A stretch of DNA of 64,000 nucleotides from positions 62,001-126,000 of the forward strand of contig JABVCK010000027.1 of the NCBI GenBank assembly GCA_013540605.1, written 5' to 3'. The notes beneath the pieces were generated by a model. That model saw nothing but the letters and a program-made list of their open reading frames with translations. It was not told the DNA's origin and ran no database searches. Position 1 is the first letter of the stretch, and each line of letters starts with the position of its first letter. Position numbers and translations under genes: made by a program. Shown one piece after another: positions 1-64,000 of the stretch. Origin of the DNA: Bacillota bacterium (lineage in GTDB: Bacteria; Bacillota; Clostridia; Ch29).

Positions 1-1520
1 AAACTTTTATTCTGAACCTTATTAATTATGGCCTCGGTTGAATTATTTGTAAACACTTTAAGCCATGCTTCCCATATAAAATTGAGTTCAGAATACATTA
101 AATTATCCCCAAATGGAGGATCAGTGAAAATATAATCCACAGAATCATCTTTTATGTTGCTTAAATCTTTACATGAGCCACATGAAACTACAGCATTGTT
201 ATCTTTAAGCATTAAGGCAAATGCTTTTTTAAAATCGTCAATTTTACCACGAAATACTTTAAATACATTAGTTTCTGCAACTAATGAGGCAACATACAAA
301 GTACCACTAACAGGACCATTACCTCTATTCCCAAGATTATATCTTGCCAGTTTGGAGCAAAGTGTAACCGCTACTGATTGGAACACTAATAGGGCTTTGT
401 GATAATCCCTCATTTTTTGACATAAAGCTGATAAAATAATAAGATTTCGTTTTGTATAAAAATGATGTACATTGCTAAATCCATGCGATGTAATTGGCTG
501 CTGGGTATTATATCCATTTGGCAATTCTGCTATTGGAACGAATGTCTTAAAATCCATCTCCTCAATTTTCTTAAGGACCTCAAAATCAAATTCATCTGGC
601 TTCTTCATGTATCTCTTTCTTCCTACAAAATAGTAGATAAGCACTGGCACTTGTTTTGCTTGTCTTATGGTTCTATTTAATAATGAATCATAAACAGTTA
701 TAAAGGCTTTTTCAGAATTATTTTTTGTTATACCTACACCACAATGGGGACAGGCGAGTTCTTCTTTTATACTATTTTCTTCTTTATTAATTGCATTTTC
801 CCAATATACTATCTCCTGGCTACAATTATGGCATATAAATACATCTGACCACACAGTATAATTTATTTTACCTTTAACTTGTTTTCCTGTAATCTCTTTT
901 TGCGGTTCACCTTTTATAGTGTGAATTGTTTCATACATCCACCCATATTCTTTTTCAATTTCGTCAATAATACGAACTATTTGGCTCTCAAATACTTGCA
1001 AATCAACAAGGGAATTATAATTATATGCAATAAATGTTGCTGCAGGAGAAAGATCATTAAGAATTGCACGTCTTGCTCCCCATTCGATTACTTTACTGTC
1101 CTTTTTAAATTCTTCCTCAACACTAATACCAAACACAGCATCAGGTTTGCTGCACATTCCAGCAGCTACACCCGTCATACCTGTACCACAAAAACCATCA
1201 AATACAATATCTCCTGGTTTTGTATAATGTAATATATATCTCATTATAGCTTTATGTGGTACTTTTGTATGGTAAGAATGGGCATTATAAATTGGATCAT
1301 TTTTCCCTTCACTCACATCTGCCGTATATGGTTCTACATTATAATCATCATTCTCTTCATCATATGGCTTTCCATTCTTCTCAATAAACTCATTTATAAA
1401 TGGGTTTGGACACGCCGTATAATACGGCGGATCCGACAGTTCAATAATATCTTCATCCTTGCCAATAGGAAATCCCTCTATATCTCTTACTTTGTCTAAA
1501 ATCTCTTTCGTGAGTTCCAT
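1..1520 (-). CDS. pglXI: BREX-3 adenine-specific DNA methyltransferase PglXI (partial)
   Basis: About 506 N-terminal codons are visible; the C-terminus lies beyond the left edge. The start ATG at 1518-1520 follows GGAGGAAGCGAT. Reading from it, the protein has an early DPPYYTACPNPF motif, a SAM-binding motif FDGFCGTGMTG near residue 110, two CxxC pairs of a zinc-ribbon insert (CHNC, CPHC) and a catalytic-type motif DPPFGDNLMYSE near the visible end. This is the layout of the DUF1156-type BREX-3 methylases, which mark host DNA so that BREX spares it. It lies 13 bp downstream of brxC in the same operon, which supports the call. It is AT-rich compared with the glm and met genes. The family is confident; the modified site cannot be read from sequence. 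Confidence 0.85.
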   Translation of the reverse strand, partial: MELTKEILDKVRDIEGFPIGKDEDIIELSDPPYYTACPNPFINEFIEKNGKPYDEENDDYNVEPYTADVSEGKNDPIYNAHSYHTKVPHKAIMRYILHYTKPGDIVFDGFCGTGMTGVAAGMCSKPDAVFGISVEEEFKKDSKVIEWGARRAILNDLSPAATFIAYNYNSLVDLQVFESQIVRIIDEIEKEYGWMYETIHTIKGEPQKEITGKQVKGKINYTVWSDVFICHNCSQEIVYWENAINKEENSIKEELACPHCGVGITKNNSEKAFITVYDSLLNRTIRQAKQVPVLIYYFVGRKRYMKKPDEFDFEVLKKIEEMDFKTFVPIAELPNGYNTQQPITSHGFSNVHHFYTKRNLIILSALCQKMRDYHKALLVFQSVAVTLCSKLARYNLGNRGNGPVSGTLYVASLVAETNVFKVFRGKIDDFKKAFALMLKDNNAVVSCGSCKDLSNIKDDSVDYIFTDPPFGDNLMYSELNFIWEAWLKVFTNNSTEAIINKVQNKS

Positions 1521-1533
1521 ATCGCTTCCTCCG

Positions 1534-4500
1534 TCATTTCAATATGATCCTAACTTTGCTTTCATCTTTACCCTTCGTTAGTTCACGGACATACTTCTCA
1601 AATCTCGTCCTGATATCCTCTACAGTGACAGGACCATCTCCCGATATTGCTTTTTTCATATCCTCAACAAGCACTTCAACCTTTTCAAGTCCCTTCATCA
1701 AAGTGTTTACGCCAGATATGAAATTGCCGTCAATAGCGTCAGGCAATCTCCTCGTCTCAAGCAGTTTATTTATGACATTTTGTTGCTCTGATTTGAGGAA
1801 GGCAATATTCTCCTTCACCATTGGATCCTCAACACTGGTGACAATAATTTCTGTCCACTCTTTATATATCCTGTCAATGTCGTCTTCGATGCCATCTAAA
1901 ACCCCGTGGACAGGCTGATTATTCTCTGAAGGATTAAACTGGCAGTGAGGACACATAAATTTACCTTCCATATCTTGCTGGGTAAGATTATAACAAGTTC
2001 GGAGCCGTGAAATTTTTTCTTGGATTCCGTTTAGCTTGACTACTGGAAGTATGTCATCTATAGCAGTGAGCTTCTTAAGATTGTTAAACTCTTTACTTTG
2101 CATAACTTTTTTCTTTGCATTGTCCCCGTTTAAATCAAGTCTGTGCTTCTTATGAAGCTCCATATAGACATTTCTATATTCATCTTTCAGACCCGATAAT
2201 TCGCTATTGAACACCCGAATAAAATCTTCATCAATAGTATCAAGGTTCTTTAAGGCTGTTTCCAGCTTCAGCTTCAAAGCATTTACCTTTTCAACCCATG
2301 CCTGATCCTTTAATACGATTTCTGCTCCAGACAGATACGTTGTATTAGCCTCAATCTTGGATTTTAAATCCTTTATCTTATCAATATCGGCAATTAACTT
2401 TAAGGCAGTTCCTTGTTTATCAATTTCTTCCTCTGTGTATCTAAAATTCTTCAGCTTCGCCTGGGTGTTGAAAATTTTTAAGCCGTCAAGGAAGTTCTTG
2501 AATTCTTTGATACTTTCTTTATAGCTATCAACTTTATAGGATTCCATTGAAGATTTTCCCCAAACGGATATATCCCCGTTCAAGAAAAGAACGGCTTTTA
2601 AAGCCTTATCAATGTATTCATCAACTTTTACAAGCATACTTGCTACGGCAGCATCCCTTGTATTTGCCGTAACAATGGCTCCAGGTGCCAATCCCAGCAT
2701 TTCAAACAGCTTCTTTAATACATCTAAAGGAATATCCTTGGGTTTGCTACAGTGCTTAAAGTCCATTAGATTTGCTGTGTTTTCAGCAGCCAGTTCTTTA
2801 AGCATAGTGGCAGTAAACTCTTTCCCGCCTGCTGTCAATGTAATATCACCGTTATATACCAATGCAGACAAAATCAGTGCAACCCAGATAGGCTCCAGCT
2901 TAAACTTTGAATCATATTCCACTTCTTCATTAATTCTTACAATAATGTCTGACCTGTTCAAGACCTTGCCTTGCGGCAGTTTGTTGATCAAGTCAATAAA
3001 ATATCTGGCATAGTTTGAGCTTTTTGGAGAGATGGTATCTCCCTCTAATAACTGGAAGGAGTCAAGCAATTTTGCACCTGTATCGGTCTTCTTGCCTGCA
3101 ATATAATCCAGGCCGTTCCTGAAAACCTGGTTGATATTGTTAGATGTCACCGTAAGTAAAAACTTCGGATATTCTCTATACAGGTCAGAAAACCATACAT
3201 TCAGACAAGTAGAAGAAGCCATATCTACCTGCTCCTTCAATGTCCTGTCACCAAGCCTTCTTCCTTTGATCCAGGTCAATATGCTTCTGCTTTCTCCCTT
3301 ATATCTGACACTAAAGCATTGGTTAATATTCTGCCGTATCCATTTGATAGCAGATTTCTGATACTCTTCAGCTTTTTTAATATAAGCAGCTTTGCTTTCA
3401 CTTGAAGATATTTCCGCCATTGAAAGAGCAGCTGTATACATTTTTATAGCATACTTGATTTCTTCATTGGAGCCATCAAACTCAAAGAATACTTCATCTT
3501 CTTTCTTATCATCTTTTAACTCTACATTTCCATAAGGAGGCAGAAAGTATATATAGAAGTCTCTCGGAGGCTGTGTGGTTGACCTTTCCTTCGGATCGCC
3601 CATAAAAAGGTATCCGAACCTTGTAATATTCTTTTCTTCCCACAGCAGCTCATATTCCCATATTTTAAATCCCGTTCTATACTCTGGAGCGTTCCATTCC
3701 AACGTTTTGAGAATTAGCCCGTAATAGTATTCATTCAGCCTGTCATCATCGAGAATGTCGGCCTTCTGTTGTATTTTAGCGTTATAGTCAATATCCTTCT
3801 TCAAATCAAGGTAATATTGCTCATTCTCCTGATTATACTCAATAAATTGCCCACTGACAGTGTTGGAGATTTCTCTCATTACAGTCTCAATCGTTGTGAT
3901 AAGAAAATCTTCTTCCTTCTCTGGAAGCAAAGGATCATATATACACAAATCGTCCTTCATATTTTGAACAGTAATGCCCAAAGGAGCATTGATATTACCC
4001 GTAGTTAGCCTGTGAACACTTAAGGCATAAATGATCCTCAAAGCAATAGGCTTGTATTTTGGTTTGGTAAAGGAATGCTGAATAATCCCTTCCAAAATGC
4101 CGCTCTTATCGATAACATCCTTAACATCGGTTTCAGTTCTCTTTGAAGGACTGTTTTTTATGTATGACCAATAAGCATCGTAGGAAACAAGCCCAGGCTC
4201 TTCGTTTGGTACTTCGCTATCAAGCATTTCCTTTATGGTGAGTGTTATGGTCTTTAATACCTCTCTTTTTTCGGCTATGTATACCTTTTCAAAGGTTTCA
4301 AGATACGCTGGATGTATTGGGTAGAGGTTAACATACTCCTCAATCCTGTCAGCCATGTTTTTATACATCGGGCTGAATTTCTGAAGGTGTTCTCTTATCC
4401 AGGCTTTCTGCTCATTATTTTTTTGCAGTAATCTTTGAGAGACAACGAAAGAAATGTCCTCTCTTCTGATAATGATCTGTTCAAATCTATCCTTAACTTT

Positions 4501-5205
4501 TAATATAGTTTTCGCAACAAAAGAAAATGCAGGATTATCAAATAAAGTTTCCTGAACACCAGCCATAAATCTGATGCGAGTGTTCTTGCTTACCTCTCCT
4601 ATTTCCCTTAAAAAACCCAAGTCGAGCTTAATCTCTAATTCCTTTCTACTTCCAAGGTAGTCTAAAAGCTCGTCAACAACAATAAGATAGCCCTTATCTG
4701 GGTACTTTTCTTCAAACAGTCCCATCATTTCAACAAGATACTGCTTATTATCAGTAACTTCTTCAAGTGGCGGGAATTTATAGTCAATCCCTCTTTGCTT
4801 GAGGTCGCTCTCCATCTTTCTTACGATGATGTCCCTCAAATTCATCTTTGAAGCACCAATCTCGAATCTCAATACCTCAAACCTGCCTGCAATGGACTTT
4901 GCGTGTTCTTTAAACCTGTCATGCTTTATATATTCCAGTAATGCTGCATCTTCCGCTATGGTTGACAATACAGACATCAAGTGAGATTTACCTGTTCCGT
5001 AGTTACCAACAATGAATATTCCTTTATTGTCAATGGTCTGTTCAAATTGCAATTGGGGGATGACAACTCCGATAAGGCTTTCAGCCATACTATCAGACAT
5101 TACATATGTTTTAACGAGCCTTTCAGCTTCACCTTTGGAATCTGCATCTTTCAGCTTAACCACTGTTTCAATTGGGTCAAACTGTACTAATTGGCGGTAT
5201 TTCAT
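1534..5205 (-). CDS. brxC: BREX-3 large P-loop ATPase BrxC (DUF6079/DUF499-like)
   Basis: A 1223-residue protein with Walker A GNYGTGKSH near residue 67, a Walker B-like stretch ending VVDELLDYL near residue 180, and a late CPHC zinc-binding pair near residue 1070. Size and motifs match the large ATPases (BrxC/PglY) that are core parts of BREX defence. In BREX-3 the order is brxF-brxC-pglXI-brxHII-pglZ-brxA, and here it lies directly between brxF and pglXI. The ATG is 1 bp after the brxF stop, with GAGGAG 8 nt upstream inside the end of brxF, so the two are translationally linked. The biochemical role of BrxC in BREX is not settled. The remaining genes should lie left of the window. Confidence 0.88.
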   Translation of the reverse strand: MKYRQLVQFDPIETVVKLKDADSKGEAERLVKTYVMSDSMAESLIGVVIPQLQFEQTIDNKGIFIVGNYGTGKSHLMSVLSTIAEDAALLEYIKHDRFKEHAKSIAGRFEVLRFEIGASKMNLRDIIVRKMESDLKQRGIDYKFPPLEEVTDNKQYLVEMMGLFEEKYPDKGYLIVVDELLDYLGSRKELEIKLDLGFLREIGEVSKNTRIRFMAGVQETLFDNPAFSFVAKTILKVKDRFEQIIIRREDISFVVSQRLLQKNNEQKAWIREHLQKFSPMYKNMADRIEEYVNLYPIHPAYLETFEKVYIAEKREVLKTITLTIKEMLDSEVPNEEPGLVSYDAYWSYIKNSPSKRTETDVKDVIDKSGILEGIIQHSFTKPKYKPIALRIIYALSVHRLTTGNINAPLGITVQNMKDDLCIYDPLLPEKEEDFLITTIETVMREISNTVSGQFIEYNQENEQYYLDLKKDIDYNAKIQQKADILDDDRLNEYYYGLILKTLEWNAPEYRTGFKIWEYELLWEEKNITRFGYLFMGDPKERSTTQPPRDFYIYFLPPYGNVELKDDKKEDEVFFEFDGSNEEIKYAIKMYTAALSMAEISSSESKAAYIKKAEEYQKSAIKWIRQNINQCFSVRYKGESRSILTWIKGRRLGDRTLKEQVDMASSTCLNVWFSDLYREYPKFLLTVTSNNINQVFRNGLDYIAGKKTDTGAKLLDSFQLLEGDTISPKSSNYARYFIDLINKLPQGKVLNRSDIIVRINEEVEYDSKFKLEPIWVALILSALVYNGDITLTAGGKEFTATMLKELAAENTANLMDFKHCSKPKDIPLDVLKKLFEMLGLAPGAIVTANTRDAAVASMLVKVDEYIDKALKAVLFLNGDISVWGKSSMESYKVDSYKESIKEFKNFLDGLKIFNTQAKLKNFRYTEEEIDKQGTALKLIADIDKIKDLKSKIEANTTYLSGAEIVLKDQAWVEKVNALKLKLETALKNLDTIDEDFIRVFNSELSGLKDEYRNVYMELHKKHRLDLNGDNAKKKVMQSKEFNNLKKLTAIDDILPVVKLNGIQEKISRLRTCYNLTQQDMEGKFMCPHCQFNPSENNQPVHGVLDGIEDDIDRIYKEWTEIIVTSVEDPMVKENIAFLKSEQQNVINKLLETRRLPDAIDGNFISGVNTLMKGLEKVEVLVEDMKKAISGDGPVTVEDIRTRFEKYVRELTKGKDESKVRIILK

Positions 5206-5206
5206 T

Positions 5207-5683
5207 CTACAAACTCCTCTCCATGTTTATATATAAACACTCTAATTCATCAACATTGTATCTTACATAGTCTTCATGCCAGGGTTCAGCATAAGTCAGG
5301 TATCCGTCCTTTATGCTGCCTTGCCATGCAGCAATCGTCTTTCGGTATTTCCCAATGTTTTTCAATATACTTAAGGGTTCTACCTGAAGGTGCTTTGAGA
5401 ATATAATTTCAATGTTATCCAATACCAAAAAGTCTCCTGGATTGTCTCTTATTATATCGTCAATAAAATCCTGTACATAATAGCCTCTCTCTCTAATAGG
5501 CACATCTTTTAACTTTTCAGATAACGCTAAATTCAAATTCACATATCTATAAGCATTATCGCTGCATATTTCATTTATTACACTGGTTTTGCCATTTCCA
5601 CTTGCACCAACCAGTAAAAGCAATTTATAATATTTATCAGATAAGGAACGGGCTATTTTTTTCACTTCATTAGCAACAATCAT
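5207..5683 (-). CDS. brxF: BREX-3 small P-loop protein BrxF
   Basis: A 158-residue ATPase-like protein with Walker A GASGNGKTS near residue 26 and a Walker B-like FLVLDNIEII near residue 85. Small size, one P-loop domain and position as first gene before brxC are diagnostic of BrxF, the hallmark of type 3 BREX. The ATG at 5681-5683 follows AGGTGAG. An extended -10 promoter lies about 45 bp upstream, so this appears to be the first gene of the operon. The gene is AT-rich, consistent with acquisition by transfer. Its exact function in BREX is not known. Confidence 0.85.
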   Translation of the reverse strand: MIVANEVKKIARSLSDKYYKLLLLVGASGNGKTSVINEICSDNAYRYVNLNLALSEKLKDVPIRERGYYVQDFIDDIIRDNPGDFLVLDNIEIIFSKHLQVEPLSILKNIGKYRKTIAAWQGSIKDGYLTYAEPWHEDYVRYNVDELECLYINMERSL

Positions 5684-5727
5684 CTATCTCACCTTTTATC
5701 TCATGTTTTTGGACACACTTACTTTTC

Positions 5728-5736
5728 ATTATAACA
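5728..5736 (-). promoter_or_regulatory. Extended -10 promoter of the BREX operon
   Basis: On the minus strand the sequence reads TGTTATAAT, a perfect TATAAT with the TG extension, 45 bp before the brxF start. No good -35 box is visible at 17 bp (ACCTCT), which is typical of extended -10 promoters. Confidence 0.5.
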
Positions 5737-5797
5737 CAATTCAGGACCAGAGAGGTGCATAAAAGTACATAAATTACCATTTCGCTTTTTATGACAT

Positions 5798-5812
5798 TTC
5801 CTGACTTTAGGA
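5798..5812 (+). repeat. Left terminal inverted repeat of the IS
   Basis: TTCCTGACTTTAGGA, the inverted partner of 7826-7840 with one mismatch. The match continues weakly inward (AAATAA against GAAAAG). Confidence 0.75.
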
Positions 5813-5841
5813 AATAATTGCCAATAACAACGAATAGTACC

Positions 5842-5882
5842 ACCCGAGAATGCTGAATCTATCAGGTTTCCCGGGTTTTTTT
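5842..5882 (+). terminator. Terminator-like hairpin inside the IS left end
   Basis: ACCCGAGAA (5842-5850) can pair with TTCCCGGGT (5868-5876) with one mismatch, followed by a run of seven T. It lies between the left repeat and the transposase promoter region, so it could block transcription entering the IS from outside. Confidence 0.5.
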
Positions 5883-5992
5883 GATGCAAAATTTATCTCA
5901 ATATTTTGTCCTGTTATTTCCTGTTATATTGTTGATTTTTGGTGCCGAAATGATACAATGAGTTCAAATAGACAAATACGCAGGAGGGTTTT

Positions 5993-7753
5993 ATGTACGT
6001 TGCCATCACAGGCTCAGGAAAAGCCCGGGTCATCCAGTTCCGGGAAGATACCCGCATCCCGGGCACCAAGAAAAAGAAAACCCGGGTCGTCAAAACCCTG
6101 GGCAATTACGAGCGGATGCTGACCGAAGACCCGGATATCATAGCGAAACTAAAAAAAGAGGCCGCCCGGATCACGAAGGAACAAAAACTATCCAGGGCAC
6201 CCCTGTCACTTCAGGTTCCGGTGGCGGACATCACCCTACCTGAGGACGTTGTCCCCTCTTATGCTTTCGGCCATGCCCTGGTGAAACAACTGTGGAACCA
6301 CATGGCACTGGATGAGTTTTTCATTCAAAACTGCGGCAAACGTAATGCCCAAGCCGTGGCCCAGGCCCTTTATTACCTGGCCGCCCACCGCTGTGCCAGT
6401 CCCACAAGCATCCATGCCGGTGCATCCGAACAGCACCGCTATGCCGGCATTCAACCTTTGGGTCTGGATCTTTTTTATGATGTACTGGATGTCCTGGCGG
6501 ATCAAAAAGAGGCTCTGATTGGACATCTGTGCACCTTCTTCGAAAAGAAGACCGACCGCCACAGCACGGAAGCCTACTATGACGTCACAACGTATGCATT
6601 TGAGAGTACCCGTTGGGGGGAACTGAGAATGTTCGGCTTTTCAAAGGATCACAAAAATAACGAGGTGCAGGTGGTCATGGGCCTGTTGCTAGATAATAAT
6701 GGCATTCCCATTACCTATGAACTGTTTCCTGGAAACACGGTGGACCAGAGCACGCTAAGAAAGTCTGTTGAAAATCTCAGGAACCTGTATCGCTTGGACA
6801 GGATTACCGTGGTGGCCGACAGGGGTCTCAACAGCGGAAGCAATCTGGAATACCTCATTGGAGAAGGTTATGACTTTGTAATCAGTTACACGCTTAAACG
6901 GTCTCCAGAAGCCTTTAAGGAACTGGTCTGGCAGGAAGAAGACTGGCAGGATGTGGTGGATCCGGAGACCGGGGAAGTGACGTTTCGGTCGAAGATTGTT
7001 CGGCAGAATATTGAGATCAAAGTCCCGGTTGCGCCGGAAGAAAACAAGGAAAACAAAAAGAGAGGGCGACCCAGAAAGTACAGGACCGAAGAGATTCCGG
7101 TGAACATCCATCTGACCTGGTCTGCAAAGCGGGCAGCCAAGGACCGGTCTGACCGGGAACGCATGATTGAGCGGCTGAAGAAGCGGTTGGATAAACCATA
7201 TCAGCTGAAAGCCGCAATCAGGCGGGGCTGCAATCAGTATTTGCAGATGGATCTGGACTCCGAAAACTGGACTATTGATGAAGAGAAAATCCAGGCTGCT
7301 GCCCGGTATGACGGCTACTACGCAGTCATCACGAATCATCTTGCTCTGGGTACAGAGCAGGTCAGCACTATCTACAGAGGGCTATGGAAGATTGAGGAAA
7401 GTTTCCGGGTTCTAAAGACCGATTTACGAGCTCGCCCGGTCTTTGTATGGACCGACGACCACATTCACGGTCATTTTGCAATATGCTTCATCAGTCTGTG
7501 TATGTTGCGATATGCTCAATACATCCTGGAAACGCAGAAGAATATCAGTGTCTCGGCGGCCCGGATTATGGAAGCGATAAGGGAACCCCTGGTTCTGGTG
7601 CAGGGCGATTTTCCAAACAACATTGTGACACCAACAAGGATCACACAAACTTATCTGGATTTGGCAGAGACCCTCAAGCAACCATTGCTCAAAAGCAATA
7701 TGACCCTCACGCATTCCGGGCAAGCACAAAACTGGATTTATCCGTCAACTTAA
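5993..7753 (+). CDS. IS1634-family transposase (DDE)
   Basis: A 586-residue transposase whose DDE motifs are visible: YYDVTTYAFES (first Asp, near residue 200), VVADRGLNSGSN (second Asp, near 277) and GLWKIEESFRVLKT (Glu, near 465). The long insert between the second Asp and the Glu carries a basic KKRGRPRKYR stretch. This matches full-length IS1634-family enzymes of the IS4-type superfamily. The ATG follows CAGGAGGGTTTT. No frameshift or stop interrupts it, so the element is probably competent to move. It is the only gene of the IS and is followed by a strong hairpin terminator. Confidence 0.9.
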   Translation: MYVAITGSGKARVIQFREDTRIPGTKKKKTRVVKTLGNYERMLTEDPDIIAKLKKEAARITKEQKLSRAPLSLQVPVADITLPEDVVPSYAFGHALVKQLWNHMALDEFFIQNCGKRNAQAVAQALYYLAAHRCASPTSIHAGASEQHRYAGIQPLGLDLFYDVLDVLADQKEALIGHLCTFFEKKTDRHSTEAYYDVTTYAFESTRWGELRMFGFSKDHKNNEVQVVMGLLLDNNGIPITYELFPGNTVDQSTLRKSVENLRNLYRLDRITVVADRGLNSGSNLEYLIGEGYDFVISYTLKRSPEAFKELVWQEEDWQDVVDPETGEVTFRSKIVRQNIEIKVPVAPEENKENKKRGRPRKYRTEEIPVNIHLTWSAKRAAKDRSDRERMIERLKKRLDKPYQLKAAIRRGCNQYLQMDLDSENWTIDEEKIQAAARYDGYYAVITNHLALGTEQVSTIYRGLWKIEESFRVLKTDLRARPVFVWTDDHIHGHFAICFISLCMLRYAQYILETQKNISVSAARIMEAIREPLVLVQGDFPNNIVTPTRITQTYLDLAETLKQPLLKSNMTLTHSGQAQNWIYPST

Positions 7754-7770
7754 AAAAATAGGACATTTTT

Positions 7771-7814
7771 AAAAACGCTGAAACGCCTCCACTAAAGGCG
7801 TCACAGCGTTTTTT
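7771..7814 (+). terminator. Terminator after the transposase
   Basis: A stem built from AACGCTG/CAGCGTT (7774-7780 with 7804-7810) and ACGCC/GGCGT (7783-7787 with 7797-7801), followed by a T-run, just inside the right inverted repeat. Confidence 0.8.
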
Positions 7815-7825
7815 GCACTCTTTTC

Positions 7826-7840
7826 TCCTAAACTCAGGAA
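7826..7840 (-). repeat. Right terminal inverted repeat of the IS
   Basis: Read on the minus strand: TTCCTGAGTTTAGGA, matching the left repeat with one mismatch. The first base of the direct repeat beside the Tn7-like element (ATATG) overlaps its last base. Confidence 0.75.
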
Positions 7841-7854
7841 TATGTGTAACCTTA

Positions 7855-8007
7855 AAATAAACTCGTTCCACTCCCCCTCCCTCAAACCCTTGAAAAATCA
7901 ACATTCTATTTCTTTCCAGATAATAAAGTTGCTCCAAAATCCTTATACCTTATCCCCTAATTTCCCCAAATATGGTATCCATTTTAGAGAATAAAGTCGC
8001 TCCAAAA
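7855..8007 (+). repeat. Left-end transposase-site array (3 copies)
   Basis: Copies at 7855-7870 (AAATAAACTCGTTCCA), 7922-7939 (AATAAAGTTGCTCCAAAA) and 7990-8007 (AATAAAGTCGCTCCAAAA), evenly spaced by 67-68 bp on the plus strand. Confidence 0.75.
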
Positions 8008-8172
8008 TTAGGGTGGAAAGGGTCATGGGATAATGGAAAAGTGTCAAGTGGATCTTATCTTTCAAACCCTCTCAACCCTTATCTTTGAAGGCTTTCAGCC
8101 CCTTTTACTTGGTCTTTTATTTATCTCTTTTTCCTTTATCTGAATCCCCTTAATCCTTATTTCTTAAACCAA

Positions 8173-8231
8173 TCCTGGAAGGACTTTATTATCCTTGGAA
8201 CGACTTTATTAGCTTTGGAGCGAGTTTATTT
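8173..8231 (-). repeat. Right-end transposase-site array (3 copies)
   Basis: Copies read on the minus strand at 8231-8214 (AAATAAACTCGCTCCAAA), 8210-8193 (AATAAAGTCGTTCCAAGG) and 8190-8173 (AATAAAGTCCTTCCAGGA), packed at 20-21 bp intervals. Confidence 0.75.
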
Positions 8232-8241
8232 GGGGGATACA

Positions 8242-8266
8242 TATGTGTTAAAAGACCTGTCTGAGC
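8242..8266. other. attTn7-like insertion spacer downstream of glmS
   Basis: The 25 bp separating the right end of the Tn7-like element from the glmS stop codon. It begins with the presumed target duplication. The end of the glmS coding region next to it (ending LAKSVTVE) is the conserved target that Tn7 TnsD recognises. Confidence 0.65.
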
Positions 8267-10096
8267 CTATTCAACCGTCACGCTTTTTGCCAGGTTCCTG
8301 GGCTTATCGACGTCGCATCCCCTTGCCACAGCTATGTGGTACGCGAACAACTGCAGGGGTATCACCGTCAGAACAGGGATAAACTCATCCAGGGTATCTG
8401 GTATATATATAACCCTGTCCGCGGTCTTCTCCGCTTCCCGGTTGCCCTCTTTGGCGAGGGCAACCACATAGGCGCCCCTTGCCTTAACTTCTTTCATGTT
8501 GCTGACGGCCTTGTCGAACAGCCTATCCTGCGTTGCCAGTGCGAATACCAGGGTGCCGTCCTCGATCAGGGCGATCGTACCGTGTTTTAGCTCCCCGGCA
8601 GCGTACGCTTCAGAGTGAATATACGAGATTTCTTTAAGCTTCAGCGACCCTTCCATAGCAACGGCGTAGTCAAGGGAACGCCCGATAAAGAATACATCCT
8701 CCGCATCCCTGTTTCTCTCAGCCATGTCCTTGAGTTCATCCGACAGTTCCAGGACCTTTTCGGCCTGTTCGGGAATCTTGCTTACTGCTTCCTTCATTTT
8801 AAGGTAAAGGTCAGCGTCAATTTCACCTTTTATCTTTGCCAGCTTCAACGCAATCAGGTACATTGCTATAAGCTGGGTGGTGTAGGCCTTGGTGGAAGCA
8901 ACGGCTATCTCAGGTCCCGCCCAGGTATACAGCAGATCGTCGGCTTCCCTTGATACCGTGCTGCCGACAACATTTGTTACGGCTATTATCCTTGCGCCCC
9001 TCTTCTTAGCTTCTCTCATGGCAGCAAGGGTATCGGCGGTTTCCCCCGACTGGCTGATGACTATTACTACACTGTTATCATCAAGTATCGGATTGCGGTA
9101 CCTGAATTCTGAAGCGATATCCGCCTCCACCGGAATCCTGGCAAGCTTTTCAATAAGGTATTTCCCGACAACGCCTGCGTGAAATGCTGTGCCGCAGGCA
9201 ACAATGTTTATTTTTGTGACCTTTTCGAGGTCTTCCCTGCTCAGCCTTATCTGGTCCAGCACAATATCTTCTTTACCTGACATCAGGCGTGATTTTAGGG
9301 TTTGCCTTATCGCATTGGGCTGCTCATATATTTCTTTAAGCATGAAGTGGGGATATCCTCCCTTTTCGGCGGAAGCCACATCCCAGGTTACCTCAAATAT
9401 TTCTTTGTTAACCGGCTTGCCCATGCGGTCCAGTACCTTCACGCTATCCTTGGTCAGCACGGCAATCTCCATCTCGTTAAGCAGATATACCTGCCGGGTG
9501 TGCTCGAGTATGGCGGGTATATCCGATGCGATGAAATTTTCGCCCTTTCCAAGCCCGACAATCAATGGGCTGTCTTTTCTTACCGCTACCATCTTGTCGG
9601 GTTCCGCACAGCTTATTATTCCCAGCGCAAAGGACCCTTCCAGCCTTTCAACGGTCTTTATTACAGCCTCTTCCAAGCTTCCGTCGTAATAATAGTCAAT
9701 AAGATGCGCTACAACCTCCGTATCGGTATCCGACTGGAAGCTGTATCCTTCACCAATCAACCATTCTTTTAGAGGTTGGAAGTTTTCGATAATGCCATTG
9801 TGGACAATGGCTATATTGCCCTTCATGCTCGTTTGAGGATGTGAATTGACATCCGAGGGTTCCCCATGGGTCGCCCATCTCGTATGGCCGATACCCAGGC
9901 TGCCCAGCACGGGGTGTTCCCTCAACCTTTCCTCCAGTATAGAGAGCCGGCCTTTGTATTTTTTAACCTCTACTTCTCCTCCGTTGTATACCGCTATTCC
10001 TGCAGAATCATACCCTCTATATTCAAGCCTTCTCAGGCCATCGATCAAAATAGGTGTCGCATTTTTGTCACCTATATATCCGACTATGCCGCACAT
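8267..10096 (-). CDS. glmS: Glutamine--fructose-6-phosphate aminotransferase
   Basis: A 609-residue enzyme making glucosamine-6-phosphate from fructose-6-phosphate and glutamine, the first step to UDP-GlcNAc for peptidoglycan. The start is placed so that the mature N-terminus is MCGIVGYIG; its Cys is the glutaminase nucleophile. An upstream extension would bury that Cys. A GGAG lies upstream of the ATG. The N-terminal Ntn glutaminase half is followed by two SIS sugar-isomerase domains (VVISQSGETADT near residue 350) and the conserved C-terminus LAKSVTVE. The leader holds a glmS ribozyme, so expression should fall when glucosamine-6-phosphate accumulates. glmM lies about 490 bp upstream. The 3' end is the Tn7 target next to the mini-element. 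Confidence 0.97.
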   Translation of the reverse strand: MCGIVGYIGDKNATPILIDGLRRLEYRGYDSAGIAVYNGGEVEVKKYKGRLSILEERLREHPVLGSLGIGHTRWATHGEPSDVNSHPQTSMKGNIAIVHNGIIENFQPLKEWLIGEGYSFQSDTDTEVVAHLIDYYYDGSLEEAVIKTVERLEGSFALGIISCAEPDKMVAVRKDSPLIVGLGKGENFIASDIPAILEHTRQVYLLNEMEIAVLTKDSVKVLDRMGKPVNKEIFEVTWDVASAEKGGYPHFMLKEIYEQPNAIRQTLKSRLMSGKEDIVLDQIRLSREDLEKVTKINIVACGTAFHAGVVGKYLIEKLARIPVEADIASEFRYRNPILDDNSVVIVISQSGETADTLAAMREAKKRGARIIAVTNVVGSTVSREADDLLYTWAGPEIAVASTKAYTTQLIAMYLIALKLAKIKGEIDADLYLKMKEAVSKIPEQAEKVLELSDELKDMAERNRDAEDVFFIGRSLDYAVAMEGSLKLKEISYIHSEAYAAGELKHGTIALIEDGTLVFALATQDRLFDKAVSNMKEVKARGAYVVALAKEGNREAEKTADRVIYIPDTLDEFIPVLTVIPLQLFAYHIAVARGCDVDKPRNLAKSVTVE

Positions 10097-10159
10097 ATTA
10101 CATGCCTCTCCTTTTGTCGTATTTTTTTGCTGCCCGGTCCCTTTTGTCCCTCCAATCAC

Positions 10160-10272
10160 TCAGAGGATTTGTTAGACCTCTTTCGGTAGCAGCTTACCGC
10201 AGGACTATCCGCCGAATTTTCGATAAGTCCCGGTCCTCGTCTACTCCTTTTCAAGGAGTACTGGCGCTTTAA
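10160..10272 (-). ncRNA. glmS ribozyme/riboswitch
   Basis: On the minus strand the leader contains AGCGCCAG just after the expected cleavage point, then GACGAGGACCGGG, TTATCGA and TTCGGCGGAT, the conserved core of the glmS self-cleaving ribozyme. P3- and P4-like hairpins follow (CGGTA..TACCG and AGAGG..CCTCT). Cleavage uses glucosamine-6-phosphate as cofactor and leads to mRNA decay. It ends about 60 nt before the glmS start. Confidence 0.93.
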
Positions 10273-10350
10273 CGTTTCTAAATTTATATTCTTTACACCA
10301 CCTCCCTACGCGGTTTTACACGGTTTTCCGGTTTATCACCCCCTTCCATC

Positions 10351-10575
10351 AGTTCGTAGTTGGTAGTTCGTAGTTCGTAGATTACAGACAATAGATTACA
10401 GAACATAGATCATAGGAACTAAGTCTTAGGTGCTAGCCACTGATCACTGGCCACTGGTCACTAACAACTGGTATCTACAAGTGATAACTGGTACTATATT
10501 CTGCCGACTTTCCAACTTACCAACTATCCAACTCTTGAGCTTACTGACAACTGACAGCCGCCAACTATATGCAAG
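10351..10575. repeat. Degenerate 7-bp-period array
   Basis: This gap of about 310 bp between the glmS ribozyme and glmM is filled by degenerate heptamers. It begins AGTTCGT AGTTGGT and stays in phase for at least 18 units, passing through forms such as AGATTAC, GATCACT and GGCCACT. Later units are more diverged. No open reading frame of note is inside. Related arrays lie at 33721, 36522 and 52401. Confidence 0.75.
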
Positions 10576-10584
10576 GCGGCAGGT

Positions 10585-11940
10585 TTAGACCCCTGCCTCT
10601 CCCAGCCTGCTTTCCATAAGCTTCGCAAGATTATCCGCCAAGAACTGGAGCTGGTTTTTATTCTTTCCCTCCAGCATGATTCTAACCAGGGGTTCGGTTC
10701 CCGAAGGGCGTATCAATATCCTGCCGCATCCTTTAAGCTCACTCTCTATCCGCTCTATCTCACTGCAAATTATCGCATCGCGCTTATAAGCGTCTTTATC
10801 GGTACCGCTGACTTTCGCATTAACAAGAACCTGTGGAAATTTTTCCATGATGCCTCTCATCTCTGCAAGGGATTTGTCAAAGTATTTTAAACTTTCCAGC
10901 AGTTGAAGCGCTGATAGTATTCCATCGCCGGTCGTATTATAGTCCAGGAATATTATGTGGCCCGACTGCTCTCCGCCCAGGCTGTAGCCTTTTTCTCTCA
11001 TCCTCTGAAGGACGTACCTGTCGCCTACAGCGGTTTGCTCTACCTGGCAGTTGATTTTTTCCATAGCTTTGTGAAAGCCCAGGTTGCTCATAACGGTCGC
11101 AACCACCGTATCGTTTGCCAGCTTGCCCTCCTCTTTCATCCTTTTTGCACATATCGCCATAATATAGTCCCCGTCCAACACCCTGCCCTTATTGTCCACA
11201 GCAATCAACCTATCTGCATCCCCATCAAAGGCCAGGCCAATGTCTGCCCCGATCTCCCTCACATAATCGGCAAGCTCCTCGGGGTGGGTCGATCCGCAGT
11301 TCACATTAATATTCATTCCATCCGGCTTATTGTTTATGACCCTCACATCTGCTCCCAGTTCCTTAAGAATGGCCGGTGCAGCCATATATGAAGCACCATT
11401 GGCGCAGTCAACGGCAACTCTGATCCCTTCAAAGCTCCTGCTAACCGTACCCTTAAGATAGTCTATGTAATACCGTGTTCCCTTGACCTCATTTATCCTG
11501 CGTCCAAGTTCTTCCACCCCTGAGCATTCGATGTCGCATTTCTGAAGAACGAGTTTTTCTATCTCCTCCTCCATCTCATCCTCAAGCTTGTATCCTTCCC
11601 TGTTGAAAAACTTTATTCCATTGTATTCAACCGGATTATGGGAAGCAGAAATCACAATACCTCCATCCGCTCCCAGCCGCCTTGTGAGATACGCAACCGC
11701 CGGTGTTGGCACCACACCAACCCATACCGCATTGCATCCAACAGAACACAAACCTGCTACCATGGCGCTCTCAAGCATATCGGCGGATATACGCGTATCT
11801 GCTCCTATAACAAGCCTTGGCCTATCTATACCATCCCCCAATACCATAGCCCCCGCTTGCGCCAGTCTGAAAGCTAATTGGGCAGTAAGGTCCTTATTGG
11901 CTATACCTCTAACTCCATCTGTACCGAAAAGTCTCCCCAA
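10585..11940 (-). CDS. glmM: Phosphoglucosamine mutase
   Basis: A 451-residue mutase converting glucosamine-6-phosphate to glucosamine-1-phosphate, the step after GlmS. Motifs: N-terminal LFGTDGVRG, the phosphoserine loop ISASHNPVEYNG near residue 100, the metal loop DGDADR near residue 240, and the phosphate-binding loop RPSGTEPLVR near residue 410. The start is a TTG, with GAGGGGG 7 nt upstream; the protein begins at the conserved MGRLFGTDG, so no other start is needed. A good promoter lies about 50 bp upstream. In many Firmicutes glmM follows cdaA-cdaR; here it is next to glmS and the cda genes are 20 kb away. Confidence 0.96.
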   Translation of the reverse strand: MGRLFGTDGVRGIANKDLTAQLAFRLAQAGAMVLGDGIDRPRLVIGADTRISADMLESAMVAGLCSVGCNAVWVGVVPTPAVAYLTRRLGADGGIVISASHNPVEYNGIKFFNREGYKLEDEMEEEIEKLVLQKCDIECSGVEELGRRINEVKGTRYYIDYLKGTVSRSFEGIRVAVDCANGASYMAAPAILKELGADVRVINNKPDGMNINVNCGSTHPEELADYVREIGADIGLAFDGDADRLIAVDNKGRVLDGDYIMAICAKRMKEEGKLANDTVVATVMSNLGFHKAMEKINCQVEQTAVGDRYVLQRMREKGYSLGGEQSGHIIFLDYNTTGDGILSALQLLESLKYFDKSLAEMRGIMEKFPQVLVNAKVSGTDKDAYKRDAIICSEIERIESELKGCGRILIRPSGTEPLVRIMLEGKNKNQLQFLADNLAKLMESRLGEAGV

Positions 11941-11983
11941 TCTTAGTCCCCCTCTTTTTTACATAAAAGACGAATCCTATTAG

Positions 11984-12012
11984 ATATTATCATACCAACC
12001 ATTGGTTTTCAA
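11984..12012 (-). promoter_or_regulatory. Promoter of glmM
   Basis: Minus-strand TTGAAA (12012-12007), 17-bp spacer, TAATAT (11989-11984), about 45 bp before the TTG start of glmM. Confidence 0.6.
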
Positions 12013-12154
12013 TTGGTTGCATTTGCCTAAAACTGTCATGCAATAAACTCGCCTCACTTAATTATATTATGTATCGGAGCACAGATTTGTAACCCCTTTT
12101 GCTCAAACCTCCGGCCTGGCCGTTAAATACAGCTGCAAATAATCAATATTTTTC

Positions 12155-12183
12155 TTGACAATTTTTGATGCAGGTACTAGAAT
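12155..12183 (+). promoter_or_regulatory. Promoter of the homocysteine operon
   Basis: TTGACA (12155-12160), 17-bp spacer, TAGAAT (12178-12183). It ends 24 bp before the SAM riboswitch, so the transcript would begin just before the aptamer. Confidence 0.75.
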
Positions 12184-12207
12184 TAGATTTAAATTAATAG
12201 CATTTTC

Positions 12208-12318
12208 TCATCTAGAGAGGTGGAGGGACTGGCCCTGTGAAACCTCGGCAACCTTCAGATTTTCCTGAAAAGGTGCCAATTCCAGCAGCGGGAATGGATA
12301 CGCCCGCTGAAAGATGAG
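12208..12318 (+). ncRNA. SAM-I riboswitch (S-box)
   Basis: P1 is formed by CTCATCT (12208) and AGATGAG (12312). Between them is the canonical S-box core: AGAGGTGGAGGGACTGGCC, ATGAAACC-like TGTGAAACCTCGGCAACC, and GGTGCCAATTCCAGCAG. A terminator follows at 12353. High SAM should stop transcription before the homocysteine genes. The aptamer is nearly identical to the one at 18823-18928 on the other strand. Confidence 0.97.
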
Positions 12319-12352
12319 GGGGGTAAAGGTTAATCCAGTGAATATTTTGGAG

Positions 12353-12380
12353 ACCTCTTTCATCTGAAAGAGGTTTTTTT
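12353..12380 (+). terminator. SAM-riboswitch expression-platform terminator
   Basis: ACCTCTTTC / GAAAGAGGT stem (12353-12361 with 12366-12374) with a 4-nt loop and a run of T, 27 bp before the coding start. Confidence 0.9.
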
Positions 12381-12406
12381 ATTTTCCAGTCAAGGGGGTA
12401 ATCAAA

Positions 12407-13582
12407 TTGTCCAGAGTATTTAGAACCTATGATGAAATCAATGAAAGAATAAGAAATGGTGATGCCGTAGTATTTACCGCAGAGGAATTCAAGCAGCTTG
12501 CGGATGAGCAGGGCATCAGAGAGGCGTCAAGACGGGTTGATGTGGTCACTACCGGAACTTTCAGCCCAATGTGCTCTTCCGGTGTTTTCCTCAACTTCGG
12601 CCACAGTGATCCTCCGATAAAGATGTCCAGGGTATGGCTCAACGATGTCCCGGCTTATACCGGCCTTGCCGCTGTTGACGCTTACCTGGGGGCCACGGAG
12701 CTTTGCGAAGGAAGCCAAAGCGAATACGGCGGAGCCCATGTAATAGAAGACCTTGTTTCAGGTAAGCAAATCCGGTTGAAAGCGTTAGGATGCCGGACAG
12801 ACTGTTATCCCGCAGAAAGGGTTGAAACCTATGTGGATAAGAGCAGTTTAAACGAATGCATTCTTTTCAACCCGCGGAACGCGTATCAGAACTATTCGGC
12901 AGCAACCAATTCCACCGGTGAAACCCTGTACACATATATGGGAACTTTGCTTCCCCGCTTTGGGAATATAACCTATTCAACCTCGGGTGAACTAAGCCCG
13001 TTATTGAACGACCCACAATTGAGAACCATCGGGGTTGGTACGAGGGTATTTCTGGGAGGAGCCCAGGGTTTCGTCGCCTGGAACGGTACCCAGCACAACC
13101 CCGAAAAACCCCGGTCGGAAAACGGTACTCCGATAGGCCCCGGGTGTACCTTGAGCCTAATAGGCGATTTAAAGGACATGAGCAGCTCCTTCATCAAAGC
13201 TGCGGTCTTTCACAACTATGGGGTAAGCCTCTTCGTCGGTGTGGGTATACCGATCCCTGTCCTCGACGATGAGATGGCCCGCTTCCTTGCAGTAAGGGAC
13301 AGGGATATTAAAACCCACCTTGTTGACTATGGCGTCCCAAGGCGAAGCCGGCCGTCCTTAAAAATCGTGGACTATGAACAATTAAAATCCGGCACTCTGC
13401 TGCTGGACGACAAGAGGGTTCCTACGGCCCCGTTGTCCAGTATGTATAAGGCCAGAGAGATTGCGCATATCCTGAAAATGTCTATAATACGGGGAGAGTT
13501 CTTCATACAGGAGCCTGTTTCCCCGCTGCCGGGCTTGGGCTCGGTAAAGCCGCTAAACGTAAAGGAGTGTGAGCTATGTTAA
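12407..13582 (+). CDS. Homocysteine biosynthesis protein (COG1900, HcyBio; L-aspartate semialdehyde sulfurtransferase)
   Basis: A 391-residue protein of the HcyBio/DUF39 family, which in methanogens works with a NIL-ferredoxin to insert sulfide into aspartate semialdehyde and form homocysteine. Conserved cysteines are visible at residues 56 (SPMCSSG) and 129/133 (GCRTDC), candidates for persulfide chemistry. The start is a TTG, 8 nt after GGGGG; no better start lies nearby. It is the first gene behind the SAM-I riboswitch, overlaps the next gene by 7 nt, and the next two genes are its usual partners. Family assignment is firm. The exact sulfur donor and activity in this organism are inferred. 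Confidence 0.9.
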   Translation: MSRVFRTYDEINERIRNGDAVVFTAEEFKQLADEQGIREASRRVDVVTTGTFSPMCSSGVFLNFGHSDPPIKMSRVWLNDVPAYTGLAAVDAYLGATELCEGSQSEYGGAHVIEDLVSGKQIRLKALGCRTDCYPAERVETYVDKSSLNECILFNPRNAYQNYSAATNSTGETLYTYMGTLLPRFGNITYSTSGELSPLLNDPQLRTIGVGTRVFLGGAQGFVAWNGTQHNPEKPRSENGTPIGPGCTLSLIGDLKDMSSSFIKAAVFHNYGVSLFVGVGIPIPVLDDEMARFLAVRDRDIKTHLVDYGVPRRSRPSLKIVDYEQLKSGTLLLDDKRVPTAPLSSMYKAREIAHILKMSIIRGEFFIQEPVSPLPGLGSVKPLNVKECELC

Positions 13583-14004
13583 AGGAAAGATATACGCTGG
13601 TATTCCCTCCCGAGAGTTCCACAAAACCCATTACGTACCTGTTGATAAAACAGTACGATATAGAAGTCAATATTTTGAAAGCGGAAATTACCGCAGGAAA
13701 GGAAGGGCACCTGCTCATAGAGGTAAGGGGAGAAGAAGGCAATCTCAGGGATGGCCTTGAGTTTCTAAAAAGCGAAAGGATCAATGTCCTGCCGCTGGTC
13801 GATCAGATAAGCTTAAGGGAAGAGGAATGCGTGCACTGCGGTTCCTGCACGTCAGTATGTTTTTCGGGTGCTCTCACAATGGATAGGGATACCTGGATGG
13901 TAAATTTTGACCCCGGTGAATGCGTTGCCTGTGGACTTTGTGTGCACTCATGTCCTCTCAAGATCATAAATATCAACTTTGGGCAGGATGATGTATATGA
14001 ATAA
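13576..14004 (+). CDS. NIL-domain ferredoxin (homocysteine biosynthesis partner)
   Basis: A 142-residue protein: an N-terminal NIL domain (about residues 1-75, also found in methionine-uptake ATPases, thought to bind amino acids) and two 4Fe-4S motifs, CVHCGSCTSVC near residue 89 and CVACGLCVHSC near 119. This fusion is the partner of COG1900 in the methanogen homocysteine pathway, where it is proposed to supply reducing power. AAGGAG lies 9 nt before the ATG, and the gene overlaps the upstream stop, so the two are translationally coupled. Cytosolic. Confidence 0.9.
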   Translation: MLKERYTLVFPPESSTKPITYLLIKQYDIEVNILKAEITAGKEGHLLIEVRGEEGNLRDGLEFLKSERINVLPLVDQISLREEECVHCGSCTSVCFSGALTMDRDTWMVNFDPGECVACGLCVHSCPLKIININFGQDDVYE

Positions 14005-14767
14005 AGCTTACCAGCCAAGGTTCTACAGAAACGCTTTGAAAAACGGGAGATTTTCTTCCTTCACGGTGATGTACAGGGAAACGGACCTGTGGGTATCCGT
14101 GCCGGAACAGGATGCGGGTGAGCGGCTCAGGAAGCATATCTATAATAGGGTTGTTGAACTTAGAAAACATATGGACGAGTACATAAGCAGAGACCCCGGG
14201 TTTTTGACTGCCCTTGAACCCTATCCTGTCCCGGACGATGCCCCTGGAATCGTGAAGGCCTGCAGCCTGGCTGGAGAGCTGGCAGGGGTGGGCCCCATGG
14301 CTGCAGTTGCCGGTGCCTTTTCCCAGGCTGTAGGAGAGGATGCCGTAAGCGAATTTGGCATAGATGGAATAATAGTGGAAAATGGCGGTGATATATACGC
14401 ATCCTTTAAGCAGCCGCTGTCACTATCGATATACGCAGGCGGTTCTCCACTATCCGGCAGAATAGGCTTTGAAATCGATCCTTCCCTCTCCCCCCTTGGA
14501 ATATGTACATCGTCCGGCACCGTAGGCCATTCTCTGAGCTTTGGCAAGGCGGATGCGGTTACGGTAATGTCGGCAAACGCAGCGGTCGCCGACGCCTTTG
14601 CCACTATGCTATGCAACCGCGTTAAGTCAGCAGCGGATATTGCTCCTACCCTTGAGCTGTCCGCCGCTTATGAAGTCCTTTCGGGTACAATTATTGTGCT
14701 GGGAGACAAAGTAGGCGCCAGAGGCAACATCAAACTCATACCCTTAAATCACATCAGTGGCTACTGA
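13997..14767 (+). CDS. UPF0280 family protein (COG2122, ApbE-like)
   Basis: A 256-residue protein of COG2122, distantly related to the flavin transferase ApbE. In methanogens a COG2122 gene has been linked genetically to sulfide use for homocysteine. Visible features include a conserved VENGGDIYA and a late AVADAFATML. The start at 13997 is chosen because AGGA lies 8 nt before it; in-frame ATGs at 13988 and 13991 have no such site. It overlaps the NIL-ferredoxin stop by 8 nt, so all three genes form one operon under the SAM riboswitch. The reaction is unknown. Confidence 0.85.
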   Translation: MNKAYQPRFYRNALKNGRFSSFTVMYRETDLWVSVPEQDAGERLRKHIYNRVVELRKHMDEYISRDPGFLTALEPYPVPDDAPGIVKACSLAGELAGVGPMAAVAGAFSQAVGEDAVSEFGIDGIIVENGGDIYASFKQPLSLSIYAGGSPLSGRIGFEIDPSLSPLGICTSSGTVGHSLSFGKADAVTVMSANAAVADAFATMLCNRVKSAADIAPTLELSAAYEVLSGTIIVLGDKVGARGNIKLIPLNHISGY

Positions 14768-14783
14768 TGTGAAAAGCTAAATA

Positions 14784-14816
14784 CGCCGGGGAAGATGTCC
14801 CCGGCGGTTATTTTTT
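14784..14816. terminator. Terminator between the two convergent methionine operons
   Basis: A 9-bp GC stem CGCCGGGGA / TCCCCGGCG (14784-14792 with 14798-14806) with a 5-nt loop and a T-run on the plus side. On the minus strand it lies just past the stop at 14808, so it may serve both operons. Confidence 0.85.
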
Positions 14817-15491
14817 GCATGCCCATGTGATACAGCTGCTGCAGGTGTGTTCCCCGCTGCACAGCCCTTTAGACCTGTTCCCTTCAGGATAACTCTGTTT
14901 AACCGGTTTGCCGGACCATCCGACCAGCGCAGTTACCGATTTTACCGGTTCCAGGATATAGTTCCCATTGATCCTTATATCCGGTTCTGTGTTAAGCAAA
15001 TCGATAATCCTTTTCTGGTCCTTCAGGTCCCAATCTCCATAACCGGGACTGTATCTAAGGGTAGGGTACAGCCCTTTAGCAGAGTATTCCCTCTCCAGGA
15101 ACCGGAAGAAATCATCTGTTACAATTTCCACAGCGCTTGACCCCAGAAGGTCCGCCACCGTTCCTTCCCAGTGCCTTCCGGCTCCCATGCAGGCGGAAGA
15201 GTATTGGGGAAGCCTGCCCCCTATGGTGGCGGCCATAATTGTGACCCTTCGCGCCCCTTCGATGCCTTGGGCAAGATAGATGCTTTCAAACTCCATCCTA
15301 TCGTCGCCCGGCAGCACCAGCCGGTCTCCTGCTAACTCCACCGGCATATCCGCCCAATATATAACGGGTTTAATCAATTTGCCGAGTTCTTCTATCCTTT
15401 CCTCGGCTCCCTTAAGCTCCGGACACCTTGCAACTATGCGGCAGGTTTTTATATCCATGCTTGAGCCTGTCAGCCTACGAACATTTTGCAT
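14808..15491 (-). CDS. Stand-alone MetH activation-domain protein
   Basis: A protein of about 227 residues resembling the C-terminal B12-dependent methionine synthase activation domain, with the SAM-site-like signature YSPGYGDWDLKDQ near residue 150. In E. coli this domain is part of MetH and uses SAM to re-methylate oxidised cobalamin. The MetH encoded in the same operon stops after its B12 domain, so this gene plausibly supplies the function in trans. The C-terminus ends in a Cys-rich CSGEHTCSSCITWACKK, which could hold a metal. The start is uncertain: ATG 15491 (GAAGG upstream) is preferred over GTG 15503. It overlaps the end of metF. Confidence 0.82.
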   Translation of the reverse strand: MQNVRRLTGSSMDIKTCRIVARCPELKGAEERIEELGKLIKPVIYWADMPVELAGDRLVLPGDDRMEFESIYLAQGIEGARRVTIMAATIGGRLPQYSSACMGAGRHWEGTVADLLGSSAVEIVTDDFFRFLEREYSAKGLYPTLRYSPGYGDWDLKDQKRIIDLLNTEPDIRINGNYILEPVKSVTALVGWSGKPVKQSYPEGNRSKGLCSGEHTCSSCITWACKK

Positions 15492-16359
15492 ACTCGCCTT
15501 CACCCTTTAGAATGGTCTCGACCATAGAAATATCGCCCATAGGGAATATATGTATCCCCGGTACGGTTTTTTTCATCTCGGTGTACAGTTCCCTTGCTAT
15601 CTCAATGCCCGCATTCCTCCCCTTGGCCTGCAGCATGTCTACAAACCTATCCGGAACATGGACGCCCGGCACGTTATTGTTCAGGTAGTGGGCGAGCTTA
15701 GCGCTTTTCAAAGGCAGCAGCCCGTAAATCATAGGCACGGGTATTGATGAAGATATATCCAGGAATCTTTCCAGCCGGGACAGGTCAAAAACCGGCTGGG
15801 TCTGGAAGAACATGACCCCTGCATCCACCTTGGCCTTAATCCTTTCCATCTCTTTATCCAGGTCTTCTGCGCCGGGATTCGCCACAGCGCCGATAAAGAA
15901 GTCCGTCCTGCAGTCCAGCTCATTATCCATCATATCATAACCCTTGTTCAGCTTGCCAGCCATGCGGATAAGGCCTGTTGAATCGACGTCAAACACGCCC
16001 TTTGCCCGGGGGTGGTCTCCCACTTTAGGGTCATCCCCGGTTAATGAAAGTATATTGTTGACTCCAAGGGCATAGGCGCCGAGGAGTTCGGACTGCAGCC
16101 CTATAATGTTTCTGTCCCTGCATGTGAGGTGAAATACAGCTTCCAGTTTCAGCTCTTCCTGTACCAGATGCGCCAGTGCTATAGGACTCATGCGCATTCT
16201 GGCCATAGGGCTGTCGGCTATGTTTACGGCATCCACCATATTTGCCAGCGGCCGCATCCTATCGTAAACCCCCCAGGGACTCGCCCCCTTCGGCGGGTCT
16301 ATCTCGACTGTAATCACAAACTCATTTCTACTCAGTTTTTCCCTCAAAACATCAGCCAT
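15475..16359 (-). CDS. metF: Methylenetetrahydrofolate reductase
   Basis: A 294-residue TIM-barrel flavoprotein reducing methylene-THF to methyl-THF, the methyl donor for MetH. Recognisable signatures are VITVEIDPPKG at the start, HLTCRDRN near residue 78, ILSLTGDDP near 105 and FFQTQPVFD near 185. The ATG has GGGGGAAG upstream and lies inside the last codons of metH (8-nt overlap), and the next gene overlaps its end, so the three are one translationally coupled operon under the minus-strand SAM riboswitch. In anaerobic Clostridia the enzyme may also serve one-carbon energy metabolism; here the context is methionine. Confidence 0.95.
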   Translation of the reverse strand: MADVLREKLSRNEFVITVEIDPPKGASPWGVYDRMRPLANMVDAVNIADSPMARMRMSPIALAHLVQEELKLEAVFHLTCRDRNIIGLQSELLGAYALGVNNILSLTGDDPKVGDHPRAKGVFDVDSTGLIRMAGKLNKGYDMMDNELDCRTDFFIGAVANPGAEDLDKEMERIKAKVDAGVMFFQTQPVFDLSRLERFLDISSSIPVPMIYGLLPLKSAKLAHYLNNNVPGVHVPDRFVDMLQAKGRNAGIEIARELYTEMKKTVPGIHIFPMGDISMVETILKGEGEYAKCS

Positions 16360-18757
16360 TATGCTTCCCCCTTAAGTGTTCAACTATTCTTACAGCACTA
16401 ACCGCGTCCTTGCCGTACCCATCAGCACCGGCTTTCAGCGCGAAATCCTCTGTCACAACCGCTCCCCCGGCGATTACCCTGATTCCAGGAACAGCTTCCT
16501 TCAACCGCTTTATGGTGATAGGTATCTCAACCATAGTGGTCGTCATAAGCGCACTAAGGGCAGCAACCTCAGCTTTCTCTCTCTTCGAAGCATTGATAAA
16601 CTCCTCCGGCGTTACATTTTTCCCAAGGTCTATCACCCTATACCCGCTGTTTCTCAGCATGACCGCAACCATGTTCTTCCCTATATCGTGAATATCACCC
16701 TTTACAGTTCCAATGACCACGGTTCCTTTGTTGTGGTAAACCCCGGCTTTCTCAAAGCATCTTTCCAGTACGGCAAAGGCCCTTTGGGCGGTTTCCGCAC
16801 TGAGCATAAGCTGCGGCAGATAAATCTGCCCCTCTTCAAACCTGTCGCCGGTATAGGCCAAACCCGGGACCAGGGCCATATCGATTATCTCCTGTGGACT
16901 TTTGCCTTGGTGCAGCAGGGCTTCAACCGCCTCCTCTATCCTCTGGGATCCCTTAATAATCATGCTTCGGACAGCCTCCAGGGTATGCCGGCCGCTGTCT
17001 TCATTTCTTTGCTCAGGTACGTTTCCGCTATCACTGTTATGTTTTAAATAATTCATTGCATGGCGGTCCCTTCCGGCTAAAAGGCATGCCGCCTGCCAGG
17101 TATCCATAATGCCGGCGTCCATCGGATTGACTATTGCAAGGTCAAGACCCCCGGCAATCGCCATGGCGAGAAAGGCCGTGTTGAGTTTACCCCTTGAAGG
17201 CATTCCGTGGGATACGTTGCTAATGCCAAGAACCGTTCTGACGTTCAGATTATCCTTAACCATTCTCAGGGCCCTCAGGGTTTCAACCGCCATGCCGGCG
17301 CCCGTTCCTGCGGCCATCACCAGGCAGTCTATATATATATCTTCAATTGGAATCCCGTGCTGCACACAGGACCTTACGATCTTCTCCGCTATCGCGTACC
17401 TTCCTTCAGCGCTTTCGGGAATACCGCTCTCATCCAGGGTCAAACCGATTACACCCGCACCATAACGCTTTATTATAGGAAGAGTCGCTTTCAGGCTGCT
17501 GTCATCGCCGTTCACCGAGTTCACCAGGGCCTTCCCGTGATATGCTTTTAACGCCTTTTCCAGCACCCTCGGTTCTGTAGTATCGAGCACGATAGGAGCA
17601 GCTATATTTTGCTGTAATAGGTTTACAAGCCTTGTCATTACTGCCGCTTGGTCTATTCCATGTACACCTGCATTTATGTCTATCAAGTCTGCGCCTTTCT
17701 CTACCTGATTTTCGGCCTCTTCCTGTATTACCCCATAATCACCCTTTATCAGGCTTTCCCTGATATTCTTTCTTGCTGTGGGATTGATCCTTTCCCCAAC
17801 TATTACCGTAGGACGGTTATCACCTATCACGATTACATTCTCTCTGCTCGCCAGTGTGCTCACCTTTTCGTATTTACGGGGTCCAGGGGCATAACTATCA
17901 GCCCGCTTCCTGAGCGACCTTGTATAATCCGGCGTACTGCCGCAGCATGAGCCCAAAAGGTTTATCCCCAGCTGGAAATAGGGTTCCATTTTTGTTTTAA
18001 AGGTCTCCGCATCCATCGAATAGACAGCCTTTCCATCCTTCATTATGGGAAGGCCGGCATTGGGCTGTATTATTACGGGCAGACCGGTGCTGTTTAGCAT
18101 CTGCTCGGCAACTATCAGCAGTTCCTGTGGTCCCCCCGAACAGTTTGCGCCTACGGCCGCCGCTCCGAGGCTGCTCATTACAACCGCCGCGCTTGCAGGG
18201 CTGACCCCGGTCAGGGTGCGTTCTTTATTAAACGTAAAGCAGCATATTACCGGTATACTGCATGTATCCCTTGCTGCAAGAAAAGCTGCCCTGATCTCTC
18301 CCATATCACTGAAGGTTTCCAGCAGGATAAAGTCCGGCCCTGCCGCTGCGATCGCCTCAACCTGTTCCCTGAAGACTTCATAGGCTTCATCAAAGGCTAA
18401 GTCTCCTACCGGATATACAAAATGTCCGGTAGGCCCTACCGATGCAGCAACCAGCCTCCCTTTGTCCCCGGCCGCTTTTCGGGCGATTTCCACAGCCCGG
18501 CCGTTGACTTCTTCCACCCTGTTCCCCAATCCATACTCTGCCAGTTTTATTCGGTTGCCCCCAAAGGTATTTGTGGTAATCACATCCGCGCCTGCTTCGA
18601 TATAGGCGCTGTGGATCTCCAGGATTTTCTCCGGGGCTTCAATATTCATCATCTCGGGACACTCTCCCGGTTTTAACCCGGCATTTTGAAGCATTGTTCC
18701 CATAGCCCCATCGAATATCAGGACCCTTTCAAGTTCCTTTCCGTATGCCACTGCCAT
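16352..18757 (-). CDS. metH: Cobalamin-dependent methionine synthase, lacking the activation domain
   Basis: A protein of about 801 residues against about 1200 for E. coli MetH. Domain order: homocysteine S-methyltransferase barrel (about 1-300, zinc ligands in GANCSGG and GSCCGSTP), pterin-binding domain (about 315-580, GERINPTARK), B12 cap (about 600-675) and B12-binding domain with the lower-ligand motif DIHDIGKN near residue 710. The chain ends after the B12 fold. The activation domain is encoded separately two genes downstream. Start: ATG 18757 has AGGAG only 2 nt away; GTG 18751 has it at 8 nt and is an equal candidate. A longer frame to 18799 is rejected because it starts inside the riboswitch terminator. 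Confidence 0.95.
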   Translation of the reverse strand: MAVAYGKELERVLIFDGAMGTMLQNAGLKPGECPEMMNIEAPEKILEIHSAYIEAGADVITTNTFGGNRIKLAEYGLGNRVEEVNGRAVEIARKAAGDKGRLVAASVGPTGHFVYPVGDLAFDEAYEVFREQVEAIAAAGPDFILLETFSDMGEIRAAFLAARDTCSIPVICCFTFNKERTLTGVSPASAAVVMSSLGAAAVGANCSGGPQELLIVAEQMLNSTGLPVIIQPNAGLPIMKDGKAVYSMDAETFKTKMEPYFQLGINLLGSCCGSTPDYTRSLRKRADSYAPGPRKYEKVSTLASRENVIVIGDNRPTVIVGERINPTARKNIRESLIKGDYGVIQEEAENQVEKGADLIDINAGVHGIDQAAVMTRLVNLLQQNIAAPIVLDTTEPRVLEKALKAYHGKALVNSVNGDDSSLKATLPIIKRYGAGVIGLTLDESGIPESAEGRYAIAEKIVRSCVQHGIPIEDIYIDCLVMAAGTGAGMAVETLRALRMVKDNLNVRTVLGISNVSHGMPSRGKLNTAFLAMAIAGGLDLAIVNPMDAGIMDTWQAACLLAGRDRHAMNYLKHNSDSGNVPEQRNEDSGRHTLEAVRSMIIKGSQRIEEAVEALLHQGKSPQEIIDMALVPGLAYTGDRFEEGQIYLPQLMLSAETAQRAFAVLERCFEKAGVYHNKGTVVIGTVKGDIHDIGKNMVAVMLRNSGYRVIDLGKNVTPEEFINASKREKAEVAALSALMTTTMVEIPITIKRLKEAVPGIRVIAGGAVVTEDFALKAGADGYGKDAVSAVRIVEHLRGKHNG

Positions 18758-18777
18758 CACTCCTGTGCCTGATAGTA

Positions 18778-18809
18778 AATAAAAATCCCTTCCTGCCAAA
18801 CAAGAAGGG
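18778..18809 (-). terminator. Terminator of the minus-strand SAM riboswitch
   Basis: Minus-strand CCCTTC / GAAGGG stem (extendable to nine pairs with one mismatch) followed by ATTTTTATTT, between the aptamer and metH. Confidence 0.85.
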
Positions 18810-18822
18810 TCTCTTTCAGCTC

Positions 18823-18928
18823 CTTATCTGTCAGAACGAAAGTTCTGCTGGAATTGGCACCTTTTCAGGGTAAACCTGAAGGTTGCCGAGGTTTCACAGG
18901 GCCAGTCCCTCCACCTTCTCTTGATAAG
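18823..18928 (-). ncRNA. SAM-I riboswitch (S-box) upstream of metH
   Basis: P1 from CTTATCA (18928-18922) and AGATAAG (18829-18823). The core reads AAGGTGGAGGGACTGGCC, TGTGAAACCTCGGCAACC and GGTGCCAATTCCAGCAG. It controls metH-metF and the activation-domain gene by transcription termination. Confidence 0.97.
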
Positions 18929-18964
18929 ATTTTATTCAGTTTTCGTTTTAGTATATCATATAGA

Positions 18965-18993
18965 ATACTACCAGCTGCACGCTCATTTGTCAA
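18965..18993 (-). promoter_or_regulatory. Promoter of the metH operon
   Basis: Minus-strand TTGACA (18993-18988), 17-bp spacer, TAGTAT (18970-18965), placing the transcript start about 30 bp before the SAM aptamer. Confidence 0.75.
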
Positions 18994-19154
18994 CATAAAT
19001 TTGATTTCAATGTAAAAAAAATGTAAAAAATCGGTGGGTTTTTACACCAGAACCAAATTTCACATATGATGAATCGTTCGAAACAAGACAGGTCCGGAAT
19101 CCCTAGCTGCAGCATAATATGGTAGTACCGCCTGTTGTTAAAGGAGTAGATGTT

Positions 19155-20585
19155 ATGTTAATCCAGGGTAAGGGCTTTAACCCTTCAAGCTTCAGGAAGC
19201 TTGTGGTGGGAATAGACAAAAGGATACCCCTCGCTTCCGGAAAGAGTTCCAGGTACATAAACCTTGACAACGCCGCAAGCACTCCAACGCTGTATCCGGT
19301 TATGGATAGGCTGAATGAATTCATGGATTGGTACTCAAGCGTACACAGGGGTACCGGGTTCAAATCCATGGTTTCCACGCAGGTTTATGACCATGCCCAT
19401 GAAATCGTAGGCAGATTCGTTAATGCAAACCCTGTAACCAATACCGTAATATTTGTGAAAAACACCACCGAAGCCATAAACAAGCTGTCGTACCGGCTAG
19501 GTCTTTCAAAGAATGATATTGTAATAACTACAACCATGGAGCACCATTCCAACGACCTCCCGTGGAGGTCGAAGGCACAGGTTGTTTATATAAGCGTTAA
19601 TGAAGACGGGTCCCTTAACTACCATGATCTTGAAGACAAAATCAAGGCGCACAGGAACAGGTTAAAGCTGGTTGCGGTGAGTGGAGCATCTAATGTCACC
19701 GGGTATAAAAACGACATACATAGAATTGCTTCTCTGGCCCATAGGGCCGGTGCGCCGGTATTTGTCGATGCTGCCCAACTGGCTCCCCACTCACCGGTTG
19801 ATATGAAGCCGGACGGCCACCCTGAGCATATAGACTACCTTGCATTCTCTGCCCATAAAATTTATGCGCCCTTTGGCACAGGGGTACTGATCGGTCCGAA
19901 GAGGACCTTTGAGAGGGGCTGTCCTGAATACTCCGGCGGTGGAACCATTAAAATAGTAACTCATAGCGGCGTTGAATGGGCTCCGCTTCCCGATAAGGAA
20001 GAGGCCGGTTCACCCAACGTTGTAGGTGGTGTTGCATTGGCTATTGCGCTGGAATACTTGAGGAAACTGGGAATGGACAGGATAGAGGAATATGAGAAAA
20101 GCTTGACCTCTTATACACTGCAAAAGCTCAAAGAAATCAAGGGTATAACCATATACGGGGAAAACGACCCCCAAAGGCTCGATAACAGGGTGGGTGTTAT
20201 AACCTTTAATCTTAAAGGGATTCCCCATTCCCTGGTAGCTTCTGCCCTGGCCTGGGAGGGAGGAATAGCGGTTAGGAACGGATGCTTCTGCGCACACCCA
20301 TATATTCTAAAACTGCTTAACCTCAGCGATGAGCAGGTATCTATGATACAGCACAGGATCAGGGTCGGGGACAGAAGCGAAATACCGGGAATGGTCCGCA
20401 TAAGCCTTGCGGCTTACAATAATAAAAGGGATATAGACAGGACCGCTGCCATCCTTCACCGGATTAACGGCATGGCAGAGTCCGGTGAGCTTTCAAAAAG
20501 GTATGAACTGTCAAGGGAGACGGGTTCTTATCGCCCCGTAGATGTGGAGGTAAAATTCGATAGGTTTTTCAGTTTCAGCCGGTAG
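19155..20585 (+). CDS. Aminotransferase class V, cysteine desulfurase-like
   Basis: A 476-residue PLP enzyme of the SufS/NifS type. The PLP lysine lies in AFSAHKIYAPFGTGVLIG near residue 235, a conserved His in TTTMEHHSN near 130, and a Cys pair in VRNGCFCAHPY near 390 near where SufS-type enzymes carry the catalytic Cys. It would take sulfur from cysteine as a persulfide; a related lyase reaction cannot be excluded. The start is ATG 19155, with AAGGAG 8 nt upstream; the in-frame ATG at 19119 has no ribosome site. It is a single gene, divergent from metH, with a hairpin after it. A role in FeS or sulfur supply for the neighbouring sulfur genes is inferred. Confidence 0.85.
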   Translation: MLIQGKGFNPSSFRKLVVGIDKRIPLASGKSSRYINLDNAASTPTLYPVMDRLNEFMDWYSSVHRGTGFKSMVSTQVYDHAHEIVGRFVNANPVTNTVIFVKNTTEAINKLSYRLGLSKNDIVITTTMEHHSNDLPWRSKAQVVYISVNEDGSLNYHDLEDKIKAHRNRLKLVAVSGASNVTGYKNDIHRIASLAHRAGAPVFVDAAQLAPHSPVDMKPDGHPEHIDYLAFSAHKIYAPFGTGVLIGPKRTFERGCPEYSGGGTIKIVTHSGVEWAPLPDKEEAGSPNVVGGVALAIALEYLRKLGMDRIEEYEKSLTSYTLQKLKEIKGITIYGENDPQRLDNRVGVITFNLKGIPHSLVASALAWEGGIAVRNGCFCAHPYILKLLNLSDEQVSMIQHRIRVGDRSEIPGMVRISLAAYNNKRDIDRTAAILHRINGMAESGELSKRYELSRETGSYRPVDVEVKFDRFFSFSR

Positions 20586-20592
20586 CTCCTTT

Positions 20593-20617
20593 GGGACAAA
20601 GAACCGTCCCTTGTCCC
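20593..20617. repeat. GGGACAA..TTGTCCC inverted repeat
   Basis: GGGACAAAG and CTTGTCCC flank AACCGTC. This short palindrome resembles the dispersed intergenic GGGAC repeats seen in Clostridia genomes. It lies right after the desulfurase stop and could also act as an mRNA 3' hairpin. Confidence 0.5.
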
Positions 20618-20624
20618 ATAAATT

Positions 20625-20646
20625 AGCCCACCCTTATGGGTGGGCT
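20625..20646. terminator. Bidirectional terminator between convergent genes
   Basis: A perfect 9-bp stem AGCCCACCC / GGGTGGGCT with a TTAT loop, between the convergent desulfurase and korC genes. The T-tracts are weak on both sides (AATTTAT on the minus strand). Confidence 0.6.
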
Positions 20647-20658
20647 GCAATGTATGAC

Positions 20659-21207
20659 CTATTTCAGATTTTTGGCTATCTCCGCTCCTCTTTCAAGGGC
20701 GGCCTTGTTAGTCGGAAGCAGGTGCTCCTTCGAAGGACCGAACACCTTTTTGAGAGCCTCCATAACGGAGTCGATCTTCAGGGCCTTTGATGCTTCGAGA
20801 TAGGCTCCCAGCACTACCATGTTGGCAACCTTACCCGACCCGAGTTCATTGGCTATTTCGTTGGCCGGTATCTCCAGCACCTTTACATCGTTTCTGTTCG
20901 CTTTCCTGTCTATCAATGAACTGTTTATCAGAAGTAGACCATCTGTTTTCAATACCGGTTCGAATTTGTCCAGTGAAGGCCTGTTCATGGCTATAACCGC
21001 AGTTGCTTCAGTAACTATAGGCGAGCCAACGGGAGTGTCGGAGACTATCACGCTGCAGTTTGCCGTTCCGCCCCTCATCTCCGGTCCATAGGACGGCAGC
21101 CACGACACATCCTTCCCTTCGAGCATTCCGGCATAGGCTAGAAGTTGTCCCATCGACATGACACCCTGACCGCCAAAACCTGCCATAATGATTTGCTCAT
21201 TAAGCAT
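20659..21207 (-). CDS. 2-oxoacid:ferredoxin oxidoreductase, gamma subunit
   Basis: A 182-residue gamma-domain protein: the GFGGQGVMSMGQLLA start is the family signature, followed by PSYGPEMRGGTANCSV. With the alpha, beta and ferredoxin subunits encoded upstream it makes a four-subunit enzyme that oxidises a 2-oxoacid to acyl-CoA and CO2 and reduces ferredoxin. Last gene of the operon, 2 bp after the beta subunit. Neighbouring ptb and buk genes suggest a branched-chain or related 2-oxoacid as substrate (VOR-like), but 2-oxoglutarate specificity (KOR) cannot be excluded from sequence. Confidence 0.9.
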   Translation of the reverse strand: MLNEQIIMAGFGGQGVMSMGQLLAYAGMLEGKDVSWLPSYGPEMRGGTANCSVIVSDTPVGSPIVTEATAVIAMNRPSLDKFEPVLKTDGLLLINSSLIDRKANRNDVKVLEIPANEIANELGSGKVANMVVLGAYLEASKALKIDSVMEALKKVFGPSKEHLLPTNKAALERGAEIAKNLK

Positions 21208-21209
21208 GA

Positions 21210-21959
21210 TTACTTCACCTCCTCGGGAGATTTAAAATTCCCTAAGGGATAATACGGTATCATATTATCTTCAAGCCACTTGATCGCTTCCTTCGGCGTC
21301 ATACCCCAGTTTGTAGGACAGGTTGACAGCACTTCGACCATTGAAAATCCTTTACCTTCAAGCTGAACTTCAAAGGCTTTCTTTATGGCTTTTTTGGCTT
21401 TCCTGATATTTGCCGGGCTATTCACAGATACCCTCTCAATAAACGCAGCTCCATCAAGGGTTGAGAGCATTTCCGACATCCTTATGGGATTACCGGCATG
21501 GTCCTTCTGCCTGCCGTAGGGAGCCGTAGTCGCCTTTTGGCCGACTAAAGTTGTAGGTGCCATCTGTCCCCCGGTCATACCGTAAATTGCATTATTCACA
21601 AATATGGTAGTGAATTTTTCTCCTCTCATCGCCGCATGGACTATTTCCGCGGTACCTATTGATGCGAGGTCTCCGTCACCTTGATAGGTAAACACTACTC
21701 TGTCGGGAAGCACTCTCTTAATCCCGGTAGCAACTGCGGGAGCCCTACCGTGGGAAGCCTCGTGCATATCACAGTTAAAATAGTCATAAGCCAGTACTGA
21801 ACATCCAACAGGAGCAACCCCTACTGATTTTTCCAGCACACCCAGTTCTTCCAGAACCTCGGCTACCAGCCTGTGAATAATCCCGTGGGTGCATCCGGGA
21901 CAGTAGTGGAAAGGCCTTTCTGTAAGACCCTTGGTTCTTTTGAATACTTGCTCAGCCAT
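21210..21959 (-). CDS. 2-oxoacid:ferredoxin oxidoreductase, beta (TPP-binding) subunit
   Basis: A 249-residue TPP-binding subunit. The TPP/Mg motif [20 protein letters not shown] near residue 95 is followed by [11 protein letters not shown], and [12 protein letters not shown] near the start carries the conserved Cys pair region of these subunits. It binds thiamine pyrophosphate at the interface with the alpha subunit and performs decarboxylation. The stop overlaps the next gene closely (2-bp gap), and its start abuts the alpha stop, so the four subunit genes are co-translated. Cytosolic. Confidence 0.92.
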
Positions 21960-23020
21960 TATTTCGCACCCCCCAATATTTTTTTAATCTCAGCCATGAT
22001 GCCGTCCGGCTCCGGTACCATGCCACCGGTTCTTCCATAGAAGTAAACAGGCTTCTTACCGTTAGCCCCTATCTTAATGTCATCTATCATCTGCCCGGTG
22101 CTCATTTCAACCGATAGGAACGCCTTCGTCCTGTCTGCATACTCATTGATCACATCGTAGGGGAACGGCCACAGGCTTATAGGCCTTATAAGCCCAACGT
22201 TGATTCCCTCTTCCTTGCATTTACCGATAACGTTCTTGACTATCCTTGAAGTTGTACCGTAGGCTACGGCTATTATATCGGGGTTATCGCAGTTATATAC
22301 TTCATATTTGACCTCGTTCTTCTCAATCTCCCTGTATTTTGCCTGCAGCTTAAGGTTATGCTTCTCAAGCTCGGCGGGGTCCAGTGCCAAGGAGTTGATT
22401 ACATTCCTGTAGTTCCTTCCGGCAGTACCGGTAGTTGCCCAGTCCTTGGCCGGCAGGTCTCTTTTCTTGGGTTCCCTGAGTTCCACGGGCTCCATCATCT
22501 GTCCCAGCATACCGTCCCCGATTACCATAACCGGGTTTCTGTACTGGTCAGCGATATCAAAACTTTCCATGACAAGGTCGGTCATCTCCTGGATGGAAGC
22601 CGGAGCCAGGACAACAAGCCGGAAATCACCGTGGCCTGCAGCCTTGGTTGCCAGGAAATAATCGGACTGTGCCGGCTGTATTCCTCCAAGCCCCGGACCT
22701 CCCCTTACTATATTAACTATCAAGCAGGGCAATTCAGCCCCTGCTATATAGGATATTCCCTCTGCCTTAAGGCTTATTCCCGGGCTTGAGGATGAGGTCA
22801 TTACCCTTGCCCCTGCTCCGGCCGCGCCATAGACCATATTTATTGCCGCTACTTCACTCTCTGCCTGTAAAAAGGTGCCGCCTACCTTAGGCAGTTCCCT
22901 TGACATATACTCGGGCAGCTCATTCTGAGGCGTAATCGGATATCCGAAGAAAAATCTGCACCCGGCTTTGATAGCAGCTGCGCCGATTGCTTCATTTCCC
23001 TTCATTAGAACCTTCGCCAT
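21959..23020 (-). CDS. 2-oxoacid:ferredoxin oxidoreductase, alpha subunit
   Basis: A 353-residue alpha subunit with the pyrimidine-binding-type N-terminus ([25 protein letters not shown], given here in part as [13 protein letters not shown]) and the central [17 protein letters not shown] typical of these enzymes. The C-terminal domain (from about residue 250) is the transketolase-C type. It completes the TPP active site with the beta subunit. It follows the ferredoxin-subunit gene by 45 bp and overlaps the beta start by one base. An A/TAAGGAGGGAAATTATT-type ribosome site precedes the ATG. Confidence 0.92.
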
Positions 23021-23065
23021 AATAATTTCCCTCCTTAAAATTTATCTTTCCTCCAATTTCACCCA

Positions 23066-23299
23066 CTACTTGTCCTCTTTTTCTCTCTCAACCTCTATAA
23101 CGGTGTCAGGACAAATTGTAGCGCAGTTCCCACAGGCTATACATTTCTCCATCTCGTAGACGGTTGCGGGATGATAACCTTTTACATTAATCCTGTCCTC
23201 AGCCATCTTCACGATATTTACAGGACACACGGTAGTACACAGCTCACAGCCTTTGCACAGCTCCTCTTTAAAAGTAACCTTGCCTTTTACCTTTGCCAT
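23066..23299 (-). CDS. 2-oxoacid:ferredoxin oxidoreductase, ferredoxin (delta) subunit
   Basis: A 77-residue protein with two 4Fe-4S motifs, CKGCELCTTVCPVNI near residue 15 and CIACGNCATICPDTV near 52. It would pass electrons from the TPP site to free ferredoxin. Its small size and place directly before the alpha subunit are typical for the four-subunit enzymes. An AAAGGAGGGTTGT site precedes the ATG. Confidence 0.92.
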   Translation of the reverse strand: MAKVKGKVTFKEELCKGCELCTTVCPVNIVKMAEDRINVKGYHPATVYEMEKCIACGNCATICPDTVIEVEREKEDK

Positions 23300-23325
23300 T
23301 TACAACCCTCCTTTTGTCGGTTAGA

Positions 23326-23997
23326 TTACAACCATTCCGGTCGCATATACATTTTTATAGGGAATACTTCACCCTGCAGGCCTTTGGGAATCTGCGCCGC
23401 TACGCTTTCTACGGCGCTTATATATTTCACCGGTAAATTCTTTACCCGGGAAACCTCTTCAACAACCTCCTGTCCCCTAAGCACATCATCCAGAGTTGTC
23501 TCCCTGAGCATATGGGTATTGTTAATCAACCCTGTGGCCGGGATACGGGCCGCCCTTTCAATTTCTTCTATATATCTGACCACCGATTCCGGGCTGCCGG
23601 TATTGGGTCTGTTAGCGTTGACCACTATCAGCATGTCATAGCCGCCTCTGCTCAGATAATCAAAATACCGGCCCAACGCCTTTGCCCCTACCGCGTCTCC
23701 TCCCACATCGAGCACCACATCATAACTGCTGTCCTGCATCAGGGCATAGATTTCTGCAGGCAGCGCCGGTATATCGGCATTGGCAGCTCCCTCAAGGGGT
23801 GCTACCACCCTTATGCCCAGCTTCTCCATATACGCCTTTTTCTCCCTGGAGCGAAAGTAAGGGTTTACAATGTCCATATCTGCAATTGCTACCTTTTTCC
23901 CTTCCTCAGAAAGTTTAATGGTATAGTTAACCGCAAACTCGGTCTTGCCGCTGCCATAATGCCCGGTTATAATCCGTATTCTTTTGTCCTCCTGCAT
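23326..23997 (-). CDS. P-loop nucleotide-binding protein (ParA/CobQ-like)
   Basis: A 223-residue ATPase-like protein with Walker A GHYGSGKTEFA at residue 12 and DMDIVNPYFRSRE (Walker A'-like Asp region) at 41, then VLDVGGDAVGAKAL. The fold resembles the cobyrinic-acid/ParA/Mrp group. Genes like it sit in front of the oxidoreductase subunits in several Clostridia, so a role in cluster or cofactor loading of that enzyme is possible, but no function is established. It lies between buk (14 bp) and the ferredoxin subunit (26 bp) in the same operon. Confidence 0.75.
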   Translation of the reverse strand: MQEDKRIRIITGHYGSGKTEFAVNYTIKLSEEGKKVAIADMDIVNPYFRSREKKAYMEKLGIRVVAPLEGAANADIPALPAEIYALMQDSSYDVVLDVGGDAVGAKALGRYFDYLSRGGYDMLIVVNANRPNTGSPESVVRYIEEIERAARIPATGLINNTHMLRETTLDDVLRGQEVVEEVSRVKNLPVKYISAVESVAAQIPKGLQGEVFPIKMYMRPEWL

Positions 23998-24011
23998 AGA
24001 GCATCAATCCT

Positions 24012-25088
24012 TTATTTGTATTCTTTGGCCCTTTCCTCTCCCCTCAGTACCCTGAGACCTCCCTCTGCAAGAGCTGACATCTCATCCTCACCGGGATAAA
24101 TCATTACCTGGGAAATAAACTCGACCCTTTCTTTAATCCAACCGGTCAGCATCTTACTGTATGCAATTCCGCCGGTAAGAACCACCGCATCAACATCCCC
24201 GCATAGAACCGCAGCGCAGTTGCCGATTTCCTTCGCTATCTGATAAGCCATAGCCCTGTATACCAGCTCCGCCTCTTTATTTCCTTCTTCAATCATCTTT
24301 TCTACTTCCCGGGCGTCGTTTGTCTTCAGGTAAGCGACCAGGCCGCCTTTGCCCACCAGCTTCTTTTTAACCTCATCCATAGAATACTTCCCGGAATAGC
24401 ACATCTTTACAAGTCCATCTGCGGGCAATCCGCCTGCCCTTTCGGGGGAGAATGGCCCCTCACCGTCCAGGGCATTGTTCACATCCACAACCATACCCCT
24501 GCGGTGAGCCCCTACCGATATGCCGCCTCCTAGATGGGTTACAATCAGGTTCACATCTTCATAAGCTTTGCCCAAATCCCGGGCAGCCCTCCGCGCTACG
24601 GCCTTCTGGTTCAGGGCATGGAATATGCTTATCCTGTCAATTTCAGGTATCCCGGAAAGCCTTGCTACATCGTCCATCTCATCAACCACAACAGGGTCAA
24701 CGATAAATGAGGGAATATTCAACTGGGAGGCTATCTCCCTGGCAAGTATGCCGCCAAGGTTTGAAGCGTGCTGACCCAGCAGGCCCATCCTCAGGTCCTC
24801 TATCATCTTGTCGTTTACCTCATACGTACCGCTTGGAATAGGGTGAAGCAGTCCTCCCCTGCCAACAACAGCACTGAGCTTGGTGAGGTTGATATCCTTG
24901 CCGCTAAGGGTATCCAGTATAACATCCTTCCTGAACTGGTACTGGCTGTATATGGTCGGATATGGCGCCAGTTCCTCCGCCGAATGCCTCAATACCTCTT
25001 CGAACACGGGTTTTTCGTTATCATAAATCGCGATTTTAGTTGACGTAGATCCGGGATTTATTATCAGAAGCCTATAAACTTCGCTCAT
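24012..25088 (-). CDS. buk: Butyrate kinase (second copy)
   Basis: A 358-residue acetokinase-family enzyme converting acyl-phosphate plus ADP to acid plus ATP. Signatures: N-terminal [14 protein letters not shown] (phosphate-binding), [15 protein letters not shown] near residue 188 and the late [10 protein letters not shown]. It lies directly after ptb. With the second kinase at 26003 the operon has buk on both sides of ptb, which hints at two substrates such as butyrate and isobutyrate or isovalerate. The two copies share the same motifs but have diverged. Confidence 0.93.
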
Positions 25089-25103
25089 TTTTTCACCCCT
25101 CTT

Positions 25104-26006
25104 CTATTTACTCACTATCAATACACCAAGGGCTATGGAATTCAGCTTGGCCTCATGGCTATCTGCCCTGGAGGTTACAACGACGGGAACCTTGGCTCCA
25201 ACCACTATTCCCGAACTCCTTGCCCTGGCAAAGAAGGTCAATGCTTTATAGAGAATATTTCCGGCCTCTATGTCCGGAACGATGAGTACATCTGCTCTTC
25301 CTGCTACCGGATGTTTAATGCCCTTGTGTTCTGCAGCTTCCACCGATACAGCATTATCCAGGGCGAAGGGACCACCGACTATGCAGTCCTTGATTTTTCC
25401 CTCCTCGTTCATTCTCACGAGTTCCTGGGCATCAAGGGTAGCGGGCATCTTGGGGTTCACCTTTTCTACCGCACAAACGATCCCCACTTTTGGTTGGTCA
25501 ACATCCAGCGCCTTTGCCACCTGGACAGCGTTCTCAATTATCTGGGCTTTCTGCTGCAGGTCAGGCGCTATATTCATCCCTGCGTCGCTGATAACAAACA
25601 GCCTGTCATAGCCTTTTACCTCGGATACCGCCACATGGCTTAAAACATTTCCCGTTCTTAATCCTGTCCTTTCATCCAGTACCGCCTTGAGCACAATAGA
25701 AGTATCAACAAGTCCCTTGACCAGCATATCTGCCTTTCCGGAACCCACAAGCTCTGCAGCCCTGGCGCAGGCAGCTGCCTTATCCTTTTCGTCTATTATC
25801 TCATAATCTGATATATCTATGTTTTCCTCGCCTGCAATCCTCCTTATTTCATCGCCATCTCCCACCAGCACTGCCCTGGCAATGCCCAGGTCGCTGGCAG
25901 CCTTTACGGCAGCAAGGACCTCAGAATCCTGGGCAACGGCAACAACCAGCGTCTTGGGTCCTCTTTCCGCTGCAAACCTGATTATATCATCAAAATTTTT
26001 AATCAT
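25104..26006 (-). CDS. ptb: Phosphate butyryltransferase
   Basis: A 300-residue phosphotransacylase (PTA/PTB family) converting acyl-CoA plus phosphate to acyl-phosphate plus CoA. Family motifs visible are VLVGDGDEI near residue 47, ADMLVKGLVDTS near 93, VISDAGMN near 140 and the late IVVGAKVPVVVTSRAD. Length and the two adjacent butyrate kinases favour butyryl- or branched-acyl-CoA over acetyl-CoA. The start ATG overlaps the stop of the upstream buk by 4 nt. Fits acyl-CoA made by the 2-oxoacid oxidoreductase of this operon. Confidence 0.92.
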   Translation of the reverse strand: MIKNFDDIIRFAAERGPKTLVVAVAQDSEVLAAVKAASDLGIARAVLVGDGDEIRRIAGEENIDISDYEIIDEKDKAAACARAAELVGSGKADMLVKGLVDTSIVLKAVLDERTGLRTGNVLSHVAVSEVKGYDRLFVISDAGMNIAPDLQQKAQIIENAVQVAKALDVDQPKVGIVCAVEKVNPKMPATLDAQELVRMNEEGKIKDCIVGGPFALDNAVSVEAAEHKGIKHPVAGRADVLIVPDIEAGNILYKALTFFARARSSGIVVGAKVPVVVTSRADSHEAKLNSIALGVLIVSK

Positions 26007-27094
26007 CCTTGTCTCACCTCGTTCTCATATACCTTTGCTTCTGCCTCTCCCGTCAGTGCCCTCATTGCTCCTTCGCAAAGAGCCTGCATTTCGTCTTCTC
26101 CGGGATGGACCTTCACAGGGGCTATGAATCCAATCATTTTTTCAACCATCGATACCAGACGTTTTGAATTGGACAGCCCGCCGGTTAAAACTACATAATC
26201 AACTTTGCCCATAAGGACTGTTGCCATACCGCCTATCTCCTTGGCTATCTGGTAAGCCATTGCACGGAAAACCAGATCCGCCTTTTCATCGCCCTGATCG
26301 ATCATTTTTTCCACTTCCCTGGCGTCATTGGTGCCAAGATAGCCTACCAGCCCTGCATTTCCTATCAGCTTTTTCTTCATCTCTTCGTATGTATACTTTC
26401 CGGAAAACGCCAGCTTTACAAGCGCACCCGTAGGCACACCGCCTGCCCGTTCCGGTGAAAACGGACCATAGTCATTTGCACAGTTGACATCGATAATCCG
26501 CCCATCCTTCATGGGGGCCACAGATATGCCGCCTCCAAGGTGCACCATTATCAGGTTCAAGTCTTTAAGCGCTTTTCCTTCTTCCTTGGCCACCCTATGG
26601 GCAACGGCTTTTATATTAAGTGCATGGGAAAGGGACCTTCTCTCAAGCTCAGGCAAACCCGAAATCCTGGCTATGTCTTCGAATTCATCCACTGCAACAG
26701 GATCCACGATATAGGACGGTATGCCAACCATATCTGCAATACCCTTTGCCAACGGCGCCCCCAGGTTGGAAGCATGCTCTCCCCTTGCAGCGGCTGTCAG
26801 GTCATCAATCATTGGCTGGCTAACCACATAGGTACCTCCCGGTATGGGTTTCAACAGCCCTCCCCTTCCGGCCACCGCCTTTAGTGAATTAAGCTCGATT
26901 CCCTCTTCCTTCAACCAGTCAAGGATAGTCTTTAACCTATATTCGTACTGGTCCGCTATCTTGCCTAATTTATCCAATTCTTCTGTAGAATGAGAAAGAT
27001 TTTTTTGCATTATGTTCCGGTTCCCTTCAAACAGTGCGACCTTGGTTGAAGTGGAGCCGGGATTGATTGTCAATACGTAACCGCCAGCGCTCAT
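26003..27094 (-). CDS. buk: Butyrate kinase (first copy)
   Basis: A 363-residue acetokinase-family kinase with [16 protein letters not shown] at the start and [15 protein letters not shown] near residue 190. First gene of the operon, with GGAGGGAGACG before the ATG. A sigma-54 promoter lies about 65 bp upstream. It would carry out the ATP-forming last step of fermentation of 2-oxoacids to short or branched acids. Confidence 0.93.
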   Translation of the reverse strand: MSAGGYVLTINPGSTSTKVALFEGNRNIMQKNLSHSTEELDKLGKIADQYEYRLKTILDWLKEEGIELNSLKAVAGRGGLLKPIPGGTYVVSQPMIDDLTAAARGEHASNLGAPLAKGIADMVGIPSYIVDPVAVDEFEDIARISGLPELERRSLSHALNIKAVAHRVAKEEGKALKDLNLIMVHLGGGISVAPMKDGRIIDVNCANDYGPFSPERAGGVPTGALVKLAFSGKYTYEEMKKKLIGNAGLVGYLGTNDAREVEKMIDQGDEKADLVFRAMAYQIAKEIGGMATVLMGKVDYVVLTGGLSNSKRLVSMVEKMIGFIAPVKVHPGEDEMQALCEGAMRALTGEAEAKVYENEVRQG

Positions 27095-27157
27095 CGTCTC
27101 CCTCCTTAAATATTTTTTTTATTAAAACATTTTCACACTTCTACCGGAAGTATAAAT

Positions 27158-27175
27158 ATGCAAAATGCATACCAA
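27158..27175 (-). promoter_or_regulatory. Sigma-54 (-24/-12) promoter of the buk-ptb-kor operon
   Basis: Minus strand TTGGTATGCATTTTGCAT: GG and GC are separated by exactly 10 bases, and it matches TTGGCACG-N4-TTGCAT except for two bases of the -24 box. It is 64 bp upstream of the first butyrate kinase start. Confidence 0.8.
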
Positions 27176-27242
27176 ACAGACAAATGCTAGATATTTCTTA
27201 AAATATTATCCGCATAAACAACTTTTTCTATTATTTTAATTT

Positions 27243-27282
27243 TTGCAAAAAATCAGGCTGCGGATTAGTGGTATCCGCAGCC
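27243..27282 (-). terminator. Terminator of the regulator operon
   Basis: A perfect 10-bp stem GGCTGCGGAT / ATCCGCAGCC with a 7-nt loop, followed on the minus strand by TGATTTTTTGC. It separates the regulator gene from the sigma-54 promoter. Confidence 0.85.
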
Positions 27283-27310
27283 CAGTTTTATTGCTTTTGG
27301 TCTGTCCCCA

Positions 27311-27350
27311 CGATAGTGCAGAATATTGCATGCAATATTCTGCACTATCG
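27311..27350. promoter_or_regulatory. 40-bp perfect palindrome, probable activator-binding site (UAS)
   Basis: Each half is CGATAGTGCAGAATATTGCA (27311-27330 and its exact reverse complement 27331-27350). It lies about 135-190 bp upstream of the sigma-54 promoter, the usual place for an enhancer-binding site. No T-tract follows on either strand. Confidence 0.7.
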
Positions 27351-27360
27351 GTTACAACTG

Positions 27361-27376
27361 TGCAGAATATTGCATG
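27361..27376 (+). promoter_or_regulatory. Additional half-site of the palindrome
   Basis: TGCAGAATATTGCATG repeats the core of the palindrome 44 bp away from the first copy (27317), about four helical turns, so two activator dimers could bind on one face. It ends 2 bp before the regulator stop codon. Confidence 0.6.
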
Positions 27377-27377
27377 A

Positions 27378-29105
27378 TCATGCATATATATTGTATTTGT
27401 TGATTTTATAATACAGGTTTCTTATTGATATGCCCAGTTTCCTGGCGGCTGCTGTCTTGTTTTGCTTTTCGTCAAGCAGTACCTTCCGGATATACTGTTT
27501 TTCCGCTTCGTTCAAAACTTCTTCAAGGGTCTGGCCGGATCGTCCGGCTTCGTTCAGCGGAGCGTCTTCCCTTTGACTAAGCCTATCGCTTTTCCTGCCT
27601 ATAATCTGGGGTAAGTGCTTTTCTTCAATAACTGTTTCGTTGAACTTCATATTGATAATGGCACGGCCGATGAAATTTTCAAGTTCCCTGATATTCCCGG
27701 GCCAGTCATACTCAACCAGCCTCCTGCGGGCTATGGGGGAGATATCCTGTACGCTCCTCCCATAATCCTGGTTAAACCTTTTAACAATATGCATGGCCAG
27801 GTAGTATATGTCATCCTTTCTTTCCCTGAGAGATGGAATTCTTATAGGTATGACATTCAATCTATAGTAAAGGTCCTCCCTGAACTTTCCTTCCAGCATA
27901 GCCTTTTCAAGGTCTATATTCGTTGCAGCAATAATGCGCACATCCACCGGTATGGAGTTTGTCCCTCCAACCCTGACTATTTCCTTCTCCTGCAGAACCC
28001 GGAGGAGTTTTGCCTGGGTACCCAGATTAATCTCGCCTATCTCGTCCAAAAAAATCGTACCGCCGCTGGCCACTTCAAACAGCCCCTTTTTGCCTCCCTT
28101 TTTTGCTCCGGTAAATGCTCCCTCTTCGTAGCCAAAAAGCTCGGACTCAAGCAGAGACTGGGAAATGGCGGCGCAGTTCACCCGGACGAACTGGTTAAAC
28201 TTCCTGCTGCTTGCGTTGTGTATGGCATGGGCAAACAGTTCCTTCCCGGTGCCGCTTTCACCCTGCAGGAGCACCGTAGCAGGCGTCTGGGCGGCCTTTT
28301 TCGCCCGTTCAATAACGTCACGCATTATACTGCCGGTACTCACAATATCATCAAAGGTATACTTTGCTTCCAGCTTTCTTATAATCTGCTTGGCCTGGTT
28401 TAATTCTTCGGTAAGCTTCTTTATCTCGGATATATCGTGTATGACTCCCACGCTGCCCCTCAGTTCACCATCAACTATTATAGGCGCTGCGTCAACTATT
28501 ACCTCTCTTTTCGTTGGACCCACCTTTATCCTGGCGTTGCGCACCGGCTTCCTTGTCTCAAGTACCTTCATGTGAATGCTTTCCCCCTCGGCAATATCCA
28601 CTGTGGCGGGCTTTCCTATTACATCCCTGCCCGACAGGCCGGTGATCCTGGTGTAGGCCGGGTTCACCATTACTCCTATCCCATTCTGGTCCACTACGGA
28701 AATTGCATCCTGGGTAGAGTTGAATATTGCCTCAAGCATTACCTGAATTTCCTTTAGGTTGGTTATCTGTGCGGCAAGTTCCAGTATATCGCTGATATCG
28801 CGAAAGACCGCAACAGCCCCGATAATGTTTCCGCTTTCATCCTTTACCGGCATCCTGTTCGTTATTATCCGGATATCCCCCAAGGGCTGTTCCCTGTTCA
28901 GCTCAGCATTGCCTGTTTCGAGAACATAGGGCAGCCTGGAATTGTCTATCACTTCAAGGATGTACTTCCCGAGAGCGTATTCTGCCTTAATGCCGGTTAG
29001 TTTCTCGGCAGCTCGATTGTAAAGAGTCACTATGCCATATCTATCCACGGCAATCATCGCATCATGGGTAGAATTCAGTATGACCTCCAATTCCTTGTCC
29101 AGCAT
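27378..29105 (-). CDS. Sigma-54-dependent transcriptional activator (PAS-PAS-AAA-Fis)
   Basis: A 575-residue enhancer-binding protein: two PAS sensor domains (about residues 1-115 and 120-235), an AAA+ domain with Walker A GESGTGKELFAHA near 283, the sigma-54 contact loop GAFTGA near 345 and Walker B IFLDEIGEI near 360, and a C-terminal Fis-type helix-turn-helix (NKTAAARKLGISIRNLYYKI). The PAS domains probably sense a small metabolite. The sigma-54 promoter and palindromes just past its 3' end mark the buk-ptb-kor operon as the likely target. ATG at 29105 follows AAAGGGGG. It is last in the cdaA-cdaR-FAD operon and has its own terminator. Confidence 0.92.
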   Translation of the reverse strand: MLDKELEVILNSTHDAMIAVDRYGIVTLYNRAAEKLTGIKAEYALGKYILEVIDNSRLPYVLETGNAELNREQPLGDIRIITNRMPVKDESGNIIGAVAVFRDISDILELAAQITNLKEIQVMLEAIFNSTQDAISVVDQNGIGVMVNPAYTRITGLSGRDVIGKPATVDIAEGESIHMKVLETRKPVRNARIKVGPTKREVIVDAAPIIVDGELRGSVGVIHDISEIKKLTEELNQAKQIIRKLEAKYTFDDIVSTGSIMRDVIERAKKAAQTPATVLLQGESGTGKELFAHAIHNASSRKFNQFVRVNCAAISQSLLESELFGYEEGAFTGAKKGGKKGLFEVASGGTIFLDEIGEINLGTQAKLLRVLQEKEIVRVGGTNSIPVDVRIIAATNIDLEKAMLEGKFREDLYYRLNVIPIRIPSLRERKDDIYYLAMHIVKRFNQDYGRSVQDISPIARRRLVEYDWPGNIRELENFIGRAIINMKFNETVIEEKHLPQIIGRKSDRLSQREDAPLNEAGRSGQTLEEVLNEAEKQYIRKVLLDEKQNKTAAARKLGISIRNLYYKINKYNIYA

Positions 29106-29130
29106 GTATCCAACCCCCTTTCATTCGCAA

Positions 29131-30741
29131 CTACGTAAAAGGTCTATACTTCCTCGCTATAGCCTCCGCCACCTTCAGGCCATCAACCGCGGCGCTCATA
29201 ATTCCCCCGGCATAGCCTGCCCCTTCGCCGGCAGGGTAAACCCCCTGCACGGTTTCCGATTCCATAGTCTCTGTCCTGACAATCCTCACAGGCGATGAAG
29301 TTCTGGTCTCCACTCCAGTCAACACAGCATCTTCTGCCGCAAATCCCTTGAGCTTGCTGTCAAAATATATGAGGCCCCTTTTCAGCCCTTCCACCACATA
29401 TCCGGGAAGACATTTTTTCAGGTCTTCGGGCTTGTACCCGGGCCTGTATGACGGGATTACGCCGCCTACCCCGCAGCTCTTTCTATTGTTCAGGAAATCT
29501 TCTACTCTTTGGACAGGGGCAGTGTAGCCTCCCCCTCCAAGGTTATAAGCCTTTTGCTCCCACAGCCTTTGGAATTCAACTCCACCTAAGGGTTGATTTG
29601 AAGGAAAATCCTCAGGATGCACCGAAACAACAAGGGCGCTGTTGGCGTTATTTTTATCCCTCAAATACTCGCTCATTCCGTTGGTTACAAGTCTTCTCCC
29701 TTCCGACGATGCTGACACCACCGAACCTCCCGGGCACATGCAAAACGAGTAAACCGTTCTGCCTGTCCCGGCATCCTTATATACCAGCTGGTAATCGGCG
29801 GCCCCAAGCCTGGGATGTCCGGCAAATCTGCCATACTGTACCCTGTCAACCCATTCCTGCAAGTGCTCTATCCGAACACCGATGGAAAAGGGTTTGGGGA
29901 TAATTCTAAGGCCTTTTTTTTCGAGCATATAAAAGGTATCCCTGGCGCTGTGCCCCACAGCCAGCACCGCAGTACTGCACGGGATAACCTCGTTTCCATT
30001 GATTACTATACCCTTAAGCCGTCCTTCTTCCGTAATGATGTCGGTTACCTGGCTTTCGAACCTGACCTGTCCTCCCAGGCTAATTATGTTCTCTCTTAAA
30101 TTTTTTATCATTATCTTAAGCCTGTCCGTACCTATATGGGGTTTGGCGGAATATACAATTTCGCCCGGAGCCCCGTTTTCCACCATACGGCGGAGAATCC
30201 ACCGGCATCTTTTATCCTTTATCCTGGTGGTAAGCTTTCCGTCCGAGAAGGTTCCCGCTCCACCCTCCCCAAATTGTACGTTCGACTGCTCATCCAGAAT
30301 ACCGGTATCCCAAAAGCTTTTTACGTCCTGCGACCTTTTTTCCACTCCCCTTCCCCTCTCAAGAAGGGTTGGCCGGTAACCGTATTTTGCAAGAAGCAGC
30401 CCGCAAAAAAGCCCGCAGGGGCCTGTACCAATAACGACCGGAGGATATTCCAGCGGTACGCCGCCGGTTTCAATATCCTCCTCTTCTTCCGGGTGTTCAG
30501 CTATATTAACCTTATCATCCCTGACTCTAAGAATAACCTCTGCTTCATCGCAAAACAGCTCTACGTCGACAGAGTAAATCATATCGATCTTATTCTTTCT
30601 GCGGGCATCGACGGATTCCTTGATGATTTCTATGCCCTTAATGCGGTCATGTTCTATTTTAAGCCGCTTGCTCACTTCTTTCCTTAAATCTGAAATGGGC
30701 TGATCTATATCCAGCCTCATCTCATTTATCCTTATTGCCAT
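29131..30741 (-). CDS. Uncharacterised FAD-dependent dehydrogenase (COG2509)
   Basis: A 536-residue protein with a dinucleotide-binding motif VVIGTGPCGLFCGLLLAKYG (20 residues) near residue 100, an NVQFGEGGAGTFSDGKL stretch near 155, and a C-terminal flavin-binding AGEGAGYAGGIMSAAVDG. The first 75 residues form a small separate N-terminal domain seen in this family. Substrate is unknown. The start is ATG 30741, with GGGAG 8 nt upstream, 1 bp after the cdaR stop; a longer frame to 30894 runs back into cdaR and has no family match. Downstream is the sigma-54 regulator gene, 25 bp away. Confidence 0.88.
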   Translation of the reverse strand: MAIRINEMRLDIDQPISDLRKEVSKRLKIEHDRIKGIEIIKESVDARRKNKIDMIYSVDVELFCDEAEVILRVRDDKVNIAEHPEEEEDIETGGVPLEYPPVVIGTGPCGLFCGLLLAKYGYRPTLLERGRGVEKRSQDVKSFWDTGILDEQSNVQFGEGGAGTFSDGKLTTRIKDKRCRWILRRMVENGAPGEIVYSAKPHIGTDRLKIMIKNLRENIISLGGQVRFESQVTDIITEEGRLKGIVINGNEVIPCSTAVLAVGHSARDTFYMLEKKGLRIIPKPFSIGVRIEHLQEWVDRVQYGRFAGHPRLGAADYQLVYKDAGTGRTVYSFCMCPGGSVVSASSEGRRLVTNGMSEYLRDKNNANSALVVSVHPEDFPSNQPLGGVEFQRLWEQKAYNLGGGGYTAPVQRVEDFLNNRKSCGVGGVIPSYRPGYKPEDLKKCLPGYVVEGLKRGLIYFDSKLKGFAAEDAVLTGVETRTSSPVRIVRTETMESETVQGVYPAGEGAGYAGGIMSAAVDGLKVAEAIARKYRPFT

Positions 30742-30742
30742 T

Positions 30743-31969
30743 CTATTCACTCCCGTTTGCCGGAACCAGTTCGATTTCCACTTTATCCGGCTCCAGGGCT
30801 TTTTTCGATACCCCATCCGGGAGGTCTGCCTGGAGCGGTACATTATGGCTGCCTCTTCCCAGGTCCTTAAGGTCAACATATATATTAATATCATTTGCTG
30901 TAAGCCTGTTGATTATGCTCTCCCTTCCCTCCAGAGTCATCTGTACGCGGGGCAGCTCGGTATTATCACCGATTCTCAAGCCCTTACCCATATTGACCGG
31001 GGTGATCCTTTCTATGATGAGCTTCTTGGCTATAATTTTTTCTATGCGCACATTCACATCTATCCTGCTAATATTACCGATAAGCGATACCCCTTCCGGT
31101 ATAATCAGGTCGGCCTGATAACTGCTATCCTGCTCTATGCCGGCAATGTTAACGGGTTTTGTGACAATCCTATCGATACTGTCAATCAAATTCTGGTCTC
31201 CATATGCTACTACCGTTTGCCTGCCCTGCAAGATATTTACTATTTCATATCCCTGTGCCGGCTCACCCTGGATTACAACGTCCACCTTCACTTCCTTGGT
31301 CCTTCTCACGGGGACATCAACTTCAACAATGTTCGGGCTTATCTCTACTCCCGTTATCTCGTTTCCATCCTGGTCCACAACCTTTACCGGCAGTACTTCC
31401 TTAACATCTCCCGATGTCCCGTCGAGCTTCAGAGCCGCTGTCTGCACCTTGATGTTGCCCACCAGGCTTTCCGGACCTTTTACCAGCACTTCTCCGGGGG
31501 TAACCACGGGCTGCAGGGAAGTATACCCATCCTTCGGTCTGCCTGTCGTATTTACCCCCACAGGTACCTGAACGCTGATTATGGGCTCAAGGGAAACCTT
31601 GATGTTCTTTGGCGTGAAGTCAACCAGCTCAACGTTAGTAGGCACACCCTTCACCTCAACCGGTATGCTGTTAACTCCCTTCTGGTTGAATCCCCGGAGG
31701 TCCGCTTCAACTCTTATATCGGTCGCCTTCACTTCCGAAAGTATACTCCTCTTTCCCTGCAAGGTAACATCCACCTTATAAACCTGCTCATCCTTTATCA
31801 CCAATCCTGACTTTGCCACTGATTCAAGGTTTATAAGCTGGACAGAAACCTCCTTTATATTTTTATATTCCATAGGATTTTGCTCGCTGGCTACATATAG
31901 CCACAATACCACGGCAAATATGACCGATATTATTCTTATATTAATCTCCTTGTCGGTTATCCTGGCCAT
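30743..31969 (-). CDS. cdaR: CdaA regulatory protein CdaR (YbbR domains)
   Basis: A 408-residue membrane-anchored protein: one N-terminal transmembrane helix (ISVIFAVVLWLYVASEQNP) and then about four YbbR repeats of roughly 80 residues exposed outside the membrane. CdaR binds the diadenylate cyclase CdaA and modulates c-di-AMP synthesis. The ATG has GGAGG upstream and overlaps the end of cdaA by 29 bp, a usual arrangement. glmM, the customary third gene, is not here but at 10585. Confidence 0.93.
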   Translation of the reverse strand: MARITDKEINIRIISVIFAVVLWLYVASEQNPMEYKNIKEVSVQLINLESVAKSGLVIKDEQVYKVDVTLQGKRSILSEVKATDIRVEADLRGFNQKGVNSIPVEVKGVPTNVELVDFTPKNIKVSLEPIISVQVPVGVNTTGRPKDGYTSLQPVVTPGEVLVKGPESLVGNIKVQTAALKLDGTSGDVKEVLPVKVVDQDGNEITGVEISPNIVEVDVPVRRTKEVKVDVVIQGEPAQGYEIVNILQGRQTVVAYGDQNLIDSIDRIVTKPVNIAGIEQDSSYQADLIIPEGVSLIGNISRIDVNVRIEKIIAKKLIIERITPVNMGKGLRIGDNTELPRVQMTLEGRESIINRLTANDINIYVDLKDLGRGSHNVPLQADLPDGVSKKALEPDKVEIELVPANGSE

Positions 31970-32786
31970 TCTTAACCCTCCATTTCAGAATCCCCCGGTA
32001 CTTGTGTTCCTGGGGTTTATACTGGTTAATAAGAATCTCCTTAAGGGTTTTTACATCCAGGTATCTTGAGAGCCTTCCTGCCCTCGCCATTGACAGCACA
32101 CCTGTTTCTTCCGATACAATGATGGCGATGGCATCTGAAGCCTCGGATATTCCCAGCCCTGCCCTATGCCTGGTGCCAAGCTCCTTGCTCAGATTCGGAT
32201 TCTCCGTCAAAGGCAGCAGGCATCCTGCCGATGCCAGCTTCTTATCCCTTATTATTACCGCTCCGTCGTGCAGTGAAGTATTGGGAGTAAAAATCGTAGT
32301 AAGGAGCTGGGATGTGACTTTTCCATCAATGACGGTTCCCGTCTCAATAAACTCTCCTATACCCGTTTCCTGTTCCAACACTATCAGGGCTCCGACCTTA
32401 TTCTTTGCAAGTATTTGTACAGCGGTAGTTATTTCGTCGATTAGCTCCTTGGCTTCCTGGTCGAGTATTTCATTCAGGGGTTTCCCTATTATCCCTCCGC
32501 GTCCAAGAAACTCCAAGGCCCTTCGCAGTTCCGGCTGAAATACTATTAAAAGTGCTATGACACCTACGGTCATAGTATTTCTCAACAGCCAGTTCACCGT
32601 ATAAAGTTTGAAAAAGCCGCTGGCCCAGGTGGCAATGACAAGCACCAGGATACCTTTAATAAGCTGCTCGGCCCTTGTTTCCCTTATAAGCATAAACAGC
32701 TTATAGAACACATAGGCTATAACCGCCATATCTATTAAATCCCATATAGTTATACTCATTACTATATCTTTGATCTGCATGAACAT
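31941..32786 (-). CDS. cdaA: Diadenylate cyclase CdaA
   Basis: A protein of about 281 residues making cyclic di-AMP from two ATP. Three N-terminal membrane helices (about residues 10-95) precede the DAC domain, which shows the catalytic DGAVIIRDKKL (DGA) near residue 180 and GTRHRAGLGISE (RHR) near 210. c-di-AMP controls potassium, osmolyte and cell-wall homeostasis. The ATG at 32786 has GAGGTG 6 nt upstream; GTG 32795 is an alternative. First gene of the operon cdaA-cdaR-FAD dehydrogenase-sigma-54 activator. Confidence 0.94.
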   Translation of the reverse strand: MFMQIKDIVMSITIWDLIDMAVIAYVFYKLFMLIRETRAEQLIKGILVLVIATWASGFFKLYTVNWLLRNTMTVGVIALLIVFQPELRRALEFLGRGGIIGKPLNEILDQEAKELIDEITTAVQILAKNKVGALIVLEQETGIGEFIETGTVIDGKVTSQLLTTIFTPNTSLHDGAVIIRDKKLASAGCLLPLTENPNLSKELGTRHRAGLGISEASDAIAIIVSEETGVLSMARAGRLSRYLDVKTLKEILINQYKPQEHKYRGILKWRVKNGQDNRQGD

Positions 32787-32961
32787 TTCCGGCACCTCAT
32801 ACCTGTGAAAAATTTTGCATAATATATTTTTCTACCATGTCCAACATTTTTCCTTCTTTAATTATACAACAAAGAGAATATTTTAGTTAAAAAAACAAGC
32901 ATACTATTTTTAAATAAACCTTTATTATACTAAAATTTCTGAAAGGATGGTGAGTACATAC

Positions 32962-33621
32962 ATGAGACCATCTAGGGATGACCTCGCAGCCGACAGGATA
33001 AAAGACCAGCTTGAGGAAAGGATGGGGGCAAGTTCTATGGACGTAAATGTATGCGTAAGGGACGGGATTGCACATCTCCAGGGCTTTGTGGATGTCCTGG
33101 CCGAAAGAATTGAAGCGGAGAACATCGCACGTCAGGTGCCCGGAGTTATGAAAGTGGAAAACGCAATAACGATTTGCACTGAAGGCAGTATCAACGATAA
33201 GCACATCCAAAAAGAAATTGAAATGAAGCTGCATTCCGGTGATAATAACCTTGCTCGGATAAACGTGGATGTTAACGATGGAAGTGCTGTGCTTATAGGA
33301 ACAGTATCGAACTATGCCCTTGAAAAGCAGGCGATCCAGCTTGCTTCAGGGACAAGGGGTGTCAAGAATGTTGTAAGCAATATCCGCCTTGAAAACGAAG
33401 GACTTTTCGACGATGCAACCATAAACAGCAGGGTAGCTCACGCTTTGAGCACTACTGTGCTGAGTCTTCCGGACATAAATACGGATACGTATAACGGCGA
33501 AGTAACCCTCTCAGGTTGGGTAAGAAGCAATGAAGAATACGCACTTGCTGAGCATACGGTTTCTGAGGTTGAAGGAATTAGGAAGGTAAGAAACCACCTG
33601 CGGGTAAGAAGTGGACATTAG
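32962..33621 (+). CDS. Triple BON-domain protein
   Basis: A 219-residue soluble protein made of three BON domains (about residues 10-75, 82-145 and 150-215), each with the pattern of an N-terminal helix, VxVxDGxVxLxGxV-like strands and a GVxxVxNxI end (for example GVMKVENAI, GVKNVVSNI). No signal peptide is visible. BON domains usually bind membranes or ligands in stress proteins. The start at 32962 has GGTGAG 7 nt away; an ATG at 32947 sits on its own AAAGG and is less likely. It stands alone between divergent cdaA and a strong terminator. Function unknown. Confidence 0.85.
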   Translation: MRPSRDDLAADRIKDQLEERMGASSMDVNVCVRDGIAHLQGFVDVLAERIEAENIARQVPGVMKVENAITICTEGSINDKHIQKEIEMKLHSGDNNLARINVDVNDGSAVLIGTVSNYALEKQAIQLASGTRGVKNVVSNIRLENEGLFDDATINSRVAHALSTTVLSLPDINTDTYNGEVTLSGWVRSNEEYALAEHTVSEVEGIRKVRNHLRVRSGH

Positions 33622-33649
33622 CAGGTATATTATATCGATTGGTTTATAA

Positions 33650-33690
33650 TGTGACAACAGGAGCGGCCTGTTGTCACATTTTATATTTTC
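33650..33690 (+). terminator. Terminator after the BON gene
   Basis: A perfect 12-bp stem TGTGACAACAGG / CCTGTTGTCACA with a 5-nt loop, followed by TTTTATATTTTC. Confidence 0.92.
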
Positions 33691-33720
33691 ACCGGTCCTA
33701 TGATAGAATATTCTTAGATA

Positions 33721-33790
33721 GTGGCCAGTGATCAGTGGTCAGTGACTAGTGATTAGTGCTAGCACCTAGAACCTGTGATCTGTAATCTGC
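33721..33790. repeat. Degenerate 7-bp-period array
   Basis: Ten heptamers in phase: GTGGCCA, GTGATCA, GTGGTCA, GTGACTA, GTGATTA, GTGCTAG, then CACCTAG, AACCTGT, GATCTGT, AATCTGC. It ends just before the ribosome site of the response regulator. Confidence 0.75.
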
Positions 33791-33809
33791 CAACAAAGGA
33801 GGTGTTCCT

Positions 33810-34487
33810 GTGAAAATACTGCTAGTGGATGATGAAAAGGTACTTGTAAAGGGGTTGAAAAACAGCCTGGAGTTCTATGGGTATACTGTGGAAACTGCGT
33901 ACAGCGGGGGCGAAGCCCTGGAAAAGTTCAATACATCCCGTTATGATTTCATTATACTGGACCTTATGCTGCCCCAGATAGACGGAATGTCGCTGTGCAG
34001 GATGTTCAGAGAAAAATCGGATGTTCCTATAATAATGCTGACTGCAAGGGATGACGACCTGGATAAGATTTCAGGTCTTGAAACCGGAGCAGACGATTAT
34101 ATGACTAAACCCTTTAACACTATGGAGCTTGTAGCAAGAATCAAGGCAATACACAGGAGGATCCAGAAAAACGAAACCGTTCAGGACATGATTGCAGCGG
34201 GGCCAATTGTACTGGAGAAGAACCTGCAGAAGGTTATGGTTGATAACAGGGAAGTTGAATTAACAGCCAAGGAATTTAAACTGTTGGAAGTTCTTATGAG
34301 CAACCCCGGAAGGATTTTCACCAGGGAAAAACTGTTTGAAACTATTTGGGGGGAAGAGGGCTTTGATACCAGGACTATCGATGTGCACATCCGCAACATC
34401 AGGGAAAAAATCGAGGATGATCCCTCCAACCCTAGTTTTATAAAAACCAAGTGGGGAAGCGGCTATTACTTCCGAAGGGATGAATAA
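33810..34487 (+). CDS. OmpR/PhoB-family response regulator
   Basis: A 225-residue regulator: receiver domain (1-120) with acidic DD at residues 7-8, phospho-acceptor Asp51 in FIILDLMLP, Thr in MLTARDD and Lys in MTKPF; winged-helix DNA-binding domain (130-225) ending TKWGSGYYFRRDE. The start is GTG 33810, 7 nt after AAAGGAGG. The partner kinase begins 2 bp after its stop. Targets are not known; the lipoprotein gene next downstream is a candidate member of the regulon. Confidence 0.95.
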   Translation: MKILLVDDEKVLVKGLKNSLEFYGYTVETAYSGGEALEKFNTSRYDFIILDLMLPQIDGMSLCRMFREKSDVPIIMLTARDDDLDKISGLETGADDYMTKPFNTMELVARIKAIHRRIQKNETVQDMIAAGPIVLEKNLQKVMVDNREVELTAKEFKLLEVLMSNPGRIFTREKLFETIWGEEGFDTRTIDVHIRNIREKIEDDPSNPSFIKTKWGSGYYFRRDE

Positions 34488-34489
34488 TC

Positions 34490-35878
34490 ATGTTCGCTAG
34501 TCTCAGGACAAGACTTATAGTTGTTTATTCATTGATTATAATCCTAACCGTTGCCGTGGTGGATTTTCTAATCCTTGACAGCTATTTCAAATCCCGACTC
34601 GAGGAAAGAAAAATAACATACTTCACATACGGAAGTATGATCTCCAACGCTGTCCTGGCGGACATGTCCGATATACTATATATTTCAAATACTCTGGAGC
34701 AGTACACCAGGAGTACATCAGCAAGGTTTCTCCTGATCGGAAGCAATACCGAAGTAATATCCGATAGCAAGCACCGTTATGACGGCCGCATGATCACCAA
34801 TCAACAAATCCGGGATGCCCTTCAGGGAAGGGAATCCTGGGCAATTTACAACACCAGCGGCAGGATAATGCAGCTTGCAGTCCCTGTTATGTCAGGAACC
34901 AAGGAAAACCTCAGCATCCACGGTGCGGTACTGATATCGGCAAATATCGAAGACCTGTACTCTTCATACCGGGTTCTCCGGTTGAAGGTGATACTGATTT
35001 CCGCTCTTGCCGGAATATCCGGGGTATTGGTCAGCATGTTTGCAGGTTACCGGCTTTCGAGCCCGTTAAATAAGCTGATAAGGTTTTCCCGCCGTCTTTC
35101 AAGGGGACATCTGGGAGAAACAATCAGGATAAAACGAAAGGATGAGATTGGCCAGCTTGCAGAAACCATCAATTTTCTGAGTACCGACCTTCATAGATTG
35201 GAAACAAACAGGAGAAGGTTTATCGGCGATGTGTCCCACGAACTAAAGACCCCTCTGGCATCAATCAAAGCCCTGGTAGAATCCCTGCTGCTCAGGGACG
35301 AATGTCCCAGCGACCATAGGGAATTTCTCGGAGATGTTATCGGAGAGGTGGACAGGCTTTCTTCCATTATTACCAGGCTTCTCACCTTTACCCGGCTGGA
35401 AGAAGAGATGCTCAGGAGCAAGCCCCAGGAATTCCTGAAAATTGTAGAAGAAACCGTCAGGGTAATGAAACCCCTGGCCCAGTCCCACCGGGTTGTGATA
35501 GAAAACAGAATTACCGAAGATATGATAATAGAATGTGACAAAGACCTGGTACAGGAAATGCTGGTAAACCTGATCGACAATTCCATAAAATACAGGGATA
35601 AGAACAAGGATATAAGCTTAATCACACTAAGCGCCTCCGTGGCTAACGACAAATTGCTATTTAGAATACAGGATAACGGCATCGGTATTCCTGAGGATGA
35701 CCTGCCGAACATTTTTGAGGGTTTCTACCGAAGCGAGCGTTCCAGAAGCAAGGAAGTCGAAGGATACGGTATCGGGCTGGCAATCGTAAAAAGAATCATC
35801 GAGCTTCACAGATGGGATATAAACGCCGAGAGCACAAGGGGCTCCGGTACAGCCATAACTATTACGATACCGCTTTAA
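34490..35878 (+). CDS. Sensor histidine kinase
   Basis: A 462-residue membrane kinase: transmembrane helix 1 (about 10-30), an extracytoplasmic sensor (30-165), helix 2 (165-187), HAMP linker, HisKA with the phospho-acceptor His in GDVSHELKTPLASI near residue 250, and a HATPase with DNSIKYR (N box), DNGIGIPEDDLP (G1) and GYGIGLAIVKRI (G2). Partner of the response regulator just upstream. The sensor has no recognised ligand-binding motif. An architecture like PhoR/ResE. Confidence 0.95.
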   Translation: MFASLRTRLIVVYSLIIILTVAVVDFLILDSYFKSRLEERKITYFTYGSMISNAVLADMSDILYISNTLEQYTRSTSARFLLIGSNTEVISDSKHRYDGRMITNQQIRDALQGRESWAIYNTSGRIMQLAVPVMSGTKENLSIHGAVLISANIEDLYSSYRVLRLKVILISALAGISGVLVSMFAGYRLSSPLNKLIRFSRRLSRGHLGETIRIKRKDEIGQLAETINFLSTDLHRLETNRRRFIGDVSHELKTPLASIKALVESLLLRDECPSDHREFLGDVIGEVDRLSSIITRLLTFTRLEEEMLRSKPQEFLKIVEETVRVMKPLAQSHRVVIENRITEDMIIECDKDLVQEMLVNLIDNSIKYRDKNKDISLITLSASVANDKLLFRIQDNGIGIPEDDLPNIFEGFYRSERSRSKEVEGYGIGLAIVKRIIELHRWDINAESTRGSGTAITITIPL

Positions 35879-35961
35879 TAGAAACTTTAGAGCATCTTAA
35901 TACTTTCTTTACAAATCAATCCTAGAATAGTAGTAGAAAACAATCAAAGGGAGTGATTTAC

Positions 35962-36522
35962 ATGAAAAAAATTATAATAATAGCCACAATAGTGATGGTT
36001 CTAGTCTTAACCCTTGCGGGGTGTAAGTCACCTATCAAAAATATTGACCAGGGACAGCAGAATAACGGTGGAGATACGATAGTGAACCCTGAGCCCCAGG
36101 GGGAAACGGTTAAGCTCAACCTTTATTATGCGAACCAGGAATATGTACAGACAGGAAATGAAAGTTTGGACAAACTCCTTGTAGAGGAAAGGGATGTAAC
36201 CGTAACGGATAAAGGGTTGGCTGAAGTTGCGGTGCAGGAGCTTATGAAAGGTCCTCAGAACAAGAAAGCGGCAGGCGTTATACCTTCCAGAATACAGCTC
36301 ATAGGCGTTGAGGTTGCCGATAACATAGCCTACGTCAACTTTTCGGGTTCAGGTATGAATGGCGGCTCGCTGGAAGAAATGTTATTGATAAACTCGATCG
36401 TAATGACCCTGACAGAACTGGATAATATAAAGGCAGTACAATTCCTGGTGGATGGTAAAAAGGTCGAAACCCTTATGGGACATATATATACTATGGAACC
36501 TCTGAAAAGGGATGATATTTAG
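35962..36522 (+). CDS. GerMN-domain lipoprotein
   Basis: A 186-residue lipoprotein. The signal peptide ends in the lipobox LTLAGC (Cys at about residue 21), followed by a short linker and one GerMN domain (about 55-180), the domain of the spore germination protein GerM and of lipoprotein LpqB. The ATG at 35962 follows AAAGGGAG; an in-frame GTG at 35953 is less likely because the lipobox spacing suits the ATG. It lies 83 bp after the kinase. A role at the cell or spore envelope is likely. Confidence 0.85.
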   Translation: MKKIIIIATIVMVLVLTLAGCKSPIKNIDQGQQNNGGDTIVNPEPQGETVKLNLYYANQEYVQTGNESLDKLLVEERDVTVTDKGLAEVAVQELMKGPQNKKAAGVIPSRIQLIGVEVADNIAYVNFSGSGMNGGSLEEMLLINSIVMTLTELDNIKAVQFLVDGKKVETLMGHIYTMEPLKRDDI

Positions 36523-36633
36523 TTATCAGTGGCCAGTGGTCAGTGCCTAGCACCTGTTACCTGTGATCTGTGAACTGCGATCTAAGATCTAAGATCTAGC
36601 ACCTGCGATCTATAATCTGCGATCTGCGAACTA
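36522..36633. repeat. Degenerate 7-bp-period array
   Basis: Sixteen heptamers in phase, for example GTTATCA, GTGGCCA, GTGGTCA, GCACCTG, TGATCTG, CGATCTA, AGATCTA (twice in a row), CGATCTG. It starts at the stop codon of the GerMN gene. Confidence 0.8.
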
Positions 36634-36652
36634 GAAACGAGGAATGTCCCCG

Positions 36653-36691
36653 ATTAAAAAGGCCGGCTCACAGTGAGCCGGCCTTTTTAAT
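36653..36691. terminator. Bidirectional terminator
   Basis: A perfect 18-bp stem (ATTAAAAAGGCCGGCTCA paired with 36674-36691) and a 3-nt loop. A and T runs at the base give T-tracts on both strands. It serves the convergent GerMN and L,D-transpeptidase genes and overlaps the stop codon of the latter. Confidence 0.95.
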
Positions 36692-37433
36692 CAACCATTA
36701 GGATTCCCATTGCCCTGTAGGTTTCATAATAGATAACCCTGTTTACAGGCAGACCCTTGTCCTTTTGGAAACTGTTTACGGCCCTTTCCATGCTGGGCCC
36801 ATACACGCCGTCAATATATCCGTTATAATATCCAAGCATTTTCAGCCTCCGCTGTACCTCCACCACATCTATGCCCTTGTCCCCCGGTTTTAAATTGCGG
36901 GCGCCGTTCCCAAAGGGGCCGAATAAACCTCCATAGATAACTACCGGAGTACCGTACTTAACATATGTATAAAGGTCTTCCACATCCTTATTCAGCATCC
37001 GAATGCAGCCGTGGGAAGCGCTGTATCCTATGGATGAGGGTTGATTGGTCCCATGTATGCCGTATTTACCCCATGGCACGTCTATCTGCATCCAACGGCT
37101 GCCAAAACCTCCCCCCCACCTTGCCTTGCTTATTATCTTCCATCTCCCTAGAGGTGTAGGGGTGGAGGGCTTCCCAGTAGCAACGGTGTATTTCTTTATA
37201 AGCTTATTGCCATCCATAAGATAAAGTGTTTTCTCATCCACATCAATTAATATCCTCACGTTCTCGTAATCCGGATTATCCATCATGTACTGTTTTTCCC
37301 ACACCTGGTAATGTTCCAGCTCCTTTTCCAGCGCTTTAACCTTCAGCAGAACGCTGCATTCGTTCATCGCGCATATAACAGCAGAACCTATGATAACAAC
37401 CGCCAGTATATATATCAGTACCTTTTTTTTCAT
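36687..37433 (-). CDS. L,D-transpeptidase (YkuD) with peptidoglycan-binding domain
   Basis: A 248-residue envelope protein: N-terminal membrane helix (about 5-23), a short coiled stretch, a YkuD catalytic domain (about 55-170) with HGTNQPSSIG and SHGCIRM (catalytic Cys), and a C-terminal PG_binding_1 domain (about 180-245, GDKGIDVVEVQRRLKMLGYY). It would cross-link or remodel peptidoglycan outside the membrane, as in spore or stationary-phase walls. The start ATG 37433 has GAGGAGGGAG upstream; an earlier in-frame ATG lies inside that site. A single gene. Confidence 0.93.
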   Translation of the reverse strand: MKKKVLIYILAVVIIGSAVICAMNECSVLLKVKALEKELEHYQVWEKQYMMDNPDYENVRILIDVDEKTLYLMDGNKLIKKYTVATGKPSTPTPLGRWKIISKARWGGGFGSRWMQIDVPWGKYGIHGTNQPSSIGYSASHGCIRMLNKDVEDLYTYVKYGTPVVIYGGLFGPFGNGARNLKPGDKGIDVVEVQRRLKMLGYYNGYIDGVYGPSMERAVNSFQKDKGLPVNRVIYYETYRAMGILMVD

Positions 37434-37519
37434 ATAACAGAACTCCCTCCTCATCCTATATAAATATATTGGGCTTAGAAGCAGTTTAAAACCAAAAATA
37501 GGCTAAAACATCCACTGCC

Positions 37520-37548
37520 TTGACACTTTCAACTAATTTTCTTATAAT
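37520..37548 (+). promoter_or_regulatory. Consensus sigma-A promoter before the DUF1576 gene
   Basis: TTGACA (37520-37525), 17-bp spacer, TATAAT (37543-37548): a perfect match at both hexamers. The start codon is about 165 nt from the expected transcription start, so the mRNA has a long leader. Confidence 0.85.
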
Positions 37549-37718
37549 CTGATACATAGGATGCACTTCACATATCATCTTGACCCATTTCGCAGTCGGT
37601 AGAAAACCCATTTCACTCGTTCAGCAATATGCGCTAAGCATGAATATTCACTTCCGACTAAGCTGTATATGGCTGGCAAGGCACATAGAAATCATAGGAG
37701 AGGGGGCTTGCTGTTTTC
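37549..37718 (+). promoter_or_regulatory. Long untranslated leader, possible structure
   Basis: About 165 nt of non-coding leader. GCAGTCGG (37592) can pair with CCGACTAAGC (37657) over a span of about 75 nt. No known riboswitch motif is recognised, and there is no evident terminator. Confidence 0.3.
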
Positions 37719-38966
37719 ATGGGACGAAGGGATAGTAAGTTCATATTTATGGCTGTGTTCTCCATTTCATTAATAGCCTTTGGTTTTATTGTTGACACTC
37801 CGGAAGAAATACTGCACGGGATTGTCCGAATACTGGTTGAGTCAGACATTCTTATCAGTGACTATATTGGGATAGGAGGAATAGGAGCTGCCTTCGTAAA
37901 CTCGGGTCTTCTTACTTTGATATTCACTATGCTGCTGCATAAGCTGGAAATAAATTTTAACGGACCAGCTTTTGCCTCACTCTTTATCGTTGCAGGTTTT
38001 GCCTTATTCGGGAAAAACCTTTTCAACGTATGGTTTATCGTTTTGGGAGTTTATTTATACGCAAGGTTCCATAAGGACAAATTCTCCAAGTATATTTATA
38101 TTGCGCTTTTCGGTACAACATTAGCTCCAATAGTTACGGAAATCATACTGAACACATCTTTGCCCATGCATACAAGATTACCTCTGGGCCTTTTTACCGG
38201 TATGAGCATCGGTTTCCTCCTGCCTCCGCTGTCTACGTACCTGTTAAGGGTCCATCAGGGGTTTAACCTTTACAACATAGGTTTTACAGGCGGGCTTATA
38301 GGTACTATATACGTGTCGGTTTTCAAGTCCTACGGTTTGTTGCCCAATTCGAGGGTGATATGGACTACCGGAAATAACGCTCTGCTTGGAATATTCCTGG
38401 CGGTATTGTTCTTCATAATGATAGCTTTGGGCATTTTTATGGACCGCAATATAAAGCACAGCTATAAAAACATACTGGGATATTCCGGACGGCTGGTTTC
38501 TGATTTTGTGCTATTGGAAGGTTTTGGGCCCTCCCTCGTAAATATGGGCATATGCGGCTTGATTGGCACCATTTATATCGTAATTATCGGTGGCGATCTG
38601 AACGGCCCTACGATAGGAGGTATATTTACAATAGTTGGATTCGGCGGCTTCGGCAAGCACCCAAAAAACATCCTGCCCATCTTTGCCGGGGTATTCCTGG
38701 GTTCTATCACCAAAATTTGGGGTATAAACGACCCTTCTATCCAACTGGCTGCATTGTTTGGAACGGCTCTCGCCCCCATAGCGGGAGAATTCGGGTGGTA
38801 CTTCGGTGTTCTAGCAGGTTTTTTGCATTCCTCAGTTGTTCTGAACGTAGGAGTTCTCCACGAAGGCTTAAATCTGTATAACAATGGCTTCGCGGCAGGC
38901 ATCGTTGCTGCTTTTCTGGTTCCGATTATTCAGGCATTTAGAAAGGATGAGAGTGATGAAGCATAA
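37719..38966 (+). CDS. DUF1576 family integral membrane protein
   Basis: A 415-residue protein with about ten hydrophobic helices and an internal two-fold repeat: each half begins with a helix and contains GIGGIGAAFVNSGLL / GFGPSLVNMGICGLI and ends in a NxYNxGFxxG motif (HQGFNLYNIGFTGG, HEGLNLYNNGFAAG). This matches DUF1576 of anaerobic Firmicutes, whose function is unknown; the internal repeat suggests a transporter. The ribosome site (GGGGG, 12 nt before ATG) is distant. It is co-transcribed with the small gene that overlaps its end. Confidence 0.85.
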   Translation: MGRRDSKFIFMAVFSISLIAFGFIVDTPEEILHGIVRILVESDILISDYIGIGGIGAAFVNSGLLTLIFTMLLHKLEINFNGPAFASLFIVAGFALFGKNLFNVWFIVLGVYLYARFHKDKFSKYIYIALFGTTLAPIVTEIILNTSLPMHTRLPLGLFTGMSIGFLLPPLSTYLLRVHQGFNLYNIGFTGGLIGTIYVSVFKSYGLLPNSRVIWTTGNNALLGIFLAVLFFIMIALGIFMDRNIKHSYKNILGYSGRLVSDFVLLEGFGPSLVNMGICGLIGTIYIVIIGGDLNGPTIGGIFTIVGFGGFGKHPKNILPIFAGVFLGSITKIWGINDPSIQLAALFGTALAPIAGEFGWYFGVLAGFLHSSVVLNVGVLHEGLNLYNNGFAAGIVAAFLVPIIQAFRKDESDEA

Positions 38967-39303
38967 TAAAAAAAGAATTGCAAAGATGGTTGATGAACTG
39001 GTCACTTACATGTTCTCTATAGGAGCTACGGATATAAGTATAAATATTTCCGACGAGGTGGATTCCTATAGAATACGCTTGGAGAGTAATTACCTGAACA
39101 AGTACCGGAAAAATCTGGACAAACTACAAAAGTACCTTAACTATGATAAACAGGAGGAAATGGAAGAGTATTATTGGGAGCTGGCCGGGGACAGCGATGT
39201 AGACACTGAGCTCACCCTGATAGGAATGATGACCGACGAGGCTGAAATTGACTACAACGATGATAGAATAAAAATAACTCTGCGCAGGAATAAGAAAGGA
39301 TGA
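38956..39303 (+). CDS. Conserved small protein of unknown function
   Basis: A 115-residue soluble protein with no recognised domain. It is rich in charged residues; the segment KMVDELVTYMFSIGATDISINI resembles the start of an ATPase-kinase-like fold, but this is not enough to assign one. The start ATG 38956 has AAGGA 8 nt upstream and lies inside the end of the DUF1576 gene (11-nt overlap), so the pair is translationally coupled and probably works together at the membrane. It ends 2 bp before the convergent asparaginase stop. Confidence 0.7.
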   Translation: MKHNKKRIAKMVDELVTYMFSIGATDISINISDEVDSYRIRLESNYLNKYRKNLDKLQKYLNYDKQEEMEEYYWELAGDSDVDTELTLIGMMTDEAEIDYNDDRIKITLRRNKKG

Positions 39304-39305
39304 AA

Positions 39306-40316
39306 CTACTTCTTAGCATCCTCAATGACCAGATCTCCATTAATAGGGGTGAGAAAGATTTTTTTCACCCTTTTTCTATCCTTTGTCTGGCCTAAGACCC
39401 ACATGAGCTTTGTTACAATTGCTTCGGTCGACATGTCATAGGCAGGTATTACCGGGTTTTTCAATGCCTTCTGCCCTACCTCATAAAGAGTCAAATCACT
39501 TCCTTCGAGAAGTACTTGGGTAGTTATAACAATTATCTTACCTTTAGCCGTTAGCTCCTCAATCTTTGACAAAAAATTTCTCTTACCCTCGATAGGTATA
39601 CCCCCACTGCCATAGCTTTCAATAATTATGGCTGCATACATAGTGCTTAGATAGTCAAGAATGCCCGGCTCGATTCCGGGAATAAGCTTAAGCAGGAATA
39701 TATCCGTACAAAGAGATTTAAAAAACCTTGGTCTGCCGCTGCCCCTGATCACTGCTGCTTGCTGGTTGTATAACACCTTTTCTCCTTCAATTGTTGCGAG
39801 AACGGGGTAATTAATACTTTCGAAGGCATTATAGCTTTTGGTCCTGAGTTTCTCGGCCCTTGAACCATTAATGACCTTACCGTCGAACACAACAAAGACC
39901 CCTCCTATTCCCTGGCATGAAAACCGGATTGCATCAACCAGGTTTCTCTTAGCGTCGGTTTCGCTAATGGATATTGGCCTTTGAGCACCTGTTATGACAA
40001 TGGGTTTTCTTGAGTTCTGAATCATATAGAATAGGGCTGCGGATGTATATGCCAAGGTATCTGTTCCATGGGTAATAACAAAGCCGTCATATCTGTTGTA
40101 GGCGGTTTCTATGTGTTCAACAATCCGCAGCCAGTATTCCGGCTGCATGTTTGTGCTATCGATATTAAGAATCTGTTCGGTATCGATATGGCAAATATCA
40201 CCGACCTCACCGGCATAGCTCAAAAGCCCCTTTGCGGTTAGGGAAGGGGCAAGACCATGGTTCCCCTTTTCACAGGCTATAGTACCCCCCGTACCTATCA
40301 GCAAGATTCTTTTCAT
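39306..40316 (-). CDS. L-asparaginase (type I-like)
   Basis: A 336-residue enzyme hydrolysing asparagine to aspartate and ammonia. The first catalytic Thr is in GTGGTIA near residue 8 and the second in THGTDT near residue 88. Length and absence of a signal peptide suggest a cytosolic type I enzyme. ATG 40316 has GGGGGG 5 nt upstream; an ATG 18 nt earlier would place that site inside the protein. Its stop converges with the gene upstream in the window, leaving almost no space and no visible terminator. Confidence 0.92.
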   Translation of the reverse strand: MKRILLIGTGGTIACEKGNHGLAPSLTAKGLLSYAGEVGDICHIDTEQILNIDSTNMQPEYWLRIVEHIETAYNRYDGFVITHGTDTLAYTSAALFYMIQNSRKPIVITGAQRPISISETDAKRNLVDAIRFSCQGIGGVFVVFDGKVINGSRAEKLRTKSYNAFESINYPVLATIEGEKVLYNQQAAVIRGSGRPRFFKSLCTDIFLLKLIPGIEPGILDYLSTMYAAIIIESYGSGGIPIEGKRNFLSKIEELTAKGKIIVITTQVLLEGSDLTLYEVGQKALKNPVIPAYDMSTEAIVTKLMWVLGQTKDRKRVKKIFLTPINGDLVIEDAKK

Positions 40317-40387
40317 ACGAACCCCCCAAGTCATTCTAACTCAATAATACAATAAGTCCGATGCTTTTTGCAGTTTAAGTTGATTAT

Positions 40388-40778
40388 CTATGCAAAGAAA
40401 CACGAAACCAACTCATCCTGCCCTATATTGCCGAAATACGTCTTGATATCTACACTCCCCAGCGCGTCCTGTATGTCCGCCTGGGTATATTTTTTCCCCT
40501 TGATGAGCTGTTCAACGTAGCTAATGTCCCTAACCCCAAGGAAATCACCGAATATTTTGCATCCTGAAACAATCCCGTCCTTGACATTGAGCAATACTTC
40601 CACCTTACCACCGTCAAATCTCTTCGAGTTCTTAAAGTTAAACGGAAGTGATTCCCCGTAGTTCCACTCCCAGGTCATGTATTTGCTCCTCATCATCTTG
40701 AACAAATGTCTTTAGGAGATGTTCCTCAAGGGCAAGATTAAAGTACGGATTCGTAGACACATTTCTGATGAATTTCAT
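40388..40778 (-). pseudogene. lplA: Lipoate-protein ligase remnant with internal deletion
   Basis: On the minus strand an ATG at 40778 with GGAGG 8 nt upstream opens MKFIRNVSTNPYFNLALEE, the conserved start of LplA. After about 25 residues the frame drifts (TFVQDDEEQIHDLG) and the accessory C-terminal domain of LplA appears in another frame (WEWNYGESLPFNFKN through DIKTYFGNIGQDE). The central catalytic domain of about 200 residues, including the lipoate- and ATP-binding sites, is missing. The join lies near 40700. The gene is dead as a ligase. A short ORF from an internal ATG could still yield the roughly 100-residue C-terminal domain. Confidence 0.85.
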
Positions 40779-41001
40779 ATTTTCCCTCCACCGGCGTAGA
40801 ATAAAAACCTATTACTGAAAAATTATACGTTTATTATTTATATTACCATACAATTTAAAAATATCCCAAGCAGATCTGCTGGTGAAATCTATCTGATGAA
40901 TGGTATAGGTGTAAGCTGATTATAAATGTTTGAATATTTTGCACGCTATTTACAAAAAATAACAAATGTATATAAATGGATTTATTAGGAGAATATTAGC
41001 C

Positions 41002-42288
41002 ATGCCAAAAACAAAGGAATACACTGACATCAGGTATATAAAGATGCACATGGACGCCCTTGGAATAAACTATATCCATAGAAGCCAGCCTTGGACCGCC
41101 GCATGGTGGTCTGCAGCCCTCCCCGGATTTGGGCACCTTTACCTTGGATGTTATCTAAAGGGTCTGGTATTAATAACGGGTGAGATATTCATAAATATCA
41201 AAGCCCGGATCAATCTGGCAATTCTTTATACTTTCATAGGGAACTTCGAAAAGGCAAACCACGTTTTTAATGATCGTTGGGGATTATTCTATGCGGCAAT
41301 ATGGGTATTCTCCATATATGACGCATATACCCTGGCCGTAAAGACAAATCAACTGTGCGAATTGGAGGAAGCTCAAAAAACAAGATATTTCACGCGTTCA
41401 AGAGTCTGCCCCATTGGAATCAGTTTTCTTGCCCAAAGGAATCCTGTCCTCGCAGCTTTCTTCTCGTTTGTTCTTGGGGGAATGGGCCAGATATATAACT
41501 CCCAGTATGTTAAAGGCTTTATCCTGATATTCTGGGTTTTCATTATTAATTATTACTCCCAGTTCAACCACCTGTTAGTAAAGACCCTTACCGGCAAGGA
41601 AATCTTTTTGCAGCAGGTTGACTGGCAGTGGCTGCTGTTCTATCCCAGCATCATCGGCTTCTGCATTTGGGACAGCTATGTCGGAGCTGTGGAGATAAAC
41701 AGATTGTTTATCGAGGAGCAGAGGTACGAAATAAGCAAAAATATATCTTCCGACACATCAGGAGATGTGCCTGCCTACCCGGCGTACCTGGTCGGAATGT
41801 GTAGGCAGTCAGTAAATCTGGAACTCTTAACGAACTCCCTGGAGAAGCGCAGCATGAAAAAATATCAAATAATTTTTCTTGACCGGGTTAATAATAAGTA
41901 CGGTGGTGCGGGAAACAGCAATAATACGGCTGATGGAATGAGCAACTTTAACGGAGCTATATGCGGTGCAACTATATTTATGCTGTTGGGAACTATTTGG
42001 GGAGGTACTATTTTACCCGGAGGACCGATTTTAGTAGGAATATCCGGTTTTGTTCTAGGTGCTGTTATTGGATACCTTGCGGATAGGTATGCCTCAGGCT
42101 GGATACGGGCAAAGCTAAACCTCCGTCCGGTTGAAAGGAACAACGCGTTTGAGGGAGAAGTCATGCTTTTTGTGAAGGTGGAAGAGAAGGCTGAACTGCA
42201 ATATGCAGTTTCTCTTTTTGCAGAACATGGGGTATGTTTAGCCGGAACGGTTGAAGGTGATACCTTTAATAATTTTGTTTTAGCTTAA
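41002..42288 (+). CDS. Multi-span membrane protein with two TM2-like units
   Basis: A 428-residue protein. Two similar segments, ALPGFGHLYLGCYLKGLVLI near residue 40 and GGMGQIYNSQYVKGFILIF near 165, each followed by further helices, resemble the TM2-type G-x-G-x-x-Y motif repeated twice. A short cytosolic stretch follows, then a glycine-rich two-helix hairpin (GAICGATIFMLLGTIWGGTILPGGPILVG) of a glycine-zipper kind, given here in part, and a soluble C-terminus of about 70 residues. The ATG at 41002 follows AGGAG by 10 nt. The lipoprotein gene 19 bp downstream is probably its partner. Function unknown. Confidence 0.75.
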   Translation: MPKTKEYTDIRYIKMHMDALGINYIHRSQPWTAAWWSAALPGFGHLYLGCYLKGLVLITGEIFINIKARINLAILYTFIGNFEKANHVFNDRWGLFYAAIWVFSIYDAYTLAVKTNQLCELEEAQKTRYFTRSRVCPIGISFLAQRNPVLAAFFSFVLGGMGQIYNSQYVKGFILIFWVFIINYYSQFNHLLVKTLTGKEIFLQQVDWQWLLFYPSIIGFCIWDSYVGAVEINRLFIEEQRYEISKNISSDTSGDVPAYPAYLVGMCRQSVNLELLTNSLEKRSMKKYQIIFLDRVNNKYGGAGNSNNTADGMSNFNGAICGATIFMLLGTIWGGTILPGGPILVGISGFVLGAVIGYLADRYASGWIRAKLNLRPVERNNAFEGEVMLFVKVEEKAELQYAVSLFAEHGVCLAGTVEGDTFNNFVLA

Positions 42289-42307
42289 CGGAGGGGAAGA
42301 GTTAACC

Positions 42308-42904
42308 TTGAAATTTTTCCGCTTATTATCATTAAGTACCGCTGTCGTGTTTTGCTTTCTGGCTGCTTCTTCATGTGCGCCGTTTTACGTGAGGGAGGAA
42401 GAATACTTAAAGCTTGATTCAAAGTCATGCTATTCAGAATTCCCGCAAACCGCGGTTGATGCATCAAGTATATCCAGGCAAAAAATCAAAAATATAAAGG
42501 ACTCTTACTTACTCAGCGGGGGCTTAGAAGATTTTAAGAAACTTGATATTGTAGACAGGGTATCCATTAAGGGTTCAAAAATGGAAGTATTTTTTGACGC
42601 AAAAAAAATGAGCGATAGCTCTGCCGAGCCGGGTAATATCGAGGCAATCCTCTGGGAGAACGCATTGTTTCTCCTTTATACAATAGCAGACACCTTTCCC
42701 GAGGTTCAAAAGGTCCGTTTAGTATCTGAGTATTATTATAAAGACCAGCACGGTGAACCCTATACGGAAGTCATATTTATTGGAAACGTTTCTGTAAAAG
42801 ATATAAAACAGGTAAACAGGGACCATTTTCATCAGGATATGCTGAAAAACCTTGTTGACCATTACATGCCCGAGAGAGTTATGAACAAAGAAACGGAAAA
42901 CTGA
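42308..42904 (+). CDS. Putative lipoprotein of unknown function
   Basis: A 198-residue protein with a signal peptide ending in a lipobox-like AASSC (Cys near residue 23). The mature part is GerMN-like in its pattern (a charged strand FIGNVSVKDI after a variable middle, and WENALFLLYTIADTFPEVQKVRLV), but the match is weak. The start is a TTG 6 nt after GGAGGGGAAGAG. It follows the TM2-like gene by 19 bp and is probably in one operon with it. Exported, likely lipid-anchored. Confidence 0.65.
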   Translation: MKFFRLLSLSTAVVFCFLAASSCAPFYVREEEYLKLDSKSCYSEFPQTAVDASSISRQKIKNIKDSYLLSGGLEDFKKLDIVDRVSIKGSKMEVFFDAKKMSDSSAEPGNIEAILWENALFLLYTIADTFPEVQKVRLVSEYYYKDQHGEPYTEVIFIGNVSVKDIKQVNRDHFHQDMLKNLVDHYMPERVMNKETEN

Positions 42905-42948
42905 TCCGAATACTTATTGAAAATTTCAGGATAGCAGTTCATTTCTAC

Positions 42949-42977
42949 TTGCAAGATACAAAATTTGATGATAAAAT
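42949..42977 (+). promoter_or_regulatory. Candidate promoter of the riboswitch-microprotein unit
   Basis: TTGCAA (42949-42954), 17-bp spacer, TAAAAT (42972-42977). The transcript would start about 20 nt before the c-di-GMP aptamer. Confidence 0.55.
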
Positions 42978-43003
42978 ATAGCTACACTAGAAAAATATAG
43001 AAA

Positions 43004-43104
43004 ATAGCAAACCCATTGAAAGATGGAGACGCAAAACCTCGGGTCTAAAAATAGTATCATATCTATGACGGCTTATCATATCTATGACGGCTGGGTTGCC
43101 TATC
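43004..43104 (+). ncRNA. Cyclic di-GMP-I (GEMM) riboswitch with an internal duplication
   Basis: P1 pairs ATAGCAA (43004) with TTGCCTAT (43096). Inside are the GEMM hallmarks: the GAAA-tetraloop hairpin (ACCCATTGAAAGATGG), ACGCAAA, CCTCGGGTCTAA and GGCTGGGTTGCC. The second hairpin arm contains a perfect 19-nt tandem duplication. A terminator follows 32 nt later and a small gene after that, so it should switch transcription of that gene in response to c-di-GMP. Confidence 0.85.
43055..43092 (+). repeat. 19-nt perfect tandem duplication inside the riboswitch
   Basis: TATCATATCTATGACGGCT occurs twice back to back (43055-43073 and 43074-43092). Confidence 0.95.
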
Positions 43105-43135
43105 AAATTGCTAAGACTTAATTGTTTAGTGCATT

Positions 43136-43173
43136 AAGAGTATTGTATGGCACCTTGCCCAATACTCTTTTTT
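43136..43173 (+). terminator. Riboswitch terminator
   Basis: A perfect 10-bp stem AAGAGTATTG / CAATACTCTT (43136-43145 with 43160-43169) followed by TTTTTT, between the c-di-GMP aptamer and the microprotein. Confidence 0.88.
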
Positions 43174-43200
43174 ATCCTAAAGACAAAGGAGGTAGTGCTG

Positions 43201-43299
43201 ATGACAAAATGGGGGAAAAAGGCTATACCGGTTCTTTTCTACCTGACAACATTGCTGTGCCTTGCGCTCTCCGGAGTAGCAATGCATAAGTGGGGATAG
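43201..43299 (+). CDS. Riboswitch-controlled 32-residue membrane microprotein
   Basis: A 32-codon reading frame beginning MTKWGKKAIPV, with one central hydrophobic helix (about residues 10-27, LFYLTTLLCLALSGVAM) between a positively charged N-terminus and HKWG at the end. AAAGGAGG lies 8 nt before the ATG, one of the best ribosome sites in the window, and a hairpin terminator follows within 40 nt. It is the only gene after the c-di-GMP riboswitch, so it is plausibly a real single-pass membrane peptide made in response to c-di-GMP. No known family is recognised. Confidence 0.65.
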   Translation: MTKWGKKAIPVLFYLTTLLCLALSGVAMHKWG

Positions 43300-43335
43300 G
43301 AGACCAGACTAGACGAGTATACATATTATTTCATT

Positions 43336-43359
43336 TAGCCCTTTGGGCTATTTTCTTTT
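43336..43359 (+). terminator. Terminator after the microprotein
   Basis: TAGCCC / GGGCTA stem with a TTT loop (43336-43341 with 43345-43350), followed by TTTTCTTTT. Confidence 0.75.
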
Positions 43360-43482
43360 GAAGTTATTTTGCGTAAAAATTGTATATTTCAAAGAACATA
43401 ATAGGAATAGAGAAGGAATTTGTTGATTCATAAAGAAATTTATAAAGAAATATAGATAAAAGTATTATAGCGGGGTAGAGAC

Positions 43483-44748
43483 ATGACAACAAAAGCAAAA
43501 AGAATGAGGGACATATATGTTTTTGTCATAGGCTTCAGTATAATCCCTGTTCTCATCCTCACAAAGCCGCACATACAGTTAAATGACATCCTCGAGATGC
43601 TGTTCTGGATTATATTGATTATTATCGCTGAGTTTAAACCGATAATGATACCCCGGTGGAACCAGATAAATGAGATCACTGTTTCCTTCGTGCCCCACCT
43701 GTCAGCTATCTTCCTAATCGGCCCGGATAAATCAACCTGGATTGCCGTTCTTGCTACATTGGTGGTTGAAGCAATATATCGGCGGGCATGGTATAAGGCT
43801 CTGTTTAACGCAGGGCAGTATGGGCTTACGGTTTATATCAGCGGTCTTGCTTTCTATTGGTTAAAATCCTCTCCGGGCGAGGCTTCATTGGATATCCTTG
43901 CGGATTTACCGGCGGTTCTACTGGCATCGAGCATATATATTTTTCTGAATACCTTTTTTATATCGACCGTAATATCCCTATCTTCGGGCAAAGGGCCCCT
44001 GGACATGCTTCCCGAAGACCTGAAATTTACTACAGGGTACTTTTACGCATTGGTTCCCATAAGTATTGTTATCTCAAAAATTTATTCCCACGAGTTCCCT
44101 TTTACAGTGTTAATAATGATACCCCCCCTGATGATGGCCGATTACGGGCTTAGAAAGTATTACAATCTGCACAAGGAAACCTATGAGACCCTGAATGTAC
44201 TGGCAAATATCATAGATGAAAGGGATAAGTATACAGCAGCTCATTCGTTGAGAGTCGCGCAGTATGCTAGAGAGATTTCAGCATCCCTAGGCTTACCCCA
44301 GGGTTTGATAAATGAGATAGAGACTGCAGGGCTGGTTCACGACCTCGGGAAAATTGGTGTCGAGGATAGAATACTAAGGAAAGAAGGAAAACTAACCGAA
44401 GAGGAATACTCTGAAATAAAGAAGCACCCGGAGATTGCGTATCGACTGCTTGCTACGCTTAAGCCATACAAGGAAGGCGCAAAATATGTTCTCTATCACC
44501 ACGAAAGAATGGATGGAAAAGGGTATCCCAGGGGACTATCGGGTAAATCCATACCTTTAGGTGCCAGAATTCTCGCGGTTGCGGACAGCTTTGATGCAAT
44601 GACTTCCAACCGGCCATACCGTAGCGCTCTGACAAAAAATAGTGCAGCGAAGGAATTAAGGAGGTGTTCGGGCACGCAGTTCGACCCTGATGTGGTTGAA
44701 GCCTTTATAAAAATACTGGAGAAGAGTTACGGCTGTGAGGAGGAATAA
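43483..44748 (+). CDS. HD-GYP domain phosphodiesterase, membrane-bound
   Basis: A 421-residue protein: N-terminal membrane region of about six helices (10-215, MASE-like) and a C-terminal HD-GYP domain (about 240-415) with HSLRVAQYA, VHDLGKIG, KKHPEIAYRLL and HHERMDGKGYPRGL, the complete metal-site signature. It probably hydrolyses c-di-GMP, fitting with the c-di-GMP riboswitch 400 bp upstream. ATG with GCGGGGTAGAGAC before it. The stop overlaps the start of the next gene by one base, so the two are co-translated. Confidence 0.9.
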   Translation: MTTKAKRMRDIYVFVIGFSIIPVLILTKPHIQLNDILEMLFWIILIIIAEFKPIMIPRWNQINEITVSFVPHLSAIFLIGPDKSTWIAVLATLVVEAIYRRAWYKALFNAGQYGLTVYISGLAFYWLKSSPGEASLDILADLPAVLLASSIYIFLNTFFISTVISLSSGKGPLDMLPEDLKFTTGYFYALVPISIVISKIYSHEFPFTVLIMIPPLMMADYGLRKYYNLHKETYETLNVLANIIDERDKYTAAHSLRVAQYAREISASLGLPQGLINEIETAGLVHDLGKIGVEDRILRKEGKLTEEEYSEIKKHPEIAYRLLATLKPYKEGAKYVLYHHERMDGKGYPRGLSGKSIPLGARILAVADSFDAMTSNRPYRSALTKNSAAKELRRCSGTQFDPDVVEAFIKILEKSYGCEEE

Positions 44749-45314
44749 TGTTTATTGTATTTTTCGTTGTTCTGTCTATTTTAATAGGCTTTTTGAGGGG
44801 CGGGAAATTATCGCATCTGATTAAAAAACCGCTTAAGTTCCAAATATTTGTTGTTCTTTCGTTCCTAATACAGATAGCAATCTTTTCAAAACTAGCTGAT
44901 ATGTCACATTTATCACGGTTTTCAATTATCTTCCTTCATGTCATCTCCTATGTTCTATTGTTGTTATTCACGCTCCTGAACTGGAAAATAGCCGGCATTC
45001 CAATTATTGGAACAGGGATACTGCTCAATGCAATTGCAATATTCAGCAATGGTGGCTATATGCCTGCCCTGGCAGATAACCTATTGAAAACCGCTGCCGG
45101 TAAAGGCTCCGAGGCGGTTGCCTATGGAGGCGCGGTGAACAATTCTATACAGATTACTGACAGTACAAGGTTCCCATGGCTGTGTGACATATTCGTACTA
45201 CCGTCCTGGCTGCCTTTTTCAAACGTCTTCAGCGTAGGTGATATAATAATTGCAGTCGGCGTGTCTATATACCTTGTCATTAACATGGGGCGAAAAAATC
45301 AGCCGAGGGCTTAG
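44748..45314 (+). CDS. DUF5317 family membrane protein
   Basis: A 188-residue protein with about five hydrophobic helices and the conserved GFLRGGKLSHL at residue 14, NGGYMPA near 105 and FPWLCDIFVLP near 140, as in DUF5317 proteins of Clostridia, often encoded next to HD-GYP or PAS signalling genes. Function unknown. Its ATG overlaps the HD-GYP stop (TAATG), so it is translationally coupled to it. The end overlaps the convergent mrp gene by 4 bp. Confidence 0.8.
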   Translation: MFIVFFVVLSILIGFLRGGKLSHLIKKPLKFQIFVVLSFLIQIAIFSKLADMSHLSRFSIIFLHVISYVLLLLFTLLNWKIAGIPIIGTGILLNAIAIFSNGGYMPALADNLLKTAAGKGSEAVAYGGAVNNSIQITDSTRFPWLCDIFVLPSWLPFSNVFSVGDIIIAVGVSIYLVINMGRKNQPRA

Positions 45315-46363
45315 CCCCTCACTTTTCTCACAAGCCTTTCGGCAATGCTTTTGTATAGCTCAAAGGTATCCGCATCTTCTACCACTATTGGCCTTCCCTC
45401 GTCGCTGGTCATCCTTATTTCTTTTTTAAGAGGTATTTCACCTATCAGTTCAGTACCTGTCTTAAGACTCAGCCTTTCACCCTCCCCCTTACCGAAGATG
45501 TAATGAATCTCTCCACAGTTTTGGCATACAAAATGGGACATATTCTCAATTATACCTACAACCTCTATCCCTGCTTTTTGCGACATGGTCCATAATCTGC
45601 CTGCGACTCTTGCCGCCGATGGCTGGGGTGAAGTAACTACAACAAACTTTGAATTAGGGATTTTCTGCATTATAGTCAGCGGTACATCTCCTGTACCAGG
45701 AGGAAGGTCAATTAATAGAAAATCAATCTCTCCCCAATATACATCGTTGAAAAACTGGTCCAACAATTTGCCCAGTACCGGCCCCCTCCAAACAACCGCT
45801 TCATCTTCTTCCACAAGATTGCCCATGGAAATGATTTTTATGCCGTACTCCTCCACGGGCAGCAGCGTGTTTTTAGACAGGAGCTGTGCTTTTTTATGTG
45901 CTATTCCGAGTATCCTTGCTATGCTGAATCCCAATATATCTCCATCCAGAAGCCCAACCCTGTGGCCCATCTTTCCAAGGGTCACCGCAAGATTTGCAGT
46001 AATTGTGGATTTTCCTACTCCTCCCTTTCCACTACCTATAGCAATTACAGGGATACCCTTAAACAGTTCTTTCTGTGTTCCATAGAGTTTTTCCCGGAGC
46101 TTCCTTTTCTCCTCTTCGCTCATCGCATCAAAAACGACTTCTACCTCATCAACCCCCTCCAGCTTTCCAACCTCATAAACAATGTCCTCCCGGATTTTGC
46201 TCTTCATGGGGCACCCTTTAATTGTAAGATTTACCACTACAACAACTCTATCTCCACTAATTTCTATGCCTTTGATCATGTCCAACTCAACCAGGCTTTT
46301 ATGAATTTCAGGGTCTTCTACCCTTCGCAGCGAATCCATTATCAAGTCCTTATCCAGCACCAT
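45311..46363 (-). CDS. mrp: Mrp/NBP35-family iron-sulfur cluster carrier ATPase
   Basis: A 350-residue protein: N-terminal MIP18/DUF59 domain (1-85), then a P-loop ATPase with deviant Walker A GSGKGGVGKST near residue 112, LLIDLPPGTGD near 220 and a CQNCGE Cys pair near 282 that bridges a 4Fe-4S cluster in dimers. It binds and transfers Fe-S clusters to apoproteins. ATG with GAGGAG upstream. It is followed in the same direction by the radical-SAM AmmeMemo gene, which needs Fe-S clusters. Confidence 0.95.
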   Translation of the reverse strand: MVLDKDLIMDSLRRVEDPEIHKSLVELDMIKGIEISGDRVVVVVNLTIKGCPMKSKIREDIVYEVGKLEGVDEVEVVFDAMSEEEKRKLREKLYGTQKELFKGIPVIAIGSGKGGVGKSTITANLAVTLGKMGHRVGLLDGDILGFSIARILGIAHKKAQLLSKNTLLPVEEYGIKIISMGNLVEEDEAVVWRGPVLGKLLDQFFNDVYWGEIDFLLIDLPPGTGDVPLTIMQKIPNSKFVVVTSPQPSAARVAGRLWTMSQKAGIEVVGIIENMSHFVCQNCGEIHYIFGKGEGERLSLKTGTELIGEIPLKKEIRMTSDEGRPIVVEDADTFELYKSIAERLVRKVRG

Positions 46364-46385
46364 GCATCTCTCCTCTGTTAGTCGT

Positions 46386-47369
46386 TTAAATTATCATGTT
46401 GATAATCCTCCCGCATTTATAGCAGGTCCCACTGTCAAGCCTTGGACGTGAGATATACCCATTTCTCTCTATTATCCTTGCCCCACAGGATGGACAGTGT
46501 GTACTATTATCAACATTCGGAATATTGCCTATATATACATAGTTTAAGAACTGTTGAAGTACTTCCCTTGCTTTTATCAGTATTTCCACCGGTGTAGGCG
46601 GTCTGTCCATTTTATAAGCAGGGTAATATCTGGACAGGTGCACTGGTATATCACCGCTGATGGCGCTAATCCAACTGCCCAACTCTGCTATCTCTTCCAT
46701 ATCATCGTTCAACCCTCCCACTACCAGGGTGGTGATTTCAACGTGGCATTTGGGTACGGCTCTCTCCGCCGTGTCCAGTACCGGCGCCAGTTTTCCCTTG
46801 CATATATCCTTATAATAGCTTTCTTTAAAGGATTTAATATCTATATTCATTGCATCTATATAGGGAAGCAGATCCTCCAGTGCTTGCCCCTCGATAAAAC
46901 CGTTTGTCACAAGCACATTGCTCAAGCCAACTTCCTTCACGGCCCTGGCCGTCTCCAGAACATATTCATACCATATGGAAGGCTCGTTGTATGTATAAGC
47001 TATCCCAATATTGCCTTCAATACTTACGGCTTTGTCTGCCAGTTCCTCCGGCAGCATGTATACGAATCGCGGCCTTCCATGGGCAATGGCATAGTTCTGG
47101 CAAAAGCTGCACTTTAGATTGCAGCCGTAACTACCCACGGATAGTATCCTTTTGCCCGGATGAAAGTGATAAAGGGGCTTTTTCTCCACAGGATCAAGAT
47201 TATACGCAGTAAGCTTCCCGTAATTTTCGGTGTAAAGAGTACCCCCGACATTCCGTCTGACACCGCAAATTCCAACATTACCGGGCCTTATCCTGCAGTG
47301 GTGTGGACATAGAAAACAGTCGGTAGTTTCCCCATCCTTAGTATAAAACAGTGCCTCTTTGTTCAGCAT
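46386..47369 (-). CDS. amrS: AmmeMemoRadiSam system radical SAM enzyme
   Basis: A 327-residue radical-SAM protein. The SAM cluster motif is CNLKCSFCQNY near residue 75, followed by GNIGIAYTYNEPSIWYEY and a late second set of cysteines (CPSCGARI, GTCYKCGR). The N-terminus has CFLCPHHCRI. It belongs to the family encoded beside AMMECR1 and MEMO-like genes; together these form a system whose substrate I do not know with certainty. The ATG at 47369 has AGGAAG 8 nt upstream; GTG 47378 is less likely. It lies 12 bp after the AMMECR1-Memo fusion gene. Confidence 0.9.
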   Translation of the reverse strand: MLNKEALFYTKDGETTDCFLCPHHCRIRPGNVGICGVRRNVGGTLYTENYGKLTAYNLDPVEKKPLYHFHPGKRILSVGSYGCNLKCSFCQNYAIAHGRPRFVYMLPEELADKAVSIEGNIGIAYTYNEPSIWYEYVLETARAVKEVGLSNVLVTNGFIEGQALEDLLPYIDAMNIDIKSFKESYYKDICKGKLAPVLDTAERAVPKCHVEITTLVVGGLNDDMEEIAELGSWISAISGDIPVHLSRYYPAYKMDRPPTPVEILIKAREVLQQFLNYVYIGNIPNVDNSTHCPSCGARIIERNGYISRPRLDSGTCYKCGRIINMII

Positions 47370-47381
47370 TAAAACCACTTC

Positions 47382-48791
47382 CTAACGATGTCTGATTACC
47401 TCAAACCTTTCCAGCGTATAAGGTTCAGTGACATTGATACCCGCTTTCTGTAAAGCAATCCTAACCTGATCCTCAGGTGTTTCAACCCCTTCAAGATCAG
47501 GGAGCAGTAGCCCTGACCTTCTCCCGGATTTTACAATAACACCGTACCTTTTTGCATCCAGTTGCTCTATGGTGTCTACTGGTTCAGGCTCTGCTAAAAC
47601 GTCAACCGAATACACCAGTTCATTAAGCTCCTCATCTTCTACCTGGTAAAAGCGTGGATCCTTGGTTCCGGCGCTGATCGCATTATGAATTATCTCCTCG
47701 CTTATACTGCCCGTAGCCGCGCTGATGGTACCGATGCAGCCCCTTAGTTTACCATTTTTCTTGATAGAAACGAATACGCCGGCCTTTCTCTGCGTCATCT
47801 CAGGAGGCAATCCTTCAGGTACGCCGATGACGCGCCCTTCCGTTATATAGGTTTCAAGAGCCTTCCGTGCAAGCCGGACATAGACATCTTCATTCTCCCT
47901 GACTTTTTGCATTTTGCTTTTTCCCCTACTTTCCAAAATATTTATATACTCCCTTTCAAGGTTCCTCCTGCCGGGTAGAAACTCCGCAACACAATATCCG
48001 ACACCAAAGGGACCTTCGTAGGATAAAACACTGACATCAACATCATATCCGTCTAGAATCCCGAAGAGAATAAGAACTGATCGGTACCCGCATTCCCCCG
48101 CTTCTTCCACCAGGGATTCATCCATCTCAATAATGCTTGGGGTATCCATATTCTTTATATGCATAACCAGCTTCTCGTCAAATTCCCTTCCCCTTTCACT
48201 GTACCCCGCAGGCGCTCCCTTTTTCAGCCTGTGGGAAAGGTCTCCGCTGCATACGATGGAAACTCTTTCATTGCCGCTCTCTACAGCTTTTTTTGCACAA
48301 TTCCCGAATCTATATAATTCAAGGTTGGGCAGCATGCCATACGTTATATGAACCAGCTTAAACTCTGTGTATTTTCGATTGACAAAATACAGCGGTACCA
48401 GGGCTCCATGATCTAATTCTGTATTAATCCCATATCTCCTGGATGTTGCACTATCAAGGCTGACTACGGCTATGCCTTCCCGGGCGGCCTCCTCCATAAT
48501 TCTAAAAGTCAAGTCTAAATTCCCTTCCAATGCAAGGGAAAGGTCCGGCTTGCCAAACCGTCCAAAGGTTCCCCTGAACATTTCCTGCACACCGACCGCA
48601 ATCGCATCGCTGAAAACAGGCCCATGGGGCGTTATTAAGATGATTGAATCAGGCTTATCTCTGCTAATACTGTCTGCAATCTCTTCCATAGCCTCAATGG
48701 TATTCCGGGCATTTCTTTCCTCTCCCATACCTATTTCCGGCACTATTATGGGCGGATGCGGCACAAGGTAGCTCTTTAATAATTTGTTCAT
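47382..48791 (-). CDS. AmmeMemoRadiSam system proteins B and A fused (extradiol-dioxygenase-like + AMMECR1)
   Basis: A 469-residue fusion. The N-terminal half (about 1-270) is a class III extradiol dioxygenase/Memo-type domain with HPPIIVPEIG, LITPHGPVFSDAI and a DHGALVPLYF motif. The C-terminal half (about 295-469) is AMMECR1 with GVFVSIKKNGKLRGCIGTI and GTKDPRFYQV. In many genomes these are separate genes; the fusion implies that they act together with the radical-SAM enzyme encoded next. ATG 48791 has AAAGGAGG upstream; an earlier in-frame start would place that site inside the protein. Confidence 0.88.
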   Translation of the reverse strand: MNKLLKSYLVPHPPIIVPEIGMGEERNARNTIEAMEEIADSISRDKPDSIILITPHGPVFSDAIAVGVQEMFRGTFGRFGKPDLSLALEGNLDLTFRIMEEAAREGIAVVSLDSATSRRYGINTELDHGALVPLYFVNRKYTEFKLVHITYGMLPNLELYRFGNCAKKAVESGNERVSIVCSGDLSHRLKKGAPAGYSERGREFDEKLVMHIKNMDTPSIIEMDESLVEEAGECGYRSVLILFGILDGYDVDVSVLSYEGPFGVGYCVAEFLPGRRNLEREYINILESRGKSKMQKVRENEDVYVRLARKALETYITEGRVIGVPEGLPPEMTQRKAGVFVSIKKNGKLRGCIGTISAATGSISEEIIHNAISAGTKDPRFYQVEDEELNELVYSVDVLAEPEPVDTIEQLDAKRYGVIVKSGRRSGLLLPDLEGVETPEDQVRIALQKAGINVTEPYTLERFEVIRHR

Positions 48792-48869
48792 GCTTGTCCT
48801 CCTTTCACACACAAATATATTATCCCCCTTACCCATTAAAACTTACACATACTCTGTTTCAGTATTCTT

Positions 48870-49580
48870 TCATCCCTGCTCTGTGCTCAGGTATCTCAAT
48901 ATGCCAATGTATATTGCCCAGGCAACCTTTTCCTGGTAGATTTCATCGTTTAGCAAACGCTCCTCCTGGGCATTTGACAGGAACCCGCATTCCACAAGTA
49001 CGGTTGGCACTTTGCTGGTTTTCAACAGGTACAAATCCGAATCGGGTTTAGGCTGTCGTGTATTATTCTTATCCAGCACCATTCGTAATTCTTCCTGGAC
49101 AATGGAAGCAAGCTTTTTGCTCTCTTCTGAGTCCTTAAAGTAAAAAGTCTGAGCCCCATAGTATCTTGACTGGGGGAAGCTGTTCAGGTGTATGATTACG
49201 TTTATTTGGCTTTGGCTTTCTTCGGCAAGACTTCTCCTGTTCTCCAGGTCTTCTCTTTTTTTGTTTGGGGCGTCCGGTGAATATAAACCATAATCGCCGT
49301 CACGGGTTAGAATGGCAATGCCTCCTCCATTCTCAACCAGCCTTTTCAGTTTCAACGCAATGTCCAGATTTATCTGGTCTTCATTCTTACCGGACTTTCC
49401 GACAGCCCCTGGGTCCCGTCCCCCATGCCCCGCATCAATATAGATGACCTTATTGGTTATGGGAAAAAATACCTCTCTACTCTCTCTAAAGATACCACTA
49501 TTTAAAGCTATTGTAAACACAATGCCTGCACAAAGTGCCACGGCAATAAAGTATTTGTTCCTGATGATTAACAGGTGCAT
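48870..49580 (-). CDS. cwlD: N-acetylmuramoyl-L-alanine amidase CwlD
   Basis: A 236-residue zinc amidase needed to make muramic-delta-lactam in spore cortex. A membrane/signal helix (about residues 8-25) precedes the Amidase_3 fold with the first zinc His in DAGHGGRDPGA near 50, Glu in NEDQINLD near 66, second His in VIIHLNSF near 130 and the catalytic Glu in VLVECGFLSN near 198. Its presence argues for an endospore former. ATG at 49580 follows GGGGGAGC. It is the last gene of a minus-strand group and has no obvious terminator. Confidence 0.92.
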   Translation of the reverse strand: MHLLIIRNKYFIAVALCAGIVFTIALNSGIFRESREVFFPITNKVIYIDAGHGGRDPGAVGKSGKNEDQINLDIALKLKRLVENGGGIAILTRDGDYGLYSPDAPNKKREDLENRRSLAEESQSQINVIIHLNSFPQSRYYGAQTFYFKDSEESKKLASIVQEELRMVLDKNNTRQPKPDSDLYLLKTSKVPTVLVECGFLSNAQEERLLNDEIYQEKVAWAIYIGILRYLSTEQG

Positions 49581-49647
49581 GACCCGCTCCCCCTTTTCCC
49601 GCGTCTATACATTTATATGAGAAAAGAGAGAATAAAATCACAACTAA

Positions 49648-49679
49648 CAAGGGGCTGTCTCAAAAGAGTCAGCCCCTTG
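49648..49679 (-). terminator. Terminator of the uracil permease gene
   Basis: Stem CAAGGGGCTG / CAGCCCCTTG (49648-49657 with 49670-49679) with a 12-nt loop; on the minus strand TTAGTTGTGATTTTATT follows. The motif resembles GGGGCTGTCTCAAAA ends of some insertion sequences, but no transposase is near. Confidence 0.75.
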
Positions 49680-49695
49680 GCAAATGTTATTAATA

Positions 49696-50979
49696 TTAAT
49701 CCTGCGGAAGAATTTTGTTCAGGATAATTCCAACTATAGCACCCAGCGCCATCCCTGAGACGCTGAAGGCTATCGCGCCGATTTTAACCGGAAGAGTGGC
49801 TCCTCCGAGACCGAGTACCAGTATTACAGCAGATATGATCAGGTTTCTTGGCTTTGAAAAATCAACTGCGTTTTCTACAACTGTCCTTGCACCAACACTG
49901 GCTATCATACCGAACAGTACTATTGATATTCCACCAACTACCGGGGTTGGGATTGTACTGATAAAAGCGCCCAGTTTGGGAATTATTGAAAGTATTATAG
50001 CAAAGCATGCAGCTATCCTCATTACAACCGGATTATAAACCTTTGTCAGGGCAAGAACTCCGGTGTTCTCGGAGTATGTTGTGTTGGCAGGACCACCAAA
50101 CATCGCGGAAATACTGGTTGCTATCCCGTCACCGATAAGCGTTCTGTGCAGCCCGGGCTCTTTCATAAGATCTTTCTCAACGGTGGCGCCAACAGCAAGC
50201 ACATCTCCTATATGTTCAACCATTGTTGCGATTGCTACAGGGGCAATAATAAATATCATTTCCATGTCAAACTTCGCCAGCTGGAAAGGAGGCACTCCGA
50301 ACCATTTTGCCTCCAGCATGGGAGCAAAGTCAACGTTTCCTGTCAAGATAGATACAAAGTATCCGACAATAAGTCCAATCAATACGGGGAGGACTTTCAT
50401 AAATCCCTTGGCAAATATACTTACAGCGGTTACGGTCGCCAGAGCGACTATCGCCAAAAGCCAATTGCCGCTTGCCATCCCAATCGCTGTAGGAGCCAGA
50501 AGCAATCCAATGGTCATAATAATCGGACCGGTTACAACCGGTGGGAAGAAACTTATGATTTTTTCATAACCGAAGATATAAACCAAACCGGCCAGTACAA
50601 CATAAACAAGTCCGGCAATAACTATACCTCCTTGAGCATAAGCAAGGCCCTCTGCATAAGTGTCCCCCGGGTTATAGGCTATGCCGTTTTTAACGGCTAC
50701 TGCCCCTGCAACGGCCAGGATTGGGGCTATAAACGCAAATGAGGATCCCAGGAATACCGGTACCTTCTTCTTCGTAACCATATGGAAAAACAGTGTGCCT
50801 ATTCCCGCCATAAACAATGCCACGGAGATGTTAAGACCTGTTATTATCGGCACTAGTACCGTTGCCCCAAACATCGTGAATGTGTGCTGTAAACCTAGTA
50901 TTGCTTTTTTCCCTGCTGATAAGTGATCCTCTTCTCTAACGGCACCTTCATTGACTTCACTTTTCTCGGTATTGGTCAT
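49696..50979 (-). CDS. uraA: Uracil-xanthine permease (NCS2 family)
   Basis: A 427-residue transporter with about 14 hydrophobic helices. Signatures are GLQHTFTMFGATVLVPIITGL at the start (residues 28-48), the substrate-site EHIGDVLAVG near 245, and NTTYSENTGVLALTKV near 285, all typical of UraA/PyrP. Uracil import by proton symport is expected. The PyrR attenuator in its leader supports uracil rather than xanthine as substrate. ATG with AAGGAG 9 nt upstream. Confidence 0.93.
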   Translation of the reverse strand: MTNTEKSEVNEGAVREEDHLSAGKKAILGLQHTFTMFGATVLVPIITGLNISVALFMAGIGTLFFHMVTKKKVPVFLGSSFAFIAPILAVAGAVAVKNGIAYNPGDTYAEGLAYAQGGIVIAGLVYVVLAGLVYIFGYEKIISFFPPVVTGPIIMTIGLLLAPTAIGMASGNWLLAIVALATVTAVSIFAKGFMKVLPVLIGLIVGYFVSILTGNVDFAPMLEAKWFGVPPFQLAKFDMEMIFIIAPVAIATMVEHIGDVLAVGATVEKDLMKEPGLHRTLIGDGIATSISAMFGGPANTTYSENTGVLALTKVYNPVVMRIAACFAIILSIIPKLGAFISTIPTPVVGGISIVLFGMIASVGARTVVENAVDFSKPRNLIISAVILVLGLGGATLPVKIGAIAFSVSGMALGAIVGIILNKILPQD

Positions 50980-51085
50980 TTGTTTACACTCCTTTTTTCT
51001 TATTTGTTCCAGCGCTTTGTCATAAGACCGGATTTGTAAACAAAATTAGAACCAAGGGTGTCTTCAATGGGGTTTTGTCCGCACG

Positions 51086-51200
51086 TAAAAAACTTCCTGT
51101 CACCGACAGGAAGCTGGTTTGCGCAGTTCTTTTATTTTACAAATACTACACTCGCTCTACCAATCCTTATCGGCCTCACGGGACCACCCTTAAAGGAAGG
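51086..51200 (-). promoter_or_regulatory. PyrR-type attenuator in the uracil permease leader
   Basis: On the minus strand the leader holds GGTCCCGTGAGGCCG (51185-51171), the PyrR-binding loop signature, within a stem formed by TCCTT and AAGGA. A terminator (9-bp stem CTTCCTGTC / GACAGGAAG at 51113-51093, then TTTTTTA) follows. With high UMP, PyrR would stabilise the binding stem and favour termination. This makes the permease part of the pyrimidine regulon. Confidence 0.88.
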
Positions 51201-51221
51201 TTCTAATATTTGTTTAATTAA

Positions 51222-51249
51222 TTATACCATCCGCAGACTCCCGTGTCTA
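51222..51249 (-). promoter_or_regulatory. Promoter of the uracil permease leader
   Basis: Minus-strand TAGACA (51249-51244), 16-bp spacer and TATAAT (51227-51222), about 20 bp before the PyrR-binding stem. Confidence 0.6.
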
Positions 51250-51312
51250 GAATAAAATAAATATATCGTTTATTGTCGTTTCACAGGAGAACGTCCCTGT
51301 TTGCCCCTTTCG

Positions 51313-51448
51313 TATGCAATAAAAAAGCGCATCCGGCGCTCCGCTATGGAACCCTAGGTTCCCTTCGGCGGTTGCTTCCGCAACCTGAGCACCTTCCTTA
51401 AACCGGCGGGGAACCTTTCCCCTGCACCTCTTCCTTTTTTTGTTGCAT
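51313..51448. repeat. 136-bp structured inverted-repeat element
   Basis: Bounded by TATGCAATAAAAAA (51313) and its inverted partner TTTTTTTGTTGCATA (ends 51448). The inside is GC-rich with many small hairpins: GCGCATCCGGCGC, GGAACCCTAGGTTCC, GGTTGCTTCCGCAACC, GGGGAACCTTTCCCC. An additional direct copy (TTATGCAACAAAAAAA) lies at 51465. It may be a small RNA with a hairpin and T-run at either end, or a non-autonomous repeat. No known RNA family is recognised. Confidence 0.5.
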
Positions 51449-51471
51449 AAGAGAGTGTACTTTCTTATGCA

Positions 51472-51499
51472 ACAAAAAAAGCTGCTTTGAATGCAGCTT
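51472..51499 (-). terminator. Terminator after rpsI
   Basis: Minus-strand stem AAGCTGC / GCAGCTT with a 7-nt loop and TTTTTTTG, right after the rpsI stop. The adjacent 18-bp inverted repeat (51434-51451 with 51463-51480) may form a second hairpin. Confidence 0.85.
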
Positions 51500-51508
51500 T
51501 TAAACAGA

Positions 51509-51901
51509 TTATCTCTTTGAGAATTGGGGAGCTCTTCTTGCTTTTTTGAGGCCGTATTTCTTTCTCTCCTTCATCCTTGGGTCCCTGGTCAGGAAACCTG
51601 CTTTCTTAAGGGCGATACGGTAATCGGGGTCTGCTTCAAGAAGTGCCCTTGCAATACCATGCCTTAGCGCTCCAGCCTGGCCGGTAAAACCGCCACCATG
51701 GACAATGGCCGCAACATCAAATTTCCCCATAGTACCTGTCAGCTCCAGGGGCTGTTTTACCAGTACCTTTAATGTTTCAAGACCGAAATACTCTTCAATA
51801 TCCCTTCCATTTATGTTTATACTGCCTTCCCCAGGCAATAGCCTGACTCGGGCAACTGAATTCTTTCTTCTTCCGGTGCCATAGTACTGAACTTTTTCCA
51901 C
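51509..51901 (-). CDS. rpsI: 30S ribosomal protein S9
   Basis: A 130-residue protein, near-standard length. It starts with [18 protein letters not shown] and ends in the conserved [12 protein letters not shown] tail that reaches the P-site of the 30S subunit. It follows rplM by 25 bp, the universal bacterial pair, and is closed by a strong terminator. Confidence 0.98.
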
Positions 51902-51926
51902 TGATTCTTCCTCCCTTCTCCCCTAA

Positions 51927-52361
51927 TTAAAAGCCAAACTCTAATTTTTCAGGTTTTTGGGCTTCATGATTATGCTCCGGACCACGGTATACTTTCAGCT
52001 TCTTTATCATCTTCCTCCCAAGCCTGTTATGGGGTACCATTCCCCATACAGCTTGGTAAACGGCCTTCTCAGGCTTGTCTTTCATCAATTTCTCGTAGGA
52101 TACTTCCTTAAGGCCGCCCGGATATCCGGTGTAATGTCTATATACCTTCTGCTGCCTTTTCTTCCCTGTAAGCTCTACTTCAGAAGCGTTTACTATTATT
52201 ACAAAATCTCCTGTGTCCATATGAGGGGAATATATCGGCTTATGCTTGCCCTTTAATATGCTGGCAACCTGGCTTGCCAGCCTGCCCAGCGTTTTGCCTT
52301 TGGCATCGACTATATACCATTTCCTTTCGATACTATCGGGTTTAGGCATATATGTTTTCAT
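51927..52361 (-). CDS. rplM: 50S ribosomal protein L13
   Basis: A 144-residue early-assembly protein of the large subunit. Motifs: [16 protein letters not shown] near the start, [13 protein letters not shown] and [12 protein letters not shown] near residue 100. ATG has AAAAGGAGGG upstream. It is the first gene of the rplM-rpsI pair. Confidence 0.98.
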
Positions 52362-52400
52362 TCATTAATCCCTCCTTTTAAGGTCAGGGGACACACCGTC

Positions 52401-52507
52401 TATCAGTTACCAGTGTCCAGTTGCCAGTTGTTAGAGTATAGCGAAGTGCTTATGGGGAAAAACCTGTAAGGCTTACCCTAGTAACTACGAACTACCAACT
52501 GTGAAGG
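52401..52507. repeat. Degenerate 7-bp-period array (two blocks)
   Basis: Block one, 52401-52435: TATCAGT, TACCAGT, GTCCAGT, TGCCAGT, TGTTAGA. Block two, 52480-52507: AGTAACT, ACGAACT, ACCAACT, GTGAAGG. They lie in the 250-bp gap between rplM and truA, related to the arrays at 10351, 33721 and 36522. Nothing else is seen in this gap. Confidence 0.65.
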
Positions 52508-52609
52508 AGTCCCCAATTAAAATCTATGATATATGACCCGGGGCTAAGTGGGTCTGATATCCGTTAAACATCCATAACATGTATAGTATAATACATGGGC
52601 CCAGGCGTG

Positions 52610-53356
52610 TCAAGAATTCTGATTGTAGCAAACCTTTTCGAGATATAATCCCTGGGGAGGCAAGGTGGGTCCTGCAAATCTCCTGTCTTTTCGTTCAAGA
52701 ATCTCCTTGACCTTCTGTATTTCCATATTTCCTTTTCCTACCTCAACCAGTGTCCCCGCAATGATTCTTGCCATGTTATAAAGAAAGCCGTCTGCCTGAA
52801 CAACAATATCGATCATATTATCTTCCTTGGTTATCTTGATGTACTCGATGGTTCTGACTTTTGTCTTTACGTTGCTTCCCGTGCTGCAAAACGCAGTGTA
52901 ATCATTCCGTCCCACTAAGTATTCGGATGCCAACGTCATATTGCCGATGTCCAGCTTATCTGAAATATGAAAGCAAAAATTCCTAAAGAGTGCTGTTGGA
53001 AACAATGCATTATATATTCTATACCTATATCTTTTTTTTATTACATTATACCGGGCGTGAAAATCGAGGCTGACCTCCTCCGCTCCTATGATTCTGATAT
53101 CTCGGGGCAAGACACTATTTAGAGCCAGAGGTATCTTGTCAACGGGAATACTGCTGTGCGTTTTGAAATTTGCCTTCTGATCCAGCGCATGCACCCCTGC
53201 GTCTGTTCTCCCGGCGCCGGTAATACCGACTTTCTCGCCGGTAATGGCCATTATACCCTCTTCGACAACTTCCTGTATGCCCAGGGCGTTCTTCTGCTTT
53301 TGCCACCCATGATAGCCGGTTCCATCATATTCAAGGGTTATTAGAATGTTTCTCAT
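52610..53356 (-). CDS. truA: tRNA pseudouridine(38-40) synthase TruA
   Basis: A 248-residue enzyme that makes pseudouridine at positions 38-40 of the tRNA anticodon arm. The catalytic Asp is in GAGRTDAGVHAL near residue 52; YHGWQKQ near the start and DFHARYNVIKKRYRY near 105 are family motifs. It lies 9 bp downstream of ecfT in the same direction, a common order in Firmicutes. Confidence 0.96.
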   Translation of the reverse strand: MRNILITLEYDGTGYHGWQKQKNALGIQEVVEEGIMAITGEKVGITGAGRTDAGVHALDQKANFKTHSSIPVDKIPLALNSVLPRDIRIIGAEEVSLDFHARYNVIKKRYRYRIYNALFPTALFRNFCFHISDKLDIGNMTLASEYLVGRNDYTAFCSTGSNVKTKVRTIEYIKITKEDNMIDIVVQADGFLYNMARIIAGTLVEVGKGNMEIQKVKEILERKDRRFAGPTLPPQGLYLEKVCYNQNS

Positions 53357-53365
53357 ACCATCACC

Positions 53366-54169
53366 CTACCATTTTCTGGTGACAATTATTAAAATCAGCA
53401 AGCCTAAACCGGTTGCCAGCGCCAAATAGTCCCTGCGTTCGACCTTAAGCACCTTCATCCTTGTCCTGTTTTTACCTCCCCTATAGCACCTGGCTTCCAT
53501 AGCCAGGGCCAGTTCGTCCGCTCTTCTGAACGCACTGATAAACAGCGGCACCAACAGGGGGATAAGGTTCCTGGCTCTTTTGACCAGGTTCCCGCTTTCA
53601 AAGTCAGCACCCCTTGCCATCTGGGCTTTCATTATCTTATCTGTTTCATCCAGAAGGGTAGGGATAAATCTCAGAGCTATAGTCATCATCATTGCCAGTT
53701 CGTGGGCGGGTACCCCAAATCTTCTCAGCGGATTCAACAGTTTTTCTATCCCATCGGTTAAAGCTATAGGAGAAGTGGTCAGTGTCAGCAAAGAAGCGCC
53801 TGTTACCAGTAAAACCAGCCTGGATGCCATTCTTGCCGCCTGAGTCAAACCTTCTCTTGTGATTTCCAGGGGACCTATATTGTACAGAACCTCACCCTTA
53901 ACCATAAACATGTTTATAAATATGGTGAGCAATAGAATTATCAGCAGCGGACGCAGCCCTTTGAAAATATATTTTACCGGAACCTTTGAGAGAATAAGCG
54001 CAAGGACGATAAATAAAGCGCAGCCACCGTAGCCAAGCATATTGCCCGAAACAAACAGGCTTATTATCAGAATAAAAGTAAGAACAATCTTAACCCGCGG
54101 GTCAAGGCGGTGCACCACTGAATCTCCCGGGAAGTATTGACCGATTGTAATATCCTTAAGCATCGCCAT
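53366..54169 (-). CDS. ecfT: ECF transporter T component
   Basis: A 267-residue membrane protein with five or six helices that couples the two ATPases to the substrate-binding S component. The two coupling motifs AQMARGADF (near residue 190) and MEARCYRGG (near 232) are visible. ATG 54169 or 54163; the second is better spaced from GAGAGG. Its start overlaps the end of ecfA2 by 14 bp. The S subunits must be encoded elsewhere. Confidence 0.95.
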   Translation of the reverse strand: MAMLKDITIGQYFPGDSVVHRLDPRVKIVLTFILIISLFVSGNMLGYGGCALFIVLALILSKVPVKYIFKGLRPLLIILLLTIFINMFMVKGEVLYNIGPLEITREGLTQAARMASRLVLLVTGASLLTLTTSPIALTDGIEKLLNPLRRFGVPAHELAMMMTIALRFIPTLLDETDKIMKAQMARGADFESGNLVKRARNLIPLLVPLFISAFRRADELALAMEARCYRGGKNRTRMKVLKVERRDYLALATGLGLLILIIVTRKW

Positions 54170-55019
54170 TACCTCTCAAAACCTTTAATATCTCCCTTTC
54201 CGCTTCGTCTGCGGTAAATACATTACTTCTGACCGGCCACCCGTTTTCTTTCAGCCGGGTCATTAGGGATGTAATGGCCGGTAAAGCAAGCCCTTTTTCT
54301 CTTAAGCGGCCACCCTCCCTGAACACTTCCTCGGGGGTACCGCTTAATGATATGCTTCCCTTTTCCATAACAATTATCTTATCGGCCAGTCGCGCCACCT
54401 CATCCATATTATGGGATACCAGGATTATAGTGATACCTCTATCCCTGTACATGCTGTAAATGTGGGCTAAAATCTCCCTTCGTCCTCTCGGATCAAGACC
54501 GGCGGTGGGTTCATCCAGAACCAGGTATTTGGGGTCCATTGCGAGAACACCTGCTATTGCAATTCTCCTCCTCTGGCCTCCGCTCAGGTCAAAGGGAGAA
54601 ATATCTTTAAGCTCATCAAAGTCAAGCGCAACCATTTTCATTGCCCATTTTACCTGTTCCATAACGTCTTCCTCAGCCATACCTATGTTTCGTGGGCCAA
54701 AGGCGATATCCTTGTATACGGTTTCTTCAAAAATCTGATGCTCGGGGTATTGAAATACCAGGCCGACCTTTTGACGGACTTTGCTTCTCTTATACCCCTT
54801 TTCCCATATATCTTCCCCATCAACCTCAATAGTGCCTTTCTGCGGCTTCAATAATCCGTTAAGATGCTGGATAAGAGTCGACTTTCCTGAACCCGTATGT
54901 CCTATGATACCGATAAAACTGCCCTCTTCTATCTCAAGGTTTATCCCCTCAAGGGCTATATTTTCATAGGGGGTTCCAGCCATATAGGTATAACTCAGCC
55001 CAGTGATTTTAATCGGCAT
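54156..55019 (-). CDS. ecfA2: ECF transporter ATPase A' (EcfA2)
   Basis: A 287-residue ABC ATPase: Walker [10 protein letters not shown] near residue 40, Q-loop [12 protein letters not shown] near 90, signature LSGGQRRRI near 144 and Walker [13 protein letters not shown] near 164. The extra C-terminal helical segment is typical for EcfA2. It overlaps ecfA1 by 25 bp. Energises vitamin or metal uptake together with EcfA1 and EcfT. Confidence 0.96.
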
Positions 55020-55831
55020 AGTTCCATCACCATCTCGTCTTCGTCTAGTATATTTGGCATCTCGATGCCCGATTTACCCAGCCTGTATGCTAATTCAGCA
55101 ATCTGAGGCACATCCAACCCAAGGGCTTTAAGCTTGTTCACCTCTGAAAACACTGTTTCAGGGGTGCCTTCCATTACTATTTCTCCGTTATCCATGACAA
55201 CAACCCTGTCAGCCCTTGCTGCTTCTTCCATAAAATGAGTTATATGGATCACGGTTTTGCCCTCATGTTTATTCAGCTTTGTTATTATTTCCATTACTTC
55301 CTTTCGTCCTTGGGGGTCAAGCATGGCGGTTGCCTCATCCAGGACGATACATTCGGGGCGCATCGCCAGAACCCCGGCTATAGCGACCCTCTGCTTCTGG
55401 CCTCCGGACAGGAGATGCGGTCCATGCTTCCGGTAGTCATAAAGCTCCACAGCTCTAAGGGCTTCATCAACTCTATTTCTGATTTCATGGGGAGCAATAC
55501 CCTGGTTTTCAGGGCCAAAGGCTACATCTTCCTCAACAATTGTTGCAACCAGCTGGTTATCAGGATTCTGAAAAACCATGCCTACTTTCTGCCTAATGTC
55601 CCATACCCTGGATTGATCTCTAGTATCTATATCCATCACTTCAACGTTTCCCTGGACAGGTATAAGCAGTGCATTTATATGCTTGGCCAGGGTTGACTTC
55701 CCTGAACCGTTATGCCCTATAACGACAATGAATTCACCCTTTTTTATGCCAAGATTAATGTTTTTCAGAACCCATTCCTGGTCTTGACTGTATTTGTAGT
55801 AAAGATTGTTGATGCGAATTTGATATTCCAT
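54995..55831 (-). CDS. ecfA1: ECF transporter ATPase A (EcfA1)
   Basis: A 278-residue ABC ATPase: Walker [10 protein letters not shown] near residue 38, Q-loop [12 protein letters not shown] near 87, signature LLSGGQKQR near 140 and Walker [13 protein letters not shown] near 160. ATG follows AGAGGGGTTAAG. First gene of ecfA1-ecfA2-ecfT-truA, 81 bp after rplQ. Confidence 0.96.
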
Positions 55832-55912
55832 CTTAACCCCTCTTTAACATTCAGTTGGTAGTAAAGAAATAGGGACTAAGTTGCTTTAAAACTTAATCCC
55901 CCACCGTACTGT

Positions 55913-56254
55913 CTATACCAGTTCCAAGATTACCATCTCGGCGGCGTCTCCTCTTCTGGGGCCAATTCGTACTATTCTTGTATAGCCTCCCTCTCTATCC
56001 TTGTATTTTGGAGCTATGTTATCGAACAGGTTTTTAACTACCGTTTCATCGTTAACAAAGGCCAAAACCAAACGTCGAGAATGAAGGTCTCCTCTCTTCG
56101 AAAGCGTAATCATTTTCTCAGCAAGGCTCCTGGCTTCCTTTGCCCTGGTTACTGTAGTCACAATCTTTCCTTTGTCCAGTAAGCTTGTTACCAGATTCCT
56201 CAGCATAGCTTTCCTATGGTCTGTGGGACGTCCTAATCTCCTCTGTCCAGCCAT
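55913..56254 (-). CDS. rplQ: 50S ribosomal protein L17
   Basis: A 113-residue protein, usual length for Firmicutes, with [22 protein letters not shown] at the start (residues 4-25) and a C-terminal [16 protein letters not shown]. It follows rpoA by 22 bp, closing the alpha operon. Confidence 0.98.
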
Positions 56255-56276
56255 ATAAATATCCCTCCTTGCCTAG

Positions 56277-57224
56277 TTACTCATCGCTCTTCTTTAGACC
56301 GAGGTCAAGTTCGGCAAGCTTGGATTGAACCTCTTCCAGAGACTTCTTCCCAAGATTACGAACTTTCATCATGTCTTCTTCGGTTTTCTGCGTCAGTTCT
56401 TCCACAGTATTTATCCCTGCCCTCTTAAGGCAGTTATAGGATCTAACCGATAGATCAAGCTCCTCTATGGTCATTTCCAGAACCTTTTCTTTCTTGTCTT
56501 CTTCCTTCTCTACCATTATTTCAACGTCTCTTACCTGGTCAGTCAAAGTAATAAACAGGTTCAGGTGTTCGTTAAGAATCTTGGCTCCCAGCGACACCGC
56601 TTCATCGGGAGCTATGCTCCCATCTGTCCAAACCTCCAGACTCAGCTTGTCAAAGTCTGTTACCTGCCCGACCCTCGTATTCTCAACTCTATAATTGACC
56701 TTCCTTACGGGAGTAAAAATCGAATCCACCGGTATAATACCTATCGGCTGGCCGGATTCTTTATTCTTTTCCGCAGGAACATAACCCCTTCCCTTTTCCA
56801 AGGTAATCTCCATGTAAAGCTTAGCATCGTTTTCCAAAGTTGCTATGTGAAGCTCAGGATTTAATACTTCCACATCAGCATCGTGTATGATATCCCCGGC
56901 TTTAACTTCGCCTTCTCCTTTAGTTTCTATGCGAACCAGTCTGGGCTCATCTCCATTAAGCTTTACACAAAGGGATTTAAGGTTCAAAACTATCTCGGTA
57001 ACATCTTCCTTCACGCCGGCTATGGTAGAAAATTCATGAAGCACTCCGTCAATTTTCACTGATGTTACTGCTGCACCCGGTAGAGAAGAAAGTAAAACCC
57101 TTCTTAAAGAGTTGCCAAGAGTTATTCCGTAACCCCTTTCCAGCGGTTCTACTACGAACTTACCGTAGGTTTTATCGCTGCTCATTTCTACAATCTCCAC
57201 TTTGGGCTTTTCTATTTCTATCAT
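56277..57224 (-). CDS. rpoA: RNA polymerase alpha subunit
   Basis: A 315-residue subunit: N-terminal assembly domain (1-230) with [16 protein letters not shown] near residue 35, and C-terminal domain (about 245-310) with [17 protein letters not shown] and the GKKSLEEV loop that contacts UP elements and activators. It organises the beta subunits. It follows rpsD by 64 bp. Confidence 0.99.
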
Positions 57225-57288
57225 AAATAACCCTCCTTGAACTACTCTATTGTACTTAGCCGAGGGTAACTGATTCTAATTACCTTTA

Positions 57289-57909
57289 TTATCTGGAATA
57301 GAGCTCTACTATCAAGTGTTCTTCCAGCGGTATGTCTAAATGCTCTCTCTTCGGTAGAGCCACAACTCTAACCTTCATGTTATCCAGATCTACCTCTAAC
57401 CAATCAGGAGCAACCCTCTGGTCATTAACTAATTCTTTAAATTTTTCACTGCCCTTGCTGTTCTCCACTACTTCTATAACATCTCCTACTTTTACCAGGT
57501 ATGAAGGAATGTTTACACCAATCCCGTTTACCTTGAAGTGGCCATGTTTCACCAGCTGCCTGGCCTCTTTGCGGGAGCTTGCCAGTCCGGCTCTGAATAC
57601 TACATTATCCATCCTGGTCTCCAGAATCCGGATCAGGTTTTCGCCGGTTGCACCCTTCATTCTCTCAGCCATTTCAAAGTATTTTCTGAACTGGCTTTCC
57701 ATTACACCATAATATCTCTTTGCCTTCTGCTTTTCCCTTAGCTGAATACCGTAGCCGGAGACCTTTCTCCTCCCCTGGCCATGTTGTCCCGGTGCGTAGG
57801 ACCTTCTATTGATACCACATTTATCCGAATAACACCTATCGCCTTTAAGATACAGCTTGATACCTTCCCGGCGACACAATTTGCATACTGGACCCGTATA
57901 TCTGCCCAT
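57289..57909 (-). CDS. rpsD: 30S ribosomal protein S4
   Basis: A 206-residue primary 16S-binding protein. An N-terminal zinc-type CKLCRREG...CYSDKCG cysteine set is present, so this is the zinc (C+) form. An S4 domain lies near residues 95-160 ([22 protein letters not shown]). The ATG follows CAGGAGGTGTGTTAGTCTT-type sequence. Confidence 0.98.
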
Positions 57910-57936
57910 AAGACTAACACACCTCCTGGTATTTGA

Positions 57937-58329
57937 TTATACTCTTCTTCTTTTGGGCGGTCTACATCCGTTATGAGGTATAGGAGTTACGTCCTTAATC
58001 AGATTTACTTCAAGCCCAGCCGCTTGGAGTGCTCTAATAGCCGCCTCCCTACCTGCTCCTGGACCCTTAACATATACTTCAACAGTTTTCAGACCATGCT
58101 CCATTGCATCCTTAGCCGCAGCTTCGGCTGCCATCTGTGCGGCAAAGGGCGTGGATTTCCTGGATCCCTTAAACCCCAGCTTACCCGCACTGGCCCAAGA
58201 AAGAGCGTTTCCTCCCATATCAGTAAGGGTCACTAGTGTATTATTAAAAGTGGACTTAATATGCGCCTGACCACGTTCTACATTCTTTCTTTCACGTCTT
58301 TTGGTTCTTCTTCTTGGCCTAGCTACCAT
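57937..58329 (-). CDS. rpsK: 30S ribosomal protein S11
   Basis: A 130-residue platform protein with the conserved [20 protein letters not shown] stretch and C-terminal [15 protein letters not shown]. Start ATG 58329 has GGAGGTAAAATGG upstream. Part of the alpha operon between rpsM and rpsD. Confidence 0.98.
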
Positions 58330-58352
58330 CCATTTTACCTCCTTTACGCCTC

Positions 58353-58724
58353 TTATTTCTTACGCCTTACTCCAACAGTTCTCTTGGGTCCTTTTCTGGT
58401 CCTTGCATTGTTCTTGGTTGATTGTCCACGAACCGGCAGCCCTCTCCTATGGCGTATTCCGCGATAGCAGCCTATATCCATAAGCCTCTTGATGTTCATG
58501 TTTACCTCCCTGCGGAGGTCACCTTCAACCTTATAGTTCTTGTCTATTACTTCTCTCAACCTGCTTACTTCAGCTTCCGTCAGATCCTTAACCCTTGTAT
58601 CGGGATTTACTCCTGCTTCCTGAAGAATTTTCTGAGAGTTTGCTCTTCCGATACCAAAAATATAGGTAAGACCGATTTCTACCCGTTTGTCTCTTGGTAG
58701 GTCAATCCCAGCAATCCTCGCCAT
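58353..58724 (-). CDS. rpsM: 30S ribosomal protein S13
   Basis: A 123-residue head protein beginning [20 protein letters not shown] and ending [12 protein letters not shown]. It contacts P-site tRNA and the large subunit. Follows rpmJ by 24 bp. Confidence 0.98.
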
Positions 58725-58748
58725 CTAATTACTACACCTCCTGAATGC

Positions 58749-58862
58749 TTATCCCTGTTTTTGTTTATGTTTAGGGTTTTCACAGATAATCATAACCCTG
58801 CCGTTTCTCTTAATTATTTTGCATTTTTCACACATCGGCTTTACAGACGGTTTTACTTTCAT
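58749..58862 (-). CDS. rpmJ: 50S ribosomal protein L36
   Basis: Only 37 codons: [20 protein letters not shown] and the rest to KQKQG. Cysteines in CEKC and a later ICENPKH make the usual zinc-ribbon set, so this is the zinc form. The ATG at 58862 has AGGAGGTATAGCG upstream. It sits between infA and rpsM as in most bacteria. Confidence 0.97.
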
Positions 58863-58874
58863 CGCTATACCTCC

Positions 58875-59096
58875 TTAGCTTTTACCTCTCCAAATTATTC
58901 TGCCTCTGGTGAGGTCATATGGAGAAAGCTCTATGGTGACTTTATCTCCGGGCAGTATCCTAATATAGTTCATTCGAAGCTTCCCGGATACATGGGCAAG
59001 AATTTTATGCCCGTTTTCTAATTCAACGTTGAACATTGCGTTAGGTAAAGCTTCAATAACTTTACCTTCAACTTCAATAACATCTTTTTTTGCCAT
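58875..59096 (-). CDS. infA: Translation initiation factor IF-1
   Basis: A 73-residue OB-fold protein: [35 protein letters not shown] and [10 protein letters not shown]. It binds the A-site of the 30S subunit during initiation. Follows the KOW protein gene by 30 bp. Confidence 0.98.
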
Positions 59097-59126
59097 AAGG
59101 TAATCAAACCTCCATTCACCGAAACC

Positions 59127-59399
59127 TTATAGATACCCCAGACTTTTTAAGTGCCTTCGCAGTTCAGCATTTGTTACCCTTTTACCATTATTGAGCTTAT
59201 CCCTTACCTCATCCAATACTATACTGCACTTCACCACATGTTTTATCTTCTTTTTCTTTGGTCTATCAAGCTTTCTTAAATCTCCATCAGCCAGTATAAC
59301 GAAATCTTCTTGACAACCGATTACTACAAAATATCTGTCTTTGTCCCTTCCGGCTCTGGATTTCACAACCTGACCCAATACCAATTCGTCGTTTTCCAC
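59127..59399 (-). CDS. KOW-domain RNA-binding protein (L14e-like)
   Basis: A protein of about 90 residues with one KOW motif near the start (LGQVVKSRAGRDKDRYFVVIG). Such genes lie between map and infA in many Clostridia and are annotated as L14e/KOW proteins; they are thought to bind RNA or the ribosome. The start is taken as GTG 59399, 6 nt after GGAGGTG; an in-frame TTG at 59426 overlaps map and lacks a site. The C-terminal NGKRVTNAELRRHLKSLGYL is conserved-looking and basic. Confidence 0.85.
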   Translation of the reverse strand: MENDELVLGQVVKSRAGRDKDRYFVVIGCQEDFVILADGDLRKLDRPKKKKIKHVVKCSIVLDEVRDKLNNGKRVTNAELRRHLKSLGYL

Positions 59400-59419
59400 C
59401 CCATTCACCTCCGCTAACC

Positions 59420-60169
59420 TCACCAATGTTGAGTAAGAATTAGGGGGCCTTCACCTGTTATTGCAACAGTATGCTCATAATGGGCTGAAAGGCTTCCGTC
59501 TGCTGTAACTACAGTCCAATTGTCCATTAAGGTTCTAACATGGTAACTTCCCTGATTAACCATGGGTTCTATGGCCAAAACCATTCCTTCTTTCAATCTG
59601 GGGCCTTTTCCCGGCAGTCCAAAATTTGGAACTTGAGGATCTTCATGCATATTCTGGCCGATGCCATGGCCCACATAATCCCGTACAACAGAAAACCCAT
59701 TTTCTTCAACAAACTTTTGAACAGCATGGGATATGTCCGAGAGTCTGTTTCCTTCTACTGCCTTTTCAATACCCTTGAACAGGCTTTCTTTAGTGATATC
59801 AATCAGCTTTTCGGCGTCCTTGGATATTTTTCCAACTCCGAAGGTAACCGCAGCATCTCCATAGTACCCGTTGTATATCGTACCAATATCTATACTTACA
59901 ATATCACCGTTTTCCAGCCTGTTTAAACCGGGTATTCCATGAACTACCTGATTATTTATCGAGGTACATATACTGGCAGGAAACCCCCTGTACCCTTTAA
60001 AAGCCGGTACAGCACCTGATTTAACTATAAACTCCTCGGCCATCTGGTCCAATTCCTTTGTGGTTATTCCCGGTTTAATTACCTCTTTTAGCTTCTCGAG
60101 GGTTTCTGCGACAATCCTACCTGCCGTTTTCATAATCTCAATTTCCGTAGGAGATTTTAGGATTATCAT
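59420..60169 (-). CDS. map: Methionine aminopeptidase type I
   Basis: A 249-residue metalloprotease that removes N-terminal Met. Metal ligands are visible: [16 protein letters not shown] (two Asp), [12 protein letters not shown] (His), AIEPMV (Glu) and [11 protein letters not shown] (Glu). Start ATG overlaps the adk stop (ATGA), so the two are co-translated. Confidence 0.97.
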
Positions 60170-60819
60170 TCACTCCCGCTCCCTACAGCCCTGGTTATAT
60201 CCTCGAAAACCCTTTGAATTTCGTGTTCCCCATTTATACTAACCAGCAGTCCTCTGCTCTTATAATACTGTATCAGGGGTAATGTCTGCTCCAAATAAAC
60301 CTCTATCCTTTTTACAACTGTCTCTTCCCTATCATCATCCCGTTGAATAACCTTACCTGCACAGACATCACATTCTCCGACCTTTTTAGAAGGGTTGAAC
60401 CTGACATGATAGGTAGCGCCACATCCTGCACATACTCTCCTGCCAACCGCCCTTTGAATCAGTACATCCTTATCCACATCAATATTTATCACTTTATCCA
60501 AACCCATGTTCATATCTTCGAGAACATGGTCCAGCGCATTAGCCTGTGCCACCGTTCTTGGAAAACCATCAAGCAAAAACCCATCTTTACAGTCATCTTT
60601 AACCAGCCTATCCTTGACAATTTCCACAACAACCTCATCGGGAACCAACAGCCCTTTATCCATATATTCTTTTGCTTTCAGCCCCAGGGGAGTACCTTCC
60701 TTAAGATTTTTCCTGAATATGTCTCCCGTTGAAATGTGGGGAATGGAGTATTCTTCTGCTATCATGACAGCCTGAGTCCCTTTCCCTGCGCCTGGAGGTC
60801 CCATTATAACCAAACGCAT
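60166..60819 (-). CDS. adk: Adenylate kinase, zinc-LID type
   Basis: A 217-residue kinase interconverting AMP+ATP and 2 ADP. P-loop [11 protein letters not shown] at residue 7, AMP-binding and core motifs [10 protein letters not shown] near 84. The LID has four cysteines (CAGCGATYH and CDVCAGK), so a structural zinc is expected. It follows secY by 13 bp, the classical secY-adk-map order. Confidence 0.98.
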
Positions 60820-60832
60820 TTTCTATCATCTC

Positions 60833-62089
60833 CTATTTAAGAAATCCCTGGTAGTGCCTCATGAGCATTTGCGCCTCTATCTGTTTCATGGTTTCAAGGG
60901 CCACACCCACGACTATCAGCAGGGCTGTTCCTCCGAAATATATCTTTAACCCGGTAAATTTCATGAGTACAACCGGAATTATTATGATACCCACCAGGAA
61001 GAACGCACCCACCAGGGTTATCCTGTTCAGAACCTTATTTATGAAATCCACGGTAGGCTTACCGGGCCTGATGCCAGGAATAAAACCTCCGTATTTCTTA
61101 AGGTTATTGGCTACTTCTATAGGATTGAAGGTGATCGCCGTATAGAAATAAGTGAAGAAAACAATGAGAATCACCTCAAAAAGCGTGTGCGCAAAGCCCC
61201 CCCATGCAAAATACTTATTCATGAAATTGTAAAACCAGCTATTGGGGAAAAATGCTCCGATGGTCTGCGGAAAAGCAAGAAGCGATGTCGCAAATATTAC
61301 CGGTATTACCCCAGCCTGGTTTACCTTTATTGGGATATGGGTGCTCTGCCCCCCGTACATCTTTCTCCCGACTACCCTTTTCGCGTACTGTACGGGAATC
61401 TTTCTGGTGCCCTGCTGGATAGCAACTACAACTGCTATGATAACAATGGCCAATACTGCAAACAGTATAATCTCCACTATGTTTGTCGTTCCTACTTTGT
61501 AATATTCATATATTACCCTTAAACCGTCCGGCAGCCGGGAAATTATACCCGCAAAGATCAGCAGCGAGATACCGTTTCCTATACCTTTATCGGTGATCTG
61601 TTCACCCAGCCACATAAGAAATGCAGTCCCTGCGGTGAGAGTCAACGCAACTATTGCAATGTTCATGGTAGTTGCACTGTATAAGGCACCCCTTAATCCC
61701 ATGCTCAATGCCACGCTCTGCACCAGGGCAAGAACGACAGTACCATACCTTGTAAACTGGGCGATCTTCTTTCTGCCCTCTTCGCCCTCCTTGGCGAGTT
61801 CTTCCAGCTTAGGAATCGCTATGGTTAAAAGCTGCATAATAATCGACGCCGTAATGTAAGGAGTAATACTGAGCGCGAAAATTGTGAAGTTCTTGAACGC
61901 TCCCCCTGAAACCACATCGAAAAATCCAAGCAGGCCGCCCTTCTCTACGATATTCTGTATTACAGTCTTGTTTATACCGGGAACTGGAATGAACGCCCCT
62001 ACCCTAAATACTACGAGCATAGCAACGGTGAAGGTGATTCTCTTCCTTAAATCGGGAATTTTCCATGCGTTCTTTAAGGTTTCTAACAA
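60833..62089 (-). CDS. secY: Protein translocase subunit SecY
   Basis: A 418-residue channel protein with ten membrane helices. Plug and pore motifs IPVPGINKTV, ITASIIMQLLTIAIPKLE and the late INPIEVANNLKKYGGFIPGIRPG (in part NNLKKYGGFIPGIRPG) are family hallmarks. The start is a TTG at 62089 with GAGGTGA 7 nt upstream, one base after the rplO stop. It forms the secretion channel with SecE/SecG. Confidence 0.98.
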   Translation of the reverse strand: MLETLKNAWKIPDLRKRITFTVAMLVVFRVGAFIPVPGINKTVIQNIVEKGGLLGFFDVVSGGAFKNFTIFALSITPYITASIIMQLLTIAIPKLEELAKEGEEGRKKIAQFTRYGTVVLALVQSVALSMGLRGALYSATTMNIAIVALTLTAGTAFLMWLGEQITDKGIGNGISLLIFAGIISRLPDGLRVIYEYYKVGTTNIVEIILFAVLAIVIIAVVVAIQQGTRKIPVQYAKRVVGRKMYGGQSTHIPIKVNQAGVIPVIFATSLLAFPQTIGAFFPNSWFYNFMNKYFAWGGFAHTLFEVILIVFFTYFYTAITFNPIEVANNLKKYGGFIPGIRPGKPTVDFINKVLNRITLVGAFFLVGIIIIPVVLMKFTGLKIYFGGTALLIVVGVALETMKQIEAQMLMRHYQGFLK

Positions 62090-62090
62090 C

Positions 62091-62531
62091 TTATATCACC
62101 TCAACCTTTCCTCCTGCAGCCTCAATCTTTTCAACTGCTGATTTGCTGAATTTATGGGCTTTGACTGTAAGGTTCTTCTCTATATCTCCCGAGCCAAGGA
62201 TTTTAACCTGGCCATCGGCCTTCTTTATTAATCCTGCCTCAATTAGAAGTTCCGGTGTTACTTCAGTACCGTTTTCGAATATATTAAGCCTATCAAGGTT
62301 CACTATAGCGAATTCTTTCCTGAATATATTGGTAAAACCTCTTTTAGGCAGCCTTCTTTGCAGGGGCATTTGACCGCCTTCGAAACCGGGACGTACTCCT
62401 CCGCCGGAACGGGCTTTCTGGCCCTTGTGTCCCCTGGTTGAAGTTTTCCCGTGACCTGAAGCGGTACCTCTACCCACACGCTTTGCGGATTTTTTTGCTC
62501 CCTCAGCAGGTTTAAGTTCATGCAACTTCAT
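62091..62531 (-). CDS. rplO: 50S ribosomal protein L15
   Basis: A 146-residue protein with the Gly/Arg-rich N-terminus [20 protein letters not shown] and [18 protein letters not shown]. It binds 23S rRNA late in assembly. Encoded between rpmD and secY as usual. Confidence 0.98.
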
Positions 62532-62543
62532 GGTAACACCTCC

Positions 62544-62726
62544 TTAGTTAACCTCTTCTACCTCTACTAGATGACTTACCTTATTTACCATACCCCGTAT
62601 CTGCGGTGTGTCATCGTGTTCTACTTCCTGTCTTATCTTCCTAAGACCAAGGGCTTCGACCGTAGCCTTTTGGTCCTTCTTGCATCCGATAACGCTTTTC
62701 ACCAGTTTAATTTTTAATTTTGCCAA
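62544..62726 (-). CDS. rpmD: 50S ribosomal protein L30
   Basis: A 60-residue protein with the typical [20 protein letters not shown] start and [15 protein letters not shown] end. Fits between rpsE and rplO. Confidence 0.97.
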
Positions 62727-62741
62727 GGTTAATCTCCCCCT

Positions 62742-63251
62742 CTAACCCAGTATCTCTTCTACTGATTTTCCTCTTAGCTTAGCTACCTGTTCAACGGTCT
62801 TAAGCCTTGATAATCCTTCCATTGTAGCATTCGCCATGTTTCTGGGATTATTCGAGCCAAGGGATTTTGCCCTAATGTCTCTGATACCTGTACACTCCAA
62901 AACTGCCCTTGTCGGACCGCCGGCAATGATTCCGGTACCTTCTTCGGCCGGCATGAGGATTACCCTGCCTGCGCCAAACCGCCCGACAACCTCATGGGGT
63001 ATTGTTGTTCCTACTATTGGTACTTCTACCATATTCTTTTTCGCATCTTCGATTGCTTTGCGGATAGCCTCGGGCACCTCGACCGCTTTGCCGGAACCGA
63101 TTCCTACTTTTCCGTTCCCGTCTCCTACTACCACCAGAGCGCTGAACCTGAAGTTCCTGCCGCCCTTAACAACTTTGGTAACCCTACCTATATAAACAAC
63201 CTTTTCAACCAGGTCTGACTTGGCTTCGTTGTTTCTTGGCTTGTTTTGCAT
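62742..63251 (-). CDS. rpsE: 30S ribosomal protein S5
   Basis: A 169-residue protein with the N-terminal dsRNA-binding-like domain (about 15-80, [20 protein letters not shown]) and a C-terminal domain ending [19 protein letters not shown]. Important for decoding fidelity. Confidence 0.98.
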
Positions 63252-63268
63252 TTATCTCCCTCCTTCTC

Positions 63269-63637
63269 CTAGAAGTTTAGACCAGCCTCTCTAGCTGCAT
63301 CTGCCAGGGCTTTAACTCTTCCATGATACTTATATCCGCTTCTGTCAAAAACAACATTGGTGATGCCTTTGTCCAGCGCTCTTTTTGCTACGACTTCCCC
63401 TACAACCTTTGCAGCATCAGTGTTGAAGGTTTTTTCAAGCCTGTTTTTCACTTCTTCATCAAGGGTAGAAGCTGAAAGCAGTGTTACTCCTGCTTTATCA
63501 TCGATGACTTGTGCATAAATATGGTTCAAGCTTCTATATACATTGAGGCGGGGCCTCTCAGTTGTGCCCTGGATTTTTGTCCTTACCCGCAGGTGCCTTT
63601 TCTTCCTTGCCTCATTCTTTACCGGTTTGTTAAACAA
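63269..63637 (-). CDS. rplR: 50S ribosomal protein L18
   Basis: A 122-residue 5S rRNA-binding protein: [35 protein letters not shown] and [23 protein letters not shown]. It lies between rplF and rpsE. Confidence 0.98.
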
Positions 63638-63657
63638 AGCTCTTCACTCCCTTCCAC

Positions 63658-64000
63658 CTATTTACCCGTTTTCCCTTCCTTACGCCTGATACGCTCGAAG
63701 TCATATTTAATACCTTTTCCTTTATATGGCTCAGGCTCTCTTACACTCCTGATCTTTGCGGCATAATTTCCTACCTGCTGTTTATTTATGCCCTTAACAA
63801 CAACTTTGTTGTTTCCTTCAACCTCTACCATAATACCTTCAGGGTCCTCCATCTCAACCGGATGGGAATACCCAACGTTTAGAACCAGTTTTTTCCCTTG
63901 CTTCTGCGCTCTATACCCGACACCGTTGATTTCCAACACCCTCTGGTAACCCTTGGTCACGCCTTCCACCATATTGGCGATAAGCGACCGGGTCAAACCG
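63658..64000 (-). CDS. rplF: 50S ribosomal protein L6 (partial, N-terminus outside)
   Basis: About 114 C-terminal residues are visible, from [20 protein letters not shown] (the second half of L6) to the stop. The reading frame is open to the window edge; the TTG at 63996 is internal, not a start. Upstream genes of the spc operon should follow beyond 64000. Confidence 0.97.

Follow-up and report, generated by a model that had tools for sequence, protein, structure and literature searches.

Two convergent SAM-I-headed operons for homocysteine and methionine synthesis in a member of the Clostridia

Two operons for methionine synthesis run toward each other in this DNA, each behind a SAM aptamer. 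The arrangement raises the question whether the COG1900 route to homocysteine is governed by SAM at the RNA level, and whether it is the organism's only route. The L-aspartate semialdehyde sulfurtransferase (L-ASST) pathway and the SAM-I riboswitch class are both already known. In the available part of Price et al. (2018, PMC5764234), the COG1900 pathway is demonstrated by mutant fitness in Desulfovibrio vulgaris and put forward for Dehalococcoides. The first-pass annotation's view of a methanogen-type route under SAM control in a bacterium therefore stands for the SAM-I link, but not for the novelty of the route in bacteria. What is new is that COG1900 is repeatedly paired with SAM-I and that one signal would govern two homocysteine routes. 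The window, the whole 64,000-nt stretch that was analysed (G000:C33:62001-126000), belongs to a genome of 3.35 Mb in 36 contigs with a completeness of 99.55.

Two operons and their leaders

The layout of two convergent SAM-headed operons is confirmed as real, well formed and biologically sensible. It comprises the following features.

12155-12183, plus: predicted sigma-70-like promoter of the hcy operon (TTGACA-17-TAGAAT, 11/12, consensus scan)
12205-12320, plus: SAM-I (S-box) aptamer of the hcy operon (RF00162, 100.9 bits)
12352-12375, plus: terminator stem of the hcy leader, able through its 5' half to form an antiterminator with the 3' P1 strand
12407-13582, plus: HcyBio/COG1900a, L-ASST catalytic subunit, 391 aa (PF01837)
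13576-14004, plus: protein with a NIL domain and two 4Fe-4S ferredoxin domains, 142 aa (PF09383, 56.6 bits; PF00037)
13979-14767, plus: COG2122/PRK04334 family protein, 262 aa (NF003323, 255.5 bits)
14784-14806, no strand: GC-rich hairpin between the two operon ends (folding)
14808-15503, minus: MetH activation (reactivation) protein, 231 aa (profile match to 1j6r)
15475-16359, minus: MetF, methylenetetrahydrofolate reductase, 294 aa (PF02219, 120.1 bits)
16352-18799, minus: MetH with Hcy-, pterin- and B12-binding domains, lacking the activation domain (Pfam)
18787-18809, minus: terminator stem of the metH leader, with an antiterminator formed with the 3' P1 strand
18821-18930, minus: SAM-I (S-box) aptamer of the metH operon (RF00162, 95.9 bits)
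18965-18993, minus: predicted sigma-70-like promoter of the metH operon (TTGACA-17-TAGTAT, 10/12, TG before the -10)

Both aptamers span positions 1-108 of the 108-position RF00162 model with full P1-P4, well above the gathering score of 44.4. The putative hcy promoter is the best of 13 sites found in the region by the consensus scan, for which shuffling gives an expectation of 8.2. In each leader a hairpin and then a U-run lie downstream of the aptamer, and the terminator can be opposed by an antiterminator that uses the 3' P1 strand. The hcy antiterminator is clear (-18.7 kcal/mol, 12-13 bp with G-U pairs; shuffled mean -11.0, 0.2% as low), and that of metH is marginal (-12.5 kcal/mol, 5.8% of shuffles as low). 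Terminators and antiterminators are present again in G004, a genome from another genus of the same family (hcy -18.7 kcal/mol, 0/500 shuffles as low; metH -10.1 kcal/mol, 0.012). By predicted folding, this is the usual arrangement of an attenuator in which SAM switches transcription off. The RF00162 matches and the leader structures support the first annotation in placing both operons under SAM-I control.

The gene identities given earlier were borne out by Pfam, NCBIfam and profile matches in both operons. HcyBio matches PF01837 with 501.8 bits (E=1e-150, cut-off 26.2). The third plus-strand protein matches NF003323, the PRK04334 hypothetical family, at E=5e-76 and 255.5 bits, under the cut-off of 271; we take this family to be COG2122. 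Its solved relative, 2o34, is likewise a hypothetical protein. In an alignment of 7 proteins C56 and C133 of HcyBio are invariant. They lie 77 residues apart, the spacing of Cys54 and Cys131 in MA1821, the L-ASST of M. acetivorans, a comparison of spacing in which MA1821 itself stands outside the alignment. In the available text of PMC12068725 Cys54 of MA1821 is essential and Cys131 is the second of the pair.

In the minus operon the true start of MetH is probably an ATG or GTG some 40-50 nt inside the open reading frame. MetH scores 496.2 against the NCBIfam whole-MetH model, below the cut-off of 1010.85, because that model spans the activation domain, which is encoded separately here. The full MetH domain set (Hcy-, pterin- and B12-binding domains and the activation module) is present, with the activation module in trans. 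The activation protein has no Pfam or NCBIfam match; a 3-row profile finds the solved fragment 1j6r, 'METHIONINE SYNTHASE', at E=6.8e-21. The split activation protein of the 1j6r type is presumably that of Thermotoga. Across both operons the gene set from sulfide and aspartate semialdehyde through homocysteine to methionine is complete, as had been proposed.

The pathway very probably falls under two SAM-I riboswitches, each attenuating transcription of one half of it. At low SAM the 3' P1 strand would base-pair with the upstream arm of the terminator, so that no terminator forms and the operon is read; at high SAM P1 would be locked and transcription would stop before the first gene. The plus operon would make L-ASST from HcyBio and the NIL-ferredoxin protein, with COG2122, and this enzyme would form homocysteine from aspartate semialdehyde with sulfur taken from sulfide. 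Methylation of homocysteine would then fall to the minus operon (MetH, MetF and the activation protein).

The hairpin between the operon ends (9 bp, about -20 kcal/mol) has z-scores of -3.7 on the plus strand and -4.6 on the minus strand. Its U-run is good on plus (GTTATTTTTT) and weaker on minus (TATTTAGCTTTT). The earlier suggestion that one hairpin ends both operons is therefore well founded as to a strong hairpin between the ends and less so for the minus strand. A shared hairpin as a conserved design was rejected, as none was found in G004, where the gene ends nearly abut.

Several other elements lie in the window. A SufS-like cysteine desulfurase/class V aminotransferase gene (19119-20585, plus) is divergent from the metH leader; its G004 copy (L157 3445-4002) is reduced to about the C-terminal third, is preceded by stop codons and looks like a decayed gene. 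A textbook glmS ribozyme (10124-10279, minus, 100 bits) precedes glmS beside glmM. A c-di-GMP-I riboswitch (42996-43103, plus, 65.6 bits) lies ahead of a 421-aa ORF at 43483 that is HD-GYP-like by eye. ORFs at 46386-48836 (minus) resemble by eye the AmmeMemoRadiSam set (radical SAM protein, MEMO/AMMECR1 fusion), and a Clostridiales-2 sRNA is found at 51358-51439 (minus, 75.3 bits).

A second homocysteine route behind a SAM-I aptamer

The window genome contains exactly four SAM aptamers, before hcy, metH, metA-metY and metK. The third heads a classical route on another contig.

C25:220244-222490, minus: metA-metY, probable operon, 48 bp between the genes (NCBIfam)
C25:222636-222745, minus: third SAM aptamer, before metA-metY, with a terminator of its own

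MetA, homoserine O-acetyltransferase, matches MetA_acetyl (NCBIfam 479.9 bits, cut-off 460.5; Pfam 454 bits), and MetY, O-acetylhomoserine sulfhydrylase, matches the PRK08248 homocysteine synthase model (751, cut-off 726). MetX gave no match in this genome; 'absent' is an E-value-based call for MetX, because its model TIGR01392 has matches in 9/14 control genomes and exceeds its cut-off in none. In the metK leader an antiterminator was not seen (0.66 of shuffles as low). A second PF01053 gene (C25:71316-72425) was rejected as a biosynthetic route: it scores best as methionine gamma-lyase and falls under the cut-offs (549.2 against 549.7 for TIGR01328). An ORF that by eye resembles a sigma-54 activator adjoins it.

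The same SAM signal may thus also govern the metA-metY route and metK, and the COG1900 operon would be one of two SAM-repressed entries to homocysteine. Among six family genomes MetA occurs in the window genome only, and in the class it is rarer with HcyBio (18/35, one in pieces) than without it (185/256; Fisher p=0.018, kinship ignored). Two further genomes, G040 and G066, also carry both routes. These observations may point to metA-metY as a later acquisition in the lineage, with the two SAM-controlled routes used under different conditions. Six family genomes are few, and the Fisher test takes no account of kinship; we consider this reading plausible but somewhat short of probable. The same guarded standing applies to the conditions we have in mind, namely sulfide-rich and ferredoxin-driven for COG1900 and acetyl-CoA-dependent for metA-metY.

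Likeness of the two window aptamers

The two window aptamers had been described as almost identical over about 75 bp. This is accurate for the core but not for P1, P4 and the expression platform. The inverted repeat consists of two blocks, 48 nt at 96% and 25 nt at 100%, with arms about 6.6 kb apart. Over a 71-nt core the pair is 95.8% identical with gaps counted, which ranks second of 1326 pairs among 52 aptamers (median 71%); other within-genome pairs reach 67-80% core identity. Over the whole aptamer the identity is about 80-83% (80.5%; 90/108 ungapped columns).

Such likeness could reflect gene conversion, or recombination between the inverted copies that flips the 6.6-kb segment. In their cores the two window aptamers are more alike (0.958) than either is to its G004 orthologue (0.878, 0.892), and within each genome a P3 stem variant is common to both aptamers. 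Against this, P1 and P4 of the window aptamers follow their G004 orthologues, and among 108 ungapped columns of the four aptamers 82 are invariant, 6 vary orthologue-wise, just 3 genome-wise and 17 otherwise. This site pattern, from two genomes, which are too few, does not support gene conversion. The exact repeat is short. In G004 the block is unchanged in gene order and direction, with glmM on one side and the vor genes on the other, and there is no sign of the inversion that had been suggested. Both processes are therefore improbable here. Since P1 and P4 are orthologue-specific, the two aptamers are better read as old paralogues with a strongly kept core.

Recurrence and relation to known systems

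HcyBio was found in 35/291 sampled class genomes and in 2/6 of the family. In six of the 35 (G000, G004, G024, G040, G066 and G072, from five families) the HcyBio match has an RF00162 aptamer on its own strand, 124-151 nt upstream. The other 29 have no SAM aptamer directly upstream of HcyBio, so the SAM-I link is optional. G004 repeats the convergent aptamer pair, the gene order and the flanks, with glmS-glmM on one side and genes that by eye are presumably vor on the other. The NIL-ferredoxin gene adjoins HcyBio in 29/29 class loci examined and COG2122 is present in 28/29, the exception (L025) being an incomplete locus without a match.

Other leader arrangements were seen in the class. G092 has an aptamer downstream of HcyBio. 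In G073 a SAM-I aptamer precedes metY-metX (L048, G073:C52), and its HcyBio has none directly upstream. In G239 a T-box leader (L035 1122-1372, plus) lies upstream of HcyBio, with activation-protein and MetH genes nearby on the other strand; read by the usual convention, its specifier is AUG, for methionine.

The six genomes also bear on the number of routes. G000, G040 and G066 have MetA and MetY; none of MetA, MetY or MetX was found in G004, G024 or G072, and there L-ASST may supply most or all de novo homocysteine because these enzymes are absent. The first-pass annotation had hinted at the COG1900 operon as the only route in the window organism, with a genome free of metA, metB, metC and metY as support; a full route through O-acetylhomoserine with the same SAM control was among the findings that would speak against it. 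Although HcyBio stands behind a SAM aptamer without MetA, MetX or MetY in those three genomes, a sole COG1900 route is extremely unlikely for the window genome itself, because there metA and metY, both above curated cut-offs, form one probable operon behind the third SAM aptamer. Contamination is not indicated, since the tetranucleotide composition of the 260-kb contig C25 (r 0.918, 0.964) falls within the range of six other contigs (0.884-0.961), in a test that is weak in that G004 also gives r=0.928. The COG1900 set should thus not be taken as the sole homocysteine route without a check for metA-metY, and G004, G024 and G072 form the set in which the single-route case can be tested.

Recurrence was also examined in 80 named loci, the best 80 of at least 577 relatives from a GTDB genome scan, with an aptamer model built from 16 aptamers. 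It gave 20 matches and placed an aptamer directly upstream of HcyBio in 15/80 loci, among them Lutispora saccharofermentans (L118), a Thermincola, a Thermacetogenium and one Bacteroidales MAG (68.7 bits in Rfam). An Rfam recheck confirmed 8/9 loci; the ninth, L138, a candidate sixteenth at 29.2 bits, was left out of the positives. Seven of the 15 positives (L077, L081, L083, L093, L106, L109, L111) rest on model R1 alone, and 3/80 loci have less than 350 nt of upstream sequence. In L120, L141 and L078 aptamers are present but not directly upstream of HcyBio. L105 carries two SAM-I aptamers in tandem before HcyBio (2899-3003 and 3165-3267).

An HcyBio tree was built from 110 rows (the window, 29 class loci and the 80 named loci); 5/35 class genomes are missing for want of a locus, and two of these, G066 and G072, carry aptamers. 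The aptamer trait requires 13 changes, at least 7 of them forced by well-supported branches, so it was gained or lost repeatedly. It is also clustered (shuffled mean 17.8 changes; 0/500 as low).

In the available part of Chadwick et al. (2025, PMC12068725), the CBS domain of L-ASST is held to sense SAM and the NIL domain methionine. Pfam finds HcyBio as the sole domain of the window protein and no CBS domain. A C-terminal extension of more than 40 aa occurs in 0/79 named loci with a readable end (1/80 unreadable), and the CBS domain is not taken as a defining feature of the bacterial HcyBio form. With CBS missing from HcyBio and NIL retained in its partner, feedback by SAM through the mRNA would complement the enzyme. 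A strict rule that CBS was lost exactly where riboswitches arose was rejected, because the 79/80 CBS-free named loci include many without an aptamer. More broadly, L-ASST of Bacillota and at least one Bacteroidota may work without CBS, with SAM feedback taken over repeatedly and independently by SAM-I riboswitches and NIL kept as methionine sensor, the window lineage running two chemically different homocysteine routes in parallel through the same RNA signal. We offer this reading tentatively, as a rather unlikely whole.

As a regulatory link, SAM-I control of the COG1900 set is good, though rather ordinary. With it the L-ASST operon joins the SAM-I regulon, and the case that COG1900, NIL-ferredoxin and COG2122 serve methionine synthesis in anaerobic Gram-positives gains independent support from regulation. 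The available text of PMC3766115 gives cysteine and methionine metabolism as the probable role of SAM-riboswitch-controlled genes in Bacillales, Clostridiaceae and Chloroflexi, and COG1900 occurs in it 0 times. Titles, abstract starts and term counts in a partial literature gave no joint description of the L-ASST gene set and a SAM riboswitch; a prior description of L-ASST as a SAM-I target, for example in subscription papers or regulon databases, is possible.

Compared with known SAM-I (S-box, RF00162) riboswitches, those described here have a whole aptamer over the full model, then a terminator with an antiterminator, and methionine genes as targets, including metK, metA-metY and metH. They differ in also heading a COG1900/NIL-ferredoxin/COG2122 operon, a target not found named in the literature searched. 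The minus operon resembles split MetH of the 1j6r type in its separate small protein that matches the solved activation domain, and differs in that the gene for this protein shares with metF and metH an operon that is headed by a SAM aptamer and convergent to hcy. Compared with the L-ASST pathway of methanogens and Desulfovibrio, in the available parts of PMC5764234 and PMC12068725, the same three families (DUF39, NIL/ferredoxin and COG2122) lie in one operon, and window HcyBio has the catalytic cysteine pair of the methanogen enzyme at identical spacing. Unlike M. acetivorans L-ASST, as far as it is described in the available part of PMC12068725, window HcyBio has no C-terminal CBS domain; SAM would instead be sensed by the mRNA, and the NIL domain is kept.

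Follow-up and report, generated by a model that had tools for sequence, protein, structure and literature searches.

Small membrane subunits are known as a kind: MgrB (with PhoQ), KdpF, CydX and AcrZ are short single-helix proteins that are encoded with, or act on, a large membrane protein. The peptide described here is likewise a short single helix with a large membrane protein as its neighbor, but it shows no sequence relation to these proteins in Pfam or NCBIfam, and its putative partner is a cyclic-dinucleotide phosphodiesterase. The stressosome miniprotein Prli42, of about 31 residues, has a basic start and one helix that ends in a small-residue motif; the likeness to our peptide in size, start and helix end is a lead only, with no match in an NCBIfam search and different neighbors. 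Pheromone precursors of the RRNPP type (Phr, NprX) share with the peptide family a basic start, a hydrophobic stretch, a small-residue site and a short tail, but the hydrophobic part of the family is far more conserved, and its members adjoin a membrane enzyme instead of a cytoplasmic tetratricopeptide receptor. As far as databases and the open-access literature show, a putative subunit of this kind tied to nearly all MASE9-HD-GYP proteins of a phylum is new. The RNA in front of the peptide gene resembles GEMM-I (RF01051)/GEMM-Ib riboswitches in scoring above the gathering threshold and in having a terminator between aptamer and ribosome site, as in the transcription-controlling members; it differs by an A at position 20, by a 19-nt duplication and by standing before a micropeptide module that elsewhere has no riboswitch.

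The locus lies in the window, by which we mean the whole stretch of 64,000 nucleotides of a Bacillota genome that was analysed; its features are collected in Table 1. The initial annotation had read positions 42949-43360 as a compact unit of promoter, c-di-GMP riboswitch, terminator, ribosome site, microprotein and second terminator, with the microprotein as its only product. Aptamer, ribosome site and first terminator, the last with a strong hairpin (folding z = -3.3), were all borne out, as was a real microprotein with a single hydrophobic helix behind the aptamer. The two ends of the unit stand less firmly. A promoter at its start is plausible, but the consensus scan counted six candidates of this kind, extended -10 TG included, where 2.5 +/- 1.6 were expected, and the match is no better than such a scan can yield by chance. 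The second terminator is weak by folding and by count (z = 0.2; one found against 0.6 expected), but in the four related loci of the window clade a hairpin and T run end the peptide gene at the same place. The microprotein need not be the only product, as transcription may read through into the HD-GYP gene, which starts 184 bp further on.

Table 1. Features of the peptide locus and its downstream genes (window positions).
Feature	Position	Strand	Evidence
Candidate extended -10 promoter, TTGCAA-17-TAAAAT	42949-42977	+	9/12 consensus match
GEMM-I (RF01051) aptamer	42996-43103	+	65.6 bits against gathering 35
Specificity base A, not G (position 20, Vc2 numbering); A also in cGAMP-type GEMM-Ib aptamers	43006	+	Aptamer alignment
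19-nt tandem duplication TATCATATCTATGACGGCT, P3 side of aptamer	43055-43092 (copies 43055-43073, 43074-43092)	+	Read from sequence
Expression-platform terminator AAGAGTATTG...CAATACTCTTTTTT	43136-43173	+	10-pair stem 43136-43169, then T6
Shine-Dalgarno AAAGGAGG	43185-43192	+	Read from sequence
Micropeptide gene MTKWGKKAIPVLFYLTTLLCLALSGVAMHKWG, 32 aa, KWG clade of LAGGA micropeptide family	43201-43299	+	ATG 43201, stop TAG 43297-43299
Weak intrinsic terminator 3' of peptide gene, TAGCCC-TTT-GGGCTA and T-rich tail	43336-43350	+	Sequence scan
MASE9-HD-GYP protein gene, 421 aa, HD/HHE/GYP motifs intact	43483-44748	+	Pfam MASE9 1.2e-10, HD_5 7.9e-45
DUF5317 membrane protein gene, 188 aa, third in module	44748-45314	+	Pfam PF17248 3.8e-34

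By its conservation, the 32-codon frame is a real coding gene, more than chance, because it has homologues in four other genomes and the closest set has a dN/dS of about 0.04. Homologues of 31 residues with 48-52% identity were found in three species of another family when 391 genomes of the class were searched, and a DNA pattern scan of a collection of 85,000 species returned these three and added a fourth, MKKWGKIIPVILQIAGIISLVLAGVAGWKWG; five genomes of the same bacterial family yielded no close homologue. Pairwise comparisons of the three closest homologues with one another sum to 8 non-synonymous changes at 203 sites and 37 synonymous changes at 67 sites, which gives the dN/dS above and indicates purifying selection; their frames are 78-88% identical against 50-64% in the flanks. 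Eight of nine peptide sets have dN/dS values of 0.04-0.33; the ninth, of three near-identical sequences, gives 0.69 and counts against. Homologues and dN/dS together rule out a chance frame. Loss of the frame from relatives had been named beforehand as a refuting result; the frame is kept in relatives, and the claim was not refuted. The initial peptide searches also gave weak matches, which make up most of L011-L035 and L082-L090; on reading, these proved to be unrelated frames.

Surveys of the 391 genomes of the class and of 299 of the phylum, with DUF5317 as anchor, supplied 120 loci, of which 77 had a full MASE9-HD-GYP gene with at least 100 bp of sequence 5' of it and were counted. A hydrophobic peptide of 24-36 residues precedes the MASE9-HD-GYP gene in 76 of these 77 loci. 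An explicit motif rule captured 72 of them, and the other four, L231, L241, L264 and L276, in which the motif is slightly altered, were recognized by eye. In the HD-GYP tree, the one locus without such a peptide, L237, branches outside the clade. In all four loci with homologues of the window peptide, the next gene is MASE9-HD-GYP, followed by DUF5317. Elsewhere in the 1.05 Mb of the loci (both strands) only four motif frames were found, three of which precede another MASE9-like HD gene. A profile of the 25-residue form gave 22 matches at E < 5e-4 in 206 genomes. Wherever such a match was read or could be located by its coordinates, it belonged to the module, stood ahead of a MASE9-HD gene or fell at the end of a contig; weak matches outside (E 9e-4 and 9e-3) are inside long unrelated frames. 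The HD-GYP gene, which the initial annotation had correctly placed after the peptide gene, is no bystander, then, but rather the center of the module. Riboswitch plus peptide, the unit that had been proposed, is ruled out as a conserved one, with GEMM-I found by Rfam scans in 0 of 44 related module loci; what is kept is peptide plus MASE9-HD-GYP.

The peptide keeps its place before the sensor gene while operon order and output domain vary. In three loci (L285-L287) DUF5317 comes first, then the peptide (MKKVFFWLTVAAMVLAAIAKVPWH in L286) and then a MASE9-like HD protein, with an HATPase end in two of the three; in two others (L289, L290) DUF5317 is followed by a remote version of the peptide, of 34-36 residues (MKKFEGIKYSRIVINAIIVASVVVALTSGYKLGG), and then by a protein with GGDEF and HD-GYP domains, which in one of the two loci also has a weak MASE9 match. 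This constancy argues, as far as gene order can tell, that the link is to the MASE9 gene, and it speaks against a leader tied to a single operon. Peptide types also track the phylogeny of the enzyme: the window HD-GYP protein groups with those of L121, L123, L126 and L132 with a support of 1.0, and the same five carry KWG-ending peptides. A second, canonical copy of the module in the same genome (L168) has the peptide MARVIAALMSLMALVLAGGAAHNWH. MASE9 and DUF5317 are both present in Thermotoga maritima and Thermus composti. Two variants of layout were also seen: a STAS-like protein comes next after the MASE9-like HD protein in L286, and L254, L276 and L280 have a tandem MASE9-HD-GYP pair with one micropeptide before the first gene.

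The peptide mostly lies 37-66 bp from the HD-GYP gene, with a range of about 20 to several hundred bp, but in the window clade the distance is at least 170 bp and a terminator stands between the two. The wide gap and the terminator loosen the operon argument in this clade; with a hairpin and T run in between, synthesis of the window-clade peptide can proceed independently of that of the enzyme.

We call the peptides the LAGGA family, defined by a length of 24-36 aa, a basic N-terminus, one helix, an [AST]x[GVI]A motif, a short Trp-containing tail and a position upstream of a MASE9-HD gene. The consensus is MKKI..IL..ILSLVLAGGA...W, and the window peptide fits the definition as a member of a divergent clade (LSGVA-MHKWG). 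Searches of Pfam, NCBIfam and PHROGs gave weak matches only, none significant, and accessible papers described no such peptide, in agreement with the earlier statement that it belongs to no described family. Numbering backward from the last motif residue in 78 distinct peptides, with A, G, S, T and C counted as small, we found small residues at -15, -11, -8, -4 and -1 in 44, 82, 92, 96 and 100%, respectively, against 3-27% at -12, -10, -9, -7, -6 and -5. Spacing of the form 4-3-4-3 is typical of helices that pack closely in membranes, and the five positions would form a heptad packing face. Leu occupies -7 in 66/78 and -5 in 62/78, and Trp stands at tail position +4 in 47/78. In the window peptide, which AlphaFold2 models as one helix (residues 8-30), T17, C20, S24, G25 and A27 lie on the small face and W31 in the tail.

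The reading that we favor, with a probability of roughly 0.6, is that the peptide crosses the membrane once and serves the neighboring MASE9-HD-GYP phosphodiesterase as an accessory subunit or a regulator, because of its presence in 76 of 77 loci, the association of motif frames with MASE9-HD genes, purifying selection and the small-residue face. It would then probably be the missing small subunit of a predicted c-di-GMP-destroying membrane enzyme. We infer that the basic N-terminus would stay cytoplasmic (N-in insertion), that the small-residue face with its AGGA/SGVA motif would pack on the membrane helices of MASE9 or on another copy of the peptide, and that the Trp tail would sit at the outer surface. 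Such packing could tune signal sensing or couple it to the HD-GYP domain, thereby lowering c-di-GMP (or cGAMP). The peptide had been put forward as a possible new c-di-GMP effector; it is better described as probably partnering a c-di-GMP phosphodiesterase in the membrane, as the analysis gave no sign that the peptide binds c-di-GMP.

The enzyme itself looks intact. Its MASE9 domain (PF20972) scores 42.1 bits against a curated cut-off of 24.3, and the HD-GYP motifs HDLGK and HHERMDGKGYP are present, with key residues invariant in the clade. The nearest solved relatives of the HD-GYP protein are 5z7c, which is annotated as the cGAMP-specific phosphodiesterase 3, and 4mcw; its own structure model, built from a five-sequence alignment, is poor (mean pLDDT 54). 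The open-access literature yielded no paper on DUF5317 or on an HD-GYP micropeptide, and none on the MASE9 sensor domain or what it senses, the lone text match being a colorectal cancer review.

On present comparison the riboswitch is a local addition, peculiar to this genome's locus, and its ligand cannot be assumed to be c-di-GMP, as the initial annotation had taken it to be, because its specificity position 20 is an A. Window position 43006 corresponds to position 20 of Vc2, directly 5' of the G21-C46 pair (numbering in part after PMC6274999). Of the 33 GEMM-I aptamers of this bacterial family, the other 32 have a G there. Replacing an A by G at this position of a Geobacter aptamer switches selectivity from cGAMP to c-di-GMP (PMC6456294), and the structure of a cGAMP riboswitch has an A at the same position (PMC6274999). 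The window aptamer is also the lowest-scoring of nine GEMM-I aptamers in this genome, and its 19-nt duplication falls within a 23-nt insert of the aptamer alignment. It may prefer cGAMP, bind both dinucleotides or be decaying, and we give a little less than even odds to its being a 3',3'-cGAMP or mixed cyclic-dinucleotide sensor, or a decaying one, instead of a c-di-GMP sensor. The likeness of the enzyme to 5z7c fits, but weakly, since 5z7c may be nearest merely because few HD-GYP structures exist. On the other side, the c-di-GMP-type Asp is retained by every one of the five GGDEF domains seen in about 38% of the genome, with none of the Hypr type among them and no cGAMP synthase found there. 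A ligand of either kind is compatible with the peptide as partner of the enzyme, and the A20 aptamer offers a natural test of a change in riboswitch specificity.

From folding energies alone, we would weakly suggest an OFF switch, in which ligand binding favors termination. Equilibrium folding puts the terminator at a probability of about 0.98 whether the aptamer is enforced or not and does not separate ON from OFF. In folds of growing transcripts that end near 43156-43162, a helix forms between the aptamer 3' strand GGGUUGCC and the GGCACC of the terminator loop, which keeps part of the terminator 5' strand away; GGGUUGCC-GGCACC would be the antiterminator without ligand. Placed between promoter and peptide, in this genome only, the GEMM-I element would add cyclic-dinucleotide feedback on the peptide, and readthrough might extend it to the phosphodiesterase.

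The peptide helix resembles a signal peptide, and an unlikely alternative to a membrane partner is a pre-pheromone, from which signal peptidase, cutting after [AG]xGA, would free a tail of 4-5 residues (MHKWG here) to be sensed by MASE9 or by a distant receptor. All 78 peptides have small residues at -3 and -1, and the tail after the motif has exactly five residues in 60/78 and four in 11/78, but its length ranges from 4 to 10, and its residues vary. Between 2 and 6 of 37 members match NCBIfam models of NprX and Phr precursors (E 8e-4 to 0.04; best values 0.0012 for NprX and 8e-4 for Phr_nterm), but such weak matches would suit many short signal-like sequences; the window peptide gave none and adjoins no cognate Rap/NprR receptor. 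The hydrophobic part is over-conserved for a signal peptide, and a packing face with a small-residue heptad is not expected in one that is disposable. It is distinctly improbable that the family amounts to phylum-wide peptide signaling into cyclic-dinucleotide control, in which a cut signal of 4-5 residues would be read by MASE9, cell density or envelope state would set HD-GYP activity, and, in this genome, a cGAMP-type riboswitch would close the loop by acting on synthesis of the peptide.

It is quite unlikely that the HD-GYP gene is controlled, through coupling or attenuation, by translation of the frame as such and not by the peptide made from it. A distance of 37-66 bp in most members would suit such a cis-acting leader, as would the terminator that separates frame and HD-GYP gene in the window clade; however, amino-acid conservation across the phylum goes beyond what coupling needs, the spacing is too variable (about 20 to several hundred bp), and the packing face is left unexplained. 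A type I-like toxin or generic membrane-stress peptide, here by accident, is highly improbable despite the short, hydrophobic sequence and basic N-terminus, given that in many bacterial families the peptide goes almost one to one with the same family of enzymes, and that no antisense RNA family was found at the window locus.

If the peptide is the membrane partner that we propose, its reach is considerable: HD-GYP phosphodiesterases that carry a membrane sensor domain occur widely, and, should nearly every MASE9-HD-GYP protein of the phylum have this unannotated peptide of 24-36 residues, these enzymes may have been studied minus a subunit. The module would provide a direct handle on the tuning of a membrane sensor. 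Reading raw sequence and combining it with synteny can expose micropeptides that gene callers skip.

Several further RNA elements were noted. In two genomes of the same bacterial family (L040 in G002 and L041 in G005), a GEMM-I element lies shortly before a gene for a 55-residue membrane protein of the YvrJ family (PF12841), a pairing of riboswitch and small membrane protein in relatives that involves a known family. Two near-identical GEMM-I copies, including their flanks, occur on two contigs (C1 and C35) of the window's own genome (L003, L004), and the L004 copy has an inserted stretch within a sigma-factor-like gene. The window also holds a Clostridiales-2 RNA (RF02937, 75.3 bits) at 51358-51439 (-), two SAM riboswitches at 12205-12320 (+) and 18821-18930 (-), and a glmS ribozyme at 10124-10279 (-).
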